Shown: positions 1 through 64,000 of the stretch, in pieces
Layout of the letters: each line of letters opens with the position of its first letter
Numbering within the stretch: the first letter of the stretch is position 1
Source: Balneolales bacterium ANBcel1
GTDB taxonomy: Bacteria; Bacteroidota; Rhodothermia; Balneolales; Natronogracilivirgulaceae
Assembly: GCA_029688905.1 (NCBI GenBank)
Contig: JARULB010000001.1
Span: 310,001-374,000 of the forward strand
Direction: 5' to 3'
DNA length: 64,000 nt
The notes under the pieces: generated by a model
What the model saw: only the letters and a program-made list of their open reading frames with translations
Told to the model about the DNA's origin: nothing
Database searches by the model: none
Program-made: the position numbers and the translations under genes

Positions 1-471
1 GACGCCATAGCCGTCATGCTTGTTAAGATCAAATACCAGATCAGCCAGCCACTCTTTGTCCGAACAGCGTTGTGCATACGTCGAAAAAATCTCGGCAGCA
101 TCATAGCGGAACACGTCCCCGATATACCCGCTGGAGTCATCGCATCTTCCCAGAGTCGCTTCGTCACATTCATAAAACTTCGCCACCAGTTTCGAGCCGG
201 TAACCGGATCATCCGCTCCCTCTTTAAGCATTTCAAGCAGCTGCTGCAGTTCGAGAGAAAACCCGTATGATTCCCCCCATCGGATGAAACGACGGGAGCG
301 CTTGAGTCCGGCCAGTTTCGCCTTGAATTTTTTTACATTCTCCTCGGGAGTGGCAATCAAACGTTCCACAAGCTCATTAGCAATATCATTTTGTTCGGCA
401 AGTTGCAAAAGCGCGTCCGAAAGGGCATCCGGACCCAGTTCTGCAAGGCGCTTTTTTCGGGAGTCATTCAT
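1..471 (-). CDS. DUF6880-like protein, N-terminal part (runs off window)
   Basis: The reading frame is open from an ATG at 471 to the first base of the window, giving 157 codons without a stop, so the gene continues outside. The translation has an acidic helical N-terminus, a stretch reading LKRSRRFIRWGESYGF, and the motif CDDSSGYIGDVFR. The last motif is what I associate with the uncharacterised DUF6880 family, where a very similar CDDSSG..GDVFR stretch is followed by a DDYGxYDGL-like segment; here the window ends at NKHDGYGV. The start is fixed by an in-frame TAA a few codons upstream. No function is known to me. It lies directly downstream of the broken toxin gene, with about 55 bases between them. 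Confidence 0.65.
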   Translation of the reverse strand, partial: MNDSRKKRLAELGPDALSDALLQLAEQNDIANELVERLIATPEENVKKFKAKLAGLKRSRRFIRWGESYGFSLELQQLLEMLKEGADDPVTGSKLVAKFYECDEATLGRCDDSSGYIGDVFRYDAAEIFSTYAQRCSDKEWLADLVFDLNKHDGYGV

Positions 472-526
472 GCTATTATGTGCTTAATTATGCATTTGTG
501 CTATAGTCTGCAGCTTCCTGTTCCGG

Positions 527-609
527 TTAATCCTGCCGGGTATTTTCTGATAGCTTGTCCGAAACGGAAACGCGCCAAACCAGCACATGGGTTCCAGAAC
601 AACGGTCAT
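527..609 (-). pseudogene. PIN-domain (VapC-like) toxin remnant, frameshifted and truncated
   Basis: The start codon overlaps the stop of the antitoxin gene as ATGA, the usual arrangement for a toxin partner. The first five codons give MTVVL. After that the annotated frame is meaningless, but adding one base in GGAACC (restoring GGACACC) gives LDTHVLVWRVSVSDKLSENT, the hallmark N-terminus of PIN-domain ribonucleases, with the first catalytic Asp in LDTH. Even the corrected frame stops after about 27 residues, where a PIN toxin would need about 120 to 130. The gene has therefore suffered a one-base deletion and loss of most of its body, and cannot encode an active nuclease. I infer the family from the LDTHVLVW motif plus the antitoxin neighbour. 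Confidence 0.75.
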
Positions 610-836
610 GTATCGGCCTCCCACTCACCTCCGACCGAACCAACGATATCTTCTTCGTATAAAACAGAGTCCTTTAGCAAGTTTTTTCCGGTATCTTCTT
701 TTTGAGGCGATTCCATCCGGGCAATCGCTTTATTCTGCCTGGTGACTATGTACCGCCCCTGCTCATCGTGCATTACTCGAAGATTTTTTAGGCACCGGGC
801 TTTGAACTCCGTGACTGATATGGTTGTCTTCTTCAT
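606..836 (-). CDS. Phd/YefM-type type II antitoxin
   Basis: A 76-residue protein starting MKKTTISVTEFKARCL, with the short N-terminal strand-helix and the later segment GRYIVTRQNKAIARM typical of the Phd/YefM fold, and an acidic C-terminal tail ending EWEADT that in the family wraps the toxin. Such proteins bind operator DNA as dimers and neutralise a cognate toxin. The frame looks intact. The toxin gene that overlaps its stop codon is destroyed, so this is now an orphan antitoxin. It may still repress its own promoter or cross-neutralise another PIN toxin, but that is inference. Confidence 0.85.
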   Translation of the reverse strand: MKKTTISVTEFKARCLKNLRVMHDEQGRYIVTRQNKAIARMESPQKEDTGKNLLKDSVLYEEDIVGSVGGEWEADT

Positions 837-842
837 TTATAA

Positions 843-852
843 CCACCTCTTT
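843..852 (-). promoter_or_regulatory. Strong ribosome binding site of the antitoxin gene
   Basis: The minus strand reads AAAGAGGTGG, ending six bases before the ATG at 836. It is one of the few near-perfect Shine-Dalgarno sequences in this window, where many genes have none, and it supports the chosen start. Confidence 0.6.
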
Positions 853-1055
853 AATAAAAATAGTCATTAAACATAGTTATTATGCAGCCTCAATAAAAGC
901 GATAGCGCTGAATGATGCTCACCCACATATCCTGAAGTCATTCAACGGCAGCCTCGGTAAACTCAGCTCAACATCCATCAAAAGATGGCTTCACAATCAG
1001 GCAAACATGACCTCACACCCCGGATTATCCCTTCTTCACATCCCCCCGAAAAACA

Positions 1056-1676
1056 TCATTCGTTTGACGGATACCTGAGCAGCGGCAGCGATACGTTCCA
1101 GTACAGCGCGGCAATGCGGATTATCAGAACAGCCATAACGGCCGGAATCACCGCCCAGACTCCCGGAACCTGGAAGTAGTGGAGCACGGCAAACAGCACG
1201 GCGCCGCATAGGCTTGCCGACGCGTAAATTTCCCGGCGCAGAATCAACGGAATTTCACCTGCAAGCACATCCCGGATCATCCCGCCGACAACGCCGGTCA
1301 TCATCCCCATCACAATGGCAATGCCGTAGGAGCCGGTCACTTCAAACCCGTGCCGAAAGCCGATGATTGTAAATATGGCCAGTCCCCCGGCATCGGCATA
1401 TAGCAGCGTTTTCATCGGAATCCACCAGTACCGCACCAGCAGAAAGGTGCCAAGTGCGGCAAGCGCGGCAACCGGCAGGTAGACCGGGTCGGAAACCCAG
1501 AATACCGGATGATTCCCCAATATCACATCGCGCAGCGTGCCGCCCCCTACAGCGGTTACACAGCCCAGCACCACCACACCGAAAACATCCATCCGTTTCC
1601 GGCCGGCGGCAAGCGCGCCGGTCACAGCAAATGTTGCCGTGCCCAGCAGGTCAAGTATGTAGATCAATGGAATCAT
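1056..1676 (-). CDS. TRIC/UPF0126 family membrane channel protein
   Basis: A 206-residue, very hydrophobic protein with about seven predicted membrane segments arranged as two homologous halves. Each half carries the glycine-rich signature of the family: GGGTLRDVILG in the first half and GGMIRDVLAGE in the second. Prokaryotic members form trimeric monovalent cation channels related to animal TRIC channels, and E. coli YicG and YadS belong here. Length and both repeats are normal. It stands alone, transcribed divergently from the sigma-factor remnant to its right, so context gives no physiological clue. Confidence 0.93.
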   Translation of the reverse strand: MIPLIYILDLLGTATFAVTGALAAGRKRMDVFGVVVLGCVTAVGGGTLRDVILGNHPVFWVSDPVYLPVAALAALGTFLLVRYWWIPMKTLLYADAGGLAIFTIIGFRHGFEVTGSYGIAIVMGMMTGVVGGMIRDVLAGEIPLILRREIYASASLCGAVLFAVLHYFQVPGVWAVIPAVMAVLIIRIAALYWNVSLPLLRYPSNE

Positions 1677-1901
1677 TCACTGCTCGCGTTCATCACGGTT
1701 CAACGTTACGAAAGGCGGAACCCCCGGTCAATTCCAAAATGAACGAACCGCGTGAAGAGCAGCCACCCCGGCAATGGCGCAGGAAGGATGGTGACTGCAC
1801 GCTGTCGGTCACACCGGGACAAATTGATTCACCACCGGGACTTTTTCGAAGGAATGATGAAATAGATCATTTTTTTATGAATACATTACCGAATCCGGTG
1901 T

Positions 1902-2501
1902 ATGATTGGTAAAAACCACAATGACGTGAAAAGCCGAATTGATATAGAACCAGGCCTGGTGCATCGGGTGCGCAGCGGTGATGCACGGGCGTATGGCGAG
2001 CTGGTGGATGTGCTGATGAAGCCGGCATATTACCATGCGCTCGCACTCACCGGCCGCCACGATGACGCCGTTGATGTGGTCCAACAGGCGTTCATCCGCG
2101 CCTGGGACGCCCGGAGCGTTACGGATCCGGCACGACCGTATTACCCATGGTTCTATACCATCCTCAAACGTTTGTGCCTGAACGTACTGCGCAGCCATAA
2201 CCGAAGCAGGGAAACGGCACAGAGCATGCTGCCCGCATGGATCGAACCCGCAGGCAGCGAGGATGCCTCCACCGATATTCTGCGAGCAGAACAGAGCCGG
2301 TTGCTTCAGGAAGCACTGGCCCGCCTGGATCCCGACCGCCGGCGCGCTGGTACTGCTGCTGTACGGCGCATGGATGGCGCTGTCGGGACTGCTGACCGAC
2401 CCGGAGATCGCCTGGTGGGTCCGGACAGCCATAGCCGCGGCCGTTGCCGGAACCATCATCCTTATGATCTCACTGATCCGGGAAAGAGTGTATCTCCATA
2501 A
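1902..2501 (+). pseudogene. ECF sigma factor, region 2 only, 3' part lost
   Basis: The first about 145 codons encode a normal sigma-70 family region 2: GDARAYGELVDVLM, then the DDAVDVVQQAFIRAWDA core-binding segment and the YPWFYTILKRLCLNVLRS segment of region 2.4 that melts and recognises the -10 element. The linker ends at EALARLDPDRR, exactly where region 4 (the helix-turn-helix for the -35 element) should start. From about 2338 the frame becomes Arg/Gly/Pro-rich nonsense to a stop at 2501, while another frame encodes the end of an unrelated membrane protein. A deletion that removed region 4 and fused two genes out of frame explains this. The product would lack promoter -35 recognition. 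Confidence 0.75.
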
Positions 2502-2532
2502 ACGTGAACGCTATAAAGATATCATACGATGA
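2341..2532 (+). pseudogene. C-terminal fragment of a small membrane protein
   Basis: In the frame beginning at 2341 the sequence reads GALVLLLYGAWMALSGLL, then AWWVRTAIAAAVAGTIILMI, followed by a basic tail LIRERVYLHKRERYKDIIR. That is two transmembrane helices and a cytoplasmic end. No start codon suits this frame except in the sigma-factor region, so the 5' end of the original gene appears deleted. Its stop overlaps the start of the UPF0145 gene as ATGA, which shows that the two were once translationally coupled. I do not recognise the family with certainty. Confidence 0.6.
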
Positions 2533-2843
2533 AAATCACAACTTCTTCCGAAATAGCCGGACTAAAAATCGAACAGACACTCGGCCTTGTCCGGGGAAAC
2601 ACCATCCGTGTTCGGCACCTGGGCCGGGATATCGTCGCTGAATTCCGCAAACTGATTGGAGGGGAAATCCAGGGGTATACGAAAATGATGGCCGAAGCCC
2701 GGGAACAGGCCGTCGACCGCATGATCGATGACGCGAAATCACTGGGAGCCAACGCAATTGTAGATGTGCGTTTCTCCACGAGCTATGTGATGTCCGGTGC
2801 GGCGGAAATCCTTGCTTACGGCACGGCGGTTATCGTTCGCTGA
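2529..2843 (+). CDS. UPF0145/YbjQ family protein
   Basis: A 104-residue soluble protein matching the YbjQ/UPF0145 family, whose members form pentamers and are sometimes annotated as heavy-metal-binding domain proteins. Family features visible are the N-terminal strand, the GLVRGNTIRVRHLGRDI segment, a helix with MMAEAREQAVDRMIDDAKSLGANAIVDVRF, and the final AYGTAVIV strand. Length is normal and the frame is intact. Its ATG overlaps the stop of the truncated membrane gene. After the upstream deletion its translation may depend on the chimeric transcript. Confidence 0.9.
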   Translation: MKITTSSEIAGLKIEQTLGLVRGNTIRVRHLGRDIVAEFRKLIGGEIQGYTKMMAEAREQAVDRMIDDAKSLGANAIVDVRFSTSYVMSGAAEILAYGTAVIVR

Positions 2844-3008
2844 GTTTACGGCGCGAGTCTTGGCAGTGTACCGCATCCTTAGATGTGAAAAGCGTTTCGT
2901 CGCGGAATTGATGAAAGGCGGGGTATCAGAACCGTGCGGGAGGCATTAATTCAGGAGACCTGAAAATGGCACTGCGTCAGAAGAAATACGGCAGGAATCG
3001 CGCCTGCT

Positions 3009-3521
3009 TCAGAATTGCTCCGTGGTAACGGTATATACCGCGGAGAATGTACCGTTGTTGTGCTCTCCGGCGTCGAGAGTCCCAAGCAGCTCGATTTCGG
3101 CGATGCCCCGATAGCTGCCATTGTCCGATTCGGTAAAGGTAACAGCCGCCGGAGTCCCGTCCGGATTGATGAGCCCCTCTTGCAGTACGTTTCTTCCAAT
3201 TCTTATTTCGGGCTCGAATGCCAGTCTTCCGCCATTGCCGTCACTGAGTTGCCGGTTTCCCTGGACACTTACCAGCATCTCGCTGTGGGGCGCAGCAGGA
3301 ATGGATATCCTGCCCGATCCGGGTGTTCCAGCTTCAAGCGTCATACTCCGCTCTCCATTCATTTCCACTTTCATGGGAGCAACGTGGCTGATGTTGGAAG
3401 GCTCCACGACCGTGACACTTACATTGAGACTCGCCGATGTTGCTCCGGAAGCGTTTGGCGAGTGGGCGTTCACCTGAACTCCAATGAGCGCCAGAAGGAG
3501 GATACCAGCGAGTGTTTTCAT
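3009..3521 (-). CDS. Secreted protein, DUF4402-like
   Basis: A 170-residue protein with a clear Sec signal peptide, MKTLAGILLLALIGVQVNA, probably cleaved near residue 19. The mature part is rich in beta-strand-forming residues, has no cysteines, and ends with a pattern (GTFSAVYTVTTEQF) that resembles the C-terminal strand of DUF4402/fimbrial-like secreted domains. The match is a resemblance rather than a firm assignment. It is monocistronic, lies downstream of an unusually AT-rich palindromic stretch, and converges on the UPF0145 gene. Role unknown; a surface or periplasmic structural protein is plausible. Confidence 0.6.
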   Translation of the reverse strand: MKTLAGILLLALIGVQVNAHSPNASGATSASLNVSVTVVEPSNISHVAPMKVEMNGERSMTLEAGTPGSGRISIPAAPHSEMLVSVQGNRQLSDGNGGRLAFEPEIRIGRNVLQEGLINPDGTPAAVTFTESDNGSYRGIAEIELLGTLDAGEHNNGTFSAVYTVTTEQF

Positions 3522-3535
3522 GGCTTTATGGTTTA

Positions 3536-3573
3536 TTAAGATTTCTTAACTATATATAATTAGAAAATCTTAA
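3536..3573. repeat. 38-bp AT-rich imperfect palindrome upstream of the secreted gene
   Basis: The sequence begins TTAAGATTTCTTAAC, passes through TATATATA and closes with TTAGAAAATCTTAA, so nearly the whole stretch pairs with itself around a TATATATA centre. It begins 15 bases upstream of the ATG of the secreted protein gene. It could be an operator or an RNA hairpin in the leader. The surrounding 3530-3690 stretch is far more AT-rich than the rest of the window. Confidence 0.55.
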
Positions 3574-3582
3574 TGAAGCAAG

Positions 3583-3610
3583 TTATTTATTAATTTTTTT
3601 TAATAAATAA
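3583..3610. repeat. Perfect 11-bp AT-only inverted repeat
   Basis: TTATTTATTAA at 3583-3593 is followed by six T and then its exact complement TTAATAAATAA at 3600-3610. It lies about 60 bases upstream of the secreted protein gene, beside the larger palindrome. It could be a regulator binding site, a cruciform, or simply part of an AT-rich island. Confidence 0.55.
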
Positions 3611-3796
3611 GCTCGCGCAAAAGCCCTAATACCCGCAAGTATCTGCTTGGCAATAATTTATATTTATTAATTATTTTTAATTTTTTTTTAGAGACGCACA
3701 GACATAGCCGCAGTTCCGGCTTCACTCCGGGTCCGGTCACCTGCCAGGTGGGGGATCAGACAGGTAATAGATGAACAGGTTTTGCGCTTTTACTCT

Positions 3797-4648
3797 CTAT
3801 TTCGCGTACTTCCCGGCCAGGATCTTCAACAGGCGGGCAAGACGATTTTTCATCTTGTTGCGCGATACGATAAAATCAAGGAATCCGTGTTCCAGGAGGT
3901 ACTCTGAGGTCTGGAAACCGTCAGGCAAATCCCGCCCGATGGTCTGCCGGATCACACGCGGACCCGCAAAGCCGATGAGCGCTCCGGGTTCGGCGATATT
4001 GAAATCCCCCAGCATGGCGAAACTGGCGGTAACACCACCCGTCGTGGGATTGGTCATTATCGAGATGTAGGGTACCTTCGCCTCGTGAAGCTGCCCCAGT
4101 TTTGCCGATGTTTTGGCCATCTGCATCAAACTGAGCACACTCTCCATCATCCGGGCGCCGCCCGACTGGGAGATGATGATCAGAGGCTTTTTTTTCTCTC
4201 TTGCATGGTCTATGGCCAGGCCGATTCGCTCACCAACCACCGACCCCATACTGCCTCCAATGAACCGGAAATCCATGCATGCCACAACAACTTCCATCCC
4301 GCGCAGCTTCCCGGTGGCAACGCGTGCCGCATCACTCAGGCCGGTCTTCTTTTGCGTTTCACTGAGCCGATCCTGGTACTTCTTGCGATCCTTGAACGTC
4401 AGCGGATCCACCGGCAGAATATCGCCGCCGATCTCCTCGAACTCCTCTCCGTCAAACAGCATCTGAAAATAATCCTGGCTCCCGATCGGAAAGTGGTAAC
4501 CGCTGGCCGGATCCACCCAGCAATTCTCCTCCAGCTCACGCCGGTGTATGGTCTCGCCGGTGACCGGAACCTTGACCCAGATGCCCTCCGGCATCTCCTT
4601 GGGAGATTTTGTGACAATGTTTAAATCCTTGCGTTCAAACCAGCTCAT
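3797..4648 (-). CDS. accD: Acetyl-CoA carboxylase carboxyltransferase subunit beta
   Basis: A 283-residue protein of the crotonase-like carboxyltransferase fold, which with AccA transfers CO2 from carboxybiotin to acetyl-CoA to make malonyl-CoA. Seen are the N-terminus MSWFERKD, the acyl-CoA site GGSMGSVVGERI, SGGARMMESVLSLMQM and the oxyanion segment TNPTTGGVTASFAMLGD. I chose the ATG at 4648 because MSWF is the conserved AccD start; the frame is open further upstream without similarity. The odd point is that the N-terminal zinc ribbon, normally C-x2-C-x15-C-x2-C at positions 27, 30, 46 and 49, reads V-P-V-T and D-P-A-S, so all four metal ligands are missing while the ribbon framework is kept. 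Confidence 0.95.
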   Translation of the reverse strand: MSWFERKDLNIVTKSPKEMPEGIWVKVPVTGETIHRRELEENCWVDPASGYHFPIGSQDYFQMLFDGEEFEEIGGDILPVDPLTFKDRKKYQDRLSETQKKTGLSDAARVATGKLRGMEVVVACMDFRFIGGSMGSVVGERIGLAIDHAREKKKPLIIISQSGGARMMESVLSLMQMAKTSAKLGQLHEAKVPYISIMTNPTTGGVTASFAMLGDFNIAEPGALIGFAGPRVIRQTIGRDLPDGFQTSEYLLEHGFLDFIVSRNKMKNRLARLLKILAGKYAK

Positions 4649-5153
4649 ATGTGTCTTGGCTTCCGTCCGTGTTGCTGCGGCTTGTTTGTCCGACCGCAAT
4701 AGTTTCTCTTTTTCCCCGACCCCGGCATGCTTCTCACACAAGTGATGATACCGTCTGCCGGTCATATCGCCCGGTTATTTCCGGGTGTTGTAATCCCTGT
4801 AATAATAAGGCGTAAAAAGTTCTGTTGCGACATGTTCCGTCAATTTTTACAACGACCATCGAGAGTCGAACGGAGATCTGTTCACCATCACGCCTGTTTG
4901 TGCCGGCATCGCACCGAAGTTTCTTCGACTCCTTGCCGATGTTCCTTCGACCACGCACCGAAGTTGCTTCGACCACATACCGAAGTTGCTTCGACTCCGG
5001 TTCGGGATTTGTCCCACTACACGCCGAAGGTGGTGCGGATCCGGTTCGGGTCCGCATCGACTTCCATCCAAAGGCTTCCCGAACCAGTCCCGAACCAGTC
5101 CCGAAGAAACTTCCTCCGGATTCCCCCGCTCACGCCTGCGAAAAACCCGCCTT
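4649..5153. other. 505-bp intergenic region between tsaB and accD
   Basis: No gene is evident. The stretch next to accD (4649-4890) has the accD leader; the rest is dominated by a 22-bp tandem array. Several reading frames cross it, but their peptides change frame with each 22-bp unit and show no conserved family. Being on the path from tsaB to accD, both on the minus strand, it may separate their transcripts. Confidence 0.6.
4914..5111. repeat. Tandem array of nine degenerate 22-bp units
   Basis: Units begin every 22 bases from 4914: 4914, 4936, 4958, 4980, 5002, 5024, 5046, 5068 and 5090. The best preserved are 4958 and 4980, both starting CCGAAGTTGCTTCGAC; unit 4914 starts CCGAAGTTTCTTCGAC. 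Units five and later are more diverged but keep the CCGAA or TCGGG start in register. Each good unit contains a dyad CGAAG-TTG-CTTCG. At the right end the period halves: CCGAACCAGTC occurs at 5079 and again at 5090. Because 22 is not a multiple of three, the array is not a coding repeat. Confidence 0.8.
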
Positions 5154-6059
5154 TCACAGATCGGAGTAATAGTCGGGTTCAAACAGGGCGGGATCGACTC
5201 TCCGAATCAGCTGCAGGTCATGGCGCTCCTCGCCCGCCTCCTCCCTGCCGGAATTTTCTTCATGAACACCGGCTTTATCATTATCCGCAGCATCCCCGGT
5301 TCCCGCCGCTTGATCCCCGCTACTCCCAGCCGGCTCCTCCTTTCCCCTGTGCGGATCCAACCCGGCCGACATGTCGGGATAATATCCCAGATAGGACAAT
5401 ATGGCGGCAGCTGAAATCTGTTCGCTTCCGGGAAAAGCCAAAAGCGAACCCGAATCGAAGCCGCGATCTGCCGCAAGTTGCATCAGGCGGTCCGTCCCGG
5501 TACCCGCCAGCATCCGCCCGGACATCCACAATTCCAGCACCTCATCGAGTTCCCTGATTTTCAACCCGGTTTCGGGTGTGATTCCGCGTTCGCCGATCCG
5601 CCATGACTGATGATACAGATGGGTGCGCCTGGCATCAATAACCGCATCCACAATTCCGGTATCACCATTCGTACCCGGCATGGGACCCGGTCCGCCCGCC
5701 TTCCCTGCCTTTCCCGCCTCCCGGCCGTAGCCCGTTGCGCCAAGCGCAATGCCCGCCAGCGTATTGCAGGCGAACAACGGAACATCGGTATCAAACAACA
5801 ATCCTTTCACCGCGCTGCTCCCGACACGCAGGCCCGTATAGGAACCGGGACCGGCACTTACCAAAACCGCTCCAAGCTCGTCAACCCGCAGCCCGGCAGC
5901 ACGAAGCAGCCGGTCGATGAACACAAACGTCCATTCCGAATGTCCTCCCCGTCCTTCGGCCCGCTCTTCATACAACCTGCCGTCGGGCACGCGCAGGGCC
6001 ACCGAGCAAACGGGCGTGGCGGTTTCAATAGAAAGCAGGGGTTTGGCAATCAGGTTCAT
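5154..6059 (-). CDS. tsaB: tRNA threonylcarbamoyladenosine biosynthesis protein TsaB
   Basis: A 301-residue member of the ASKHA-fold TsaB family, the non-catalytic partner of TsaD in making t6A37 in ANN-decoding tRNAs. Family signatures are LLSIETATPVCSVAL at the start, GGHSEWTF, and SAGPGSYTGLRVG. The ATG at 6059 is chosen because the conserved first strand begins right after it. The protein is longer than the usual about 230 residues owing to two low-complexity inserts: a Gly/Ala/Pro stretch near residue 125 and a very hydrophilic Glu/Asp/Gly tail segment before the final EPDYYSDL. It follows the two-permease operon with about 95 bases between them. Confidence 0.92.
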   Translation of the reverse strand: MNLIAKPLLSIETATPVCSVALRVPDGRLYEERAEGRGGHSEWTFVFIDRLLRAAGLRVDELGAVLVSAGPGSYTGLRVGSSAVKGLLFDTDVPLFACNTLAGIALGATGYGREAGKAGKAGGPGPMPGTNGDTGIVDAVIDARRTHLYHQSWRIGERGITPETGLKIRELDEVLELWMSGRMLAGTGTDRLMQLAADRGFDSGSLLAFPGSEQISAAAILSYLGYYPDMSAGLDPHRGKEEPAGSSGDQAAGTGDAADNDKAGVHEENSGREEAGEERHDLQLIRRVDPALFEPDYYSDL

Positions 6060-6154
6060 GCAGGGGTGGTAGCGAGGTTGTGGACAATGCCGGATATGAC
6101 ATGGCACCAGAATGGTAACCAACCCCGTCAATATAGGGATAATCCCCTCCCCTG

Positions 6155-7396
6155 TCACTCGTACCGCAATGATTCGACCGGGTTCACCATGGCGGCGCGC
6201 CGTGCGGGAAAGATCCCGGCCAGCAGGCCGATCATGGTCAATACACCGGTTGTGAGTATCATGGCATCCGTAGAAAGGGACGGACGGCCCAGAAAATCGG
6301 CCACACCGCCTTCCAGATTAAGCCCCTGAACACCCATCACCAGACTCACCGACACCAGAACTCCGATCGCCCCGCCCAGAATACATATAAACAGCGCTTC
6401 AAAAATAAACTGCGAGACAATATGTCCGTTGCGCGCCCCGATCGCCTTCTTGATGCCAATCTCTCTGGTCCGTTCCTTGACCACTACATACATGATGTTG
6501 GCAACCCCAACGCCGGCGATCAGCAGGGTCAGCACCCCCACCGAAAACAGAAAGATCTTGATGCCGATACTGACCTGATCGATAATCTGTTCGGACTCGA
6601 TGAAGTCCCAGACCGGAACAGCCTGTTCATCATCGGGATGGAACTGGTACTTTCTCCCCATGATCTCCCTCACGCGCGAAATAATGACTTCCTGGTGCGC
6701 AGGGTCTGTCGGCCGGATCAATACCGAACCGAGATACCGGTGGTTATAGATCTGGCGGAAGGTGGTATGGGGGATGATGGCGCGCCGGGCATCGGGACCG
6801 TTGCTCATGGACATTTGCATTTTTTCGCCCATCACGCCGACCACCGTGAAAGAGGCCTGGTCAAGCCGCAGCTGCTGTCCCACCGCGTCGCCATTGGGGA
6901 AAAGCTGATCCGCGATTTCGTGCCCGATAAACACGACACGGCGCCGTTCGGCGACATCCCGTTCGTTGAGGAACCGGCCGCCCGCCACCGGATACATCGA
7001 CCGCATCTCCTCAAAGCTTGCATCCACCCCTTCCATATAGGTATTGGTGTTGTTGAACTCCGAACGGAGTCCCACGCTTCGGCCGTACTGGGCGGAAATC
7101 AGCTTGATTTCAGGAATAGAGCGCCGCAACAAATCCACGTCACCATCGCTGAAGCGGATCCGGCGTCCGACATCCAGGCCCTCATACGAGCGGGTGGTTT
7201 GACCGCTATAGAAAATCATGACCTGATTACCGCCGCCGCGCATGCCCTGCAACATCTGGGTAGTCAGTCCCTCTCCAAATGCGAGAAGGGTGATTACGGC
7301 GATGGTGCCCCAGCAGATGGCGATTACGGTGAGCCCTGAGCGCAGTTTCTGTTTGCGCATGTCCTGGAGGAATTCTTTAATGAGGTTGATCCACAT
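6155..7396 (-). CDS. MacB-type ABC transporter permease (first copy)
   Basis: A 413-residue membrane protein with the FtsX/MacB architecture: one N-terminal helix (about residues 20-40), a large periplasmic MacB-PCD domain, and three C-terminal helices. The cytoplasmic loop ERTREIGIKKAIGARNGHI is the family coupling motif. No ATP-binding domain is attached. It is the third gene of a minus-strand operon after the adaptor and a paralogous permease, 27 bases downstream of the latter. Two different permeases suggest a heterodimer that handles an exported lipid, peptide or small molecule; the substrate is not deducible. Confidence 0.9.
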   Translation of the reverse strand: MWINLIKEFLQDMRKQKLRSGLTVIAICWGTIAVITLLAFGEGLTTQMLQGMRGGGNQVMIFYSGQTTRSYEGLDVGRRIRFSDGDVDLLRRSIPEIKLISAQYGRSVGLRSEFNNTNTYMEGVDASFEEMRSMYPVAGGRFLNERDVAERRRVVFIGHEIADQLFPNGDAVGQQLRLDQASFTVVGVMGEKMQMSMSNGPDARRAIIPHTTFRQIYNHRYLGSVLIRPTDPAHQEVIISRVREIMGRKYQFHPDDEQAVPVWDFIESEQIIDQVSIGIKIFLFSVGVLTLLIAGVGVANIMYVVVKERTREIGIKKAIGARNGHIVSQFIFEALFICILGGAIGVLVSVSLVMGVQGLNLEGGVADFLGRPSLSTDAMILTTGVLTMIGLLAGIFPARRAAMVNPVESLRYE

Positions 7397-7423
7397 GGCT
7401 TTGTTCCAAAGGTTATGAATGAG

Positions 7424-8644
7424 CTATCTGAGGCACTCGACGATATTGAGCCGTGATCCGCGGAACGCCGGTGTCCATCCGGCGGCCAGGCCGACAACGG
7501 CGAGCACCACAAAGGCGATGATACCTACCGACGGGGTAAACTGCGGGGTGCCGACAAATTCGCCGATGGGAATGTAGCGCATGGCGTAGACGATCCCCCA
7601 TCCGATCAGATACCCTATTGCAGCTCCGATACCGATCAGCAGGAAGGTTTCACCGAAGAAGTGGGCCAGAATGGTGCGACGTTTGGCGCCGGCCGCACGC
7701 CGGATGCCGATCTCCTTCATACGCTCCTGTACCACCACAAACATGATGTTTGCCACGCCGATGCCGCCGACCGCCAGGGTCACCGCCCCGATGGCACCCA
7801 TGAACGAATTGAATCCCAGAAAGAAGTACCTCATGAAGAGGAAAAACTCACCGGTATCCCAGATCATGATGGCGTCGGTATCGGTGGGAGCGAACCGGTG
7901 CCGTTCGGAGATGACGGCCTGAATCCGGTTCCGAACATGCTCGGAGTGTTCCGGATTATCAATCTGGTAGATGAAGTTGTTGAGAATATCGGTGCCGAAA
8001 AAGGTGGAATATGTGGTTATGGGGATGAAGGCCCGGTCATGGTCACGCATGCCGTAGGAAGAGTCCTGTGACTTCGGCTGCATCACACCGATGACGAGAA
8101 ACGGGGTCTGGCCTACCAGTACCTCCTGCCCTACGGCCTCCTCATCGCCAAACAGAAGCTGCTTGAGCTGATCGCCGAGAAAGATGACCCGGCGCCGGTT
8201 TTCAACATCCCGGTCGTTGATCCAGCGGCCACCTTTTTGGGGGTAAATGTTCCTCATTTCAGCATAGTTGACCGGAACTCCGGCGAACATCGGGGAGTTG
8301 CGCCGTTCGCCACGGCTGATCACCGCCGACCAGGTGACCAGTTCCGCGGCGATTTCGGATATTTCGGGGATGTTTCGGGCCAATGCATCAACATCCGATT
8401 CGCGGAAGCGGATGGGACGGCCGATTCCGTACCCTTCGTGGGGTTCGGTGGTCTGTGACCCGAACACGAGGACAATCTCATCCCCCAGTCCGCGCATGTT
8501 GAGCATGAGCTGGTCGCGAAACCCCATGCCGAAAGCCAGCAGAATAATGAGGGTGGCGGTTCCCCACACGATACCGAAAAGCGTGAGGAAGGTCCGCAGC
8601 CGCTGTGTGTTGATGGTCTGGAAAAAATCCTTGAGGAAGTTCAT
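7424..8644 (-). CDS. MacB-type ABC transporter permease (second copy)
   Basis: A 406-residue paralogue of the neighbouring permease, with the same layout: helix at about 20-40, periplasmic domain, then three helices with the loop ERMKEIGIRRAAGAKRRTI. Conserved segments such as RFRESDVDALARNIPEI, GGRWINDRDVENRRRVIFLG and GVGVANIMFVVV-like stretches match in both copies. It lies 45 bases downstream of the adaptor gene. The pair plus adaptor would be a tripartite MacAB-like system once an ATPase, not encoded here, is supplied. Confidence 0.9.
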   Translation of the reverse strand: MNFLKDFFQTINTQRLRTFLTLFGIVWGTATLIILLAFGMGFRDQLMLNMRGLGDEIVLVFGSQTTEPHEGYGIGRPIRFRESDVDALARNIPEISEIAAELVTWSAVISRGERRNSPMFAGVPVNYAEMRNIYPQKGGRWINDRDVENRRRVIFLGDQLKQLLFGDEEAVGQEVLVGQTPFLVIGVMQPKSQDSSYGMRDHDRAFIPITTYSTFFGTDILNNFIYQIDNPEHSEHVRNRIQAVISERHRFAPTDTDAIMIWDTGEFFLFMRYFFLGFNSFMGAIGAVTLAVGGIGVANIMFVVVQERMKEIGIRRAAGAKRRTILAHFFGETFLLIGIGAAIGYLIGWGIVYAMRYIPIGEFVGTPQFTPSVGIIAFVVLAVVGLAAGWTPAFRGSRLNIVECLR

Positions 8645-8689
8645 GGTCGGTATTCCGGATAGGTGATAGCTTGTTAGAGGCAGGTCCGG

Positions 8690-9790
8690 TCAGTTGGCCG
8701 ATACGGTGCGGACCGGTTTTTCGAGCACCTTGTCGCCTTCGCCGAGTCCGTCGACCACTTCCACGTTGATGGCATCGCTCAGGCCCACTTTCACGGGGAT
8801 CTCAACCCGTCCGTTTTCACCCGATCCCGGGATTTCCACGGTAGTAAGGGTGTCGCTGTAGGTAACCACCCTCTCCGGGATCATCAGCACGTTCTCCCGG
8901 TTTTCCACAATGATGTTGGCGTTGGCCGAATAGCCTGCCCGAAGGGTGTGACCGCCGGCTTCGAGGATGCGGATTTCAACGGGAAACACGATGCTGTTAT
9001 CGCGGGTAGTGGACTTCAGCGAGATCCTGGTCACTTCGCCACTGACCTTCGCGTTAGGCAGTGCGCCGATGCGGATGTTGGCCTGCATCCCTTCCTCAAT
9101 CTTGCCCACATCGATTTCGTCGACGGTACCCTTGAACAACAGGTCATCCATGCGAGCCAGGGTCATAAGAGGCGTACCGGCCTGATAGGATGTCAGCGGA
9201 ACAATCGGGTCGCCGATATCCACCATCTTTTCGAGGATGTAGCCTTCGGTCGGCGCTTTCACCACACTTTCGATGAGCGTTTCGCCGATCATGATACGGC
9301 CCGATTCAAACAGCTCCAGCCGTTCCCGGTTGAGCTGCAGGTTGATTTCAGAGTCCCGCTTGCGCCGCTGCAGATCCTGGTAATCATGATCCGACACCAT
9401 GTCGCGCTCGCGGAGCTGCTCCATGCGGAACATTTCGCGTTGCAGATTTTCCAGGGCGATTTCGGCGCGTTCGACGTTACGCTTGGCCTCGGCCAGTTCG
9501 AGCGGTGTGGGATCGGGACGGATCTCGAACAGCGGATCCCCCTCCCTCACATAGTCGCCCGCCTCGGCATATACCTTGCTGACCACCCCGGAGATTTTGG
9601 ATTTTACTTCAATTTCGTTTCGGGGTTCGACCTGACCGACCGCCAGGGCGTATTCCACCAGGTTTCCTCGTTCCACGGTAACCAGGTTTTGCGTAATACC
9701 TGTGTTTCCGCCGTTCCCGGTCCGGAGCATCCAGGCTGCAGCAGATCCGGCGATAGCAATAATTATGATAAAAATGACAAATCGTTTCAT
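8690..9790 (-). CDS. Periplasmic adaptor (membrane fusion) protein, MacA/HlyD family
   Basis: A 366-residue protein starting MKRFVIFIIIIAIAGSAAAW, an uncleaved membrane anchor. Then come a lipoyl/barrel-sandwich half (VEPRNEIEVKSKISGVVSKV), a coiled-coil hairpin of about 90 residues rich in Glu/Arg/Leu, the second lipoyl half (VVKAPTEGYILEKMVDIGDPI), and a beta-barrel domain. The ATG at 9790 is preferred over an open frame further upstream because it begins the membrane helix. It heads the operon with the two permeases, and adaptors of this type bridge inner-membrane permeases to a TolC-type channel. Confidence 0.92.
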   Translation of the reverse strand: MKRFVIFIIIIAIAGSAAAWMLRTGNGGNTGITQNLVTVERGNLVEYALAVGQVEPRNEIEVKSKISGVVSKVYAEAGDYVREGDPLFEIRPDPTPLELAEAKRNVERAEIALENLQREMFRMEQLRERDMVSDHDYQDLQRRKRDSEINLQLNRERLELFESGRIMIGETLIESVVKAPTEGYILEKMVDIGDPIVPLTSYQAGTPLMTLARMDDLLFKGTVDEIDVGKIEEGMQANIRIGALPNAKVSGEVTRISLKSTTRDNSIVFPVEIRILEAGGHTLRAGYSANANIIVENRENVLMIPERVVTYSDTLTTVEIPGSGENGRVEIPVKVGLSDAINVEVVDGLGEGDKVLEKPVRTVSAN

Positions 9791-10308
9791 CTTTCTGGGG
9801 ATTTTTTTGTTGATGGACTGATGATGCATCCGGTGGATGGTTTTGCAGATATTGCCACCTGCTGTTGATCGATACGGCAGCTCCCTGAAAAGGTTACCCT
9901 CCTTCATGAATCCGTATTTGTTTCATCTTTTTTACATTCGCCGGCAACGTCCCCCTCACCCCTTATTTCCACTTTCCGCCCAACCGGTGCCACAACGGGC
10001 AGGCCTGTTTCCCGATCCCCCTTTTTTTCCTGTTCGACCCCCATTTTACCACGCTCGCCGCACATCCGTTGCCACCACAACCCAAAGAAATATCACAAAA
10101 CGGCACTTTATTAGAAAAACTTCAATTTTATTTCATTTGGAAATTGGGCAGTTTAATCGGGGGGGCGGGAACAAATAATATCTTATCAAGTGAATCTTGA
10201 GAGTTCCCTTTCCGTATACCTGATTTTTTTCGGGCTTTTTTTAGCCGAAACCCGAGTGTTATTTCCAACACAACACCATCGACATTCAACATCAAAAACA
10301 ATCACAAT
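9791..10308. other. 518-bp divergent intergenic region
   Basis: It separates the adaptor operon (minus) from the M16 operon (plus) and must contain both promoters. The middle part on the plus strand is pyrimidine-rich. Near the M16 gene a short hairpin is possible: GGCT-TTTTTT-AGCC inside a wider CGGG/CCCG pair around 10229-10255. I see no gene and no confident promoter match. Confidence 0.4.
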
Positions 10309-11841
10309 ATGAATGATATCAACTGCTATTTCGCCCGAAGGGCTCTGCTGACGCTGGTGATGCTGCTCATCACAGTACCTGCGGGTCTGCTTCAGGCGCA
10401 AAATCTGGAGACGATCGAGCAAAACGTTACCGAGTTCACCCTGGACAACGGCCTGCATGTCATCGTCATCGAGCGGGATGTCGCCCCCGTTGCAACGTTT
10501 GTGACCCATGTGGGCGTCGGCTCGGTCAACGAGCAAATGGGCCAGACCGGCCTCACCCACGTATTCGAGCACATGGCCTTCCAGGGCACCAACACCATCG
10601 GCACCACCAACTGGGAAAAAGAGCGTGTCGCGATGGAAAAGATGGATGACGCCTACCGGGAGTGGCTGTACGAATCCAGAAGCTACCGACCCGACCAGGA
10701 CAGGCTGGACGAGCTCTGGGCCCGCTTTCAAGAACTCCAGGACAAAGCCGGAGAATATATCGTCAACAACGAATTCAGTGAAATTGTTGAGCGTGAAGGA
10801 GCTGCCGGACTGAATGCCTACGTCTCCGCCGATGAGACCGCCTTTTTTTACAGTCTTCCCGAAAACAAGGCCGAGCTTTGGTTTGCGCTGGAAGCCGACC
10901 GGTTCATGAATCCGGCCATGCGCGAGTTTTACACCGAGAAGAATGTAATCATGGAAGAGCGGCGCGACCGTATCGACAATTCCCCGTTCGGCCGGCTGAT
11001 TGAGGAGTTGATTTCCACAGCTTTCTCGGCATTTCCCTACAAGCATCATCCCATCGGATGGCCCTCCGATATTGAGGCGGTCACCATTCGCGACGCCATG
11101 GATTTTTACGAGGAACACTACGTACCCTCCAACATGACCGTAGTTGTAGCCGGTGATGTGGATCCGGAGCGCATCCGCGGATATGCCGAGACGTACTTCG
11201 GTCCGATGCCGGCAGGGCCGCCGCCGCCCAAAGTGCTCACCATCGAGCCCGAGCAGCGTGGCGAACGGCGCCTGGTCATCGAGGAAGACAGCCAGCCCAT
11301 TCTGCTCATCGGCTACCACAGTGTGGATATGAACCACCCCGATGCCATAGCAATGGATATTTTGAGCGGCATCCTGTTCCAGGGCCGTACTTCCCGCCTC
11401 CACCAGCGCCTGGTCATCGACGAACAGATGGCGCTTGAAGTCGGAGGTTTCAACGGGTTTCCGGGTGAACGATACCCCGGCCTGTACATCATTTACGCCG
11501 TTCCCAACCAGGGAGTCTCCCTGGCCGACATCGAAGAGGTGATCTACGAGGAGCTGGACCGCATTCGCGAGGGCGACCTTACCGATCAGGACATCGACCG
11601 GGTCCGGACCAACGCACGGGCTTCAGCCATTCGGGGCCTCGCCTCCAACCAGGGCATGGCGATCAGCTTTGCCCAGAGCCACGCCTTCCGAGGCGGCTGG
11701 CGGACGCTCTTCGAAGATCTGGATACCATGATGGAGGTAACCGTCGATGACCTCCAGCGTGTTGTTGAAACCTGGTTCCGGAAACAGACGCGAACCGTCG
11801 GTATGATTCAAACCAGGGACGAGGCCACCGCTTCCCGCTAA
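10309..11841 (+). CDS. M16 family zinc metallopeptidase, catalytic subunit
   Basis: A 510-residue secreted peptidase of the insulinase/pitrilysin family. A signal peptide (about residues 1-27, ending LLQAQ) is followed by the domain start VTEFTLDNGLHVIVIERD. The inverted zinc motif HxxEH is intact as HVFEH in TGLTHVFEHMAFQGT, and the distal Glu lies in the AETAFF-like stretch after an insertion. The second half has the non-catalytic repeat with GILFQGRTSRLHQRLV. It is translated just ahead of a larger M16-like lipoprotein with 26 bases between them, so the two probably form a heterodimer as in other bacterial M16B pairs. Confidence 0.93.
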   Translation: MNDINCYFARRALLTLVMLLITVPAGLLQAQNLETIEQNVTEFTLDNGLHVIVIERDVAPVATFVTHVGVGSVNEQMGQTGLTHVFEHMAFQGTNTIGTTNWEKERVAMEKMDDAYREWLYESRSYRPDQDRLDELWARFQELQDKAGEYIVNNEFSEIVEREGAAGLNAYVSADETAFFYSLPENKAELWFALEADRFMNPAMREFYTEKNVIMEERRDRIDNSPFGRLIEELISTAFSAFPYKHHPIGWPSDIEAVTIRDAMDFYEEHYVPSNMTVVVAGDVDPERIRGYAETYFGPMPAGPPPPKVLTIEPEQRGERRLVIEEDSQPILLIGYHSVDMNHPDAIAMDILSGILFQGRTSRLHQRLVIDEQMALEVGGFNGFPGERYPGLYIIYAVPNQGVSLADIEEVIYEELDRIREGDLTDQDIDRVRTNARASAIRGLASNQGMAISFAQSHAFRGGWRTLFEDLDTMMEVTVDDLQRVVETWFRKQTRTVGMIQTRDEATASR

Positions 11842-11867
11842 CCCGGACTTTTAAATTACCCCATACG

Positions 11868-13925
11868 ATGAGAAAAACAATTTTTTATATCCTGCTGACG
11901 GCGCTCCTGGCCGCATGCAGCGCCACTGAAACGGCCCAGCGAAAACCGCATGAACATATCGTTTTCCCTGAGCTTAAAGAGTATGAAATTCCGGAACCTG
12001 AGCAGTTTACCTATAACGGAATAACCTTCTTTCTGCTCCATGATGACGAACTGCCCCTGGTGGACGTACGGGTGATCGCCAACGGCGGCTCCTGGATGGA
12101 TCCCGCCGAAAAAGCTGGCCTGGCCTCGGTAACCGGCCAGGTATTGCGCTCCGGAGGTTCGGTACAATTCCCCGAAGAGCAGCTTGACGAGCTTCTGGAA
12201 AACAGGGCTGCCAGTATGGAAACCGGCTTCGGCCTTACCACCGGCTTTGCCCGCATGAATGTTCTGAAGGAAGATTTCGATGAATTGCTGCCGGTGTTCA
12301 CCGACCTTCTTAAAAATCCGACATTCCCCGAAAGCCGGATCGATCTGGCCATGACCCAGCGCCGTACCGCCATTTCACGGCGAAACGAGGAAGCCTCCCA
12401 GGTTGCGGCGAGAGAGTTCCGCAAACTGATCTACGGACCGGAGTCCGTGTACGCCCGGACAACCGAGTACGCCACGCTTGAAAGCATTACCCGGGATGAT
12501 CTTGTCGCCTTCCACAGTCGCGTCTATCAGGGCAGCAACATGCTGGTAGGCCTGGTCGGTGACTTCAATCCGGCCGATGTACGCAGCCGGCTGGAAGAAG
12601 CTTTCGGAATATTTGACGAGGGAGAGCCGGCTCCAACCGACCTGCCCGATGTCGATTATGAGTTTGAAGATGCCATCTACTTCGCTCACAAGAGCGATAT
12701 GAACCAGAGCCAGATCCGCATGGGACACATTGGCGGCTTCCGCGACAACCCCGACTACGCGGCCCTGCAGGTAATGAACCAGATTCTGAGCGGCGGGTTC
12801 TCCGGCAGATTGATGCAGGAGGTTCGCACGGCGCAGGGACTGGCGTACGGAGTCTACGGCTCCTACACCAGCAATGTCCGCTACCCCGGCGCGTTTTTTG
12901 CCGGATTGAGCACCTCGTCCGAAACCACCCGGGAAGCCCTGGAAGCCACCATCTACCAGATTGAGCGCCTCCAGAACGAACGGGTGACACAGCAGGAACT
13001 GGACGAAACCAAAGAACGCATTTTCAACAGCATCATTTTCCGATACGACAGCAATTCACGCATTCTCTCGGAGCGCATGAACAACTACAACCTCGGGCTG
13101 CCCGATGATACCTTCGAACAGTACATCGAACAGGTGCGCACTGTAACGGTTGACGATATCTATCGCGTTGCCAACGAGTATATTCGCCCCGGTAAAATGA
13201 AAGTGCTAATTGTCGGCAATCGCGATCTGATCGAAGACCAGCTTGCGGAACTGGGCCCCTATCACGAAGTGGACATCACCATACCCCGGGCCGGTGCCGA
13301 ACGAGAACTCGTGGAAGGAGATGCCGAGGCAGGCAGTGAATGGATCCGGAAAATGGCATCGGCCCTGATCGCGGATGATGCCGGTCTCGGGACCGTTCTG
13401 CTGGAAGGAACCCAAACCGTACAAACTCCCCAGGGAGAGATGTCGATGGGGATTACTGCCGAAATGAGCTTTCCCGCCACGCTGCTCATGGAGATCTCCA
13501 CACCTATGGGAAGCCAGGTTATCGATATTTCGGAAGGCAGCGGAGTTATACGTATGGGCGGACAGGAGCATCCCCTGCCGGGTAACGCAGTGGAATCCAT
13601 TCTCAACGAGCTTAAACGGGACCCGCTGAATATCGCACGTAACGCCGAAAGTATTGAAGCGCTGTTGACCGGTGACGGCGACACCGTGGATTTGTACCTC
13701 GGCGGCGACTATGACATGACGATTTCACTTGACCCGGAGACCCACCTCCCCGTGGAGATGAAATACATGCAATTCGACCCCAATTACGGCCGGGATATCG
13801 AAAACCGAACCGTACTCTCCAACTGGAACCTGAACGATGGCATTCGGGTCGCTTATGAGCAGACCCAGTACAGCGGCGGAGAGCTTTCCAGCAGCACCGT
13901 CTATACCTCTCACGGACAAAAATAG
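11868..13925 (+). CDS. M16-like lipoprotein, non-catalytic subunit, with C-terminal extension
   Basis: A 685-residue protein whose N-terminus, ILLTALLAACSATET, has a lipobox (LAAC) for lipidation. Residues about 40-480 are two M16 repeats, but the zinc motif is absent: the equivalent of HxxEH reads GLASVTGQVL. The second repeat keeps MNQILSGGFSGRLMQEVRTAQGLAYGV. The last about 200 residues (from KMASALIADDAG) are beta-rich, with MEISTPMGSQVIDISEGSGVI and EMKYMQFDPNYG, and resemble a LolA/LppX-like lipid-binding fold. That resemblance is an inference. It likely pairs with the catalytic subunit encoded just upstream, anchoring it to a membrane. Confidence 0.88.
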   Translation: MRKTIFYILLTALLAACSATETAQRKPHEHIVFPELKEYEIPEPEQFTYNGITFFLLHDDELPLVDVRVIANGGSWMDPAEKAGLASVTGQVLRSGGSVQFPEEQLDELLENRAASMETGFGLTTGFARMNVLKEDFDELLPVFTDLLKNPTFPESRIDLAMTQRRTAISRRNEEASQVAAREFRKLIYGPESVYARTTEYATLESITRDDLVAFHSRVYQGSNMLVGLVGDFNPADVRSRLEEAFGIFDEGEPAPTDLPDVDYEFEDAIYFAHKSDMNQSQIRMGHIGGFRDNPDYAALQVMNQILSGGFSGRLMQEVRTAQGLAYGVYGSYTSNVRYPGAFFAGLSTSSETTREALEATIYQIERLQNERVTQQELDETKERIFNSIIFRYDSNSRILSERMNNYNLGLPDDTFEQYIEQVRTVTVDDIYRVANEYIRPGKMKVLIVGNRDLIEDQLAELGPYHEVDITIPRAGAERELVEGDAEAGSEWIRKMASALIADDAGLGTVLLEGTQTVQTPQGEMSMGITAEMSFPATLLMEISTPMGSQVIDISEGSGVIRMGGQEHPLPGNAVESILNELKRDPLNIARNAESIEALLTGDGDTVDLYLGGDYDMTISLDPETHLPVEMKYMQFDPNYGRDIENRTVLSNWNLNDGIRVAYEQTQYSGGELSSSTVYTSHGQK

Positions 13926-13941
13926 TCAGCACTACCGGCAC

Positions 13942-13976
13942 CGGCGGCGGGCGCAAATGCCTGCCGCCGTCTTTTT
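13942..13976 (+). terminator. Intrinsic terminator of the M16 operon
   Basis: CGGCGGCGGGC at 13942-13952 pairs with GCCTGCCGCCG at 13959-13969 (one G-U), leaving a six-base loop, and is followed by TCTTTTT. It begins 16 bases after the stop codon of the second M16 gene. Confidence 0.85.
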
Positions 13977-14201
13977 ATCCTGCCTCCCTTCTCTCGCACC
14001 CTTTCCGCCCGTTTCGCCCTTTCCACCCGGCGCGAAAATACTTTTCACCAACAATAATGTCATGCTATTTCAGTTTTTATAGCACGAGCATGTCGGATTT
14101 CAAGAAGTTCAAAAAAGATATCAACAATCCAACATTTGTTGTATATTAACAACAACTTGCGCATAGCCCAACAGGGTGTCGCCTGAAGGGCTGATTAGGG
14201 A

Positions 14202-14236
14202 TTTTCAGACTTTTGCGTATATTGTTTGTCTGAAAA
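14202..14236. promoter_or_regulatory. Perfect 9-bp inverted repeat upstream of the kamA-like gene
   Basis: TTTTCAGAC (14202-14210) and GTCTGAAAA (14228-14236) are exact complements separated by 17 bases. The spacer contains TATATTG, which could be a -10/-7 promoter element. The geometry fits an operator for a dimeric regulator flanking the promoter, or a leader hairpin. Confidence 0.45.
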
Positions 14237-14244
14237 ACAAAAGA

Positions 14245-14312
14245 ATGACTTTCTCGGCCGTTCACTGACAGTCCCCCGGCCGGCGTAACAAAAGAATAAT
14301 CCCGAAAGTCAT
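14245..14312. promoter_or_regulatory. Second inverted repeat with internal direct repeat in the kamA leader
   Basis: ATGACTTTC (14245-14253) pairs exactly with GAAAGTCAT (14304-14312). The direct repeat AACAAAAGAAT occurs at 14236-14246 and 14287-14297, and CGGCCG occurs twice between the arms. Together these suggest a folded leader RNA of about 70 bases, roughly 120 bases ahead of the start codon. Confidence 0.4.
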
Positions 14313-14420
14313 GCCAGGCACATACGGCTGGCCCTGCAGATGACCAACGTGTCATAGCTAAACATCTGGAAGCAACCCATTCAGGGCCCGGGACAAAGCC
14401 ATTTTTTTACGAATCAGGAA

Positions 14421-14427
14421 AAGGAGG
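14421..14427 (+). promoter_or_regulatory. Consensus ribosome binding site that fixes a TTG start
   Basis: AAGGAGG is a full Shine-Dalgarno match, five bases before the TTG at 14433. It decides the start of the KamA-like protein, since no ATG is suitably placed in frame. Confidence 0.75.
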
Positions 14428-14432
14428 TCACA

Positions 14433-15932
14433 TTGCCGTACTTCGAATTTCAACCCAATGAAGCTTTTTTTGTTGATGGGAAAGCCCCGAAGTATAAATC
14501 TTATAATCTCAGAAACTTTGAGAAAATCCCCCAGGTAAAAAACCTGCCGGAAGAGATCCGCTTTAATATTAAAGTGGTTGGAAACGTGCTTCCGTTCAAG
14601 GTGAACAATTATGTAATTGAAGAGCTGATCAATTGGGACAATATCCCGGATGATCCCATGTTCCACCTGACATTTCCCCAGAAGACGATGCTCAAGCCGC
14701 ATCACTTCGATAAAATGGCGGAAGTACTGAAAAGGGGCGGATCCAATGATGAAATCGCCAAAACGGCCAATGAGATTCGGATGGAGCTGAATCCCCATCC
14801 GGCCGGACAAAAAGACGAAAATACGCCTCAGCTCGGCTGCGAGTCCCTTCAGGGCATGCAGCACAAGTACCAGGAAACCGCCCTGTTCTTTCCCAGCCAG
14901 GGGCAAACCTGTCACGCCTACTGTACTTTCTGTTTTCGCTGGCCCCAGTTTGTCGGCATTGATGAGCTGAAGTTTGCCATGAAAGAGGCGGAGCTTCTTG
15001 TGGAGTATCTGAAAGAGCATCCCGAAGTTACCGACGTGCTGTTTACCGGCGGTGATCCGATGATCATGAAGCCTCGTGTTCTGGCATCCTATATTGACCC
15101 TCTGCTGGAAGCGGATCTTCCGAACCTCCGAAATATTCGTATAGGCACCAAAGGTCTGGCCTACTGGCCTTACAAATTTGTGACCGACAAGGATGCCGAC
15201 GAAATGCTATCGCTGTTCCGGAAAGTGACCGAGTCCGGGCTGCATCTCGCTCTGATGGGTCACTATTCCCACCCGGTTGAACTGCAAACCGAAATAAGCA
15301 AGGAAGCGGCCCGCAGGATACGCTCCACAGGAGCACAGATCCGCACCCAGTCCCCCCTTCTTCGCCATATCAACGACAGCTCCGACTGCTGGGCCGAAAT
15401 GTGGAGGGAACAGGTAAAACAGGGCATGATTCCCTACTATATGTTCGTAGTTCGCGATACCGGGGCGCGTCATCACTTTGACATCCCGCTGGAAGAGGCT
15501 TGGAACATCTTCCGCGAAGCGTTCAATCAGGTGAGCGGTATAGCACGAACCGTCCGCGGACCCAGCATGTCTGCCGGGCCCGGAAAGGTTCATGTGCTTG
15601 GTGTGAGTGACGTGGCGGGTGAAAAGGTGTTTACCCTCCAATTCCTTCAGGGACGCAATCCGGAGTGGACCGGCCGGCCGTTTTTCGCCAAGTACAACAA
15701 GGACGCCGTCTGGCTGGATGACCTGGAACCCGCATTCGGTGAAGAACAGTTTTTCTTCGAAAAAGAGCAGGAAAACGAGTCAATTGAAAGCCATACCAAC
15801 GGCAACGGAAATGGACATTCCAACGGAAATGGACATTCCAACGGAAATGGACACTCTAACCGGAAAAGCCGCCGCAACGGCCATACCGAAAAGCTGGAGA
15901 TATCCGACATCCTCCGGGAAGTAAACAATTGA
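14433..15932 (+). CDS. KamA family radical SAM protein (lysine 2,3-aminomutase-like)
   Basis: A 499-residue protein of the PLP-dependent radical SAM aminomutase family. The iron-sulfur motif C-x3-C-x2-C is at residues 160-167 (TCHAYCTFCFRW), followed by the glycine-rich VLFTGGDPMI that binds SAM. A PLP-lysine-like motif, SAGPGKVHVLG, sits where lysine 2,3-aminomutase has its GGGGK. The N-terminal about 150 residues (FEKIPQVKNLPEEI) are longer than in EpmB. It starts with TTG behind a perfect Shine-Dalgarno. The C-terminus carries three NGNGHS repeats and a basic stretch. Substrate is uncertain: lysine is possible, but family members vary, and no beta-lysine acetyltransferase is adjacent. Confidence 0.88.
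   Translation: MPYFEFQPNEAFFVDGKAPKYKSYNLRNFEKIPQVKNLPEEIRFNIKVVGNVLPFKVNNYVIEELINWDNIPDDPMFHLTFPQKTMLKPHHFDKMAEVLKRGGSNDEIAKTANEIRMELNPHPAGQKDENTPQLGCESLQGMQHKYQETALFFPSQGQTCHAYCTFCFRWPQFVGIDELKFAMKEAELLVEYLKEHPEVTDVLFTGGDPMIMKPRVLASYIDPLLEADLPNLRNIRIGTKGLAYWPYKFVTDKDADEMLSLFRKVTESGLHLALMGHYSHPVELQTEISKEAARRIRSTGAQIRTQSPLLRHINDSSDCWAEMWREQVKQGMIPYYMFVVRDTGARHHFDIPLEEAWNIFREAFNQVSGIARTVRGPSMSAGPGKVHVLGVSDVAGEKVFTLQFLQGRNPEWTGRPFFAKYNKDAVWLDDLEPAFGEEQFFFEKEQENESIESHTNGNGNGHSNGNGHSNGNGHSNRKSRRNGHTEKLEISDILREVNN
15804..15857 (+). repeat. Three 18-bp coding repeats (NGNGHS)
   Basis: AACGGAAATGGACATTCC occurs at 15804 and 15822 without change and at 15840 with two C/T changes at its end. Each unit encodes Asn-Gly-Asn-Gly-His-Ser in the tail of the KamA-like protein. 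Identical tandem units can change copy number by replication slippage. Confidence 0.85.
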
Positions 15933-15938
15933 CGATCC

Positions 15939-15962
15939 GGATTCACACATCGATGTGAATCC
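15939..15962. other. Palindromic hairpin between convergent kamA-like gene and pyrC
   Basis: GGATTCACA and TGTGAATCC are exact complements around CATCGA. It begins seven bases after the kamA-like stop and ends 22 bases short of the pyrC stop. There is no T-run on either side, so it is not a classical terminator, though it may protect or end the two converging transcripts. Confidence 0.45.
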
Positions 15963-15984
15963 ACCCTATACATTACGATCTCAA

Positions 15985-17280
15985 TCAACGGGCGGTTTTC
16001 ACGAACTGCCCGTTGTTGTATATGGCCAGGGCGCGGCCGGTCAGGGTTTCGCCAAGATAGGGAGTGTTGGATGACCGGGATCGGATTTCATCCCTGCTGC
16101 AAATCCATTCATGCATTGTGGAAAACAGGGTGAGGTTGGCCTCTGTGCCCGCTTCGAGTTTGGGAACCGGCAGGTTAAGTATGTTTCTGGGGTTGACCGC
16201 AAGCTTTTCGACGGCCTGCCCAAGCGTCAACACACCGGGACCAACAAGACGCTTGCAGATGATACTCCATGCGGTCTCGAGTCCGATGATCCCGTTCGGG
16301 GCGTAAATAAACTCGACCTCTTTCTCATCGACCGAATGGGGAGCGTGATCGGTGCAGATGGCATCGATGGTGCCGTCGGCCAGCCCCTCGATCATCGCCT
16401 GCACATCATCGGCGGTACGCAGCGGCGGATGCATCTTCCAGTTGGTGTCGAACCCCCGGCGCTCAATCTCCTCGTCCGTCAGGTCGAAATGATGCGGGCA
16501 CACCTCGGTAGTCACCCGAATCCCCTTCTTCCTGGCCTCCCTGACCAGCTCCACCCCCTTCCGGGTGCTAATGTGGGCCACATGCACATGACCGCCTGTC
16601 AGCTCCGCCAGCATGATATCGCGGGCGATCATCACCTCTTCGGCGATGGACGGCGAACCGGCCAGCCCCAGGCGTGTGGAAACCCGCCCCTCGTGCATGT
16701 GTCCGGGACGGGATAGCGGGAGATCCTCCTCATGATTGATCACCGGCATGCCCAGCATTGCCGAATACTCCAGGGCGGTACGCATCAGGCGGCTGTCCTG
16801 GACGGGGTCCCCGTCGTCGCTGAACGCCACTGCCCCACCCTGTTTCATGTCGGCCATTTCGGCCAGGGATTTGCCGGCCCGTTCTTTGGTGACGGTACCA
16901 ATCGGATAGACATCCACCGGAAGTCCCGCCGCCTGTTTTTTGACGTACGAGACCACATCGCGCGTATGGATGGGCGGATTGGTGTTCGGCATGCACGCCA
17001 CTGCCGTAAAACCGCCGGCTGCAGCGGCCTCGCATCCGGTGACGATGGTCTCTTTGTGCTCGAAGCCCGGCTCGCGGAGGTGGACATGCATATCCATCCA
17101 CCCCGGGGAAACGTACGCGCCGTCGGCGTCATAGACCTCCCCGGCGGACTCCCTCGCAAGGCCGGTCCCGATTTCAGCTATCATACCGTTCGAAATACGC
17201 ATATCGACACGCGTACCGCCGTCATTCCGGCCGTCGACCGGATGCACATTCGTGATCAGCAACTCCTTTTTATTACTCAT
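15985..17280 (-). CDS. pyrC: Dihydroorotase
   Basis: A 431-residue amidohydrolase that cyclises carbamoyl-aspartate to dihydroorotate, step three of pyrimidine synthesis. The metal-binding motif DMHVHLREPG is present, with later ligands in VINHEEDLPL and HVHVAHISTRKG, the catalytic Asp in CTDHAPHS, and the substrate-binding APNGIIGLETAW. This is the class I (multifunctional-like) type of about 430 residues rather than the shorter E. coli type. The start at 17280 gives MSNKKELLITNVHPVDG, a standard N-terminus. It is transcribed divergently from xseA, with 85 bases between the starts. Confidence 0.95.
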   Translation of the reverse strand: MSNKKELLITNVHPVDGRNDGGTRVDMRISNGMIAEIGTGLARESAGEVYDADGAYVSPGWMDMHVHLREPGFEHKETIVTGCEAAAAGGFTAVACMPNTNPPIHTRDVVSYVKKQAAGLPVDVYPIGTVTKERAGKSLAEMADMKQGGAVAFSDDGDPVQDSRLMRTALEYSAMLGMPVINHEEDLPLSRPGHMHEGRVSTRLGLAGSPSIAEEVMIARDIMLAELTGGHVHVAHISTRKGVELVREARKKGIRVTTEVCPHHFDLTDEEIERRGFDTNWKMHPPLRTADDVQAMIEGLADGTIDAICTDHAPHSVDEKEVEFIYAPNGIIGLETAWSIICKRLVGPGVLTLGQAVEKLAVNPRNILNLPVPKLEAGTEANLTLFSTMHEWICSRDEIRSRSSNTPYLGETLTGRALAIYNNGQFVKTAR

Positions 17281-17365
17281 GCCGTCTTTTTATTATTAGG
17301 GTTCGAAGCCAAATATAAGCCATTCAACAGAAAATACACATCAGCCGCAGCAGGAATCCCGAATC

Positions 17366-18715
17366 ATGTCCATACTCGCAGATCGACCGCCGCCGGTCTT
17401 AACTGTAACGGCACTCACCGAAGAGATCAAATTTGTCCTGGAAGATCATTTCAGCACGGTTGAAGTGCGCGGCGAGATCAGCAGTCCGCAGGCCAGCCGC
17501 AACGGCCATCTCTATTTTACACTGAAGGATGCCGGTGCCCAGCTCTCCTGTGTGATGTGGCGGTCGCAGCGGGAGATGCTGGATCAAGAGCCGCAGCACG
17601 GCGATGAAGTGGTGGTAAGCGGACCGGTACAGGTTTATCCGCCGCACGGCCGTTACCAGCTGATTGTTCGCTCAGTACGCCCCGCCGGAGCCGGAGCGCT
17701 TCAACAGGCCTTTGAACGGCTGAAGCGCAAACTGGAGGCGGAAGGCCTGTTCGACCCCGCACGAAAAAAGGAACTGCCGCGGTTCCCCCGGATCATAGGT
17801 ATCATCACATCGGCCACCGGCGCGGCCTTCCAGGATATGCGCGACACGCTGGAAAAACGGTATCCGATGTGCGAGGTATGGCTCTACCACGCGTCGGTGC
17901 AGGGCGGCCAGGCGGTGCCGGAAATCGTGCAGGGCATCCGGTGGTTCTCGGAACGGCAAGAGGCGGACCTGCTGATCGTCGGCCGGGGCGGCGGCTCGCT
18001 CGAAGACCTCTGGGCCTTTAACGAGGAACCGGTGGCGCGTGCCATCGCCGATTGCCCCATTCCGGTGGTCAGCGCAGTGGGGCACGAAACCGACTTCAGC
18101 ATATCGGACTTTGTGGCGGATGCGCGGGCGGCGACCCCCACCCAGGCGATTGTCATGGCTGTGCCGGACATAAACGACCTGCGGATGTATACCGATGACA
18201 CCCGGATGCAGCTGGAGCGCATTGTTCGTCAGCGTATCGACAGGCACAAGGACGCAGTCTCCCGGTTTCTGGATAATTACGCTCTGCACGGTGTTCGCCG
18301 GCGCATCGAAAGCCGCAAGGAGCAACTGGCCCGGCAGCAGGAAGAGCTGGGACGCGGACTCAGGCGGCGGCTCGAACGACACCGGGATTTACTGGCCTGG
18401 CGACACGAGCAGCTGAGACCCGGACTTCTCAACCGCCTCGGCCGGTCGCGTGACGAAATCCGCAGAATGCAGGAGAACATGGCCCACGCCGTTCGGCAAA
18501 CCCTGCTGCAAAAGCAATCGGCCTGGAGCGGTATGGCCCACCGATTGGCCGCGTCCGATCCCAACGCGCCGCTCAAGAAAGGGTACACGCGCATCTATCA
18601 GAACGGGCAGTGGATGCGGCGGTCCGACCGGTTCCGCTCCGGCGGCGATTTCGAAATTCAATGGTCCGACGGCCGCACCGAAATCAGGCGTTCTGAAAGC
18701 GGACCACGGTCATAG
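17366..18715 (+). CDS. xseA: Exodeoxyribonuclease VII large subunit
   Basis: A 449-residue protein with the OB-fold N-terminus (VRGEISSPQASRNGHLYFTLKD), the catalytic domain with FPRIIGIITSATGAAFQDM and LLIVGRGGGSLEDLWAFNEE, then AVGHETDFSISDFVAD, and a long C-terminal coiled coil full of Arg/Glu/Gln. The final segment LKKGYTRIY is a family signature. ExoVII degrades single-stranded DNA from both ends into oligonucleotides. The small subunit gene xseB, which usually follows, is not visible in the next 53 bases before the convergent gene, so it must be elsewhere. Confidence 0.95.
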   Translation: MSILADRPPPVLTVTALTEEIKFVLEDHFSTVEVRGEISSPQASRNGHLYFTLKDAGAQLSCVMWRSQREMLDQEPQHGDEVVVSGPVQVYPPHGRYQLIVRSVRPAGAGALQQAFERLKRKLEAEGLFDPARKKELPRFPRIIGIITSATGAAFQDMRDTLEKRYPMCEVWLYHASVQGGQAVPEIVQGIRWFSERQEADLLIVGRGGGSLEDLWAFNEEPVARAIADCPIPVVSAVGHETDFSISDFVADARAATPTQAIVMAVPDINDLRMYTDDTRMQLERIVRQRIDRHKDAVSRFLDNYALHGVRRRIESRKEQLARQQEELGRGLRRRLERHRDLLAWRHEQLRPGLLNRLGRSRDEIRRMQENMAHAVRQTLLQKQSAWSGMAHRLAASDPNAPLKKGYTRIYQNGQWMRRSDRFRSGGDFEIQWSDGRTEIRRSESGPRS

Positions 18716-18768
18716 CAGATACGACATGACGCCGACGCCGATAAATACGGTTGCTCCGGCACACCCGC

Positions 18769-20043
18769 TCAGTTCAGAATAACCATCTTGACGGTTTCAA
18801 TCCGCGACTGTGTCGCCTTGCTGATGATGAACTTGTGGCTTCCGATCACAATCTCCTCATTGACCTTGGGGATGCGTCCCACCTCGTTGATGATATACCC
18901 GGCGATGGTCTCGTAGTTCTGTTTCTTCACCGGCCAGGCCACAGACGGGTACTTCTCGGAAAGCAGCGCAAGCGGCACATCCCCATTCATGATGAATGTA
19001 TTGGATGACACCCGTTTTATCAGCGTATCCTCCATATCGTACTCGTCCTGAATATCACCCACCACCTCTTCAAGCAGGTCCTCGGTGGTGATGAGGCCGG
19101 CCGTGCCTCCATATTCGTCAATTACAATGGCCAGGGAGATATTGAGTTTTTGAAACTCGGAAAGCAGGTCCTTGGATTTCTGGCTGGAAGGGATGTGCTT
19201 CACCGGGCGGATAATATCGCTGAGCTGCTTCGGGTTCTTGAAAAGGTCGTACGCGAATACCACACCGATCACATTATCGATGCTTTCGTCATATACCGGC
19301 AGTTTGGAAAAGCCGGATGAAACGAATTTCTGCAGGACCTCCTGGAGTTCGGCATTCTTCTCGCAAGCCACGATTTCGGTGCGCGGTATCATGGACTCCC
19401 GGACCCGCTTATTGGAAAGCTGCAGGACATTGGTCAGGAGTTCCGAATCGTCCCGGTCGATATCCGACTCATCGCTGTCGCCAAGTTCCCGCAGCAGCAT
19501 CTCAATATCCTGGCGGCGATACACCTGTTCCGATGTTTCGGATTGCGGGATGGCCAGGGCGATCAGCTTGCCGGCAACTCCGTTTGCAAAATAGATGAAC
19601 GGAAGGAATACGGCGTGGAGTACACGGTGAAATATCGCCAGATTAAAGATGAGTGCTTCGGAATTGATCCGGAAGATCACTTTCGGCACGATCTCGCCGA
19701 AAAACATGATCACTATGGAGGCGATGACTGTTTGGATGAACAGCACCGCAAAGTCCGAGGGGAACGTGTCGAACAGTGCGACATAGGCGGCGGAAACCGG
19801 CTGGACGAGAAATATTGCCATCAGCGTGGCGTAGATCACGTTGACAATATTATTGCCGATGAGGGTGGTGGAAAGGAAAGCCTCCCGATCTCTCAGGAAA
19901 AAAGCCATTACCCGGGAGCGAAGAGACGTTTTTCGTGCCCTGATCTCCAGTTTCAGCCGGTTGGCGGAAACATAGCCGATCTCCGAGCCTGCAAAAAATG
20001 CGCTCAGCAGGATAACCAGGGCAATCAGAAGCCACTCGTTCAT
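18769..20043 (-). CDS. CNNM/CorC-type transporter with CBS domains (hemolysin family)
   Basis: A 424-residue integral membrane protein. Residues 1-200 form a DUF21/CNNM domain: LSAFFAGSEIGYVSANRLKLE, TTLIGNNIVNVIYATL and a third and fourth helix around VASIVIMFFGEIVPKVIF. Then two CBS domains (MIPRTEIVACEKNAELQEVL and PVKHIPSSQKSKDLLSEF) and a C-terminal CorC-HlyC domain (DVPLALLSEKYPSVAW). Such proteins move Mg2+ or other divalent cations and sense nucleotide through CBS. It is convergent with xseA. The name hemolysin is historical and does not imply toxicity. Confidence 0.92.
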   Translation of the reverse strand: MNEWLLIALVILLSAFFAGSEIGYVSANRLKLEIRARKTSLRSRVMAFFLRDREAFLSTTLIGNNIVNVIYATLMAIFLVQPVSAAYVALFDTFPSDFAVLFIQTVIASIVIMFFGEIVPKVIFRINSEALIFNLAIFHRVLHAVFLPFIYFANGVAGKLIALAIPQSETSEQVYRRQDIEMLLRELGDSDESDIDRDDSELLTNVLQLSNKRVRESMIPRTEIVACEKNAELQEVLQKFVSSGFSKLPVYDESIDNVIGVVFAYDLFKNPKQLSDIIRPVKHIPSSQKSKDLLSEFQKLNISLAIVIDEYGGTAGLITTEDLLEEVVGDIQDEYDMEDTLIKRVSSNTFIMNGDVPLALLSEKYPSVAWPVKKQNYETIAGYIINEVGRIPKVNEEIVIGSHKFIISKATQSRIETVKMVILN

Positions 20044-20149
20044 AAAGCAGCCTCCGGTTCAGGTGGCGGTTCCTGTTCCTGCGAAGATGAAGGTGTATCC
20101 AAGGCGAATTTTACCGTTTGTTTGCAGAGATGCAGCAAAAGATACAATT

Positions 20150-20935
20150 TTATTTATTATTAAACCCGGGTTTTCGCTTCTCCAGGAAGGCGGAAGTGCC
20201 CTCCCTGAAGTCGTCCGTCCCGCACAACAAGCCGAACAGCCGCGCCTCTTCCTGGAACCCCTGCGCCCGATTGGGATAAGCGGCATGCACCGACTCTATC
20301 GCTTTTTTGATGGCGATTGGAGCCTTTTTTGTGATCTGCTGAAGCCAGAGCCGCGACGCCGCAACGGTGCGCCCGTTTTCAACGATGCGATTGACCAGGC
20401 CGAAGTCCAGCGCGGTTTGCGCGTCGATCGGCCGGCCGTCCAGGATCATCTCCAGTGCCCGGCCCTTGCCGATCAGCCTCGGCAGGCGCTGTGTGCCCCC
20501 GTAACCGGGTATAAGTCCCAGGCCGAGCTCGGGCAGGCCGAACTGCGCCCCGCGTGAGGCAACCCTGAGATGGCAGGCCAGGGCAAGCTCACATCCACCC
20601 CCAAGCGCATACCCCTCAATGGCGGCGATGACCGGCTTGCCGGTAGATTCGATGATGGAAAAGACAACCTGCCCTTTTCTTGAAGCCCGTTCACCGCTCT
20701 TCACTTTCAGCTTCTGCAGTTCGGCAATGTCGGCGCCGGCTGCAAACGCCTTCTCCCCGCTTCCGGTCACCACAATGCCCGTAACCTCCGGATCTTCTTC
20801 AAGTTGCCCGAAAAGCTCCTGAAGCTCATCCAGCATCCGGTTGCCGAGCACGTTGAGTTTGTCCGGACGGTTGATGGTCACCGTCGCGATTCCTTCCTCA
20901 TATGCCACTTTCAGCGTTTCATGCCGATCGTTCAT
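20150..20935 (-). CDS. Enoyl-CoA hydratase/isomerase family protein
   Basis: A 261-residue crotonase-fold protein. The CoA and oxyanion segments are GSGEKAFAAGADIAELQ and AIEGYALGGGCELALACHLRVAS, followed by GLPELGLGLIPGYGGTQRLPRLIGKG, which places one catalytic Glu in LPEL. Most such proteins hydrate enoyl-CoA in beta-oxidation or related acyl-CoA routes. The ATG at 20935 gives the usual length; an upstream extension of 25 residues has no similarity. It follows nothing obvious as an operon, and its exact substrate cannot be told. Confidence 0.9.
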   Translation of the reverse strand: MNDRHETLKVAYEEGIATVTINRPDKLNVLGNRMLDELQELFGQLEEDPEVTGIVVTGSGEKAFAAGADIAELQKLKVKSGERASRKGQVVFSIIESTGKPVIAAIEGYALGGGCELALACHLRVASRGAQFGLPELGLGLIPGYGGTQRLPRLIGKGRALEMILDGRPIDAQTALDFGLVNRIVENGRTVAASRLWLQQITKKAPIAIKKAIESVHAAYPNRAQGFQEEARLFGLLCGTDDFREGTSAFLEKRKPGFNNK

Positions 20936-21058
20936 GCGCACCTGATAATTTTTGTTATGGCATATAGTATAAGCCGGAGCAGCCATTTGGTCAACATCTA
21001 TCGACAGCATGCCTGATTACGCGATCAATGGCTGAATATTACCCGCGGTGAAAAAAAA

Positions 21059-21087
21059 TTTGACACGGAGCTATATACTATTATATT
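21059..21087 (+). promoter_or_regulatory. Promoter of the blaI-like gene
   Basis: TTGACA (21059-21064), a 17-base spacer, then TATATT (21082-21087) match the housekeeping sigma-70 consensus closely, about 70 bases ahead of the repressor's start codon. Such a consensus-like promoter is unusual for the Bacteroidota and fits a strong promoter kept off by a repressor. Confidence 0.7.
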
Positions 21088-21103
21088 AGTACTATGATGA
21101 TAG
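21076..21103 (+). promoter_or_regulatory. Putative BlaI-type operator overlapping the -10
   Basis: TACTA-TTATAT-TAGTA (21076-21091) is a perfect inverted repeat that covers the -10 element, and CTAT-GATG-ATAG (21092-21103) is a second dyad next to it. The TACTA-N6-TAGTA layout is like sites described for MecI/BlaI repressors. It sits where binding would block RNA polymerase, which suggests autoregulation by the gene downstream. Confidence 0.65.
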
Positions 21104-21158
21104 AACATCAGAAAAACTGCCACCTAACCAGCATCCGATTAACCTGTCGAGCAATATC

Positions 21159-21539
21159 ATGAAACGATCCCTGACACCGCTTGGTGAAACCGAAATGGAA
21201 GTTCTGCAACACGTATGGGACCTGGGGGAAGCCACCGGCAACGATGTCCGGAAACGGATACATCAGACCCGTGACCTGGCCTACACCACCATCATAACCG
21301 TACTCAAAAACCTGGTTCAAAAGGGGTATCTGAAGTACCGCAAAGAGGGTGTTACCCATGTTTACAGTGCAGCGCGAGAGCCGGAGTCGGTTCGCTACAA
21401 TCTGGTGAATCATCTTGTGGAAAAAGTATTCAGAGGCTCCAGAGCCGATCTTATCCAGACTCTGGTGGAAAAGGAAAAACTGACTGCGGAACAGCTTAAG
21501 GAAATCCGAAGAATGATCGACCAGCTGGACGAGCAGTAA
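21159..21539 (+). CDS. BlaI/MecI/CopY family transcriptional repressor
   Basis: A 126-residue winged-helix repressor: LTPLGETEMEVLQHVWDLGEATGNDVRKRI, then the recognition part TTIITVLKNLVQKGYLKY and the wing KEGVTHVYSAA. The C-terminal helices (residues about 80-126) dimerise. In the family the repressor is cleaved when an M56 membrane peptidase senses a signal. The next gene encodes exactly such a peptidase, though frameshifted here. Its own promoter carries a matching dyad operator. The regulated function is unknown; no beta-lactamase is nearby. Confidence 0.93.
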   Translation: MKRSLTPLGETEMEVLQHVWDLGEATGNDVRKRIHQTRDLAYTTIITVLKNLVQKGYLKYRKEGVTHVYSAAREPESVRYNLVNHLVEKVFRGSRADLIQTLVEKEKLTAEQLKEIRRMIDQLDEQ

Positions 21540-21724
21540 CAGTCGCGCTTCAATGGAAACGCGATGAACCGGTTGGGCCGGCTTGCCTGCCGAATCCCGG
21601 GCGATAGCAGCCATGCGTCAACGGCTTGCTATCTGCTGTACCCTCAACTCATTACACACTGCCGGGCGCGGACTGTCATTTCCCGGCGACAACCCGCCGC
21701 AAGGCCACATCAAACGCAATTGTC

Positions 21725-22875
21725 ATGGAGACATCGCAACTGATCCCTTTCATCACCTCGTTCCTGGAATCGGCCGGAACCGCCAGCATCAGCTATCTGT
21801 GGATACCGGCTGCCGTATGGCTGATAGCCGTGCTGACCGTCCTCGGACTGCTTCGCCTGGCCGCGAACATGGACGCCCTGTACCACTATCATATCCGGAC
21901 GGCGCTCATCCTCAGCCTTCCGGCCCCGTCCCCCTGAGCCTGTCCAACCGTACGCTACTCGACTCGATGCGCTTCAAGCCGCGCCTGATACTTGGTGGCC
22001 GAACCCCGGTACCCTGCACTTTCGGCACATTTCGTCCGGTCATAATCATCCCGGAGAAGCTGAGGGAGTCACCGCAAAAACTGAATATGGCCGTGCGCCA
22101 TGAGCTGATTCACATCCGACGGGGGGATTCCCTGCTGAACATGCTGATGATGCTCACCATCACGCTTTTCTGGTTCATCCCGCTGCTGCATCTGCTGTTC
22201 TCGCGGGTAAAAATGTACCGTGAGCTATCCTGTGACCGGGATGTGCTCAGTGAAAACGGATTTTCCAGAAAAGAATACGCCGAGCTGTTGTTTGAGATGG
22301 CCATGCATACCGGCCGTCACCATTCATCATTGCTGGGTATGTCCATTGAACCATCCATCCTAAAGAAGAGGATTGAGAATATGAATACAAAAGAACAACA
22401 CCAGCGATCATTCAGGAAGAGTCTTGGCTTTTTGTTTGTCACCCTTTTAGCCATCACGGTGGTTATTTCGTGCTCGGATATACAGAGCAGCGGACAAGGC
22501 GCGGAGCCGGCCTCTTCGGTTTCGTCATCCGCTGAGGGTGCTGCCACCTCAACCGCCGCCCTGGATGAGGAAACTGTGTACACCGAAGTGGAGATCATGC
22601 CGGAAATGGAGGGCGGAATCATCTCATTGTACGAGTACCTGACCTATCCTGATGATGCGCGCGCCGCCGGTATCGAAGGGCAGGTTGTGGTGCAGTTTGT
22701 CGTCGATGAAGAGGGCCGGGTCACACAACCGCAGGTTGTGCGAAGCGCGGGCGGTGGCCTGGACGAAGCGGCGCTTGATGCCATTGAGCAGGTCGCCTTC
22801 ACACCCGGAAGAAAAGACGGAACTCCCGTGAAAGTGGAAATTGCGATGCCGATCTCCTTCCGGCTGAGTCAATAG
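21725..22875 (+). pseudogene. M56 (BlaR1-like) membrane metallopeptidase with TonB C-terminal domain, frameshifted
   Basis: The ATG at 21725 opens METSQLIPFITSF, two membrane helices and the segment YHYHIRTALILSLPA, then stops at 21935-21937. From about 21935 the -1 frame continues the family sequence: LSLSNRTLLDSMRFKPR, the zinc motif HELIH in VRHELIHIRRGD, YRELSCDRDVL, another helix (LGFLFVTLLAITVVISC), a Ser/Ala-rich linker, and a C-terminal TonB-like domain (YPDDARAAGIEGQVVVQFVVDEEG...AFTPGRKDGTPV). One extra C in the CCCCC run at 21930-21934 would join the frames. It may be a real mutation, a sequencing error, or a programmed slip. It partners the BlaI-type gene upstream. Confidence 0.8.
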
Positions 22876-23028
22876 GAGAAGTATGCGCCGCCGTGGGGCC
22901 CCGGATCCGGATTCATTTGACCTCACCGGGTTCGGGGCGGCCACTGCCGGCCGGCAGCTGTTCATGAAGCGGACGCAGGCCGTATCTGACAAGCAGGTTG
23001 ATGCTTCCAGCCTGCGCGCTGGTTGTCG

Positions 23029-23853
23029 TCAACTGTTCATGTAGCGGTCGTATCGGGAAAGCATGGCCGCGTCTTCCTCCAGCTGACGGATGTAGGCCGA
23101 GGTATCTTCCAGCTCCGCCATCATTTCATCAAGCTGGCTGCCGAAATCGTCGGGATGGTAGATCGTCATTGTCTTTTCATAGACGTACCGCACCGCGTCT
23201 TCGATGGTCTCCTGCCGGGTCGTGCAGATATCTACCCGTTCCTCGGCGGACTTCAGCTTCTCGAGGCGTTTTTTAAGAATCTCCAGGCGCCGTGTCCGTA
23301 CCTCCCTGAGCTGGCCCGAGTATTCGGCTTTCAGCTCCAGCTCAAGTGAGCGGATCTCAAGAATGAGCGCGCCGGTGGAGGATTGCCGCAGAAGCTCGCT
23401 GAACCGCTCATGGAAAACAAGTTGCCGCAGGTACTCCGACATCAGCGATTCGATTCGCGAGACCAGCGGTTCCGCCAGCAGGCGGGCCGAGCCCGGCATC
23501 GACCGGAAGTTGGCATCGATTTTGTCGCACAGGCGCTTGAGGATCAGAAACTTTTTCTGGCTGTGCACCTGGAGTTCGTCGAACATGCGTTTCTCTGTGC
23601 CGGCACCGTCCTGATCCCTGGCGTCGAGGCGTTCGATGATGTACCTGCGAAACCATGGCTGATGCGGTACCGTCCCGAGATAGAGCAATTCCACTCCAAT
23701 GCCGATGGTCAGTACCAGGGTCGGCATCCAGGGGGTTCCGGACACCATCAGGGCACCCAGGCTCACCAGCAGCAGATACCCCAGGTTAAGCGGATGAAGA
23801 AACGCTTCTCTGGCCAGGTTCAAGGAGTGATATTCGGGACGATGGTCAGGCAT
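23029..23853 (-). CDS. Membrane coiled-coil protein of unknown function, overlapping pspA
   Basis: A 274-residue protein I do not recognise. Residues 24-39 and 44-60 are two hydrophobic helices forming a hairpin; the rest is cytoplasmic or periplasmic and strongly helical, with charged heptad-like stretches at about 85-125 and 165-215 (RRLEILKKRLEKLKSAEE) and a third at the end. Its start codon lies inside the last eight bases of pspA, so the two are translationally coupled. This suggests it acts with PspA in membrane stress, perhaps as a membrane docking partner. It does not look like PspB or PspC. Confidence 0.7.
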   Translation of the reverse strand: MPDHRPEYHSLNLAREAFLHPLNLGYLLLVSLGALMVSGTPWMPTLVLTIGIGVELLYLGTVPHQPWFRRYIIERLDARDQDGAGTEKRMFDELQVHSQKKFLILKRLCDKIDANFRSMPGSARLLAEPLVSRIESLMSEYLRQLVFHERFSELLRQSSTGALILEIRSLELELKAEYSGQLREVRTRRLEILKKRLEKLKSAEERVDICTTRQETIEDAVRYVYEKTMTIYHPDDFGSQLDEMMAELEDTSAYIRQLEEDAAMLSRYDRYMNS

Positions 23854-24616
23854 GGTCGTTGTTATTCACATGTGTTTTGGTGTGGGAGAGAATTCCCGGT
23901 TCCGATTTGTTAATGAACACCTCTCCCTGTTTCTTGCCGGCTTCAAGCGAACGCGGGGTTTCCATCTGTTTTTTGAACTGCCGGACGATCTCACCGGCCT
24001 TCAGCCTTTCGGCATCGTACTCCAACTCGATGGATTCGCTGTCGACGCTGTCGAGCGCCATCTCCATGCGGGCTTCGTTCCTGGCGGTCTCTTCGCGTAT
24101 CCGGGCGATCATCTCGTCGTGGGTCGCATCCACTCCGCTCACTTCAAACTGCTCGAGCGTATCCGCCACACGGGCCTGCCAGGCCGAGCGTTCGCTCTCT
24201 CTCATGGCCTCTTTCGCCTCGCGGATTTTGCGGTCCTTCTCGGTCATGAATGTCTTCTTGACCTGCAGGGCCTTGTCGTACGCTTTCCGGGCGTTTTCGA
24301 GTTGATTTCTGGAAGCGGTGAGCGCATCCCGGCCCCGCTGAAGCTGCAGGGCGTAGTTTTCGGCGATATCGTCCCGTTCGGCTTTGATGGCCGTTTTAAT
24401 GCGCAGGGAAAGCTCGCTGACCTGATCCTCATAGCGCTGCACTTCTTTTTGCAGCAGCATCACGTTGGCTTTCACCGTGGCGATGTTCTCGTTCATCCGG
24501 GGAACCTGGTCGTTCAGTTCCCGGATGTTCATCTCAAGGATCCGCTTGGGATCCTCAATGGCGCTTACTGCTCCGCCAAATATCGATCTGATGGCACGTA
24601 CAAATCTTCTCCACAT
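23846..24616 (-). CDS. pspA: PspA/IM30 family membrane-stress protein
   Basis: A 256-residue, almost wholly helical protein. The amphipathic N-terminal helix MWRRFVRAIRSIFGGAVSAIEDPKRIL is followed by the long hairpin coiled coil of the PspA/Vipp1/ESCRT-III fold, with the conserved Pro after the first helix. Members polymerise on stressed membranes and keep them from leaking. The C-terminal tail from about 215 is less conserved and hydrophilic. It is first in a two-gene unit with the overlapping membrane coiled-coil gene; no PspF or PspBC genes are nearby. Confidence 0.9.
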   Translation of the reverse strand: MWRRFVRAIRSIFGGAVSAIEDPKRILEMNIRELNDQVPRMNENIATVKANVMLLQKEVQRYEDQVSELSLRIKTAIKAERDDIAENYALQLQRGRDALTASRNQLENARKAYDKALQVKKTFMTEKDRKIREAKEAMRESERSAWQARVADTLEQFEVSGVDATHDEMIARIREETARNEARMEMALDSVDSESIELEYDAERLKAGEIVRQFKKQMETPRSLEAGKKQGEVFINKSEPGILSHTKTHVNNNDHA

Positions 24617-24655
24617 AACTGCTCCGGTTTACGGTTCCAGGTGAACCGGACCGGG

Positions 24656-25999
24656 TCAGGCTGTGCTCCATGGAGTTACGCCATCGCGTGTTACCTTGTC
24701 GGTGATCAGGGCGGGGGTTTCCGGCCTTGTCGAACCAACGGTAACGGCATCCTGCAGCATCTGCCGGACCCTGTCCGTTGTTTCTTCCTTATTCGTGCGG
24801 CACCTGGCGATTGTTTCACCCTGTTTGACGGGATCGCCGATCTTTTTGTCCAGAATAATGCCCGCCACCGGGTCGATGGTATCCTCCTTGGATGCGCGTC
24901 CCGCCCCCAACTCCACTCCGGCCATGCCGATAGCGTAGGCGTCCATCTGTGTGACATAGCCTGCGGACGCGGCCTGAACCTCAAAAGAATGTTTTGCCGC
25001 CGGATAGCCCTCCGGCCGATCCAGGTATTCGGTGGATCCGTCCTGGGCGGTTACAATATCCCGGAACTTCTGCATGGCGGAACCGTCCTGTACCGATTTT
25101 CTGCTCTTTTCAACTCCCTCCTCAATGGATCCGGCCTTGCCGCCCAGCCAGATCATGGTGCCCGCGAGCAGGTGCGACACCTCCAGCAGGTCAGCGGGAC
25201 CGCCACCGTTCAGACATTCGATGCTCTCCTCAACCTCCAGCCAGTTGCCGATTTTGTGGCCCAGCGGTTGCTCCATGGCGGTGAGCCAGGCAATGGTGCG
25301 CTTGCCGAACTCCTCGCCGATCGACACCAGCCGCTGCGCAAGCTCCAGCGCCTGATCGCGTGTCTTCATGAAAGCGCCGGAACCGAATTTCACATCCAGC
25401 ACCAGGGCATCGATGCCCTCGGCCAGCTTCTTGCTCATGATGCTGCCGGCGATCAGGGGGATGGACTCGACGGTGGCCGTAACATCCCGCAGGGCGTACA
25501 TACGCTTGTCGGCCGGAGCGATCTCTTCGGTCTGCCCGATGAGGACCACATTGTGCTCCCTGAGTACCTCGACATATCGTTTTAGGTCCAGGTTGACATT
25601 AAACCCCGGGATGGATTCCAGCTTGTCGAGAGTACCGCCCGAATGTCCGAGTCCGCGGCCCGATATCATCGGTACGGGCACGCCGCAGGCGGCAACGATC
25701 GGAGCGAGGATCAGCGACGTCTTGTCGCCTACACCACCGGTGGAGTGTTTGTCGACTTTGATTCCCGGCACATCCGAAAGATCCATTACGGTGCCGGAGT
25801 GGAGCATTTCGCGGGTGAGGGCCGCCGCCTCGTCGTCATCCAGCCCGTTCAGAAAGGCGGCCATCAAAAAGGCGCTCATCTGGTAGTCGGGCACGGCATC
25901 GCGGCTGTACTGCTGGATCAGGTACCTGATCTCCTCTGATGAAAGGGAACGTTTGTCGCGCTTCTTCCGGATGAGCGAGGCGATATTATAGCTGTTCAT
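24656..25999 (-). CDS. Pyrimidine-nucleoside (thymidine) phosphorylase
   Basis: A 447-residue enzyme of the nucleoside phosphorylase family II, cleaving thymidine, deoxyuridine or uridine with phosphate to base and (deoxy)ribose-1-phosphate. The signature KHSTGGVGDKTSLILAP binds phosphate, and ISGRGLGHSGGTLDKLESIPG is the pyrimidine/sugar segment. Later come DVKFGSGAFMKT and a C-terminal domain. The ATG at 25999 starts MNSYNIASLIRKKRD, normal for the family; an open frame upstream has no similarity. I cannot tell the thymidine-specific DeoA type from the broader Pdp type by eye. It is divergent to the next gene. Confidence 0.93.
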   Translation of the reverse strand: MNSYNIASLIRKKRDKRSLSSEEIRYLIQQYSRDAVPDYQMSAFLMAAFLNGLDDDEAAALTREMLHSGTVMDLSDVPGIKVDKHSTGGVGDKTSLILAPIVAACGVPVPMISGRGLGHSGGTLDKLESIPGFNVNLDLKRYVEVLREHNVVLIGQTEEIAPADKRMYALRDVTATVESIPLIAGSIMSKKLAEGIDALVLDVKFGSGAFMKTRDQALELAQRLVSIGEEFGKRTIAWLTAMEQPLGHKIGNWLEVEESIECLNGGGPADLLEVSHLLAGTMIWLGGKAGSIEEGVEKSRKSVQDGSAMQKFRDIVTAQDGSTEYLDRPEGYPAAKHSFEVQAASAGYVTQMDAYAIGMAGVELGAGRASKEDTIDPVAGIILDKKIGDPVKQGETIARCRTNKEETTDRVRQMLQDAVTVGSTRPETPALITDKVTRDGVTPWSTA

Positions 26000-26192
26000 T
26001 GACGGATACTGTTTGAAATTCGGACTTCCATGTTTAAGAGTCGGCAAAATTTTGATATCTTGCGTGACGATCGGTACCGTTTGCCGGTAAATACCGGAAT
26101 CCGAAGATGTTTCGACCATTTCGCAGAAATTTGCCTCTCTGCTGTATTGTGGTGACATAATCGGGCAGAATCTTAACAATGGCAACTACCGC

Positions 26193-27038
26193 ATGGAGAT
26201 CTCGCCGTTTCAATTACTGCTTTTGCTCATCCTGATTATCCCGCTGATCCGGCGGGTATGGGACAATCTGAAGAAGGGTGACGACACCGGCCACGAAGGG
26301 GAAAACCTGCCAGAGGATCCCTGGAGTGTAGATCAGGATACCGAAAGCCGCTATCCGCAGGAGGCGGCCGGCCGGCACCGGCCCGGTGAATCGCGCTCAC
26401 AGGAGAACGGATACGGCGCATCCCCACAGCATACCGCGGAACAGCCGCGCGGGGAACAGAGCTGGGAGGATTTCTTTGAAGGCCTGGAAAAGGTGCTGTC
26501 CAGCGATGAGTCCGAGCAGAACAGGCAGCGTGAAAGCCAGCGCGAGCCCGCGTCAGCGTCATACGGCCGCGAGACGGCCGGAACGGTCTCGCAGCGAACA
26601 CGCGACGCTTCGTCCCGTCATCCCCTGGAAGGCCCTGTATACTCCGAAAGCGGCCATGGCGCGCGCGGTGCCTCTGCCTCAGCCGGTGGACATTCGGCTT
26701 CCGGCGGCTCTTACGGCAGTGCCACTTCTTCCGCTTCCGGCCAATCCCGGAGAGGTACCGGTGACAGCCGTGGTTCCCGTCCCTCGTCCGACCCGTTCCG
26801 CCATAAAGAGCACCGCTGGTCCGATACCGGAGAGGAGATCGAACAGGAGCTGGCCGACAAGGAGAATCCCATCTACGCCACGCTCGACGACGAGCCCACC
26901 GTCACCCGCCTCGGGATGAGCGGCAGGAAAAACGTCAAACGGATTCTTGGGGATCCCGAAAGAGTCCGTGACGGCATCATGCTGAAAGTGATCCTGGAAC
27001 CGCCGAGATCGCGTCGCGGGCGACCTGACCGTTTTTGA
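26193..27038 (+). CDS. Membrane-anchored low-complexity protein of unknown function
   Basis: A 281-residue protein with one N-terminal helix (FQLLLLLILIIPLIRRVW), then about 190 residues rich in Ser, Gly, Glu, Arg, Gln and Pro that should be disordered. The last 60 residues look ordered: ENPIYATLDDEPTVTR, then NVKRILGDPERVRDGIMLKVIL. This short ordered tail may be the functional part. I do not recognise the family. It stands one base ahead of pdxB and probably shares its transcript. Confidence 0.65.
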   Translation: MEISPFQLLLLLILIIPLIRRVWDNLKKGDDTGHEGENLPEDPWSVDQDTESRYPQEAAGRHRPGESRSQENGYGASPQHTAEQPRGEQSWEDFFEGLEKVLSSDESEQNRQRESQREPASASYGRETAGTVSQRTRDASSRHPLEGPVYSESGHGARGASASAGGHSASGGSYGSATSSASGQSRRGTGDSRGSRPSSDPFRHKEHRWSDTGEEIEQELADKENPIYATLDDEPTVTRLGMSGRKNVKRILGDPERVRDGIMLKVILEPPRSRRGRPDRF

Positions 27039-27039
27039 G

Positions 27040-28200
27040 ATGGATGATGTGATTACGGTACTGGGCGATCAAAACCACTATCTACTCGAGCGTTACCTCC
27101 ACCCTTCCCTGAAGCTGGAAACCTACGACCCCATCGCCGGATGGACGGACGATCAGATTCGACGGGCAGACGCCCTGCTGGTGCGTACGGTCAACCCGGT
27201 GAACGCGAATACCATCCCCACCGGCCACCGGCTCCGTTTTGTCGGCACCGCATCCGCCGGCCGCGACCATCTGGATGAATCCTGGCTACGCGGGCAGGGC
27301 ATCGCTACCGACGACGCCAAGGGCTCCAACGCCCGCTGCGTGGGCGAGTATGTTGCGGTTGCAACCCTGCTCTACTGTGATGCGAACGGAGTTGATCCCG
27401 AAACCCTCACCGCCGGCATCGTTGGAGCCGGTTTCACCGGTTCGGCCGTATCGGAGCTGCTGGAGGCGATCGGCATCCGGTGTCTGCGCCACGATCCGCC
27501 CCGCGCCGAACGTGACCCCTCCTTTGTTTCGGCACCCGTGGCGGATGTACTGGAATGTGACATCATCAGCTTTCATGTGCCATTGGAGACCGGCGGAGCG
27601 CACCCAACCCGTTACTGGTTTGATGAAGAGAAGATCCGGGCACACCCCCGCCGACTGGCCATCAACGCGTCACGCGGTGGCGTAGTGGACGAGCAGGCCC
27701 TGCGCAGGGCATTGACGGACGGCCATATACAGGCCTGCATCCTGGATGTCTGGGAAAACGAACCCCGCTTCAACGACTCCAGTTTGGAGGCGGCCTTTCT
27801 GGCGACGCCCCACATCGCGGGGTATTCGATCGAAGCGAAGGCCAAAGCCTCCGAGATGATCTGCCGGAGCCTCCACAAGGAGTTGGGCCTGCCGGATCCC
27901 GGGCCGGTGACCGACACCCTCTACCCGGCCTCCCTTCCCGGCGGCGACGCCTCGCTCTCCGAAATTCTGAACGCCCTCCACCCCGCCCGCAGCTACGACC
28001 ACGGGCTCAGGGGGCTGGCCGGGAACCCTGATGCCGAAAAGGGGCCCGCCTTCCTGCGACTGCGCCAAAACACCCCGTTGCGCAACGAGTTCCGCCATAT
28101 CGAAATCCCGGAGTCCGTCACGCTGCGGTATCCGGCACTTGCCGCCCTCGGTCTCCGGACGCTTGCACCGCCCCGACCAAACGCTGAACGCCCGAAATGA
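27040..28200 (+). CDS. pdxB: 4-phosphoerythronate dehydrogenase (PdxB-like)
   Basis: A 386-residue D-isomer-specific 2-hydroxyacid dehydrogenase. The Rossmann motif is GIVGAGFTGSAV; the catalytic Arg, Glu and His are in INASRGGVVDE, LDVWENEPRF and ATPHIAGYS. The length, the ATPHIAGYS motif, and the C-terminal extension (about residues 285-386) point to PdxB, which oxidises 4-phosphoerythronate in the DXP-dependent pyridoxal phosphate route. It is close behind the low-complexity gene, and its stop overlaps the next start as ATGA. The two genes that follow are transport-like, an unusual neighbourhood for PdxB. Confidence 0.88.
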   Translation: MDDVITVLGDQNHYLLERYLHPSLKLETYDPIAGWTDDQIRRADALLVRTVNPVNANTIPTGHRLRFVGTASAGRDHLDESWLRGQGIATDDAKGSNARCVGEYVAVATLLYCDANGVDPETLTAGIVGAGFTGSAVSELLEAIGIRCLRHDPPRAERDPSFVSAPVADVLECDIISFHVPLETGGAHPTRYWFDEEKIRAHPRRLAINASRGGVVDEQALRRALTDGHIQACILDVWENEPRFNDSSLEAAFLATPHIAGYSIEAKAKASEMICRSLHKELGLPDPGPVTDTLYPASLPGGDASLSEILNALHPARSYDHGLRGLAGNPDAEKGPAFLRLRQNTPLRNEFRHIEIPESVTLRYPALAALGLRTLAPPRPNAERPK

Positions 28201-29456
28201 GACACATCCCATCCAGCAGCCTTCCGAAAAAGAATGTGAGTCCGGGCCGGCGTGTGACCTCGCTAATGCCGGGATTCATGCTGTTGCTTGCACTCGGCTG
28301 GATGGGCCACGACCTGCCCCTGGAGGAGCGGATTGTGCTGTTCCGCTACCTGGCGATGGCGTTCGCCGGTGTGATGGCGTTTATCACCCCGCACCTGCTT
28401 TTTCCGGATGCCGACAAAACGCTCATCCTGCAGCTCAACCTCTCCCCGCGAAAGCTTTTCCTCCATCATTGCGTGAAACTGCGCCCCTTGTGGGGCTTCG
28501 CCATGGCTGCGCTGCTGCTCACCGCCTTCGGGGATGCGGTCAGTCCGGCCGCGGACACGGCCCGGAAGCTGCAGCTGCTCGGCACCGGAGCGTTGGCGCT
28601 GAGCGCCATCATGCTCTACGCCCTGTACCGGTTTGTGACGATCGGCGGACTCTCACAGCGCTGGCACGAAGGCAAGATTGGCCGCCGCGCCTTCGACTCG
28701 ATGGAAAAAATCGGCAAGGGGAGTCCCGTTAGCGCCGGCATGTATCCCACATTCATCAGCACCATTTTGGTTACCTTCGCCGGCATGATGATCGTGGTCA
28801 TCGCCTCTGCCATCCCCCACCCGCTCCTTGCCATCCTGCCCTACGCGGCTTTTGCCGGATATGCCGGTACACAGCTGTACCGGGCGGGGCGCCGATACGA
28901 CCGGCTCTACTACCAGAGCGACGCTTTTTACGACGAATTGTTCACCAACCCCTCCACCGGATTGCGCGATTCGCGGGAACCGGCACGTTACGAGGCGATC
29001 TACTGGGTTCCGGGACGGTGGCGGCCTGCGGTTTGGAGTCAGCTCATACAACTGGACCGCAAGCGGCCCATGGGCAGGATTATCGCTCTGCTCACGTTTA
29101 CTTACTGGCTGCTGATCTGGCTTGGGGTGCCGGAAAGCTGGCACGCCCTGTGGCTGGTTTTCTGGGTGATGGCCAAAAACCTGCTCGCCTGGCCGGCATC
29201 CGACAGGCGCATATCGCCCCCCATGTTCCACTGGTGGATGATGCCGCCGCGCGACTGGGTGATCGTCCGCTTTTTTATGCAGGTGCGATGGACTCTGGCA
29301 CTGTTTCTGACCGTCGCCGCGGCAGCGGTGATGTCCGGTGCCGTCGGCTGGACCGATGTCTGGTTCTGGACCGCTTTTGACCTGGGCGTATGCATCGCCT
29401 CGGCCTGGGTGATAACCCGCAGCAACGAATACGCTTTCCAAAGAAAATACGCATGA
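28197..29456 (+). CDS. Polytopic membrane protein, probable ABC transporter permease
   Basis: A 419-residue protein with about ten hydrophobic segments in pairs, among them FMLLLALGWMGHDL, LAMAFAGVMAFITPHLL, and two near the end (LALFLTVAAAAVMSG). Start overlaps the pdxB stop, and its own stop overlaps the start of an ABC ATPase gene, so I infer it is the membrane partner of that ATPase. I see no similarity to a named permease family by eye, although small permeases of this type in Bacteroidota are often unclassified. Substrate unknown. Confidence 0.6.
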   Translation: MRHIPSSSLPKKNVSPGRRVTSLMPGFMLLLALGWMGHDLPLEERIVLFRYLAMAFAGVMAFITPHLLFPDADKTLILQLNLSPRKLFLHHCVKLRPLWGFAMAALLLTAFGDAVSPAADTARKLQLLGTGALALSAIMLYALYRFVTIGGLSQRWHEGKIGRRAFDSMEKIGKGSPVSAGMYPTFISTILVTFAGMMIVVIASAIPHPLLAILPYAAFAGYAGTQLYRAGRRYDRLYYQSDAFYDELFTNPSTGLRDSREPARYEAIYWVPGRWRPAVWSQLIQLDRKRPMGRIIALLTFTYWLLIWLGVPESWHALWLVFWVMAKNLLAWPASDRRISPPMFHWWMMPPRDWVIVRFFMQVRWTLALFLTVAAAAVMSGAVGWTDVWFWTAFDLGVCIASAWVITRSNEYAFQRKYA

Positions 29457-30094
29457 GTGACTATCTGAACGTCAGAAATGTTTCCAAAAGGTACGGAACG
29501 GGGCCGATGGTGATCGCCGGACTGAACCACACCTTCCGCAAAGGCGTGGCTACCGGCCTGATCGGAGCCAACGGCTCGGGAAAAACCACCTTTCTGAGGC
29601 TTCTGTCGGTGACCGCCTTCCCCACCGAAGGAGAAATCACCTTCCGGGGCAACTCCATCTACGACTCGCCTCACCGCTTTCTGAAACACATCGGGATGGT
29701 GACCGACTCCGGTGACCTGCCTCAGTATATCAGTGCCAATGAACTGCTGGAATGGACCTTGCGGGCGCGGGGGAAATGGGCCGACGAGGAGTCGCCACAG
29801 CGGATGGACCGGTTGTTTGGACGGCTTCAGTTCGACGAACGGAGAGCGAATTTGATCGGAACCTACTCAAGCGGCATGCTGCAAAAAGCCATGCTTGCCT
29901 GCAGCCTGATCAGCGATCCGGAAATCATCCTGCTGGACGAGCCGTTCCGGGCACTGGATGAGGAGAGCAAAAAAGCGTCGCTCGAGCTGCTCGAGGAGTT
30001 TAAAAACAACGGCGGGACCATCCTCGTCTCCAGCCATCTCCAGGATACGCTGGCCCATATCTGCGACGAATACATCACCTTCCCGGTGAAATGA
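29453..30094 (+). CDS. ABC transporter ATP-binding protein
   Basis: A 213-residue ATPase: Walker A GANGSGKTTFLRL, Q-loop near GMVTDSGDLPQ, signature YSSGMLQKAMLACSL (a divergent LSGGQ), Walker B EIILLDEPF, D-loop ALDEES and switch His in LVSSHLQD. Start at 29453 (MSDYLNVRNVSKRYG) overlaps the preceding stop as ATGA; upstream codons in the same frame have no similarity. With the preceding membrane protein it makes a compact exporter-like pair. Confidence 0.92.
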   Translation: MSDYLNVRNVSKRYGTGPMVIAGLNHTFRKGVATGLIGANGSGKTTFLRLLSVTAFPTEGEITFRGNSIYDSPHRFLKHIGMVTDSGDLPQYISANELLEWTLRARGKWADEESPQRMDRLFGRLQFDERRANLIGTYSSGMLQKAMLACSLISDPEIILLDEPFRALDEESKKASLELLEEFKNNGGTILVSSHLQDTLAHICDEYITFPVK

Positions 30095-30279
30095 ACCGAG
30101 ATGTGGCGCAGGCGACCCGGTCTGATGATCCGGCCATGTCCTGCAACACACTACCCGTTGACATGGTGCTAAACGGAGGCATCAGCAAGCCGGTCAGTCG
30201 GAGAACTCAATCAGACGGACAGCCATCTGGCCGGAAGGGTGCATGATCCAGCCCAAATGACACGTCATAATAGAACATT

Positions 30280-31041
30280 TCAGGGGAGCCCGAACAGGCG
30301 GCGGGCGTTTTCCGTGGTGACTCGGTCGGCCTCATCGGGGGTCCAGCCGAAGATTTCCGCCAGTTTTTCGGCCGTATACGCCAGATATGCGGGTTCATTG
30401 CGTTTGCCCCGTTTCGGTACGGGTGCCAGGTAGGGCGCATCGGTTTCCAGCAGCAGGCGGTCGGTTGGGAGTCCGGCGACCACCCGGTCAACACCGGCAT
30501 TCTTAAACGTCACCACCCCGCCGATGCCGAGGTAGAGGTTGAGGTCCAGTGCGCGGCGGGCTTCGCTTTCAGTGCCGTTAAAGCAATGCCAGACACCGTT
30601 CAGATTCCCGTCCTGCTCGTCCTCGACAATATCCAGCAAATCGTCGGTGCTTTCCCGGTTATGAAGGATGACCGGTTTGCCCGTTTCCCTGGCCAGTCTG
30701 CAGTGGAAGCGAAGGCTCTCTTTCTGCTCATTTACAAAATCCGTCGACCAGTGGTAGTCAAGTCCGGTTTCACCGACAGCGATAATATCCGGGGATTCGG
30801 CAAGCCGGGGCAGGAGCTCCAGTACATCGGCGGTATCGCCGCGGACATCACAAGGATGAATACCCGCCATTTTGTGAAAACGGATACCGGGATGATGCAT
30901 CTCGTCCATTTGCGCCAGGGAGTCTATATCGATGGCCGGCATCATAATATCGGTTATACCAACGCTGACGGCCCGATCAAGGACTTCGGCCAGGTCGTCA
31001 CGAAACCGGGGGAGATAAATATGGGAGTGGGTATCAATCAT
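30280..31041 (-). CDS. tatD: TatD family hydrolase (metal-dependent DNase)
   Basis: A 253-residue TIM-barrel hydrolase with the metal motif IDTHSHIYLPRF at the start, VGETGLDYHW, VILHNRES, VWHCFNGTESEA and LLLETDAPYLAPVP. TatD family proteins cut DNA exonucleolytically and some deacylate D-aminoacyl-tRNA. The ATG at 31041 puts MIDTHSH at the first codon. It is alone, convergent with the ABC ATPase gene. Confidence 0.93.
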   Translation of the reverse strand: MIDTHSHIYLPRFRDDLAEVLDRAVSVGITDIMMPAIDIDSLAQMDEMHHPGIRFHKMAGIHPCDVRGDTADVLELLPRLAESPDIIAVGETGLDYHWSTDFVNEQKESLRFHCRLARETGKPVILHNRESTDDLLDIVEDEQDGNLNGVWHCFNGTESEARRALDLNLYLGIGGVVTFKNAGVDRVVAGLPTDRLLLETDAPYLAPVPKRGKRNEPAYLAYTAEKLAEIFGWTPDEADRVTTENARRLFGLP

Positions 31042-31366
31042 GGGAAAAGCAGGTGCCGTAATTGCCGGTCGGCTGACCGGCCTGTGCGCCATTTACGGAT
31101 AGTTTTTGACTTTTTTTATGTTCGTTTGAAGGTAACAAAAAAAGTCGGCGAACCCATGATCGGGCTTTGAAGGGTGACGACGGCAGATATCAATCAGCGT
31201 CATAAAAAACAACATTTCGGATGGATTTACCACAGGATGAATTGTAAGTTTCGATATCTGTCCGGGTCTTTTTTATTGCAGCGCGGCGCGAATTCGATTT
31301 TTGATATTCTCGGCAAAAGACATATATTCAAACATATTTTATACATATCCCCTAAATAGCAAGTAC
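31042..31366. other. 325-bp divergent region upstream of tatD and recA
   Basis: It holds both promoters. Two perfect inverted repeats stand out: GCCGGTC-GGCT-GACCGGC (31064-31081) and GACTTTTTTT with AAAAAAAGTC (31108-31117 and 31137-31146). The part next to recA is AT-rich (31300-31350). I could not identify a LexA-type box with confidence. Confidence 0.45.
31108..31146. repeat. Perfect 10-bp inverted repeat upstream of recA/tatD
   Basis: GACTTTTTTT (31108-31117) and AAAAAAAGTC (31137-31146) pair exactly, with a 19-base spacer. Together with the 7-bp stem at 31064-31081 it lies in the divergent tatD/recA gap. It might be an operator or a hairpin in the tatD leader. Confidence 0.45.
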
Positions 31367-32506
31367 ATGGCTGATAACGAACGCAGAAAAGCAATTGACC
31401 TGGCGGTAGGCCAGATTGAGAAACAGTACGGGAAAGGGACGATCATGCGGCTGGGGGATCAGCCCATTGCCAATATCCCCTGCATTTCCACCGGTTCCAT
31501 GGTAGTGGATCATGCCCTGGGCGTTGGCGGGGTGCCCCGCGGGAGAATCACCGAAATCTACGGTCCCGAATCGAGCGGAAAGACCACCCTCGCGCTGCAT
31601 GTTATCGCCGAAGCGCAGAAGGCCGGCGGGCACGCTGCCATCATCGATGCCGAGCACGCGTTTGATCCGAAGTACGGGAAAGCGCTCGGCATCAAGATCG
31701 ATGAGCTGCTCATATCCCAGCCCGACAACGGAGAGCAGGCGCTGGAGATTGCCGAGACGCTGATCCGCTCCGCCGCGCTGGATGTGGTCGTTATCGACTC
31801 GGTGGCCGCACTGGTTCCGCGCGCCGAGCTGGACGGCGAAATGGGGGACTCGCAGGTCGGCCTGCAGGCCCGTCTGATGTCGCAGGCTCTCAGAAAACTG
31901 ACCGGCATCGTCAACCGCACCCACACCTCTGTCATCTTCATCAACCAGCTCCGCGAAAAGATCGGGGTGATGTTCGGCAACCCGGAAACCACTACAGGCG
32001 GAAAGGCGCTCAAGTTCTACTCATCGGTACGGATCGACATCCGGAGGATCGGCGCCATCAAGCGCGGCGACGAAGTGACCGGCAACCGAACCAAGGTGAA
32101 GGTGGTGAAAAACAAGGTGGCCCCACCGTTCAAAACCTGCGAATTCAACATCATGTACGGCAAAGGGATTTCCCGCATTGCCGAGTTGCTTGACCTTGCG
32201 GTGCAATTCGACATCGTCCAGAAGCGGGGAAGCTGGTACCGCTATGATGGTGATCCGATCGGGCAGGGTACCGACTCGGCCATTCAGTTTCTTCAGGAGG
32301 ATGAGCAACTTGCAAACAAAATCGAGGGTATTGTCCGCAACAAACTGATGCCGGACCATTACCCCGAAAACGGGAAGGAGAAGGCAGGGTCTGCCGCCGG
32401 ATCCTCGTCGGAAAGCCCCTCATCGCAAACGGCCGCAGGCAAAAAAGCCGCCGGTACCCCGGGCGGCGGTGCAGCGGGTGAGACCACCGGTTCCGGCCGG
32501 GAATAA
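31367..32506 (+). CDS. recA: Recombinase RecA
   Basis: A 379-residue RecA. The ATG at 31367 gives [24 protein letters not shown]; the open frame begins earlier but without similarity. Walker A is GPESSGKTT, Walker B is in [12 protein letters not shown], loop L1 includes EMGDSQVG, and loop L2 lies in [15 protein letters not shown]. The C-terminal tail after about residue 330 is long and rich in Gly, Ser, Ala and Glu. RecA forms filaments on single-stranded DNA for strand exchange and activates LexA-type self-cleavage. It is followed by recX after 23 bases. Confidence 0.98.
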
Positions 32507-32529
32507 CCTGCCGGGAAGCGGTGTGAGCC

Positions 32530-33204
32530 ATGGATGACATACCGGAGAATCTGCCTGGCCCGTGCACGGAATTATCCGTTCAGAAAAACAACGGAGAACG
32601 GGTCTCCCTTTTTGTGAACGGTGAGTTCATCGGCGGATTTCACCGGGAGGTGGTGGCCGCCGCGGGAGTCCGTCGAAACAGCGTCATAACAGCTGCGCTT
32701 TTTGAGCAGCTGGTCCGTGATGACCGGCAGTACAAACTCCGCGACCAGATTTACCGCTGGCTCGCCATTCGAAACCACAGCAGCGGGGAGCTTCGGAAAA
32801 AAGCCCTGGCGAAAGGATACTCCGCCGAAGAAATATCCCGTGCCATCGAGAAGGCTGAAGAGAGGGGATACACCGATGACGCGGCATTTGCGCGTCAGTT
32901 CGCCGAAGAAAAAAAACGGAGCCGCAAATGGGGGCCGGTGAAAATTCGTGCGGCTTTGTCCCAAAAAGGGATAAAAAAGCAGTATATTGCATCGGCTCTG
33001 AAGGGCCTTTTCGATGACCCGTCCCTGCAGGATGATCTGTATGCCGCTTCCCGGAGTATCCGGAGCCGGCTGCTCAGAACCGAGAAAGGGATAAAACGCA
33101 AAAAAAAGCTTGCCGATTTTCTGATACGAAGAGGATTTCCGTCACATGTCGTCTTTGAGCAGTCGGATGATCTTCTGAACAGACTTGAGCATGAAGAACG
33201 TTAG
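32530..33204 (+). CDS. recX: Regulatory protein RecX
   Basis: A 224-residue all-helical RecX, which binds in the RecA filament groove and limits it. Recognised by three tandem three-helix repeats: RHQIYRWLAIRNHSSGELRKKAL-like motif in the centre, AEERGYTDDAAFARQFAEEK, and WGPVKIRAALSQKGI, ending in KLADFLIRRGFPSHVV. The N-terminus has an extra about 50-residue segment. It follows recA directly, and its end overlaps the start of the next gene. Confidence 0.93.
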   Translation: MDDIPENLPGPCTELSVQKNNGERVSLFVNGEFIGGFHREVVAAAGVRRNSVITAALFEQLVRDDRQYKLRDQIYRWLAIRNHSSGELRKKALAKGYSAEEISRAIEKAEERGYTDDAAFARQFAEEKKRSRKWGPVKIRAALSQKGIKKQYIASALKGLFDDPSLQDDLYAASRSIRSRLLRTEKGIKRKKKLADFLIRRGFPSHVVFEQSDDLLNRLEHEER

Positions 33205-34261
33205 TACCGAGTCCCTGGTCCGTTTAATCATCGGTGCAGCCGCACTGCTGCTGCTTTTGCTGCTGCTGTACCGTTTTTTTGTGCTGGTGCTGTATGCGCT
33301 GATCGCCCTGGTCATCTCCTACATCCTCGACCCGTTTGTAAACCGGATGCAGGCGGTGGGCATGAACCGGACGCTCGCCATCAGCATGGTGCTGTCCTCC
33401 CTGATCCTGTTGCTGGTTTGGTTTTCCAGTACCGTGCTCCCGGCCGTGGCAAACCAGGTGATAATTCTCGGACAGCAGCTCAATTTTGACGCCATCCTTG
33501 TGGTAACCGCCCAGATCGAGGATCAGATACTCGAGAGGGCCCCATTCCTGCCGGAAGGGTTTCTCCGCGACAATGTACCCTATGTCGCTGAAGTTCTTTT
33601 CCAGACCGACGACATCACCCGCACCATCAACAACATCCTTGGCATTTTCGCCAATATTTTCTGGGCGTTTCTTGTAATACCGTTCGCCACCTTCTTCATC
33701 CTCAAGGACGGCAGTTCCCTGCGCCGCAGCATCCTTCGCATGGTTCCCAACAAGTATTTCGAAACCACCCTCACCGGTATCGAGAAAGTGGAAAAGCGGC
33801 TGGTTACCTATTTCAAGAGTGTGGGCCTGCAGAGCGTGATCATCGCCACCACCGCCACCATCACCCTGAACATCGTGGGGCTCAACAATGCCCTCTCTGT
33901 CGGTATCGCTGCCGGTGTGGCGAACATCATTCCCTATTTTGGTCCCATTATCGGGTATATTCTCTCCATCATAGTGTCGGTGCTGGAAACAGGTGACTTT
34001 TCGCTGGTGATCTATGTGATCGGCGCGATACTAGTCACCCAGATTATCGACAACATCCTGGTGCAGCCCCTGCTTTTTTCACGATCGGCCAATCTACACC
34101 CCATTGTTGTGCTGTTCGTGGTGATGATCGGGGCGGAGATTGCCGGTATCCTCGGAATGCTGGTGGCGGTGCCGCTGACCGCTGTTACTGTAATTACCAT
34201 CCAGCAGATGCGATGGAGCCTGGACAACTACCATGTATTCCGAACAGCCGACCCCAATTAA
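33191..34261 (+). CDS. AI-2E family transporter (PerM/YdiK-like)
   Basis: A 356-residue membrane protein with about eight helices: LIIGAAALLLLLLLLYRFFVLVLYALIALVIS at the start (in two pieces), the family PFVNRMQAVGMNRTLAI and AGVANIIPYFGPIIGY motif near residue 240, and DNILVQPLLFSRS further on. Proteins of this family are poorly defined; some export quorum signals and others handle sodium. The ATG at 33191 overlaps the recX stop by 14 bases. Confidence 0.9.
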   Translation: MKNVSTESLVRLIIGAAALLLLLLLLYRFFVLVLYALIALVISYILDPFVNRMQAVGMNRTLAISMVLSSLILLLVWFSSTVLPAVANQVIILGQQLNFDAILVVTAQIEDQILERAPFLPEGFLRDNVPYVAEVLFQTDDITRTINNILGIFANIFWAFLVIPFATFFILKDGSSLRRSILRMVPNKYFETTLTGIEKVEKRLVTYFKSVGLQSVIIATTATITLNIVGLNNALSVGIAAGVANIIPYFGPIIGYILSIIVSVLETGDFSLVIYVIGAILVTQIIDNILVQPLLFSRSANLHPIVVLFVVMIGAEIAGILGMLVAVPLTAVTVITIQQMRWSLDNYHVFRTADPN

Positions 34262-34264
34262 TCC

Positions 34265-35314
34265 ATGAAACTGCGCCCCCTTCCCGACAACGGTGTCATC
34301 GGCATCATAGCCCCCTCCTCTCCGGTGGATGAAAGCCGGCTGGAGCGCGGGGTTACCTATTTCGAGCAACTGGGCTACCGCACTCATGTGACGGCAAGCT
34401 GCTACAAACGGGAGCATTACCTTGCCGGAGACGCGCAGACGAGGGCAGCGGAGCTGATGGAGCTCATCCGCAATCCATCGATTGACGCTGTTTTTTTTGC
34501 CCGCGGCGGGTTCGGAAGCGCCGCCATGCTCCCCCTGCTGGATTACGATACCATCCGGGCATCTCGAAAACTGCTGGCCGGTTTCAGCGATATCACCGCA
34601 CTGCAATGGGGGATCTATGCGCAATGCGGGTATCCGACCGTCTCTGCGGGGATGCCGGCCACCGATTTCGGAAAACTGTCGATAGACCCCTTTTTTGAAG
34701 AGCAGTTCTGGAAATTCATGAAAACCGGGCGGGTAAGCTGCCGCGTGGAAACCGCCGTACTGCAGGGCTATGCCGATGGACCAGGTGAGTCGGCGGATCC
34801 CGCTTATACGGCCGGGAAAGGGGCACAAAACCCGTCACAGATAATCGAAGCCGGCGAGAAAGAGCGGTACGATGCATCCCATACAAATTCCCCCCATATC
34901 CGAAAGATTACCGGTACGTTGCTGCCGGGCACCCTGTCGGTGGCTTCGAACCTGGCCGGCACCCCATGGTTTCCTTCCGTGAAGGGATCCATTCTGCTTC
35001 TGGAAGATGTCGGGGAGTCGCGGCACAAAATTGAAGGAAATCTCCTGCAGGCAAAACTTGGCGGCTGGTTTGATCAGTGCCGCGCCGTGCTCTTCGGTGA
35101 TTTCGCTCCAGCGGAAAAGGAAACCTTCCCGGAGAATCCCTCCATCGACCAAATCCTGAAACGTACTGTCGGCGAAACCGGAGTGCCCTACGCATCCGGC
35201 ATGCCCTACGGGCACATCGACCGGAAAATTCCCTTTCCGGTTGGTCAGGAAATATCGCTATCTTTGGGGCGGTCCGTAGAAATCTCCAGCACCGACAGCC
35301 TGTTTGATTTTTGA
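34265..35314 (+). CDS. LD-carboxypeptidase (peptidase S66)
   Basis: A 349-residue S66 peptidase that trims the terminal D-Ala from recycled or mature murein tetrapeptides. The nucleophile Ser is in LLAGFSDITAL, the Glu in LLLEDVGES and the His in MPYGHIDRK. ARGGFGSAAMLPLLD is also typical. Residues about 168-213 are a low-complexity hydrophilic insert (GESADPAYTAGKGAQNP) between the two domains, not usual for the family. It follows the AI-2E gene by three bases and overlaps purN. Confidence 0.92.
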   Translation: MKLRPLPDNGVIGIIAPSSPVDESRLERGVTYFEQLGYRTHVTASCYKREHYLAGDAQTRAAELMELIRNPSIDAVFFARGGFGSAAMLPLLDYDTIRASRKLLAGFSDITALQWGIYAQCGYPTVSAGMPATDFGKLSIDPFFEEQFWKFMKTGRVSCRVETAVLQGYADGPGESADPAYTAGKGAQNPSQIIEAGEKERYDASHTNSPHIRKITGTLLPGTLSVASNLAGTPWFPSVKGSILLLEDVGESRHKIEGNLLQAKLGGWFDQCRAVLFGDFAPAEKETFPENPSIDQILKRTVGETGVPYASGMPYGHIDRKIPFPVGQEISLSLGRSVEISSTDSLFDF

Positions 35315-35979
35315 AAACAAAGCGCATCACCGTTTTTGCATCCGGTTCCGGTTCCAATTTCAAGGCGATCCACCAGGCCGCTTTGAATAACGACATTCCT
35401 GCCTCCATCACCGCCCTGGTATCCGACAAACCCGACTGCGGGGCCGTCACCTATGCCCGCTCCCGGAACATCCGGACACACATTACCTCCCCCGCCCTGT
35501 TTGCCGAAGACGTCGCCGGGGAAACGGTTTTTTCACTTTCCAGGAGCTCGGAATCGCCGGATCCGGTGCCGGAAGGCCACCGCCGGTACGCGGCATTTCT
35601 GCTGGATGTGCTGGAAAAAGAGATGCCGGACCTGATCGTACTGGCCGGCTATCTCAGGAAGATACCGGACGCGATCGTTGACCGGTACGCCGGGAGCATC
35701 ATCAATATCCACCCGTCGCTGCTGCCGAAGTACGGTGGCAAGGGATGGTACGGCATGCGGGTGCACCGGGCGGTTATTGAGAACGGGGAGAAGGAGTCCG
35801 GCTGCACCATCCACTACGTGACCGGTATTTACGACGACGGCCCGATCATTGCGCAGAGCAAGGTTGCGGTTGCCCCGGACGATACGCCCGAATCACTGGC
35901 CGCCAAAGTCCAGAAGCAGGAGCACACGCTCTACCCGCAGGTGATAGGAAGGCTCCTCACAAAAGTGGAAAATGAGTAA
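35311..35979 (+). CDS. purN: Phosphoribosylglycinamide formyltransferase
   Basis: A 222-residue PurN, transferring formyl from 10-formyl-tetrahydrofolate to GAR in purine synthesis. Motifs: VFASGSGSNFKAI for phosphate, NIHPSLLPKYGGKGWYGMRVHRAV with the catalytic Asn and His, and TGIYDDGPIIAQ with the catalytic Asp. The start is TTG at 35311, overlapping the TGA of the previous gene as TTGA. A short acidic insert around residues 75-90 is longer than in E. coli. Next comes purH. Confidence 0.95.
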   Translation: MKTKRITVFASGSGSNFKAIHQAALNNDIPASITALVSDKPDCGAVTYARSRNIRTHITSPALFAEDVAGETVFSLSRSSESPDPVPEGHRRYAAFLLDVLEKEMPDLIVLAGYLRKIPDAIVDRYAGSIINIHPSLLPKYGGKGWYGMRVHRAVIENGEKESGCTIHYVTGIYDDGPIIAQSKVAVAPDDTPESLAAKVQKQEHTLYPQVIGRLLTKVENE

Positions 35980-36128
35980 ATCCGGCTTGCTGCGGGAACC
36001 CTGCCTGCCGGTATTCCTGGAATCCCGGGCTCATCGAGCACGGTTTCAGGTTATCCAGGCGGCCGGAATGCCAGGTTTACCAGTACGGGCCCTGTTTACG
36101 AACTTTTATCACATACCCATAAACGAAT

Positions 36129-37814
36129 ATGAATTCCGATATTGAAAAACTGCCGAAACTGCTGATTGAACGCGCCCTGATCTCCGTTTCCGATAAAACC
36201 GGAGTGGTGGAGTTCGCCCGCAAGCTCCACGGACTGGGCATTGAACTCATATCGACGGGAGGCACGGCCGCCGCCATGCGGGAGGCGGGGCTGCCGGTCA
36301 CGGATGTGTCGGAGATCACCGGATTTCCCGAGTGCCTGGACGGGCGGGTCAAAACCCTGCATCCGATGATTCATGGCGGGATTCTGGCACGGCCCGGCAT
36401 CAGCGAACACGCCGAAACGATCGCCGCTTTGGGTATCCGTCCGATCCAGCTTGTGGTTGTGAATTTATATCCGTTTCAGCAGGCGGTCGCCGCGCAGCCC
36501 GGTGATCTGGAGCACGCCGTCGAGAACATCGACATCGGTGGGCCGGCGATGGTCAGGGCCGCAGCCAAAAACTTCGAAAATGTCTGTATTGTGACCAACC
36601 CGGACCAGTACGGAAGTTTTGTCCAGCGGCTCGAATCCGGTTCCGGCCGGATCGACGGACCGCTTCGCGCTTCTCTTGCCCGCGACGCGTTCCGCATGAC
36701 CGCCGAATATGACACCTTCATTGCCGCTCATCTGTCGGCTGCAACATCCCCTTCCGACTCCCTGTCGTCTGACACTTCGCACCCCGGCACTTCGCCCTCC
36801 GGCACGCCATCTTCAGAAACGACGGCCTCCGCCTCAGTCCCATCCGCAACGGCATCCACCGGCAAGGCACACTCCGATGCCGATGATTTGTCGCTTCACG
36901 AGCCCCTCCACCAGTCACTTCGCTACGGAGAAAACCCGCATCAGTCCGCCGGAGTTTATGGCACCCTGTCGGAATACATCGACTGTTTCCACGGCAAGGA
37001 ACTGAGCTACAACAACTACCTGGACATTGACGCCGCGCTTCAGCTGGGCACCGATTTTCAGGACACCTCCGATTCCCTGTGCGCCATTTTCAAGCACAAC
37101 CTGCCCTGCGGGGTCGCGCTGGCTTCCACCAGCCGTGAAGCGTGGGATAAGGCCTTCGCTACCGACACCGTCTCTCCGTTCGGCGGCATCGTGCTTTTCA
37201 ACAAGTCCCTGGATCTCGACGCGGCCCAGGCCGTCGACGAAATCTTCACCGAGATCATCCTGGCTCCGGATTTTGATGATGATGCGCTGGCGTTGCTCAC
37301 AAAAAAAGCCAATAGGAGGCTGATACGCGTCAAGCGCTGGGCCGACACATCCGCGGCGGTGATCCGCTCCATTACGGGGGGCTACCTCCGCCAGCAGTCC
37401 GATTTCGGCTTCGCGTCGGAAAAGCGGGACGTGGTAACCCGAAAGAAGCCGGATGAAGAGCAGCTCCAAACCCTGGAATTTGCCTGGCGCATCGTGAAAC
37501 ATGTAAAATCAAACGCCATCGTCTTCGCCAAAAACCGGCAGACCATCGGCATCGGAACCGGGCAGCCCAACCGGGTCACGTCTTCTCGGATTGCCGTTCA
37601 GAACGCGGAGCGATTCGGTCATTCGGTGGATGGCTCCGTGCTGGCTTCCGACGCCTTCTTCCCGTTCGCCGACGGTGTTGAGGAGGCCGGCAAAGCCGGA
37701 GCGTCGGCCATCATCCAGCCAGGCGGCAGTGTGCGGGATGAAGAGGTTATCCAGAAAGCGGACGAATACGGCATGGCGATGATCCTTACCGGAAGCCGGC
37801 ATTTCCGTCACTGA
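36129..37814 (+). CDS. purH: Bifunctional AICAR formyltransferase/IMP cyclohydrolase
   Basis: A 561-residue PurH, the last two steps to IMP. The N-terminal cyclohydrolase has [32 protein letters not shown] and [15 protein letters not shown]. The C-terminal formyltransferase has [21 protein letters not shown] (usually KHxNPCG; the N/L order is swapped), and ends with [16 protein letters not shown]. Residues about 200-253 are a Ser/Thr/Ala/Pro-rich insert between the domains, which explains the extra length over the usual about 510. Purine pathway neighbour purN is just upstream. Confidence 0.95.
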
Positions 37815-38219
37815 AACGGCTCCGGCGCGGTACCAAAGCCGTGTCCGCACCATGTGATATCGACCTCCGAATACTTCCATCCACAGGTCAAATAGTTGGG
37901 CGGTACCACAGCCATTTCGGCACCATGTGCCATCGATCGGTGTTGTCCGGCGCACTCGGGTCCGCCGCCGGAACGGCATCCGTTGCTGTGGCCATGAAAC
38001 GGGTACGAACTGCCCGCTTTTCACAGCCGCCGACATCCCCCGGCAAAGCCCGGAGCCGACCTCAAAAATAAATCAAAGAAATTCGCATTATGCGTCTCAT
38101 TATCGTAACTTTGGACGTTAAAATGAATGTTCTTCACCCGCTAATATTCCTCGCCCATGCCGCAGACGTCCGAAGTGTCCGATATCAAAACTGCCTCTCG
38201 CCAAAACCACAAGGCCGGA
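37815..38219. other. 405-bp region between purH and mreB with a diverged direct repeat
   Basis: Two imperfect 40-bp copies lie at 37827-37866 and 37900-37939, both beginning GCGGTACCA and sharing the GCACCATGTG core, 73 bases apart. They may be relics of a duplicated leader. No gene or terminator is clear. The region also includes the leader of mreB, with a possible TAATAT promoter element at 38142. Confidence 0.45.
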
Positions 38220-39224
38220 ATGTTCGACTGGCTCTACACCGACATCGCAATTGATCTTGGCACGGCCAATACGCTCATACATTCGAAATACAAGGGAATC
38301 GTTTTAAACGAACCCTCCATCGTAGCGCTCAATATGGAAGGGCAACCCGTAGCCATCGGACATGAGGCCCGGCTGATGCACGAAAAAACGCATAAAAAAA
38401 TCCGGACAGTACGGCCGCTGCGCGACGGCGTTATCGCCGATTTCGAGGTTGCGGAGCACATGATCCGCGGGATGATCAAGAAGGTGAAAGTAAGCTGGTA
38501 CTCCACCACGCGCAAGATGGTCGTTTGCGTACCGAGCGGCATCACCGAGGTGGAAAAACGTGCGGTGCGCGACAGCGCCGAGCATGCCGGTGCCAAGGAG
38601 GTCTTTCTTGTGGATGAACCCATGGCCGCGGCTATCGGCATCGGGCTGGATGTGCACGAACCGGTGGGTAACATGATTGTGGATATCGGCGGCGGCACTA
38701 CGGAGATCGCGGTAATCGCCCTTTCCGGGATTGTGTACTCGCAGTCGGTCCGATTGGGCGGTGATGAGCTGAACGAGGACATCATCAACTACTTCCGCAG
38801 AAATCACAACCTGCTCATTGGTGAGCGTACGGCCGAGCAGGTGAAATGTGATATCGGCTCCGCCACCCCGCTGGATGAGGAGCTTGAGCTTACCGTAAAG
38901 GGCCGCGACCTCGTAAACGGCGTACCCCGTACGCGGGTGGTCACCTCCAACGATATTCGCGAAGCCATCTCCGAATCGGTTAACACCATCGTGGAATCGG
39001 TCACCAAGTCGCTTGAGCAGACCCCGCCCGAACTGTCCGCCGATATTCTGGATCGCGGAATCTTCCTTACCGGCGGTGGGGGCCTGCTGAAAAACCTGGA
39101 CAAGCTGATTATTGAAACCACCGACCTGCCTGTTCATATTGCCGAAGACCCGCTGACGGCAGTCGTTCGCGGTACCGGAAAGATTCTGGAGGATCTGGAT
39201 TACTACCGGGCTATTCTAACCTGA
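38220..39224 (+). CDS. mreB: Rod shape-determining protein MreB
   Basis: A 334-residue bacterial actin. MFDWLYTDIAIDLGTANTLI is the typical MreB N-terminus, so I chose the ATG at 38220; an in-frame ATG at 38157 would add 21 residues without similarity, and a TAATAT element at 38142 would leave that ATG almost without leader. Phosphate and adenosine motifs include VDIGGGTTEIAVI, AAAIGIGLDV and FLTGGGGLLKNLD. MreB filaments guide elongasome synthesis. It leads the operon mreB-mreC-mreD-mrdA-rodA. Confidence 0.96.
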   Translation: MFDWLYTDIAIDLGTANTLIHSKYKGIVLNEPSIVALNMEGQPVAIGHEARLMHEKTHKKIRTVRPLRDGVIADFEVAEHMIRGMIKKVKVSWYSTTRKMVVCVPSGITEVEKRAVRDSAEHAGAKEVFLVDEPMAAAIGIGLDVHEPVGNMIVDIGGGTTEIAVIALSGIVYSQSVRLGGDELNEDIINYFRRNHNLLIGERTAEQVKCDIGSATPLDEELELTVKGRDLVNGVPRTRVVTSNDIREAISESVNTIVESVTKSLEQTPPELSADILDRGIFLTGGGGLLKNLDKLIIETTDLPVHIAEDPLTAVVRGTGKILEDLDYYRAILT

Positions 39225-39239
39225 TAGAATGACACGTGA

Positions 39240-40082
39240 ATGCAATTTTCGCTTCGAAAGACCGAAGACATCCAGGATCATATTCTCACGGTAGCTTTTA
39301 TCTTCCTGGCTTTTGTATTAATGGTGTTACGCCATGACGGCGGACTCCAGTCCGTTCGAAAGGTATCGGTTGTAGCCATCAGCTATATGGAACAGCCTCT
39401 GGCCCAGTTCCGTGTCTACCGTACCGCCCTCCAGACCAACGAAGAGCTGGGAAAGCAGAATATCATCCTGCAGGATGAATTGAGCAGGCTTCGCTCCGTT
39501 AGCGAAGAAAACCGGGCACTGCGCGCTATGATCGGCCTACAGGACACCCTGGAGCTGGATCTGCTTCCTGCCAAGATCGTTGCAAAGACACTGACCGGCA
39601 TCAACAATTCGGTGACCGTAAACAAGGGCAGCAACGACGGCGTTTCCGAGGGGATGGCGCTCATTAATTTCGAAGGGCTGGTCGGGCAGGTCATCATTAC
39701 CACTCCGGGCCATGCGCTGGTGATGCCTTTTTCCAATGCGCTTTTCCGGGCCAGTGCCCGAATTCAGGGTAACCGTGCGCACGGTATCGTTTCATGGAGC
39801 GCCGATCAGTCCGGAGAACTGGTCATGAACTACGTGCCTCAGACCATCGACGTTGTGCCGGGCGCGGTGGTCGAAACCTCCGGGTTCAGCAATCGCTTCC
39901 CTTCCGGGATTCCCATCGGAAGAGTGACGCGAACCCGGTCAGAGGACGGCCTTGACACGCAGCAGGTATTTGTGCGGCCTTTCGTTTCGCTGCATCAGAT
40001 TGCCGAGGCCTTTGTGGTACGGTACGAACCGGAGCCGGAAGTGGAGGAACTGTTACTGCAATTCGAGGGGCTTTTCCAATGA
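39240..40082 (+). CDS. mreC: Rod shape-determining protein MreC
   Basis: A 280-residue protein with a single N-terminal helix (HILTVAFIFLAFVLMVL), a coiled coil of about 40 residues (ELGKQNIILQDELSRLRSVS) and a beta-rich periplasmic core. Motifs of MreC are SVTVNKGSNDGVSEGMAL and GLVGQVIITTPGHA. MreC forms filaments in the periplasm that activate PBP2. Its end overlaps the start of mreD as ATGA. Confidence 0.94.
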   Translation: MQFSLRKTEDIQDHILTVAFIFLAFVLMVLRHDGGLQSVRKVSVVAISYMEQPLAQFRVYRTALQTNEELGKQNIILQDELSRLRSVSEENRALRAMIGLQDTLELDLLPAKIVAKTLTGINNSVTVNKGSNDGVSEGMALINFEGLVGQVIITTPGHALVMPFSNALFRASARIQGNRAHGIVSWSADQSGELVMNYVPQTIDVVPGAVVETSGFSNRFPSGIPIGRVTRTRSEDGLDTQQVFVRPFVSLHQIAEAFVVRYEPEPEVEELLLQFEGLFQ

Positions 40083-40549
40083 AATCGGATGTGCTGAAAT
40101 TCGGGCTCATCGGCCTTGCCGCCATTGTGCTTCAGGTCCTGGTCTTCAACCACCTGAGCTATCGCGCAATCCGGCCGGACATAACGCTGGTCGTCCTGAT
40201 TTGGGTTATCGCCACCCAGAACCGAACCCTGTCCCTAATTTTCGCTGGATATATCGGACTGATGAACGATTTGTTTCACGATCTCTGGGGGCTTCATCTG
40301 CTATCGAAGACGCTTACGACCCTGCTGGTGTACCGGTTTGTGCCGCGCATTGAAGAGACAAAACTTTTTTTTACACAAGTTTTTCTTCTGTTGTTCGTGA
40401 TAACCTTTGTGCACAATCTTTTCTTTCTGTTATCAGCACTCTTTACCCAGACCTACGCGACAGAACACATCATTATTGAACTCCTGATCGGCAGCAGCCT
40501 GCTTACCACCGCTGTGGGAAGTATCATCCATCTGCTCAGGGAAAATTAG
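40079..40549 (+). CDS. mreD: Rod shape-determining protein MreD
   Basis: A 156-residue protein of about five membrane helices, starting MKSDVLKFGLIGLAAIVLQV and including IRPDITLVVLIWVIATQNR, a family motif. It works with MreC in the elongasome. It is translationally coupled to mreC, and the PBP2 gene follows after ten bases. Confidence 0.85.
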   Translation: MKSDVLKFGLIGLAAIVLQVLVFNHLSYRAIRPDITLVVLIWVIATQNRTLSLIFAGYIGLMNDLFHDLWGLHLLSKTLTTLLVYRFVPRIEETKLFFTQVFLLLFVITFVHNLFFLLSALFTQTYATEHIIIELLIGSSLLTTAVGSIIHLLREN

Positions 40550-40559
40550 TCATCCTGCC

Positions 40560-42407
40560 ATGCTTCGTTCAAAGCAGCAAAAGCGAACCGCCGTATCGAT
40601 CCGGATACTGCAGGTCACCATCCTGACGATCCTGCTTGTCATGGGGGGGCGGCTTTTTCAGCTTCAGATCATCGAGTTCGAAACCTACGGACCGTTAAGT
40701 CTGGCCAACAGCATCCGCCAGGAGAGCGTCAACCCGGCCAGGGGGCTCATCTTCGACCGATCCGGCCGGCTGCTGGTGGACAATCAGCCGATTTACACCA
40801 TCACGGTAACCCCTGCCAGCTTTGAAAACGAAACCATACCGATGCTGGCCGAATTTCTGGATGTATCCCCCGAAATGGTTGAAAGCAGGGTTCAGGCCGC
40901 GCGCAGGTACTCCTGGCACCGGCCCTCCCGCCTGTTTACGGATATCAGCTTCCACAGCTTCTCACAGATCCAGGAGAACATCTGGCAGCTCCCTGGCATC
41001 GGCCATTTTGTTGAGTCCAAGCGGCACTATCCTGCAGAAGCAAAAGCTTCGCATATTCTGGGGTATCTGAGTGAGGTCACCCGAGAGGAATATAATCGCT
41101 CCAGGCGTTACAACATGGGAGATAAAGCCGGAAGAAGCGGCCTGGAATTTGTTTACGAGGAAGACCTCAGAGGCGAACTGGGAGCGCGCTACATGCGGGT
41201 CAACGCGCTCGGACAGACGCTTGGCCCCTATGAAGAGGGGCAGATGGGACGGAGTCCCGTCAAAGGCTCCGATATCTACACCCACATCGATCAGGACCTC
41301 CAGCTGCTCGCCGAAACCCTCATGGCCGGCAAGATCGGCGGCCTGGTGGCGATGGATCCCAATACCGGGGCCATCCTGGCCATGGTAAGCTCACCCCTGT
41401 TTGATGTCGACCGCCTTTCCGGAAGAATCGACATGGACTACTGGATTTCGCTGCAATCCGACACCACCAACCCGCTGTTCAACCGGGCCATATCGACCAT
41501 GCAGCCTCCGGGTTCCACCGTCAAACCGTTGATGGGACTCATCGGCCTTGATTTCGGCATGATCACTCCCGAAACCGAAATCACCTGCCGCGGCAGCTTC
41601 ATCCGCGGACGCGAATACAAGTGCACCCGTGCCCACGGACGCCAAAATTTGGTGCAGGCCATCAAAAACTCCTGCAACACCTATTTCTTCTCACTGATGG
41701 CCCGGACCATGGAGCAGCACGGACTCAACGCGTGGCACCGGCACGCGGCCTCCTTCGGACTGGGCCAGATTAGCGGAATCGACCTCCCCAATGAACGGCC
41801 GGGGATCTTGCCCGACAGCGCCTACTACAACCGCCATTTCGGCGGGCCACGCGACTGGGGTATCGGAGACCTCATCAGCGTCGGTGTCGGCCAGGGTACT
41901 TTTTCGACATCCCCGCTGCATATGGCTACACTCACCTCCGAACTGGCTAACGGAGGATACCGGATCCGGCCGCACGTCGTCGACCGGATCGTCAAACCCG
42001 ATGGTACGATTTTGGCCACCCAACCGGAAAGAGAACGTATCCCGTGGATTCGCGAAGATCATCTCGCAATCGTTCATGAGGGCATGCGAAGAGCCGTAAG
42101 CGAAGGCTCCGGGCGCTTTTATGCGGACATCCGCGGTGTGGAGGTGGCCGGGAAGACCGGAACCGCGCAGAATCCTCACGGTAATAACCACGGGTGGTTC
42201 ATCTCCTATGCCCCGTATGATGAACCGGAAATCGCCATAGCCGTACTCGTTGAAAATGCCGGATTCGGCTCCGTTTCGGCCGCACCCATCGCCGGACTGA
42301 TGATGGAGCAGTATTTCCATGGACGGATTCTGCGAAACTGGGTATACGATTATGTGATCAATTTTGAGCCGGAACCGTACGACGAAGACGAGGAAGAGGT
42401 GTTGTGA
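40560..42407 (+). CDS. mrdA: Penicillin-binding protein 2 (peptidoglycan transpeptidase)
   Basis: A 615-residue class B PBP: an N-terminal helix (VTILTILLVMGGRLFQL), pedestal domain with RGLIFDRSGRLLVDN, and transpeptidase domain. The catalytic motif SxxK is GSTVKP (residue about 320), SCN is KNSCNTYF and KTG is GKTGTAQNPHG. It crosslinks peptidoglycan in elongation together with the adjacent RodA. Length is typical. Its stop overlaps the rodA start. Confidence 0.95.
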   Translation: MLRSKQQKRTAVSIRILQVTILTILLVMGGRLFQLQIIEFETYGPLSLANSIRQESVNPARGLIFDRSGRLLVDNQPIYTITVTPASFENETIPMLAEFLDVSPEMVESRVQAARRYSWHRPSRLFTDISFHSFSQIQENIWQLPGIGHFVESKRHYPAEAKASHILGYLSEVTREEYNRSRRYNMGDKAGRSGLEFVYEEDLRGELGARYMRVNALGQTLGPYEEGQMGRSPVKGSDIYTHIDQDLQLLAETLMAGKIGGLVAMDPNTGAILAMVSSPLFDVDRLSGRIDMDYWISLQSDTTNPLFNRAISTMQPPGSTVKPLMGLIGLDFGMITPETEITCRGSFIRGREYKCTRAHGRQNLVQAIKNSCNTYFFSLMARTMEQHGLNAWHRHAASFGLGQISGIDLPNERPGILPDSAYYNRHFGGPRDWGIGDLISVGVGQGTFSTSPLHMATLTSELANGGYRIRPHVVDRIVKPDGTILATQPERERIPWIREDHLAIVHEGMRRAVSEGSGRFYADIRGVEVAGKTGTAQNPHGNNHGWFISYAPYDEPEIAIAVLVENAGFGSVSAAPIAGLMMEQYFHGRILRNWVYDYVINFEPEPYDEDEEEVL

Positions 42408-43657
42408 TGAGCTGGTACAGAGAATTAGACTGGTTGCTGATCCTCTGCTGGGTTCTGCTGTTTTCGGCAGGCCTGGTTGCCATTTACAGCGCCACACTCG
42501 GTCCGGTTTCGCAGTTTCTGCCCTCCTACATCCAGAATAATTTCTTCAATCAGATTGTCTGGATCGGCATATCGGTAGCCGCGCTGGTCACCATCCAGTT
42601 CATGACCCCGCGATCGTTTCAGCAGATCTCCTATATCCTGTACGGCGTGTGCCTGATTCTGGCCGTCGCCACAATCTTCTGGGGAGTCGAGGCCGGCGGA
42701 GCGAAACGCTGGCTGGTTATCGGAGGCGTTCGGTTTCAGATCAGTGAGATGCTGAAACTGGCGACCATCCTGGTTGTGGCCAACTACCTGACCAGCAGAA
42801 GGGATATCACCACAGAACATATCGGCTCGGCCCTTATCGCGGTAGTACTCATGCTGATACCGAGTGTCATCATCATCCTGCAAAACGATACGGGAACCGC
42901 CCTGGTGCTGCTTTCAATTATCCCGGTGATGCTGTTCTGGTCGGGGCTGCCTTACGGAATTTCGCTGTTCCTGATTTCGCCGGCCATCATCGCCTATTTC
43001 TCGGTGATCGACTGGAGGCTTGGGGTGGTTGTCACTATTCTTCTCACCATCGCCATTTTCTTCATCCAAAAAAGAGTCTGGCTTACCAGTTCTGCGGTGA
43101 TCACCGGACTGTTGACGGTTACCGGCGTTCAGGTGGCGCTGTACCATGTGCTCAGGCCCCACCAGCAGGCCCGTATCGAGGCGTTTATCAACCCCGCTCT
43201 CGATCCTCAGGGGGCCGGGTGGAACGTGCTTCAAGCGAAAACAGCAATCGGCTCCGGGGGTTTGTGGGGCAAGGGATTTCTTGAAGGCACCCAGACACAG
43301 CTCCGTTTCCTTCCGGAGCAGTGGACCGACTTTATCTTCCCGGTAATCGCCGAGGAGTTCGGGTTCATCGGGGCCGGCTCGCTGCTGATTGTTTTCGGAA
43401 TCCTGCTGCTTAGGCTGCTGATCATCGCCGGCGAACACAAACATCCGTTTGCCCAGCTCGTGATTGTCGGTGTCACCACCATCTTTTTTGTGCACCTGGT
43501 GATCAACCTGGGGAGCGCCATGGGGCTGCTGCCGGTGATTGGTCTGCCTCTGCCTTTTGTCAGTTATGGAGGCTCCGCGTTCCTCTCCTATACCATCATG
43601 CTGGCCATCTGTCTGAATTTCCACCTGTATAAACGAGAGTTCAGTATTTACTCGTGA
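42404..43657 (+). CDS. rodA: Rod shape-determining protein RodA (SEDS glycosyltransferase)
   Basis: A 417-residue polytopic membrane protein of the SEDS family that polymerises lipid II into glycan strands. Motifs: GGAKRWLVIGGVRFQISE, LQNDTGTALVLLSI, RIEAFINPALDPQGAGWN, and ending GLPLPFVSYGGSAFLSY. It is last in the mre operon. Its last 17 bases overlap the end of rnhB, transcribed the other way. Confidence 0.95.
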   Translation: MMSWYRELDWLLILCWVLLFSAGLVAIYSATLGPVSQFLPSYIQNNFFNQIVWIGISVAALVTIQFMTPRSFQQISYILYGVCLILAVATIFWGVEAGGAKRWLVIGGVRFQISEMLKLATILVVANYLTSRRDITTEHIGSALIAVVLMLIPSVIIILQNDTGTALVLLSIIPVMLFWSGLPYGISLFLISPAIIAYFSVIDWRLGVVVTILLTIAIFFIQKRVWLTSSAVITGLLTVTGVQVALYHVLRPHQQARIEAFINPALDPQGAGWNVLQAKTAIGSGGLWGKGFLEGTQTQLRFLPEQWTDFIFPVIAEEFGFIGAGSLLIVFGILLLRLLIIAGEHKHPFAQLVIVGVTTIFFVHLVINLGSAMGLLPVIGLPLPFVSYGGSAFLSYTIMLAICLNFHLYKREFSIYS

Positions 43658-44291
43658 CGATGGCTTTTTCCGTGCGAAGACGAAACGAACGCCGGTGATA
43701 GCGGGTGTAGCCGAACTCCTGCAGCGCTTTGTAGTGATGTGCCGTGGGATATCCGACATTGCGGTCCCATCCAAACTGCGGATACTCTTCGTGAAGCCCG
43801 GCCATGAGTCTGTCGCGATGTACTTTGGCGACGATAGATGCGGCTCCGATACTGGCGCTTCGGCCGTCTCCCTTTACGATGGTTTGGGAACGGATCAACA
43901 GGCTGTCGATCCCTTTGTTGCCATCAATAAGCAGAAAATCGGGTGGGGGGTTCGACCGCTCGGCACACTGTGCCATGGCCAGCAGGGAAGCCTTCAGGAT
44001 ATTGATTCTGTCGATCTCTTCCGGGCCGCACACCGCTACCGTGCAGCTGATGGCGTGTTTCCGGATCTGTTCGGCGACGAACTCCCTTTTGTCGGCTTTC
44101 AGCAGTTTGCTGTCGGCTATGCCGGTAATCAGATGGGCTGTTGAGGGGTCGAGAATAACTCCTGCGGCGACAACGGGTCCGGCCAGGCAACCGCGCCCGA
44201 CCTCGTCCAGACCCATGATATGGCGAAACCCCTCTTGCCAGAGCCCGGACTCGAATTCGTAGAGATCAGTTTTGGGAGGAGCAGATGGCAT
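43641..44291 (-). CDS. rnhB: Ribonuclease HII
   Basis: A 216-residue RNase HII removing ribonucleotides from DNA. The motifs IMGLDEVGRGCLAGPVVAAG (Asp-Glu), GIADSKLLKADKR, LLIDGNKGI and ASIGAASIVAKVHRD, with the last Asp for metal binding, are all intact. The first 24 residues are an extension before the core. It is at the end of the minus-strand block after the ompH genes, convergent with rodA with a 17-base overlap. Confidence 0.94.
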   Translation of the reverse strand: MPSAPPKTDLYEFESGLWQEGFRHIMGLDEVGRGCLAGPVVAAGVILDPSTAHLITGIADSKLLKADKREFVAEQIRKHAISCTVAVCGPEEIDRINILKASLLAMAQCAERSNPPPDFLLIDGNKGIDSLLIRSQTIVKGDGRSASIGAASIVAKVHRDRLMAGLHEEYPQFGWDRNVGYPTAHHYKALQEFGYTRYHRRSFRLRTEKAIVTSKY

Positions 44292-44436
44292 CTGAAAATG
44301 CCGGTAATGGTATTTCGAGCCTGCACCGAAAACAGATGCGGAGTCCCGGAATCCGGAGCAGGCAGTGAGACGAGTTCATGGATCGTTTTGCGGATCCGGA
44401 AAAAACAGGCAGAGCCGGCTGCACAGAAACCGGTAA

Positions 44437-44988
44437 TTACATCAAGTCCAGCTGCTGCATTACGGCATCGGTGATATCGTAATTCTGCCGGGCTTCTTCG
44501 GAAGCATACAGGATGATGAAATCACCGTCGTTGGTCATGGTGTTGAGCACAAAGGTCAGATTGCGCTCACTGGCTACCGCATCGATGGCATTCTGGATTT
44601 TGTCCAACAGAGGCTCAAGCAAGGTCATTTGCCGTTCCTGGATTTCCTGCTGGAAGTTCTGCTGGAACTCCTGAAGCTCGAGGTTCAGTTCGGCGAGGCG
44701 CTCTTCCTCCTGCCGCATCGCCTCCTCGGAAATGACTGCCATTTTCTGCTGATACTCTTCCACTTCCCGGCGGAAGGTGGCTTCTTTTTCGGCAAACTCC
44801 TGACGCTTGCGCTCCACGAAGTTCTGCAGCCTGCGCTCAATGGCTGCCATTTCGGGCATACTTCTCATAATCGTCTGTGGATCTACATAGCCGATCCTGA
44901 GATCGTCTTGCGCCTGAACCTTTTGCGCTGGAAGTGCGCCGAATGCCAGCAGGAAAACAAATCCGAATACGATAAATGCTTTTTTCAT
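44437..44988 (-). CDS. OmpH/Skp family periplasmic chaperone (third copy after bamA)
   Basis: A 183-residue protein with a signal peptide (MKKAFIVFGFVFLLAFGALPAQ and cleavage near QA), then the DLRIGYVDPQTIMRSMPE strand, a long Gln/Glu/Arg coiled coil (about residues 45-130) that forms the Skp tentacle, and a final LTFVLNT and LYASEEA. Skp-like proteins hold outer-membrane proteins in the periplasm before BAM inserts them. Start at 44988 is where the signal peptide begins. It is one of three such genes behind bamA. Confidence 0.9.
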   Translation of the reverse strand: MKKAFIVFGFVFLLAFGALPAQKVQAQDDLRIGYVDPQTIMRSMPEMAAIERRLQNFVERKRQEFAEKEATFRREVEEYQQKMAVISEEAMRQEEERLAELNLELQEFQQNFQQEIQERQMTLLEPLLDKIQNAIDAVASERNLTFVLNTMTNDGDFIILYASEEARQNYDITDAVMQQLDLM

Positions 44989-45101
44989 TTTTTTATTCTG
45001 TTGATTTAGTAAGATCACAAATTGGAGGGGCGTTGCGGGCTTTCCGGCAAATCCGGTATTCTGACTTTCCGGCCTCGCACGCCACCGTTAACGATTGAAA
45101 C

Positions 45102-45626
45102 TCAGTTTGTCATTCTGGCAATGACCTGCTGGGTGAGGTCAAGTTCATCTTTGCCCTGCTGGGATACATACAAAAGAAGCAGTTCACCCTGGCTCGTTGC
45201 TTCGTTGATCACATAATCGAGCTGCTTTTCCGTTGCCAGCTGCTCAATAATCCGGTTCATTTCCTGCAGAACGGGGCTGAGCAGTTCCGACTGCCGCTGT
45301 TCGAGTTCACGCTGTATCCGCTGCTGAAATTCACTAAGCTCCTGGTCCAGTACCTGAAGCTCCTGCTGGCGCCGGCGGGTTTCCGCTTCCGACAGATCCG
45401 GTGCTTCCTGCTGAAAACGGGCCAGCATATTTTGAAATTCAATCGCCCGCTCTTCAAACTCCTGTTCCCTTTGGTCGATGAATCGATTAAGCTGCCTCTC
45501 AATGGCGTTTCTTTCCGGCAGGTTGTCCAGAACCTCCTGGGGATTCATATATCCGATTCTTGGTTGCGCGACAAGCGATCCCGCTATCAGGAGCGTCGCA
45601 AATACGGTCAATAGAAATGGCTTCAT
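45102..45626 (-). CDS. OmpH/Skp family periplasmic chaperone (second copy)
   Basis: A 174-residue protein with signal peptide MKPFLLTVFATLLIAGSLVAQ, the PRIGYMNPQEVLDNLPE strand, coiled coil of Arg/Gln/Glu and a final LDYVINEATSQGELLLLYVSQQG. It is the middle of the three paralogues, with 113 bases to the next. The ATG at 45626 is taken as start because the signal peptide begins there. Confidence 0.9.
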   Translation of the reverse strand: MKPFLLTVFATLLIAGSLVAQPRIGYMNPQEVLDNLPERNAIERQLNRFIDQREQEFEERAIEFQNMLARFQQEAPDLSEAETRRRQQELQVLDQELSEFQQRIQRELEQRQSELLSPVLQEMNRIIEQLATEKQLDYVINEATSQGELLLLYVSQQGKDELDLTQQVIARMTN

Positions 45627-45742
45627 AGAAATACTGTAGATCAGTTGATCTGAAAATTTTTGGAAGATAAGACTTTTCGTGCAGCGATTGCAAAAGATCA
45701 TATGGAAATACGTGCGGGCGTACTCAATAATTGTGTGAATGC

Positions 45743-46291
45743 TTAGAAATTATCCTCGATAAAGATACCCATTTCATTCAGCACGTCACGGCTAAGGTCA
45801 TGGCGCTGTCGGGAATAAAGAAACAGGTAGTCACCGGCCCGGTCGTAGACGTGATCATATCCGTCCCTTTCGGCAACGGTGACCACCGCATCCAGGATGC
45901 GTTGTTGGAGGGGTTCGAGCAGTTCCTGCTGCTGCCGGAAGTAGTCGCCGTCCGGACCGAACCGCCGCTCGATCAGCTGTTCCCTTTCACGAATTTTCTG
46001 GTCGATTTCCTGTTGCCGTTGTCGTCTCACATCCGGCGTAAACAGAATTTCCCGCGCTTCAAACTCCTGCTGCAGCTGTTCGATCTCCACCTGCTGATCG
46101 TTTATCTCCTCCCGCCAGTTGGAAGCGAGTGTTTCCAGGCGTTGCTGGATACCGGTGTATTCGGGAATATGCTCCATCATGAAATCGGTATCCACATAAC
46201 CGATTCTCTGCTGCGCGGTGGCCTGGACGGCAAGCCCAGCCAGAATTATGCCCGCAAACAAGACTGATAACCAGAGTTTGTTCGTCATCAA
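45743..46291 (-). CDS. OmpH/Skp family periplasmic chaperone (first copy)
   Basis: A 182-residue protein with signal peptide MMTNKLWLSVLFAGIILAG and cleavage after ATAQ, the strand RIGYVDTDFMMEHIPE, a long Glu/Gln/Arg coiled coil, then DGYDHVYDRAGDYLFLYSRQ. Its start overlaps the bamA stop as ATGA, so the two are coupled. The three paralogues are similar in plan but differ strongly in sequence, suggesting distinct clients or a mixed trimer. Confidence 0.9.
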   Translation of the reverse strand: MMTNKLWLSVLFAGIILAGLAVQATAQQRIGYVDTDFMMEHIPEYTGIQQRLETLASNWREEINDQQVEIEQLQQEFEAREILFTPDVRRQRQQEIDQKIREREQLIERRFGPDGDYFRQQQELLEPLQQRILDAVVTVAERDGYDHVYDRAGDYLFLYSRQRHDLSRDVLNEMGIFIEDNF

Positions 46292-48795
46292 AACGGTGCT
46301 CCGATATTAAACAGGAATTGCCATTCGCCGGCATTCACACCGGGCGCTTCGAGTCCGTCGAACCGGTAACCGTAACTCAGATCCACCAGGCCAAGGATGG
46401 GCATGAAAATGCGCGCACCGAATCCGGCGGCCCGTTTGACATTAAACGGGTCGAACTCCTTATAACCGAGAAACGAATTTCCGGCCTCCACAAAGGTATA
46501 GGGGATGAATTGAATCTGTTCGCTGCTTATGAGCGGGTATCGCATTTCGGCAAAATACTTGTTATAGACGGTACCGCCGATCTCCTGTCCATCCCGGTAC
46601 GGGGAGATGGAACCTTCAAACCCTCCCGGGTATCCTCTCATGTCGATGTTGTCCCGGGTGAATACCTGCTGCTGCTGCAGTGCCGTTCCACCGAGATAAA
46701 AACGTTGGAACTGGCTTCGGTCGGAACTGCTGAACCAGCTCATATAGCCGTACTCGGCCCCGTAAGAGGAGACCAGTTTGCCCACGATGGGAATATGGTA
46801 CTGCCAGGAGAGGCCGGTCTTGAAATACTGCGAAAAGCCGGGCATGGGCGGGGCTGCTTCGAAACTGAGCCGGAGCCTGGACCCTGCGCTGGGCGAAAGC
46901 GGGTTATCGATGGAGTTTCGCTCAATAATCTGTTCCAGTGAAAGGATGTTGGCCTGTCCGCCGAGCAGAGCCACATAGCTGTCGACATCAAAATACTGAT
47001 ATCGGAGACGGGTAATATGGCGGAAGTAGTCATCCGGCCAGCTGAGGCGGCGTCCATAGGAGACCGATCCCATGAACATCTCCTGCCGGGCCGAGCTCTG
47101 TGTGAATCCGGTGCTGCTGCGGCCGCTGAACAGGCTGTAGGACAGGTTGATTCCGAACGAGTTCGGCCGCCCGAGGAACCAGGGCTCCTGAAAACCGAAG
47201 CTGAAGTTTTGATAGCCGCTTCCGGTCACCTGAACGCCGAGCGAGAGTCTTTGACCGTCGCCGCTGGGCAGTGGCCGCCAGGCGGATGAATTAAACAGGT
47301 TTCTGGCGGAGAAATTGTTGAAGTTAACCCGTGCCGAGAGAATGAGCCCGAACTGGCGCCCGCCATATCCGCCAGAAAACTCGAAGTTATCCGTTCCCTG
47401 GGTTTCATCCAGCATGTAAATGATATCCACTTCCTTGGCCTCATAATCGACATCGAGATCGGGCTGGATCGATTCGGGGTTGAAATAGCCAAGCTGGGAC
47501 AATTCGCGGATGGAGCGCATGATAGCCGACCGGCTGTAGCGCGCTCCGGGGATGTTCCTGAGATTTCGGCGGACGACGTTGTCGTGGGTCTTGGTGTTAC
47601 CGGAAAACTCAACCCTGCGAATGGTTGCGATTTCATCTTCAATAATGAACAGGGAGATGTCCAGTGAGTCGCCCTCCACCCTGTTGAATTCAGGCTGCAC
47701 CTGGAAAAAGAGATAGCCGACATCGTTGTACATGCTGGTAACATCGGTGTTGTCGCGGTTCATCCTCAGGTTCTCTTCGAACCGCTGTTCGTTGAACACA
47801 TCCCCGCTGCTCATGTCAAGCGCGTCGGTCAGCTGTTGATCTGTATAGACGGTATTGCCGTCCCAATCGATATTTCTGACATGGTACTGCGGACCTTCAA
47901 CCACCCTCAGGAAGATTCCGATCGCTTCCTTGTCCCTTCTTCGGGAATAGACATAGACCGAATCCTCAATGATGCGGGCATCCATAAAGCCGTTCCGGCG
48001 GTAGTACTGGAGCATCTCTTCCTTGCCCTCATCGAACTCGTCCCTGCTGAAGGTTTGCCTGGTGAAAATCCGCCACCAGCGGTCCCGTTTCACATCACCC
48101 AGATTTCTTCGGAGCCTGCGGTCGGAAAACGCATCGTTTCCTTCAAAAGTGATGGACCGGATCTGAATACGCTCGCCCCGGTCGATATCGAAGAGCAGCG
48201 ACACCCGGTTGCGCAGCGTATCGGTATCGGTCACAATTACATCAACAGCGGTATTGCGGTATCCCTGTTCTTCGTAGTACCGTTTGATGGTATTGACCGA
48301 CTGGGCTTTGGCGGATTCTGTAACGGCAAAACCGGTGGACAGAGGCAGCTTTTCACGCAGGTCGCGCCGATGCGAACGGCGGGCTCCCTCGAAGCTGAAA
48401 TCCTCGAGGCGGGGCTGTTCCTGCACAACAATCTCAATATTTATCGCACCCGGCTCAACCTCCTCCTTGAAGATCCTGACATCGGAAAAGAGTCCGGTGT
48501 TGTGGAGCCTCCGAATAGCCTGCGGTATATCCTCCCCCGGAATACGGATGTTGGAACCGACCCGGAGATTGGATGTGGATACGATAAATGTTTCGCTGTA
48601 AAACTGGCTTCCCGTAGCGGTAATTTCGAGAATCTCGTAGAGACGCGGCTGCTCGTCGAAAGGGTTTGTCGGGCGGAATTCGGCCTCGCCCGCAGTTGTA
48701 CCGGTGACATTTTGTGCCGTTGATGGCATTGCGGCAAGAAGCCCTGAAATAATGACCGCCGCTGGAATTAATATTTTCTTCAAACTATAAAACAC
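46288..48795 (-). CDS. bamA: Outer membrane assembly protein BamA
   Basis: An 835-residue Omp85 protein. A signal peptide (LKKILIPAAVIISGLLAAMPS) leads to five POTRA repeats (for example VQEQPRLEDFSFEGARRSHR and IRRVEFSGNTKTHDNVVRR), then a 16-stranded barrel from about residue 460 and the closing FLFNIGAPF, whose terminal Phe is the outer-membrane sorting signal. It inserts barrels into the outer membrane. It follows uppS by 52 bases and is coupled to three OmpH genes. Confidence 0.95.
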   Translation of the reverse strand: MFYSLKKILIPAAVIISGLLAAMPSTAQNVTGTTAGEAEFRPTNPFDEQPRLYEILEITATGSQFYSETFIVSTSNLRVGSNIRIPGEDIPQAIRRLHNTGLFSDVRIFKEEVEPGAINIEIVVQEQPRLEDFSFEGARRSHRRDLREKLPLSTGFAVTESAKAQSVNTIKRYYEEQGYRNTAVDVIVTDTDTLRNRVSLLFDIDRGERIQIRSITFEGNDAFSDRRLRRNLGDVKRDRWWRIFTRQTFSRDEFDEGKEEMLQYYRRNGFMDARIIEDSVYVYSRRRDKEAIGIFLRVVEGPQYHVRNIDWDGNTVYTDQQLTDALDMSSGDVFNEQRFEENLRMNRDNTDVTSMYNDVGYLFFQVQPEFNRVEGDSLDISLFIIEDEIATIRRVEFSGNTKTHDNVVRRNLRNIPGARYSRSAIMRSIRELSQLGYFNPESIQPDLDVDYEAKEVDIIYMLDETQGTDNFEFSGGYGGRQFGLILSARVNFNNFSARNLFNSSAWRPLPSGDGQRLSLGVQVTGSGYQNFSFGFQEPWFLGRPNSFGINLSYSLFSGRSSTGFTQSSARQEMFMGSVSYGRRLSWPDDYFRHITRLRYQYFDVDSYVALLGGQANILSLEQIIERNSIDNPLSPSAGSRLRLSFEAAPPMPGFSQYFKTGLSWQYHIPIVGKLVSSYGAEYGYMSWFSSSDRSQFQRFYLGGTALQQQQVFTRDNIDMRGYPGGFEGSISPYRDGQEIGGTVYNKYFAEMRYPLISSEQIQFIPYTFVEAGNSFLGYKEFDPFNVKRAAGFGARIFMPILGLVDLSYGYRFDGLEAPGVNAGEWQFLFNIGAPF

Positions 48796-48847
48796 GGTTA
48801 TGGAACGCCCTGGAAATTTGAATTAGTATAAAAAAGTTCGCTGTTGG

Positions 48848-49663
48848 TTATCGAAAAGCTGCTGTGGATTCCTGCACCTCTGCCCCGTGAAGAACTTTAC
48901 CAAACCGGCGTTCGCGTTTCTGAAAGGATGCAATGGCTTTGTACAGCTCGTTACGCCGGAAGTCGGGCCAGAATGTGTCGGTTACATAGAGCTCGGAGTA
49001 AGCCGATTGCCAGAGTAAAAAGTTGCTGAGCCTGAGCTCTCCGCTGGTACGGATGATGAGCTCCGGATCGGGCATTCGGGCCGTCGCGAGATGGTCGCTG
49101 ATCATTTCGTCGGAAACATCGGCGGCATCAAGCAGTCCATCCCTCACTTTTTCTGAAATAGCCGCCATTGCCTGTCGGATGTCCCAACGGCCGGAATAAC
49201 TCAACGCGAGGCAGAGCTCCATGCGGCTGTTGTTCTCGGTAAGGGCCATGGCGTCTTCGAGTTCACGGCGGCACGACGGCGGCAGCCGGTCGGTTTCCCC
49301 GATGGTGGTGAGCCGTATGTCGTTATCATCCAGTTTGCGGGTTTCGTTCCGGAGCGACTGAACCAGCAGTTTCATGAGGGCACTCACTTCGCTTTTGGGC
49401 CGGTCCCAGTTTTCGGTGGAAAACGCGTACAGTGTAAGATGTTTAACCCCGACCTGGGCACACGCTTCCGTTGTGTCTCTGACCGACTCGACCCCTGCTT
49501 TATGGCCGAAAATACGCATACTGCCCCTGCTTTTGGCCCATCGGCCGTTTCCATCCATAATCACGGCAATATGCCGGGGGATGGGCCCCTGTTCCTGAAG
49601 CAGTGTCTGTTTTTCCCGATCTTCTGCCGATATGTCGTTATTTGAAAATCCTGCGGTATTCAA
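48848..49663 (-). CDS. uppS: Undecaprenyl (isoprenyl) diphosphate synthase
   Basis: A 271-residue cis-prenyltransferase making the undecaprenyl carrier. Motifs: RHIAVIMDGNGRWAKSRG with the catalytic Asp, LTLYAFSTENWDRP, and LIIRTSGELRLSNFLLWQSAYSELYV. The N-terminal about 25 residues (NNDISAEDREKQTLLQEQ) extend ahead of the core. It precedes bamA, an order common in Bacteroidota. Confidence 0.96.
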   Translation of the reverse strand: MNTAGFSNNDISAEDREKQTLLQEQGPIPRHIAVIMDGNGRWAKSRGSMRIFGHKAGVESVRDTTEACAQVGVKHLTLYAFSTENWDRPKSEVSALMKLLVQSLRNETRKLDDNDIRLTTIGETDRLPPSCRRELEDAMALTENNSRMELCLALSYSGRWDIRQAMAAISEKVRDGLLDAADVSDEMISDHLATARMPDPELIIRTSGELRLSNFLLWQSAYSELYVTDTFWPDFRRNELYKAIASFQKRERRFGKVLHGAEVQESTAAFR

Positions 49664-49715
49664 TAATTTCTGCTTTTAGTGTTCATCATTTAGCATCCCA
49701 AAACCATACATGCCC

Positions 49716-50192
49716 TTACAGGCTGTCGATTTTGCCGTAAAGCGAAATCATTTCGAGGACGGTCATCGCCGCTTCACCACCTTTGTTGCCGGCTTTTGTT
49801 CCGGCCCTTTCTATGGCCTGTTCAATTGAATCGGTTGTGAGTACTCCAAACCCAACGGGTATTTTGTATTGCAGCATGACGTCCGATATTCCCCGGGTGG
49901 CCGAACCCGCAACAAAATCGAAATGTGGTGTTGAACCACGAATGACCACACCCAGACAAATGAGTGCATCGTACTTGCCGCTTTCCGCCAGCCTGGCCGT
50001 GACCAGCGGTATTTCAAATGAACCGGGGCAATATACCGCATCAATACGGGATTCTTCAACCCCGTGCCGTTTGAGCGTATCGACAGCCCCTTCGAGCAAT
50101 CGCTCGGTGATGAAGCTGTTCCATCGGGATACCACAATACCGATTCTGGCATTGGTAACGTTGAACGATCCTTCTATCTTGTTCACTTGCAT
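49716..50192 (-). CDS. ribH: 6,7-dimethyl-8-ribityllumazine synthase
   Basis: A 158-residue lumazine synthase, the penultimate step of riboflavin. Motifs: IGIVVSRWNSFITERLLEGA, VYCPGSFEIPL, CLGVVIRGSTPHFDFVAGSATRG (with the catalytic His) and GVLTTDSIEQAIERAG. Length is normal for the family. Its start overlaps the end of the PHP gene by ten bases, so the two are cotranslated. Confidence 0.96.
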   Translation of the reverse strand: MQVNKIEGSFNVTNARIGIVVSRWNSFITERLLEGAVDTLKRHGVEESRIDAVYCPGSFEIPLVTARLAESGKYDALICLGVVIRGSTPHFDFVAGSATRGISDVMLQYKIPVGFGVLTTDSIEQAIERAGTKAGNKGGEAAMTVLEMISLYGKIDSL

Positions 50193-51043
50193 ATAATTTC
50201 CGGATAAGTTTGAGTTGTTTCGGATTGCCTGGCCTCCTGCCCGTTAAGCAGGGGGCTGTCCGGTTCGAGCGTGCAATATACGACCCCGAGGTGGTAATAG
50301 TCTGCAACGGAGCCGTGAAAGTCCGATCCGCCGGTGGCCATAAGTCCGGTGGTGTTGCAATACTCCAGATATCGCCGCTGGTGGGCGCTGTTATGGGACG
50401 GATGATAGCATTCGATGCCATCCATTCCGTACTCCTTGAGTTGCTTGAGCTGCAAAAAGTTGTAATGGTTTCCAGGATGGGCCAATACGGCCAGGCCGCC
50501 GCTTTGGTGTACCATTTCGATGGCGTCCACAATTTCGGGATAATCAATTTTGTGGTATGCGGAGGCCTGATTTCCCAAATAACGGAAGAACGCTTCCTGG
50601 GTGTTCGCGGCATATCCCTTGCTGATCATGACGCGGGCAATATGCGGCCTGCCGATGGATGCCCGGCCCGCCTCACCCAGCACTTCGTCAAATGAGATAT
50701 CAAATCCGAGCCGGTTGAGCTTTTCAATGATTCGCCTGGCACGGGAAATCCGGCGTTTTTTCTGATCCGCAAAAAGCTGCTGCATAACAGATTCATCCTC
50801 AAAGGCATAGGCGAGCAAATGGCACTCGCTGTCCTCAAAGAGCGTACTCACCTCGGCTCCCCGAACCACGCACAACTCTTCCTCCCGGGCCGCCTGCCGG
50901 GCCTCTTTCACACCGGAGTCGGTATCGTGATCGGTGATGGCGATCACGTCCAGCTTACGCTCTACGGCCTGGGCAACAATCTGCGCGGGTGTCAGCTTGC
51001 CGTCGGAACGGATGGTATGGATATGCAGATCGGCTCTTGGCAA
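50183..51043 (-). CDS. PHP domain phosphoesterase
   Basis: A 286-residue protein of the PHP family with metal motifs RADLHIHTIRSDGKLTP, IAITDHDTDSG, the Glu and His in RGAEVSTLFEDSECHLLAYAF, and GLAVLAHPG. Related proteins such as YciV/RnaAM hydrolyse 3'-5'-phosphoadenosine phosphate or trim RNA 5' ends. The end overlaps ribH and its start is two bases after the S41 protease stop. Confidence 0.88.
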   Translation of the reverse strand: MPRADLHIHTIRSDGKLTPAQIVAQAVERKLDVIAITDHDTDSGVKEARQAAREEELCVVRGAEVSTLFEDSECHLLAYAFEDESVMQQLFADQKKRRISRARRIIEKLNRLGFDISFDEVLGEAGRASIGRPHIARVMISKGYAANTQEAFFRYLGNQASAYHKIDYPEIVDAIEMVHQSGGLAVLAHPGNHYNFLQLKQLKEYGMDGIECYHPSHNSAHQRRYLEYCNTTGLMATGGSDFHGSVADYYHLGVVYCTLEPDSPLLNGQEARQSETTQTYPEIICK

Positions 51044-51045
51044 AA

Positions 51046-52695
51046 TCAGGGTTTCAGAATGGTTGCGTACCCGACGGAGTCCTGCAGCAGCTCAACGGCG
51101 CCGAGGGCGACAGGGTCGGTTTTCAGTGACTCTCTGATACGGCCGCTGTGGCCCTCAAAACGGGATAGCAGTTCCAGGTAGAGTTCACGGCGGATGGTTT
51201 CGGCGTCCTGTTCGAGCTGATGTTCCTTCTTCAGCGCGATCAGCTCCTCCATGTCGGCGATGCGGCCGGAAACATCCTCCCCGAGCGCTTCTTCAAGCGA
51301 TTCCAGAACATGTTTCAGGTGTCTTTCGGCCCTGGTGGTATAGCTGAAATCCTGCTCGTCGAGATACGTCAAAAAGTCGGAATACACCTCGTTAAGATCA
51401 AGGCCGGGAGGCAGCGAGTCGTGGTCGGCGGTATATTCGCTGGCGAAAAAGAAGTAGTGGCTGTTTTGAAGCAGGGCGATCTCGAGCATGCTCTGGCGGG
51501 GCATGGAAATCGACACATCGGGTTCGATTCCGATGCCCTCGTACACGGTACGCCCCGAACGCGTGGTAAAGGGTGTTCGCAGCGAATCCGGAACTACATC
51601 CATCCCGGCAAGCTCCTCTTCGGTGACAAACGGGGACGACTGGATCGACCGGCCGCTCGGCATATAATATTTTGAGGTGGTGATTTTAAGCGAGGTGTTG
51701 TAGGACAGCTCCCGAACAATCTGCACCAGGCCTTTGCCGAAGCTCCGCTCTCCGACAACTACGGCGCGGTCCAGGTCCTGAAGCGCCCCGCTGACGATCT
51801 CCGAAGCGCTGGCGCTGCCGTTGTTCTGAAGGACGATCAGGGGTCTGTCGGGAAACACCGGAGTTTCGGATGTTTCATAGGTCTGGTTGGCCCGCGGAAG
51901 GCGCCCTTCGGTCCAGACTACCCGTTCGCCGGCGGGCACAAATTTGTCGATGATCCTCACCGACTCCTCCAGCAATCCGCCCGGGTTATTTCGCAGATCA
52001 AGTACCAGAGCCTCCAGCGGCTCCTCTTCTTGCAGCTCCAGGATGGCATCCCTGACCTCTTCGGCGGCGTTTTGCGCGAAACGGCTCAGATGGATGTAGC
52101 CGATACGCGGCTCGGTATCGAGCAGGCCGGCGTAGGAGACATTGCGAACCTCAATAATCTCGCGAGTCAGTTCAAAATCGAGTAGTTCCTCGATGCCTGT
52201 GCGCCGGATGGTCAGGATCACGGTGGTGCCGGGGTCGCCGCGCAGCAGACTCTGTAAATCTTCGGGACTCATCCGCTCAACATCAATTCCATCGGCTTTT
52301 ACGATCACATCGCCGGCGCGGACGCCCCTTCGCTCGGCCGAGTAGCCTTCGGTCGGGGCAATTACCACCAACCGGCCGCCCCTGGCGCCGACCTCGAGGC
52401 CCACTCCGGCATATTGACCTGTGGTGACCATGTCCATGCGTCGGCTTTCACTTTCATCAATTAGCACCGTATAGGGATCCAGCTCTTCGAGCATGGCATC
52501 GATTCCCCGTCGTATGAGACGGTCCGGGTCCACTTCATCCACATAAATATTGGCCACGCTTTCATAGACCTCACTGAAGATGGTGAAGTTTTTCTTGATG
52601 AGGAAATAGGAGTCGGAAGACCGCAGGATGAAGCCGGCACTCGTCAGGCCAAGTATCAGCACAAAAACCAGTAAAAAACGAGGTGAATTTCGCAT
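51046..52695 (-). CDS. C-terminal processing peptidase (S41 family)
   Basis: A 549-residue secreted or membrane-anchored protease. An N-terminal hydrophobic helix (LLVFVLILGLTSAGFIL) is followed by DPYTVLID, a PDZ domain (GVRAGDVIVKADGI), and the catalytic core with Ser in NGSASASEIVSGAL and Lys in GERSFGKGLVQ. The last about 170 residues are helical and acidic. It trims protein C-termini in the envelope. The neighbours are ribH-PHP on one side and a LysM transglycosylase on the other. Confidence 0.94.
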   Translation of the reverse strand: MRNSPRFLLVFVLILGLTSAGFILRSSDSYFLIKKNFTIFSEVYESVANIYVDEVDPDRLIRRGIDAMLEELDPYTVLIDESESRRMDMVTTGQYAGVGLEVGARGGRLVVIAPTEGYSAERRGVRAGDVIVKADGIDVERMSPEDLQSLLRGDPGTTVILTIRRTGIEELLDFELTREIIEVRNVSYAGLLDTEPRIGYIHLSRFAQNAAEEVRDAILELQEEEPLEALVLDLRNNPGGLLEESVRIIDKFVPAGERVVWTEGRLPRANQTYETSETPVFPDRPLIVLQNNGSASASEIVSGALQDLDRAVVVGERSFGKGLVQIVRELSYNTSLKITTSKYYMPSGRSIQSSPFVTEEELAGMDVVPDSLRTPFTTRSGRTVYEGIGIEPDVSISMPRQSMLEIALLQNSHYFFFASEYTADHDSLPPGLDLNEVYSDFLTYLDEQDFSYTTRAERHLKHVLESLEEALGEDVSGRIADMEELIALKKEHQLEQDAETIRRELYLELLSRFEGHSGRIRESLKTDPVALGAVELLQDSVGYATILKP

Positions 52696-52740
52696 ATGCG
52701 ATGGGTTAGGGAGACGATCACTCCGAAGTGAAGCGGTAAC

Positions 52741-54753
52741 TCAGTTGGGAATGCGTAACGTCTGACCCGGATAAATTCGTGTTGTCTGCAGGTTGTTGGC
52801 GCTCTGAATCGCTCCCACTGTGGTATTGAACGAGCGCGCGATATTGGAGAGGTTGTCGTTGCGCTGAACGGTATACACCCGATGACCGCCTTCGTCACTT
52901 GCCAGGCGGGTGGTGGCTGACCCTACGGAGAAATTATCGCGTTGCGCTCTGGTCATATCGTTCAGCTGCGCGTACTGGTCGCGAAGGTTTGCCGGCACAT
53001 AGAGCGTCAGACGCTGACCGGGGCGAATCAGGTTTCCGATATTATTCCAGGAACGGACCCGCCACGCCTGTGTGTCGAACCACTCCGCTATGTGTCCGAC
53101 GGTATCGCCGGATTTGACCACGTAGGTAACCGCAGCCGAATTGGCCGGCCGGTTCGGACTCGGAGCCTGGGACGCGGTACGCTGCCGTGCCGTCTGCGCC
53201 CGTGACGGTTCTTCGGCGCGAATGGCAACATTGCCTCCATCCGGTACGGGAATCACCAGATCCTGGCCGGGGTGGATGATGCTGGACAACCCCTCATTGG
53301 CCTGATAGAGCGACCGGACGGTGGTTCCGTACCGGTTGGCGATCAGCCCGAGGGTCTCGCCCCGCTTTACGGTGTGGATGACCAGATTGTTGATTCGCTT
53401 CTCTTCCGGTATCTCACGGTACGCCTCCATGAACGCATCGGTGGTTCCGGCTGGTATTTTAAGCGGATAAGGGTTATCGCCGGGCGGTGTCGCCCACCGC
53501 AGCAGCTCGGGATTGAGGTTGCGCAGCTCCTGGGTGGTAATTCCGGCGGCTTCCGCCAGTACACTTAACTCTACCGAACCCTCGATATCCACGACATCAA
53601 AGGAGTAGGGGACAACATCATCGTGGGATGCATCAAAACCAAAATCCTCGGGATTCATGGCGATGAGGGTTGCGGCTATGTAACCCGGCACATATCCGCG
53701 TGTTTCGCGCGGCAGAAACGGGTAGATCTCCCAGTAATTCCGCTCTCCCCCCGCGAGGCGCACCGAACTGAGCATGCGCCGGGTGCTCACGTTATAATTG
53801 GCCAGAGCCAGATGCCAGTCGCCGTTCCAGTACTCGTGCAAATCGCGCAGATGGCGCGCCGCGGCACGGGTCGATTTCACCGGGTCACGCCGCTCGTCAA
53901 TCCACCAGTTTCTCTCGAGGCCGTAAACCGAGCCCGTGGCGTAGATAAACTGCCAGAGGCCCACGGCGCGGGCGCTTGAACTGGCCGTGGGAACCAGGCC
54001 GCTCTCGATCATGGAGAGGTGTATCAGCTCTTCGGGAACTCCCTCATCCTGGAAAATTTCTCGCATCATCGGAAAATAGTAGGCGGATCGTTCGAGCCAC
54101 CGTTCCATGATCTCCGGCCTGCGCACGGTCAGATACGCGATGTGGTTGTTGACCTGTTGGTTTCGGATGAGCGGAACCTGTGTCTGGTTGGTCTCCAGAT
54201 CTTCGGGCAGCAAAAAGCGCTGATGGCTGAACCAGTCGTCTTCCTCGGCCTGCATCATATCCCGATGTACCTGAAAGATTTCCCCCTTTTCACTGACGAT
54301 GGTGTCGGTGATACCGTAGAACTCCTGGTACTCGGTCATGACCGTCCGGTACAATTCGGCAAACTGCCGGCTGTTCTGAATTTCGGGATGCTCATCCATC
54401 AGGGTCTGCAGCGCAAGCAGTCCGTCGGTGATATACTCCTCGGCGCTGACCAGGTCGTCGCTGACCTGCGCCTCGAGTGAGAGCAGGTGTACGCGATAGA
54501 TATACGCCAGTCGCTGCAGCATCTCCCGGTCCAGCGTCCGTGACGGCTCTTCAGGTGTTTTGACGGTTTCCTCACGATAGCCGTAACCGCCGAGCCGGTC
54601 GATATCCGGCAGCTCCAGAAGACGCGCCCGGTTGACATGCAGGGTGCGAGGCTCAATGGTCTGGTAGCCTACGCCGCGATCCCGGTCAAGGGCCGGAAGC
54701 CCGGCCGGGATAAAGAACAGGACACAAACCGACATCAGAAAAAACTTCTTCAT
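52741..54753 (-). CDS. Lytic transglycosylase with three LysM domains (MltD-like)
   Basis: A 670-residue envelope protein with signal peptide (MKKFFLMSVCVLFFIPAG). Residues about 100-200 are helical. The SLT domain (about 200-390) has the catalytic Glu in SMIESGLVPTASSSARAVG, then WQFIYATGSVYGL. Three LysM repeats follow: HTVKRGETLGLIANRYG, YVVKSGDTVGHIAEWFD and YTVQRNDNLSNIARSFN, separated by Pro/Ser/Ala linkers. It cuts murein glycans with 1,6-anhydro product. Start at 54753 is at the signal peptide. Confidence 0.93.
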   Translation of the reverse strand: MKKFFLMSVCVLFFIPAGLPALDRDRGVGYQTIEPRTLHVNRARLLELPDIDRLGGYGYREETVKTPEEPSRTLDREMLQRLAYIYRVHLLSLEAQVSDDLVSAEEYITDGLLALQTLMDEHPEIQNSRQFAELYRTVMTEYQEFYGITDTIVSEKGEIFQVHRDMMQAEEDDWFSHQRFLLPEDLETNQTQVPLIRNQQVNNHIAYLTVRRPEIMERWLERSAYYFPMMREIFQDEGVPEELIHLSMIESGLVPTASSSARAVGLWQFIYATGSVYGLERNWWIDERRDPVKSTRAAARHLRDLHEYWNGDWHLALANYNVSTRRMLSSVRLAGGERNYWEIYPFLPRETRGYVPGYIAATLIAMNPEDFGFDASHDDVVPYSFDVVDIEGSVELSVLAEAAGITTQELRNLNPELLRWATPPGDNPYPLKIPAGTTDAFMEAYREIPEEKRINNLVIHTVKRGETLGLIANRYGTTVRSLYQANEGLSSIIHPGQDLVIPVPDGGNVAIRAEEPSRAQTARQRTASQAPSPNRPANSAAVTYVVKSGDTVGHIAEWFDTQAWRVRSWNNIGNLIRPGQRLTLYVPANLRDQYAQLNDMTRAQRDNFSVGSATTRLASDEGGHRVYTVQRNDNLSNIARSFNTTVGAIQSANNLQTTRIYPGQTLRIPN

Positions 54754-54874
54754 AACTGCAACCTGCAAACTCTAAAAAATGGGGAGGGTTGATCTCAATA
54801 TATTACACTATTCCGCGTGTGTAATAACTCAGGAAATTACGTTAAAAGTGCGAGAAATAAAAAGCTGGCACGGC

Positions 54875-56557
54875 TTAATCCTGTTTCATTTCGGTCCATC
54901 GCTGGACGATCGGCAGCCGTCGGCCTGATCCGAAGGCCTTGGAGCTAACACGCAGCCCCGGGGCGGCCTGTCTGCGCTTGTATTCGTTACGGTCTACCAG
55001 CCGGATCACTTCTCTGACCACTTCGGGAGGATGTCCGGCAGCAACAATCTCTTCCGCAGGCAACTGCTGCTCGATATAGGCCTTGAGAACGGCGTCCAGC
55101 ACATCGTATCCGGGCAGCGAATCGGTGTCCTTTTGGTCGGGCCGGAGTTCCGCACTCGGCGGTTTTTCGATGGTGGAACCGGGGATGACTTCCCGCCCGT
55201 AAAAACTCCGGTTGAGCCAGCGCGAAATGGCATAGACTTCGGTCTTGTAGACATCCGAAAGGACCGAAAGCCCCCCGGCCATATCGCCGTAGAGCGTGCA
55301 ATAACCGACGGCCAGCTCCGACTTGTTGCCGGTATTGAGTAGCATATGTCCAAATTTATTGGATATTCCCATGAGGATGGCACCTCGTGACCGGCTCTGC
55401 AGATTCTCTTCCGCCACCCCGAACGGGGTATCTCCAAACACCGGGGCCAGAGTCTTCAGAAACTGGTCGTAAATGTCACGGATCGGGAGTTCGTGCAGTG
55501 TAATACCCAGGTTTTCAGCGAGCAGTTCGGAGTCGCTCACGCTCCCTGTGGACGAATACCGGGAGGGCATGGTCACACCCAGTACATTTTCGGCACCGAG
55601 AGCCTCCGCGGCGATGGCGGCCGTCAGGGCGGAGTCGATCCCACCGCTTAAACCGAGCACGACCCGACCGGGCATGCCGCTTTTACCGACATAGTCGCGC
55701 AGGCCCAGAACCAGCGCCTGGAAAAGCCGTTCTTCGGGGCCGGGCACCGGCTTGACCGTGATTCCAGCGCCGGGAACGCTGACCGGATTCCTTTCCTCCC
55801 ATCGCACATCGGCGTAGTCCTCCTGCAGTGTTGCCAGTTTGGCGATCCGGTTTCCGCTGGAATCGATCACCGAGCCGGCACCGTCGAATATCAGCTCGGT
55901 GTTGGCGCCGACCTGATTGCAGTAGATCAGAGGCATGTCCAGACGGGATGCATGGCGGGACAGCATGGCGTCCCGCAGTTCTGGCTTGCTCCGGGTAAAC
56001 GGTGACGCCGAGATATTGACAAGTATTTCGGCACCGGCCGCTTTCAGTTCGGCTGCCGGCTCTTTGTCGTAACTGTGATAGTTGTACTCGTTCTGGTTGT
56101 TCCAGATATCTTCACAAATCGTGACCCCCCACTTCCTTCCGGCCCATTCGGTTACATGTACCGACCGGTTGGGCTCAAAATACCGGAACTCATCGAATAC
56201 ATCGTAGGTGGGGAGCAATGTCTTATGGATTTCATCCACCAGATTGCCCTGATGCGCCAGCAGTGCGGCGTTAAAAACGGGGCGGCCGGAAGATGTGGTA
56301 TTGGGGCGGATGGTCCCGAAAAGGAGTGCGGTTTTGCCGGTTGCCCGGATGATGCGTTCATTGCAGTCGAATACCGCCTTCAGAAACGCCCGGCGCTCAA
56401 CGAGATCCATAGGCGGGTATCCGCAGACCACCAGCTCGGGCAACACAAGCAGATCAACTCCGCCTGCTTCGGCCTCCCGCAGCGCCTTCAGGATGGCATC
56501 GGTGTTTCCGCCGATATCACCGACGATCACATTGAGTTGCTGAATTCGAATTTGCAT
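54875..56557 (-). CDS. nadE: Glutamine-dependent NAD+ synthetase
   Basis: A 560-residue two-domain enzyme. The N-terminal nitrilase-type glutaminase has the triad in VLPELVVCGYPP, KTLLPTYDVFDE and GVTICEDIW. The C-terminal synthetase has the ATP-pyrophosphatase loop LGLSGGIDSALT, then TMPSRYSSTGS and GTSNK-like NTGNKSELAVGYCT. It makes NAD+ from deamido-NAD+ with glutamine as donor. Normal length. Confidence 0.96.
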   Translation of the reverse strand: MQIRIQQLNVIVGDIGGNTDAILKALREAEAGGVDLLVLPELVVCGYPPMDLVERRAFLKAVFDCNERIIRATGKTALLFGTIRPNTTSSGRPVFNAALLAHQGNLVDEIHKTLLPTYDVFDEFRYFEPNRSVHVTEWAGRKWGVTICEDIWNNQNEYNYHSYDKEPAAELKAAGAEILVNISASPFTRSKPELRDAMLSRHASRLDMPLIYCNQVGANTELIFDGAGSVIDSSGNRIAKLATLQEDYADVRWEERNPVSVPGAGITVKPVPGPEERLFQALVLGLRDYVGKSGMPGRVVLGLSGGIDSALTAAIAAEALGAENVLGVTMPSRYSSTGSVSDSELLAENLGITLHELPIRDIYDQFLKTLAPVFGDTPFGVAEENLQSRSRGAILMGISNKFGHMLLNTGNKSELAVGYCTLYGDMAGGLSVLSDVYKTEVYAISRWLNRSFYGREVIPGSTIEKPPSAELRPDQKDTDSLPGYDVLDAVLKAYIEQQLPAEEIVAAGHPPEVVREVIRLVDRNEYKRRQAAPGLRVSSKAFGSGRRLPIVQRWTEMKQD

Positions 56558-56799
56558 ACGGATGAGCCGATGTTTAAAAATTTCGATTAAATGCCGGATA
56601 TGTTACATTGGACGAAGTTTCGCCGGCTTCAGCTGTCGGTTCGGTAATTTCTTGTATCAGCTCGCCTCCGGCACAGGAAAAAACCGTCCCGCCGACACCG
56701 GTAGCCGGTTGCCCGCCGAAAACCTGGCCGGCATGAGGGAAACCGCCCGGCTGTCCTTTTCATTAAAAGATACCGCTGTAAGCAAAAGCGTCAAAATCG

Positions 56800-57261
56800 T
56801 TGCTGGAAAAACCCGCTGACCATATTGTAATTGAACGGGGTGGACTGAAGTACCTGGACGAAGTGCGGAATCTGAACCGCTTCGTTTTCGGGGAAAACCG
56901 GCTGATTAACCGCCTGGATCACGACCCGTTGATCTTCCTGACCGCCCATATTCAGGGACAGTTTGCCGGTTTCAAGATAGGCTACGCCCTTGACCAGCTC
57001 TGTTTCTATTCAGCCAAAAGCGCGACTCACCCCCTTTTCCGGAGAAATGGTGTCGCCGAAAAGCTTCTGTTTGCCATGATGGCGGATGCCGCAGAGCTTG
57101 GATTCAGGGAGCTTTGTTTCGACACCTTCCCCAAACACTTTCCCGGAATGATGCTCATCGGACTAAAGCACAGCTTTCGTTTGGAGCACCTCGAATGGAA
57201 TGATGATTACCGGGACTTCAAGACCCGAATGGCCCGGCCGATCCGGATTAAACCGAAATAA
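56800..57261 (+). CDS. GNAT family N-acetyltransferase
   Basis: A 153-residue GNAT enzyme starting with TTG, since no suitable ATG is in frame after the upstream stop at 56779. The acetyl-CoA loop is HPLFRRNGVAEKLLFAMMADA (R-x-x-G-x-A), with strand FRELCFDTFPKHFPGMM after it. Substrate unknown. It converges on a Nudix gene with a 14-base overlap. Confidence 0.75.
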   Translation: MLEKPADHIVIERGGLKYLDEVRNLNRFVFGENRLINRLDHDPLIFLTAHIQGQFAGFKIGYALDQLCFYSAKSATHPLFRRNGVAEKLLFAMMADAAELGFRELCFDTFPKHFPGMMLIGLKHSFRLEHLEWNDDYRDFKTRMARPIRIKPK

Positions 57262-57744
57262 ACCGGGGAAGTACGGCGCTTTCATTTTCGAAGTCTCCGG
57301 CAAAACCACTGCGCAGGTATTCCGGATGGATGTCGGGGCGGACGAGTTCATCGATGGGGATAAATGCGGCATCGCGGATTATCTGCTGATCTGTGCCGTA
57401 TTCGGGATCCCTGCCGGTCTCAAGCGATCCGCCGCGGAGGCTGCACCGAAAATAGAACTCCACCGCATGGATTCCGGGCGAGTGAATTTCATTGAGATAC
57501 CAGAGCGGCCCCACATCCACAACCAGGTTGGTCTCTTCGAGGATTTCCCGTTTTGCGGCGGCCTGCAACGTCTCCCCGAACTTCACGCCTCCGCCCGGCG
57601 GCATCCAGATAAGCCGGTTGGCCACCGGTGACATTAATTGCACCATCAATAGCGCCCGATCCAATACAACCAGACCGTTCACACGAATTCGAACATCCTC
57701 TGAATGATCTGTCTGCCGATGCTCGTCTGCGGCCCTGCCTGCCA

Positions 57745-57745
<1 letters not shown>
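57248..57745 (-). CDS. Nudix hydrolase
   Basis: A 165-residue protein with the Nudix box PGGGVKFGETLQAAAKREILEETN; the final Gly of the GX5EX7REUXEEXGU consensus is replaced by Asn. The helix and Glu ligands for Mg2+ are present. Nudix enzymes hydrolyse nucleoside diphosphate-linked compounds. Start overlaps the pyrG stop by one base (TAATG), so translation is coupled, and it converges on the GNAT gene. Confidence 0.87.
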
Positions 57746-59723
<1,978 letters not shown>

Positions 59724-60473
59724 ATGAGTACCGAAAACTACATATACGGCCGGAATGCAGTGATGGAGTTTCTTGACAGCCGGCCGGAGCATGTCACCAA
59801 ACTCTACATCAAGCAACAGATGCAGGGGAGGACGGCACGCGAGCTGGAGCAGCTCGCTTCGGCAGGAAGGGTTCCCGTGCAGCGTGTTCCGGGCAAAAAG
59901 CTTTTTGAGCTGGTGGGGGCCGTGAACGATCAGGGGGTCGTTGCCGCAATCAGCGAAGCGGGTTATGTGGAACTGGACGATTGGCTGGCTTCGGTGGAGC
60001 CGGGCACCAACCCGGTGCTGCTGGCGCTGGATGAAATCGACGATCCGCATAATTTCGGAGCCATCATCCGAAGTGCGGCCGCGGCAGGTGCCGCCGGGGT
60101 GATGGTGCCGAAGCATCGCCAGGCGCCCCTGACCGGCGCGGTGATGAAGGCTTCTGCCGGTGCGGTTCTGCGCCTGCCCGTGATACGGGTGGGCAATACC
60201 AATCAGGCCCTTGAAAAGCTGAAGGATGCCGGTTTCTGGGTATGCGGAACCGCCATGGACGCTCCCGCGACTCTTTGGGAGCAGCGGTATGACATGCCTC
60301 TGGTGGTCATGATCGGCAGCGAAGACAAGGGCATTCGAAAGAAAACACGTGAGCACTGCGACATGCTGGTGCGCATTCCCATGGCCTCCGGCATTGAGTC
60401 GCTCAACGCCTCGGTGAGCGCATCGCTGCTCTGCTATGAAATATTACGTCAGAGGCAGCCGAAACCAGAATGA
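59724..60473 (+). CDS. rlmB: 23S rRNA 2'-O-methyltransferase RlmB (TrmH family)
   Basis: A 249-residue SPOUT methyltransferase. The N-terminal substrate-binding domain starts ENYIYGRNAVMEFLDSR; the SPOUT knot has NFGAIIRSAAAAGAAGVM, GSEDKGIRKKTREHCD and RIPMASGIESLNASVSAS. RlmB methylates G2251 in 23S rRNA. The ATG at 59724 has a GGGAG site before it; the open frame extends further but without similarity. Its last 30 bases overlap the convergent histidine-kinase-like gene. Confidence 0.94.
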   Translation: MSTENYIYGRNAVMEFLDSRPEHVTKLYIKQQMQGRTARELEQLASAGRVPVQRVPGKKLFELVGAVNDQGVVAAISEAGYVELDDWLASVEPGTNPVLLALDEIDDPHNFGAIIRSAAAAGAAGVMVPKHRQAPLTGAVMKASAGAVLRLPVIRVGNTNQALEKLKDAGFWVCGTAMDAPATLWEQRYDMPLVVMIGSEDKGIRKKTREHCDMLVRIPMASGIESLNASVSASLLCYEILRQRQPKPE

Positions 60474-61166
60474 TCGGGGCCGGGTCTCCTCATCATCCAC
60501 ACCGGTGGCGCCCCCGATATACCGGAGTGCCAGATTGACGAATATCAGATTGTAGCCACCCGGTTTCAGCACTCCCTGTTCCGGGGCCATGCGGTCCCGG
60601 ATGCGAATGTCCGATGAAAAGACATCTACAAGTTTCGGATGAAAGGCGGCGTCCGGAGCCAGAAACCGAAAAAGGATTCCATTTTCATCATCAGTAACAT
60701 CCACATGGATGGCCGCACCATTACGGCCCATGGTGATGAACAGGGTCAGCAGATTATCAAAGACCAGCTTGATCAGCTCCTGATCGGTGTGGTAGACTTC
60801 TGTTGCAGATGCGTAGTCGAAACTCACCTGAAGCGACTTGCCCTTGATAAACAGCTGGTTTGCTTTGATTGCACCCTCCAGCATATCCTTCAGGTTGACA
60901 GCCGTCTCATCGATCTGAAACACGTTATCCTCGATCTGGAACGAATAGCCCCAGCTCTGGATAGCGTTGATCAGCTTGGATGAAGATAGATGGATGTTTT
61001 TGCAGTAGTGCTCGAGAGGCAGAAGATGGTCGCCGAGTTCCGGATGTTCCTCTAAAAGCGTACGGATATCTTCGGCCATCAGTTCGGCATACATCATGGC
61101 GTTGCCGACCGGAGTTTTGAGGTCGTGTGACATTTTGGCCACAAAATCAGCTGGAATTCGTTCCAT
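60444..61166 (-). CDS. Histidine-kinase-like protein with degenerate ATPase domain
   Basis: A 240-residue soluble protein without a sensor or membrane part. Residues 1-70 look like a dimerisation/phosphoacceptor domain with His14 in KMSHDLKTPVGNAM. The rest resembles a HATPase domain, but its key boxes are damaged: N-box DNLLTLFITMG lacks the second Asn; the G1 Asp-x-Gly-x-Gly is replaced by PDAAFHP; and the G2 segment is GGYNLIFVNLALRYIGG. It probably cannot bind ATP normally, so it may be a scaffold or phosphotransfer-like protein. No response regulator gene is adjacent. Confidence 0.7.
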   Translation of the reverse strand: MERIPADFVAKMSHDLKTPVGNAMMYAELMAEDIRTLLEEHPELGDHLLPLEHYCKNIHLSSSKLINAIQSWGYSFQIEDNVFQIDETAVNLKDMLEGAIKANQLFIKGKSLQVSFDYASATEVYHTDQELIKLVFDNLLTLFITMGRNGAAIHVDVTDDENGILFRFLAPDAAFHPKLVDVFSSDIRIRDRMAPEQGVLKPGGYNLIFVNLALRYIGGATGVDDEETRPRSFWFRLPLT

Positions 61167-61524
61167 ATGATCGCATTTTCCCTGGAGGTGGACAGTTACA
61201 GAACATTCCAGATTACAAAATAATCCGGTTAACTGCAGGGACAATTATCCCGTCTTTTGTCACACAACACCATGCCCCTCATCAGACTGCTGAAGCTGCC
61301 GGCCAGTTGCCGCTGAAACAGCCAGTTACGGAACCTGCTTCGCACTTCCTCACACCTCATAAACTGCCGGAAAAGCCGGCCCTTTCGCCACTTTGATTCC
61401 CGTTTCGGAATTAGCTTCACCTCAGTACGCAATTCAAACGAACCCGGATTAATGCTACTTTGCCGGAGAGTTCACCGGTTTCGGCGGAATGCGGGCCGGC
61501 GGGAAGACACCGGACGACCTGCCG
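61167..61524. other. 358-bp intergenic region between the kinase-like gene and ndk
   Basis: Both flanking genes are on the minus strand. A 67-codon Arg-rich frame at 61229-61432 (minus) exists but I see no support for it. No repeats or convincing terminator were found. Confidence 0.4.
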
Positions 61525-61956
61525 CTATTGCTGGTTGGATACAACTTCCTGTTCGGTAAAGAAAAAGGCTCCTTCCCTTTTCCCGTTCTCCACGGAATCC
61601 GAACCATGAACAACGTTTACTTTCGTACTTTCTGCGAATGCCTTACGGATGGTACCCTCCTCGGCTTCCTCCGGATTGGTCGCGCCAATCAAAGCTCTGA
61701 AATCGGAAACGGCGTTCTCTTTCTCAAGCAGCAGAGGAACGCATGGGCCGCTGGTCATGAATTCGACAAGCATGTCAAAAAATGGACGCCCTTCGTGAAC
61801 GGCATAAAATATGCTTGCTGTTTCTTTGGTGAACCGTGTCATCTTCATCGCCTTTATGGTAAATCCGGCATCCTGAATACGTTTTATCACTTCACCGGTC
61901 AGGTTTTTCTTCACACAATCCGGTTTCAGGATCGCAAGAGTTTGTTCTTTCGCCAT
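61525..61956 (-). CDS. ndk: Nucleoside-diphosphate kinase
   Basis: A 143-residue [42 protein letters not shown], and the catalytic His in [20 protein letters not shown]. It moves phosphate from ATP to other NDPs. All residues of the active site are present. Start at 61956 is MAKEQTLA. It is alone. Confidence 0.96.
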
Positions 61957-62092
61957 TCTAATCTGTTTAACTGTTAGCTGTTGTTTTCATATGTTTTTCT
62001 GTTTCAAAGGCCTGGTGCCAAAGTGCACCAAATATAAAGTGTTTAATGCAGAACAACATTTTTTCTTTCACTAAAATTCATATTATTTTTAT

Positions 62093-62710
62093 ATGGAAAA
62101 TGGATCCCGTTCCAAAAGCTCTGAACCCGAAATCCGGATTGTTACCGGAGAGGAACTTCGTCCCCATCTGGAAACCCTGGCGCACCTGAGGATTTCGGTA
62201 TTCCGGGCTTTCCCCTATCTGTATGACGGGGATATGGCCTACGAGCAGAAGTACCTCTCCACTTACATGGACAATCCCGCCGCGATTACGGTGCTGGTGC
62301 TCGATAACGGCCATGCGGTCGGAGCCTCCACCGCCCTGCCGCTGAGTGACGAAACCGATGAGGTAAAAGCTCCCTTCCTGGAAAAGGGATTGAATCCGGA
62401 CGAGTACTTCTATTTCGGGGAATCCGTGCTGGAACCCTCCTGGCGTGGCCGCGGACTCGGAGTCCGGTTCTTTCTGGAAAGAGAGGCTTTCGCACGCAAG
62501 AATCCACAGTTTCGGTATTTGACCTTCTGCGCGGTTGACAGGCCGGAAAACCATCCGCTCCGCCCCGAAAACTACGTGCCGCTTGACCGTTTCTGGGAAA
62601 AACGCGGATTCCGCAAAATACCGGAGATGAAGACCACCTTCCACTGGAAAGACGTCGGTCACACCAAAGAAACCGGCAAGAGCATGACGTTCTGGATCAA
62701 AGAGCTCTAG
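62093..62710 (+). CDS. GNAT family N-acetyltransferase
   Basis: A 205-residue acetyltransferase with the CoA loop LEPSWRGRGLGVRFFLEREAFA. The N-terminal half has HLRISVFRAFPYLYDGDMAYEQKYLSTY and a FGESVLE strand. The C-terminal RPENYVPLDRFWEKRGFRKI is typical for a subset whose substrate is unknown. It is divergent to ndk, and its end is about 75 bases from the pgk stop. Confidence 0.85.
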   Translation: MENGSRSKSSEPEIRIVTGEELRPHLETLAHLRISVFRAFPYLYDGDMAYEQKYLSTYMDNPAAITVLVLDNGHAVGASTALPLSDETDEVKAPFLEKGLNPDEYFYFGESVLEPSWRGRGLGVRFFLEREAFARKNPQFRYLTFCAVDRPENHPLRPENYVPLDRFWEKRGFRKIPEMKTTFHWKDVGHTKETGKSMTFWIKEL

Positions 62711-62725
62711 CCGCGAACGGCGCCT

Positions 62726-62764
62726 CAAAAAGAAAACGGCCCGCCGCTTTGTTGCGACAGGCCG
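62726..62764 (-). terminator. pgk: Intrinsic terminator of pgk
   Basis: On the minus strand CGGCCTGTCGC (62764-62754) pairs with GCGGCGGGCCG (62747-62737) over eleven pairs with two G-U, loop AACAAA, followed by TTTTCTTTTT. It starts about 22 bases after the pgk stop. There is no T-run for the plus strand. Confidence 0.88.
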
Positions 62765-62785
62765 CTGTTCCCAGATCGGAGCGCC

Positions 62786-63979
62786 TTACTTGTCGGTCAG
62801 GCTGCTGATGCCCGGGAGCACCTTTCCTTCCAGATACTCCAGGCTGGCGCCGCCGCCGGTCGAGACGTGCGAGACCTTCTCCTCCAGCCCCGCTTTTTTA
62901 ATCGCGGATGCCGAATCGCCCCCGCCGATGATGGTGATGCCGCCGTTTTCGGTTGCCGTACTCATAGCCCCGGCCACCGCGAACGTGCCCTTGGCAAACG
63001 CCTCCATCTCAAAAACGCCCATCGGACCGTTCCAGATCACTGTTTTGGCTTTCTTGATTTCATCGCCAAACAGTTCGGCAGATTTCGGCCCGATATCCAG
63101 AGCCAGCCAGCCCTCTTCGATACCGTCTTCGGCCACGGTTTTGGTTTCGGTATCCTCCTTGAATTCCCGGCCCACGACCGAATCAATCGGCAGCAGGATT
63201 TCCACGTTATTGGCTTTCGCCTTCTCCAAAAGGGATCCCGCAAGTTCGACTTTATCCTCTTCCAGCAGGGAATTGCCGATGGGCAGGCCTTTGGCCTTGT
63301 AGAAGGTATAGGTCATACCGCCGCCAATAATAATGGTATCCACTTTGGTGATCAGGTTTTCAATGACACCGATTTTGTCGGATACTTTGGCGCCGCCCAG
63401 TACTGCCACAAAAGGACGCTTCGGGTTTTCAACACTGTTCTGGAGGTACTCGATCTCCTTCATCAGCAGATAGCCGGAAGCGGCCGGCTGCAGATGCTCG
63501 GTAATACCCGCGACGGAACTGTGTGCACGGTGGCTGCTGCCGAAAGCATCATTCACAAACACATCGCCGTGTGCGGCCAGCTTTTTGGAGAATTCAGGAT
63601 CGTTTTTGGTCTCTTCCGGATGGAAGCGCACGTTTTCCAGCAGTACAATGTCGCCGGCCGATGCCTGATCCACTGCGGCTTTCGCCTTGTCACCGATACA
63701 GTCCTCCCCGAAAAACACCTCCCCCGGGACCAGCGTTTTCAGATGCTCCGCAACCGGCTTGAGGCTGAATTCCGGTTTGGGCTCGCCCTTCGGGCGCCCG
63801 AGATGGCTCAGGAGCACCAGCCTGGCACCGCCTTCAATAACATGGGTAATACTCGGCAGGGCCTGACGAATCCGGTTGTCGTCCCCGATGACACCATCTT
63901 TCAACGGAACGTTGAAGTCTACTCGCATCACAACCGTTTTGCCTTTCAGATCCAGATCTTTCAGTGATAGTTTTGCCAT
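62786..63979 (-). CDS. pgk: Phosphoglycerate kinase
   Basis: A 397-residue glycolytic enzyme. N-domain motifs [28 protein letters not shown] and [16 protein letters not shown]-domain [23 protein letters not shown] and the nucleotide-binding [12 protein letters not shown], ending [17 protein letters not shown]. It converts 1,3-bisphosphoglycerate and ADP to 3-phosphoglycerate and ATP. A ribosome site AAAAGGA lies before the ATG at 63979. The next gene upstream is outside the window. Confidence 0.98.
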
Positions 63980-64000
63980 TGGTAATGATTCCTTTTGAAT

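Follow-up and report, generated by a model that had tools for sequence, protein, structure and literature searches.

The gene that follows pspA in the window (the whole 64,000-nucleotide stretch that was analysed, from Balneolales bacterium ANBcel1) encodes a protein, here called the partner, which is inherited and linked with a divergent PspA across the genomes of its class. This co-inheritance and linkage support the two proteins as functional partners. Our preferred reading, to which we give about an even chance of being right, is that the partner is a dedicated inner-membrane anchor of the divergent PspA polymer, and that the ancestral system also had a half-length PspA paralogue and an AAA+ ATPase, which the window's clade later lost. 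The features of the window are collected in Table 1.

Table 1. Features of the pspA-partner locus and its neighbours, in window coordinates.
Feature	Coordinates	Strand	Remarks
Pyrimidine-nucleoside phosphorylase (deoA type), upstream neighbour	24656..26185	minus	same strand in 54/60 loci
pspA, 256 aa, divergent PspA/IM30 (bacterial ESCRT-III superfamily)	23846..24616	minus	PF04012 and Vipp1 profile match
PspA C-terminal tail, residues 220-256	23849..23959	minus	without the KTIG-like motif that most relatives have here or on the mid protein
Overlap of pspA stop and partner start, 8 nt	23846..23853	minus	shared with 4 further loci of the clade
Partner gene, 274 aa, no known family	23029..23853	minus	predicted two-helix membrane hairpin and helical cytosolic domain
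Partner membrane hairpin, residues 21-64	23662..23793	minus	hydropathy; AlphaFold2 helices 21-36 and 43-64
Partner helical, probably cytosolic domain, residues 84-273	23035..23604	minus	AlphaFold2, mostly pLDDT over 90; charge count of residues 64-90
Enoyl-CoA hydratase (ECH) family gene, usual downstream neighbour	20150..21010	minus	47/60 loci
CNNM/CorC membrane protein, usual further neighbour	18769..20043	minus	52/59 loci

The PspA of the window matches PF04012 (PspA_IM30) over residues 2-206 with E=1.2e-14 (54.9 bits, cut-off 33.9). A profile built for the PspA proteins of the class (A3) matched eight distinct PDB chains, all of them named Vipp1, PspA or sll0617, with E=7.3e-06 for the best Vipp1 match (profile positions 1-204). 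PspA and Vipp1 form membrane-remodelling polymers, as the accessible parts of PMC8281802 and PMC11746142 describe. The last 8 nt of pspA begin with the partner ATG, and the pspA TGA falls within ATGCCTGA; the preliminary description had put the start of the 274-residue gene inside the last pspA codons, and both genes lie where it placed them. The partner gene is taken as real because 206 of the 217 class genomes encode a homologue.

Hydropathy of the partner peaks at about residues 19-37 and 44-63, and the AlphaFold2 model (mean pLDDT 89.9, pTM 0.72) has its first two helices at residues 21-36 and 43-64, followed by helices only. The same plan was predicted (pLDDT 87.4) for a homologue, L089, with 28% identity to the window partner. 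Hydropathy and the two models support the membrane hairpin of the earlier proposal and place a helical domain behind it, where that proposal had long coiled coils. Because residues 23-63 contain no K/R while residues 64-90 contain six K/R (and five D/E), the positive-inside rule suggests that both ends of the partner are probably in the cytosol.

Searches against Pfam and NCBIfam gave nothing over the curated cut-offs for the partner, and no PDB sequence matched it below E=0.39. Neither the window partner (Pfam) nor five relatives showed a PspB, PspC or LiaI domain up to E=1, none of these was among the matches listed for 58 partner members (25 of 53 families), and Snf7 (PF03357) was absent from the matches of the window partner and the five relatives. 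Coiled-coil Pfam matches were considered as a family assignment and rejected as noise, the best listed being NPV_P10 (16 of the 58 members, E 8.9e-05). The protein had been described as unlike PspB, PspC or any nameable partner, and an existing family with a different role had been proposed as the point to check; Pfam, NCBIfam and the PDB give no credible family, and the description stands.

At the level of structure, Foldseek returned no PDB match for the partner model at E <= 0.001. VIA-align, for which the typical best Z of helical models is 14, was run in two comparisons. Judged by their titles, 28 and 19 of the 50 rows listed are BAR-family domains, which could suggest a BAR-like role for the cytosolic domain, sensing curvature or serving as a scaffold and so guiding PspA to curved membrane. 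However, Z reached at most 11.2 and 11.5, within the helical background, designed proteins stood among the top rows, and the helix lengths of the partner presumably differ from those of a classical BAR domain; Foldseek, too, was empty at its threshold, and we consider a BAR-like domain improbable. PspA and Vipp1 were absent among the VIA-align matches listed, as was ESCRT-III for the first model; the listed scores lie in the helical background, and this absence is uninformative. Since the Z values do not leave that background, we claim no fold for the helical domain.

The partner might instead belong with the ESCRT-III/Snf7-like subunits, anchored in the membrane and co-polymerising with PspA. 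The accessible text of PMC11237479 (Ravi et al. 2024) reports Bacteroidetes PspA with Snf7-like and coiled-coil neighbours, and also AAA+ ATPases accompanied by 'Snf7 homologs with a TM segment'. One of the two fold comparisons also contained an archaeal ESCRT-III filament chain, 9s99_B (CdvB2), at row 40 (Z 8.1, rmsd 4.0, 144 aligned), but a Z of 8 is helical background and Pfam gave no Snf7 match for the window partner or the five relatives. An hhalign comparison of the partner profile with that of PspA gives no sign of homology (probability 1.6, E 0.031), so that co-polymerisation of the two has no sequence support. We consider such a subunit unlikely.

The tie between the partner and PspA was examined in 217 class genomes, each at least 80% complete. 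Both proteins are encoded in 205 of them and neither in ten (G038, G076, G078, G086, G093, G109, G112, G116, G117 and G170); one genome has the partner only (G087, where the match begins 33 nt from the contig start) and one has PspA only (G110; Fisher p = 2e-15, kinship ignored). Because G110 keeps a PspA without the partner, that protein may function on its own, or it may be in decay. The count of 206 genomes with a homologue was obtained with an 18-row profile. Among close relatives of the window, which shares its genus with G001, the partner is present in 57 of 59. The distribution of the partner was searched within the phylum: in a sample of 296 genomes, it was matched in 74 class genomes and in one of the 222 others (G430). 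With the window partner as the single query, a scan of genome contigs matched one locus, and a tblastn search of a plasmid collection gave no match. A frameshift or a sequencing error probably explains why the homologue in one genome (G037:C1:2082573-2083438) is broken by a TAA into two overlapping pieces.

Sixty-one loci were read (the window, 20 and a further 40 from relatives). In all 61, pspA lies upstream of the partner on the same strand, either directly or with only one gene, here called mid, between them, at spacings from the 8-nt overlap up to 726 nt. This check of the homologues' neighbours, proposed in the preliminary description, therefore found the link to pspA at every locus. The flanking genes are conserved more loosely: deoA in 54/60, ECH in 47/60 and CNNM in 52/59 loci, counts that omit loci too short in the flank for the gene concerned. 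The partner could in principle travel with pspA merely as part of a conserved block (deoA-pspA-partner-ECH-CNNM) with no joint function, and the metabolic flanking genes are indeed conserved too. However, every flank is broken in several loci while the pspA-partner link is intact in all, and the two genes are jointly absent from ten genomes, several of them small; mere synteny is very improbable.

The overlap itself had been read as strong evidence of the partnership. The partnership is supported, but by co-inheritance and linkage: the 8-nt overlap occurs in only 5/61 loci, all in the window's clade, and an intervening gene is present in 49/61. It is therefore weak evidence, and we rejected it as the main proof.

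Another possibility is that the partner is a PspC-like sensor or regulator, which would hold PspA inactive at the membrane and release it under stress. The one-to-one inheritance with PspA would suit such a role, as would the hydrophobic hairpin of the partner, which is short and has almost no periplasmic part. Against it, no PspB or PspC domain is among the matches, and the block has no recurrent regulator, its recurrent neighbours being metabolic or transport genes; we regard a PspC-like regulator as distinctly unlikely, and more so than a Snf7-like subunit. In relatives, the partner and ECH genes are usually neighbours; in the window, a BlaI-type repressor and an M56/TonB-C protein (21159-22875, plus strand) lie between them on the opposite strand. 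Further along (26193-27038, plus strand), a 281-residue protein with no Pfam match is conserved in 11/22 loci (cluster c9).

A classical PspA (E about 1e-50) is present as a second copy in four genomes (G169, G181, G182 and G184), each of which has only one partner. The surroundings of this copy were read in G181 (L132:5856-6563), where it adjoins what we take for a CesT-like and a PspC-like gene, an arrangement also known from published PSP contexts. Since genomes with a second, classical PspA have a single partner, and the G181 copy has neighbours of its own, we take the divergent PspA to be the one to which the partner belongs.

The mid gene of relatives, found in the 49 loci with an intervening gene (for example L042:7147-7623), encodes a half-length PspA paralogue: hhalign aligns it with columns 150-279 of the PspA profile, the C-terminal half (probability 99.4, E=2e-21), and finds it unrelated to the partner (probability 0.5). 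The tails of PspA and of mid share a short motif, [KR][TS][ILVM]G (KTIG-like), present in 45/61 and 48/49 sequences, respectively; shuffled tails gave a mean of 0.8 and a maximum of 5 for PspA, and a mean of 0.6 and a maximum of 4 for mid. The motif occurs in 0/61 partners and in the tails of 1/54 deoA, 0/47 ECH and 0/52 CNNM proteins. At nine loci a motif-less PspA stands beside mid, and in all nine mid has two copies of the motif, compared with 7/40 of the remaining mid-bearing loci; because the nine loci come from four families, the independent events are few. Partner C-termini are rich in R/K, with at least two among the last eight residues in 54/61 partners; this may be a general feature, since 40/47 ECH proteins have them as well (PspA, 51/61).

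A 570-residue protein follows CNNM in families f2-f5 of the order and also in G007 and G008 of f1 (cluster c6, in 14 of the 22 loci first compared). It is an AAA+ ATPase (PF00004, E=7.2e-24; examples L049:11419-13146 and L133:5861-7705), and its closest PDB chains are VCP-like/Cdc48. No MIT domain was found in two members, in which AAA families were the only matches up to E=0.01. In its N-terminal half, conserved segments resemble Walker B and sensor 1 by eye, from which we infer that this half may be a degenerate AAA domain, but an hhalign comparison of the two halves was not significant (probability 0.6). Genome-wide, the ATPase is present at E<=1e-80 in 192/217 class genomes; of the 25 without it, five (G132, G146, G182, G213 and G220) were assigned by subtraction. 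Outside the order it lies elsewhere on the chromosome, near DeoC aldolase and amidohydrolases, in the 12 loci read, and no adaptor gene was found beside it in these loci. Two genomes, G076 and G170 (82% and 84% complete), have the ATPase while PspA and the partner are absent; they run against the pattern of co-inheritance unless assembly gaps explain them.

The motif and the ATPase are kept or lost together. Of the 61 loci, 53 have both, seven have neither, one has the motif only (G146, whose genome is 89% complete) and none has the ATPase only (Fisher p = 2e-8, kinship ignored). The seven loci with neither, the window among them, also lack mid; in the partner tree they group as a single clade (support 100/100) that lies within the ATPase-bearing rows. 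G110 lacks the ATPase, mid, the partner and the motif, and G111, of the same genus, has all four. The ATPase, mid and the motif were thus lost together in the window's clade, with a second joint loss in G110. Mid is not required for the other two, since five loci (L038, L088, L089, L122 and L123) have the motif and the ATPase without it. The pair in the window thus looks like what is left of a larger system, to which a half-PspA and an AAA+ ATPase also belonged.

The homologue in G430, a genome of another class, was matched at E=7.8e-4 in the genome search, and its whole ORF scores E=6.7e-18 against the profile, in a far smaller search space; on this score we take it as a true distant homologue. 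At its locus (L133), the partner homologue directly precedes an ATPase of the same type, which is followed by a coiled-coil gene. On a different contig of this assembly, a stretch 93% identical to the coiled-coil gene lies just ahead of pspA, so the partner-pspA link in G430 runs only via the coiled-coil gene common to both contigs. The G430 PspA has the variant KEIG at its end. Since the ATPase is present in only one of the 97 genomes of that class (G430 itself), the genes may have been transferred into G430, or its assembly may be mixed. The link between the motif and the ATPase is drawn from the two independent joint losses and from the neighbourhoods in G430 and in the order.

According to our preferred reading, the two N-terminal helices of the partner would form a hairpin within the inner membrane, and the helical domain, facing the cytosol, would bind and position PspA as a recruiter or holder. 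In the class ancestor the module would also have had the half-length PspA paralogue and the Cdc48-like AAA+ ATPase, which probably gripped the short motif on the tails of PspA and the paralogue and pulled subunits from the polymer. The window's clade would then have lost the ATPase, the paralogue and the motif together, leaving only PspA and the anchor. The partner is read as the anchor because it is the sole component besides PspA that the window's clade kept when it lost the others, and the original suggestion that it recruits or caps PspA polymers is plausible. If the window shows what remains once the ATPase arm is gone, then the two-pass protein and PspA would be the part that works without the ATPase. 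More tentatively, a full ESCRT-III/Vps4-like machine could be at work in the class, with PspA and half-PspA as polymer subunits, the motif as a handle, a dedicated Cdc48-like ATPase that reads the handle and extracts subunits, and the two-pass protein as membrane receptor; we consider this possible.

The accessible text of PMC11237479 poses as an open question how assembly is regulated by those PspA homologues that have no ATPase associated with them. A class in which a divergent PspA, its motif and an ATPase are kept or lost together, beside a constant membrane partner, makes this question directly testable, and sister lineages with and without the ATPase offer a natural before-and-after comparison.

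In the PspB-PspC-PspA system, a soluble PspA-family protein is brought to the membrane by a small membrane protein. Membrane recruitment by the partner would be alike there and in LiaI-LiaH, but no PspB, PspC or LiaI-type domain is among the partner's matches. At about 190 residues, the helical cytosolic domain of the partner is presumably far larger than LiaI. In LiaI-LiaH, the small membrane protein recruits the soluble PspA-family protein to the membrane (accessible parts of PMC9239133). The pspA operon of B. subtilis (PspA-YdjG-YdjH-YdjI) encodes membrane partners as well, according to the available portions of PMC8581546, PMC10936438 and PMC11237479; the likeness is that of a membrane partner encoded in a pspA operon, whereas YdjG-YdjH-YdjI use SPFH, zinc-ribbon and TPM domains, none of which is among the partner's matches.

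The neighbourhood of CBH24266.1 is probably the same locus type as the pspA-partner pair of the window. We take CBH24266.1 to belong to Salinibacter ruber. It is the example of a third, coiled-coil gene in Bacteroidetes PspA and Snf7 neighbourhoods in the accessible sections of PMC11237479, where its description names no membrane hairpin, tail motif or ATPase link. The same sections note that bacterial PspA occasionally co-occurs with a double AAA+ protein whose N-terminal copy is inactive, most likely of the same or a similar type as the class ATPase; as far as those sections go, the account has no class-wide one-to-one pattern, half-PspA, tail motif or joint loss. A pspA linkage of this kind is therefore partly in print, since coiled-coil and AAA+ neighbours are noted there. 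Our literature search, which covered titles and abstract openings and few subscription papers, returned nothing on the partner or the tail motif in this class.

With the ESCRT-III/Vps4 (Cdv) system of archaea and eukaryotes, the ancestral system would share an ESCRT-III-like polymer, several paralogous subunits, a short tail motif and an AAA+ ATPase. The class ATPase is, however, Cdc48-like with no MIT domain among its matches. We also take the tail motif to differ from MIM. Vps4 handles its subunits via MIM tails (accessible parts of PMC11746142 and PMC10936438). By analogy, the ancestral system of the class looks like a bacterial counterpart of ESCRT-III/Vps4, of which the window would keep the polymer and the anchor only.
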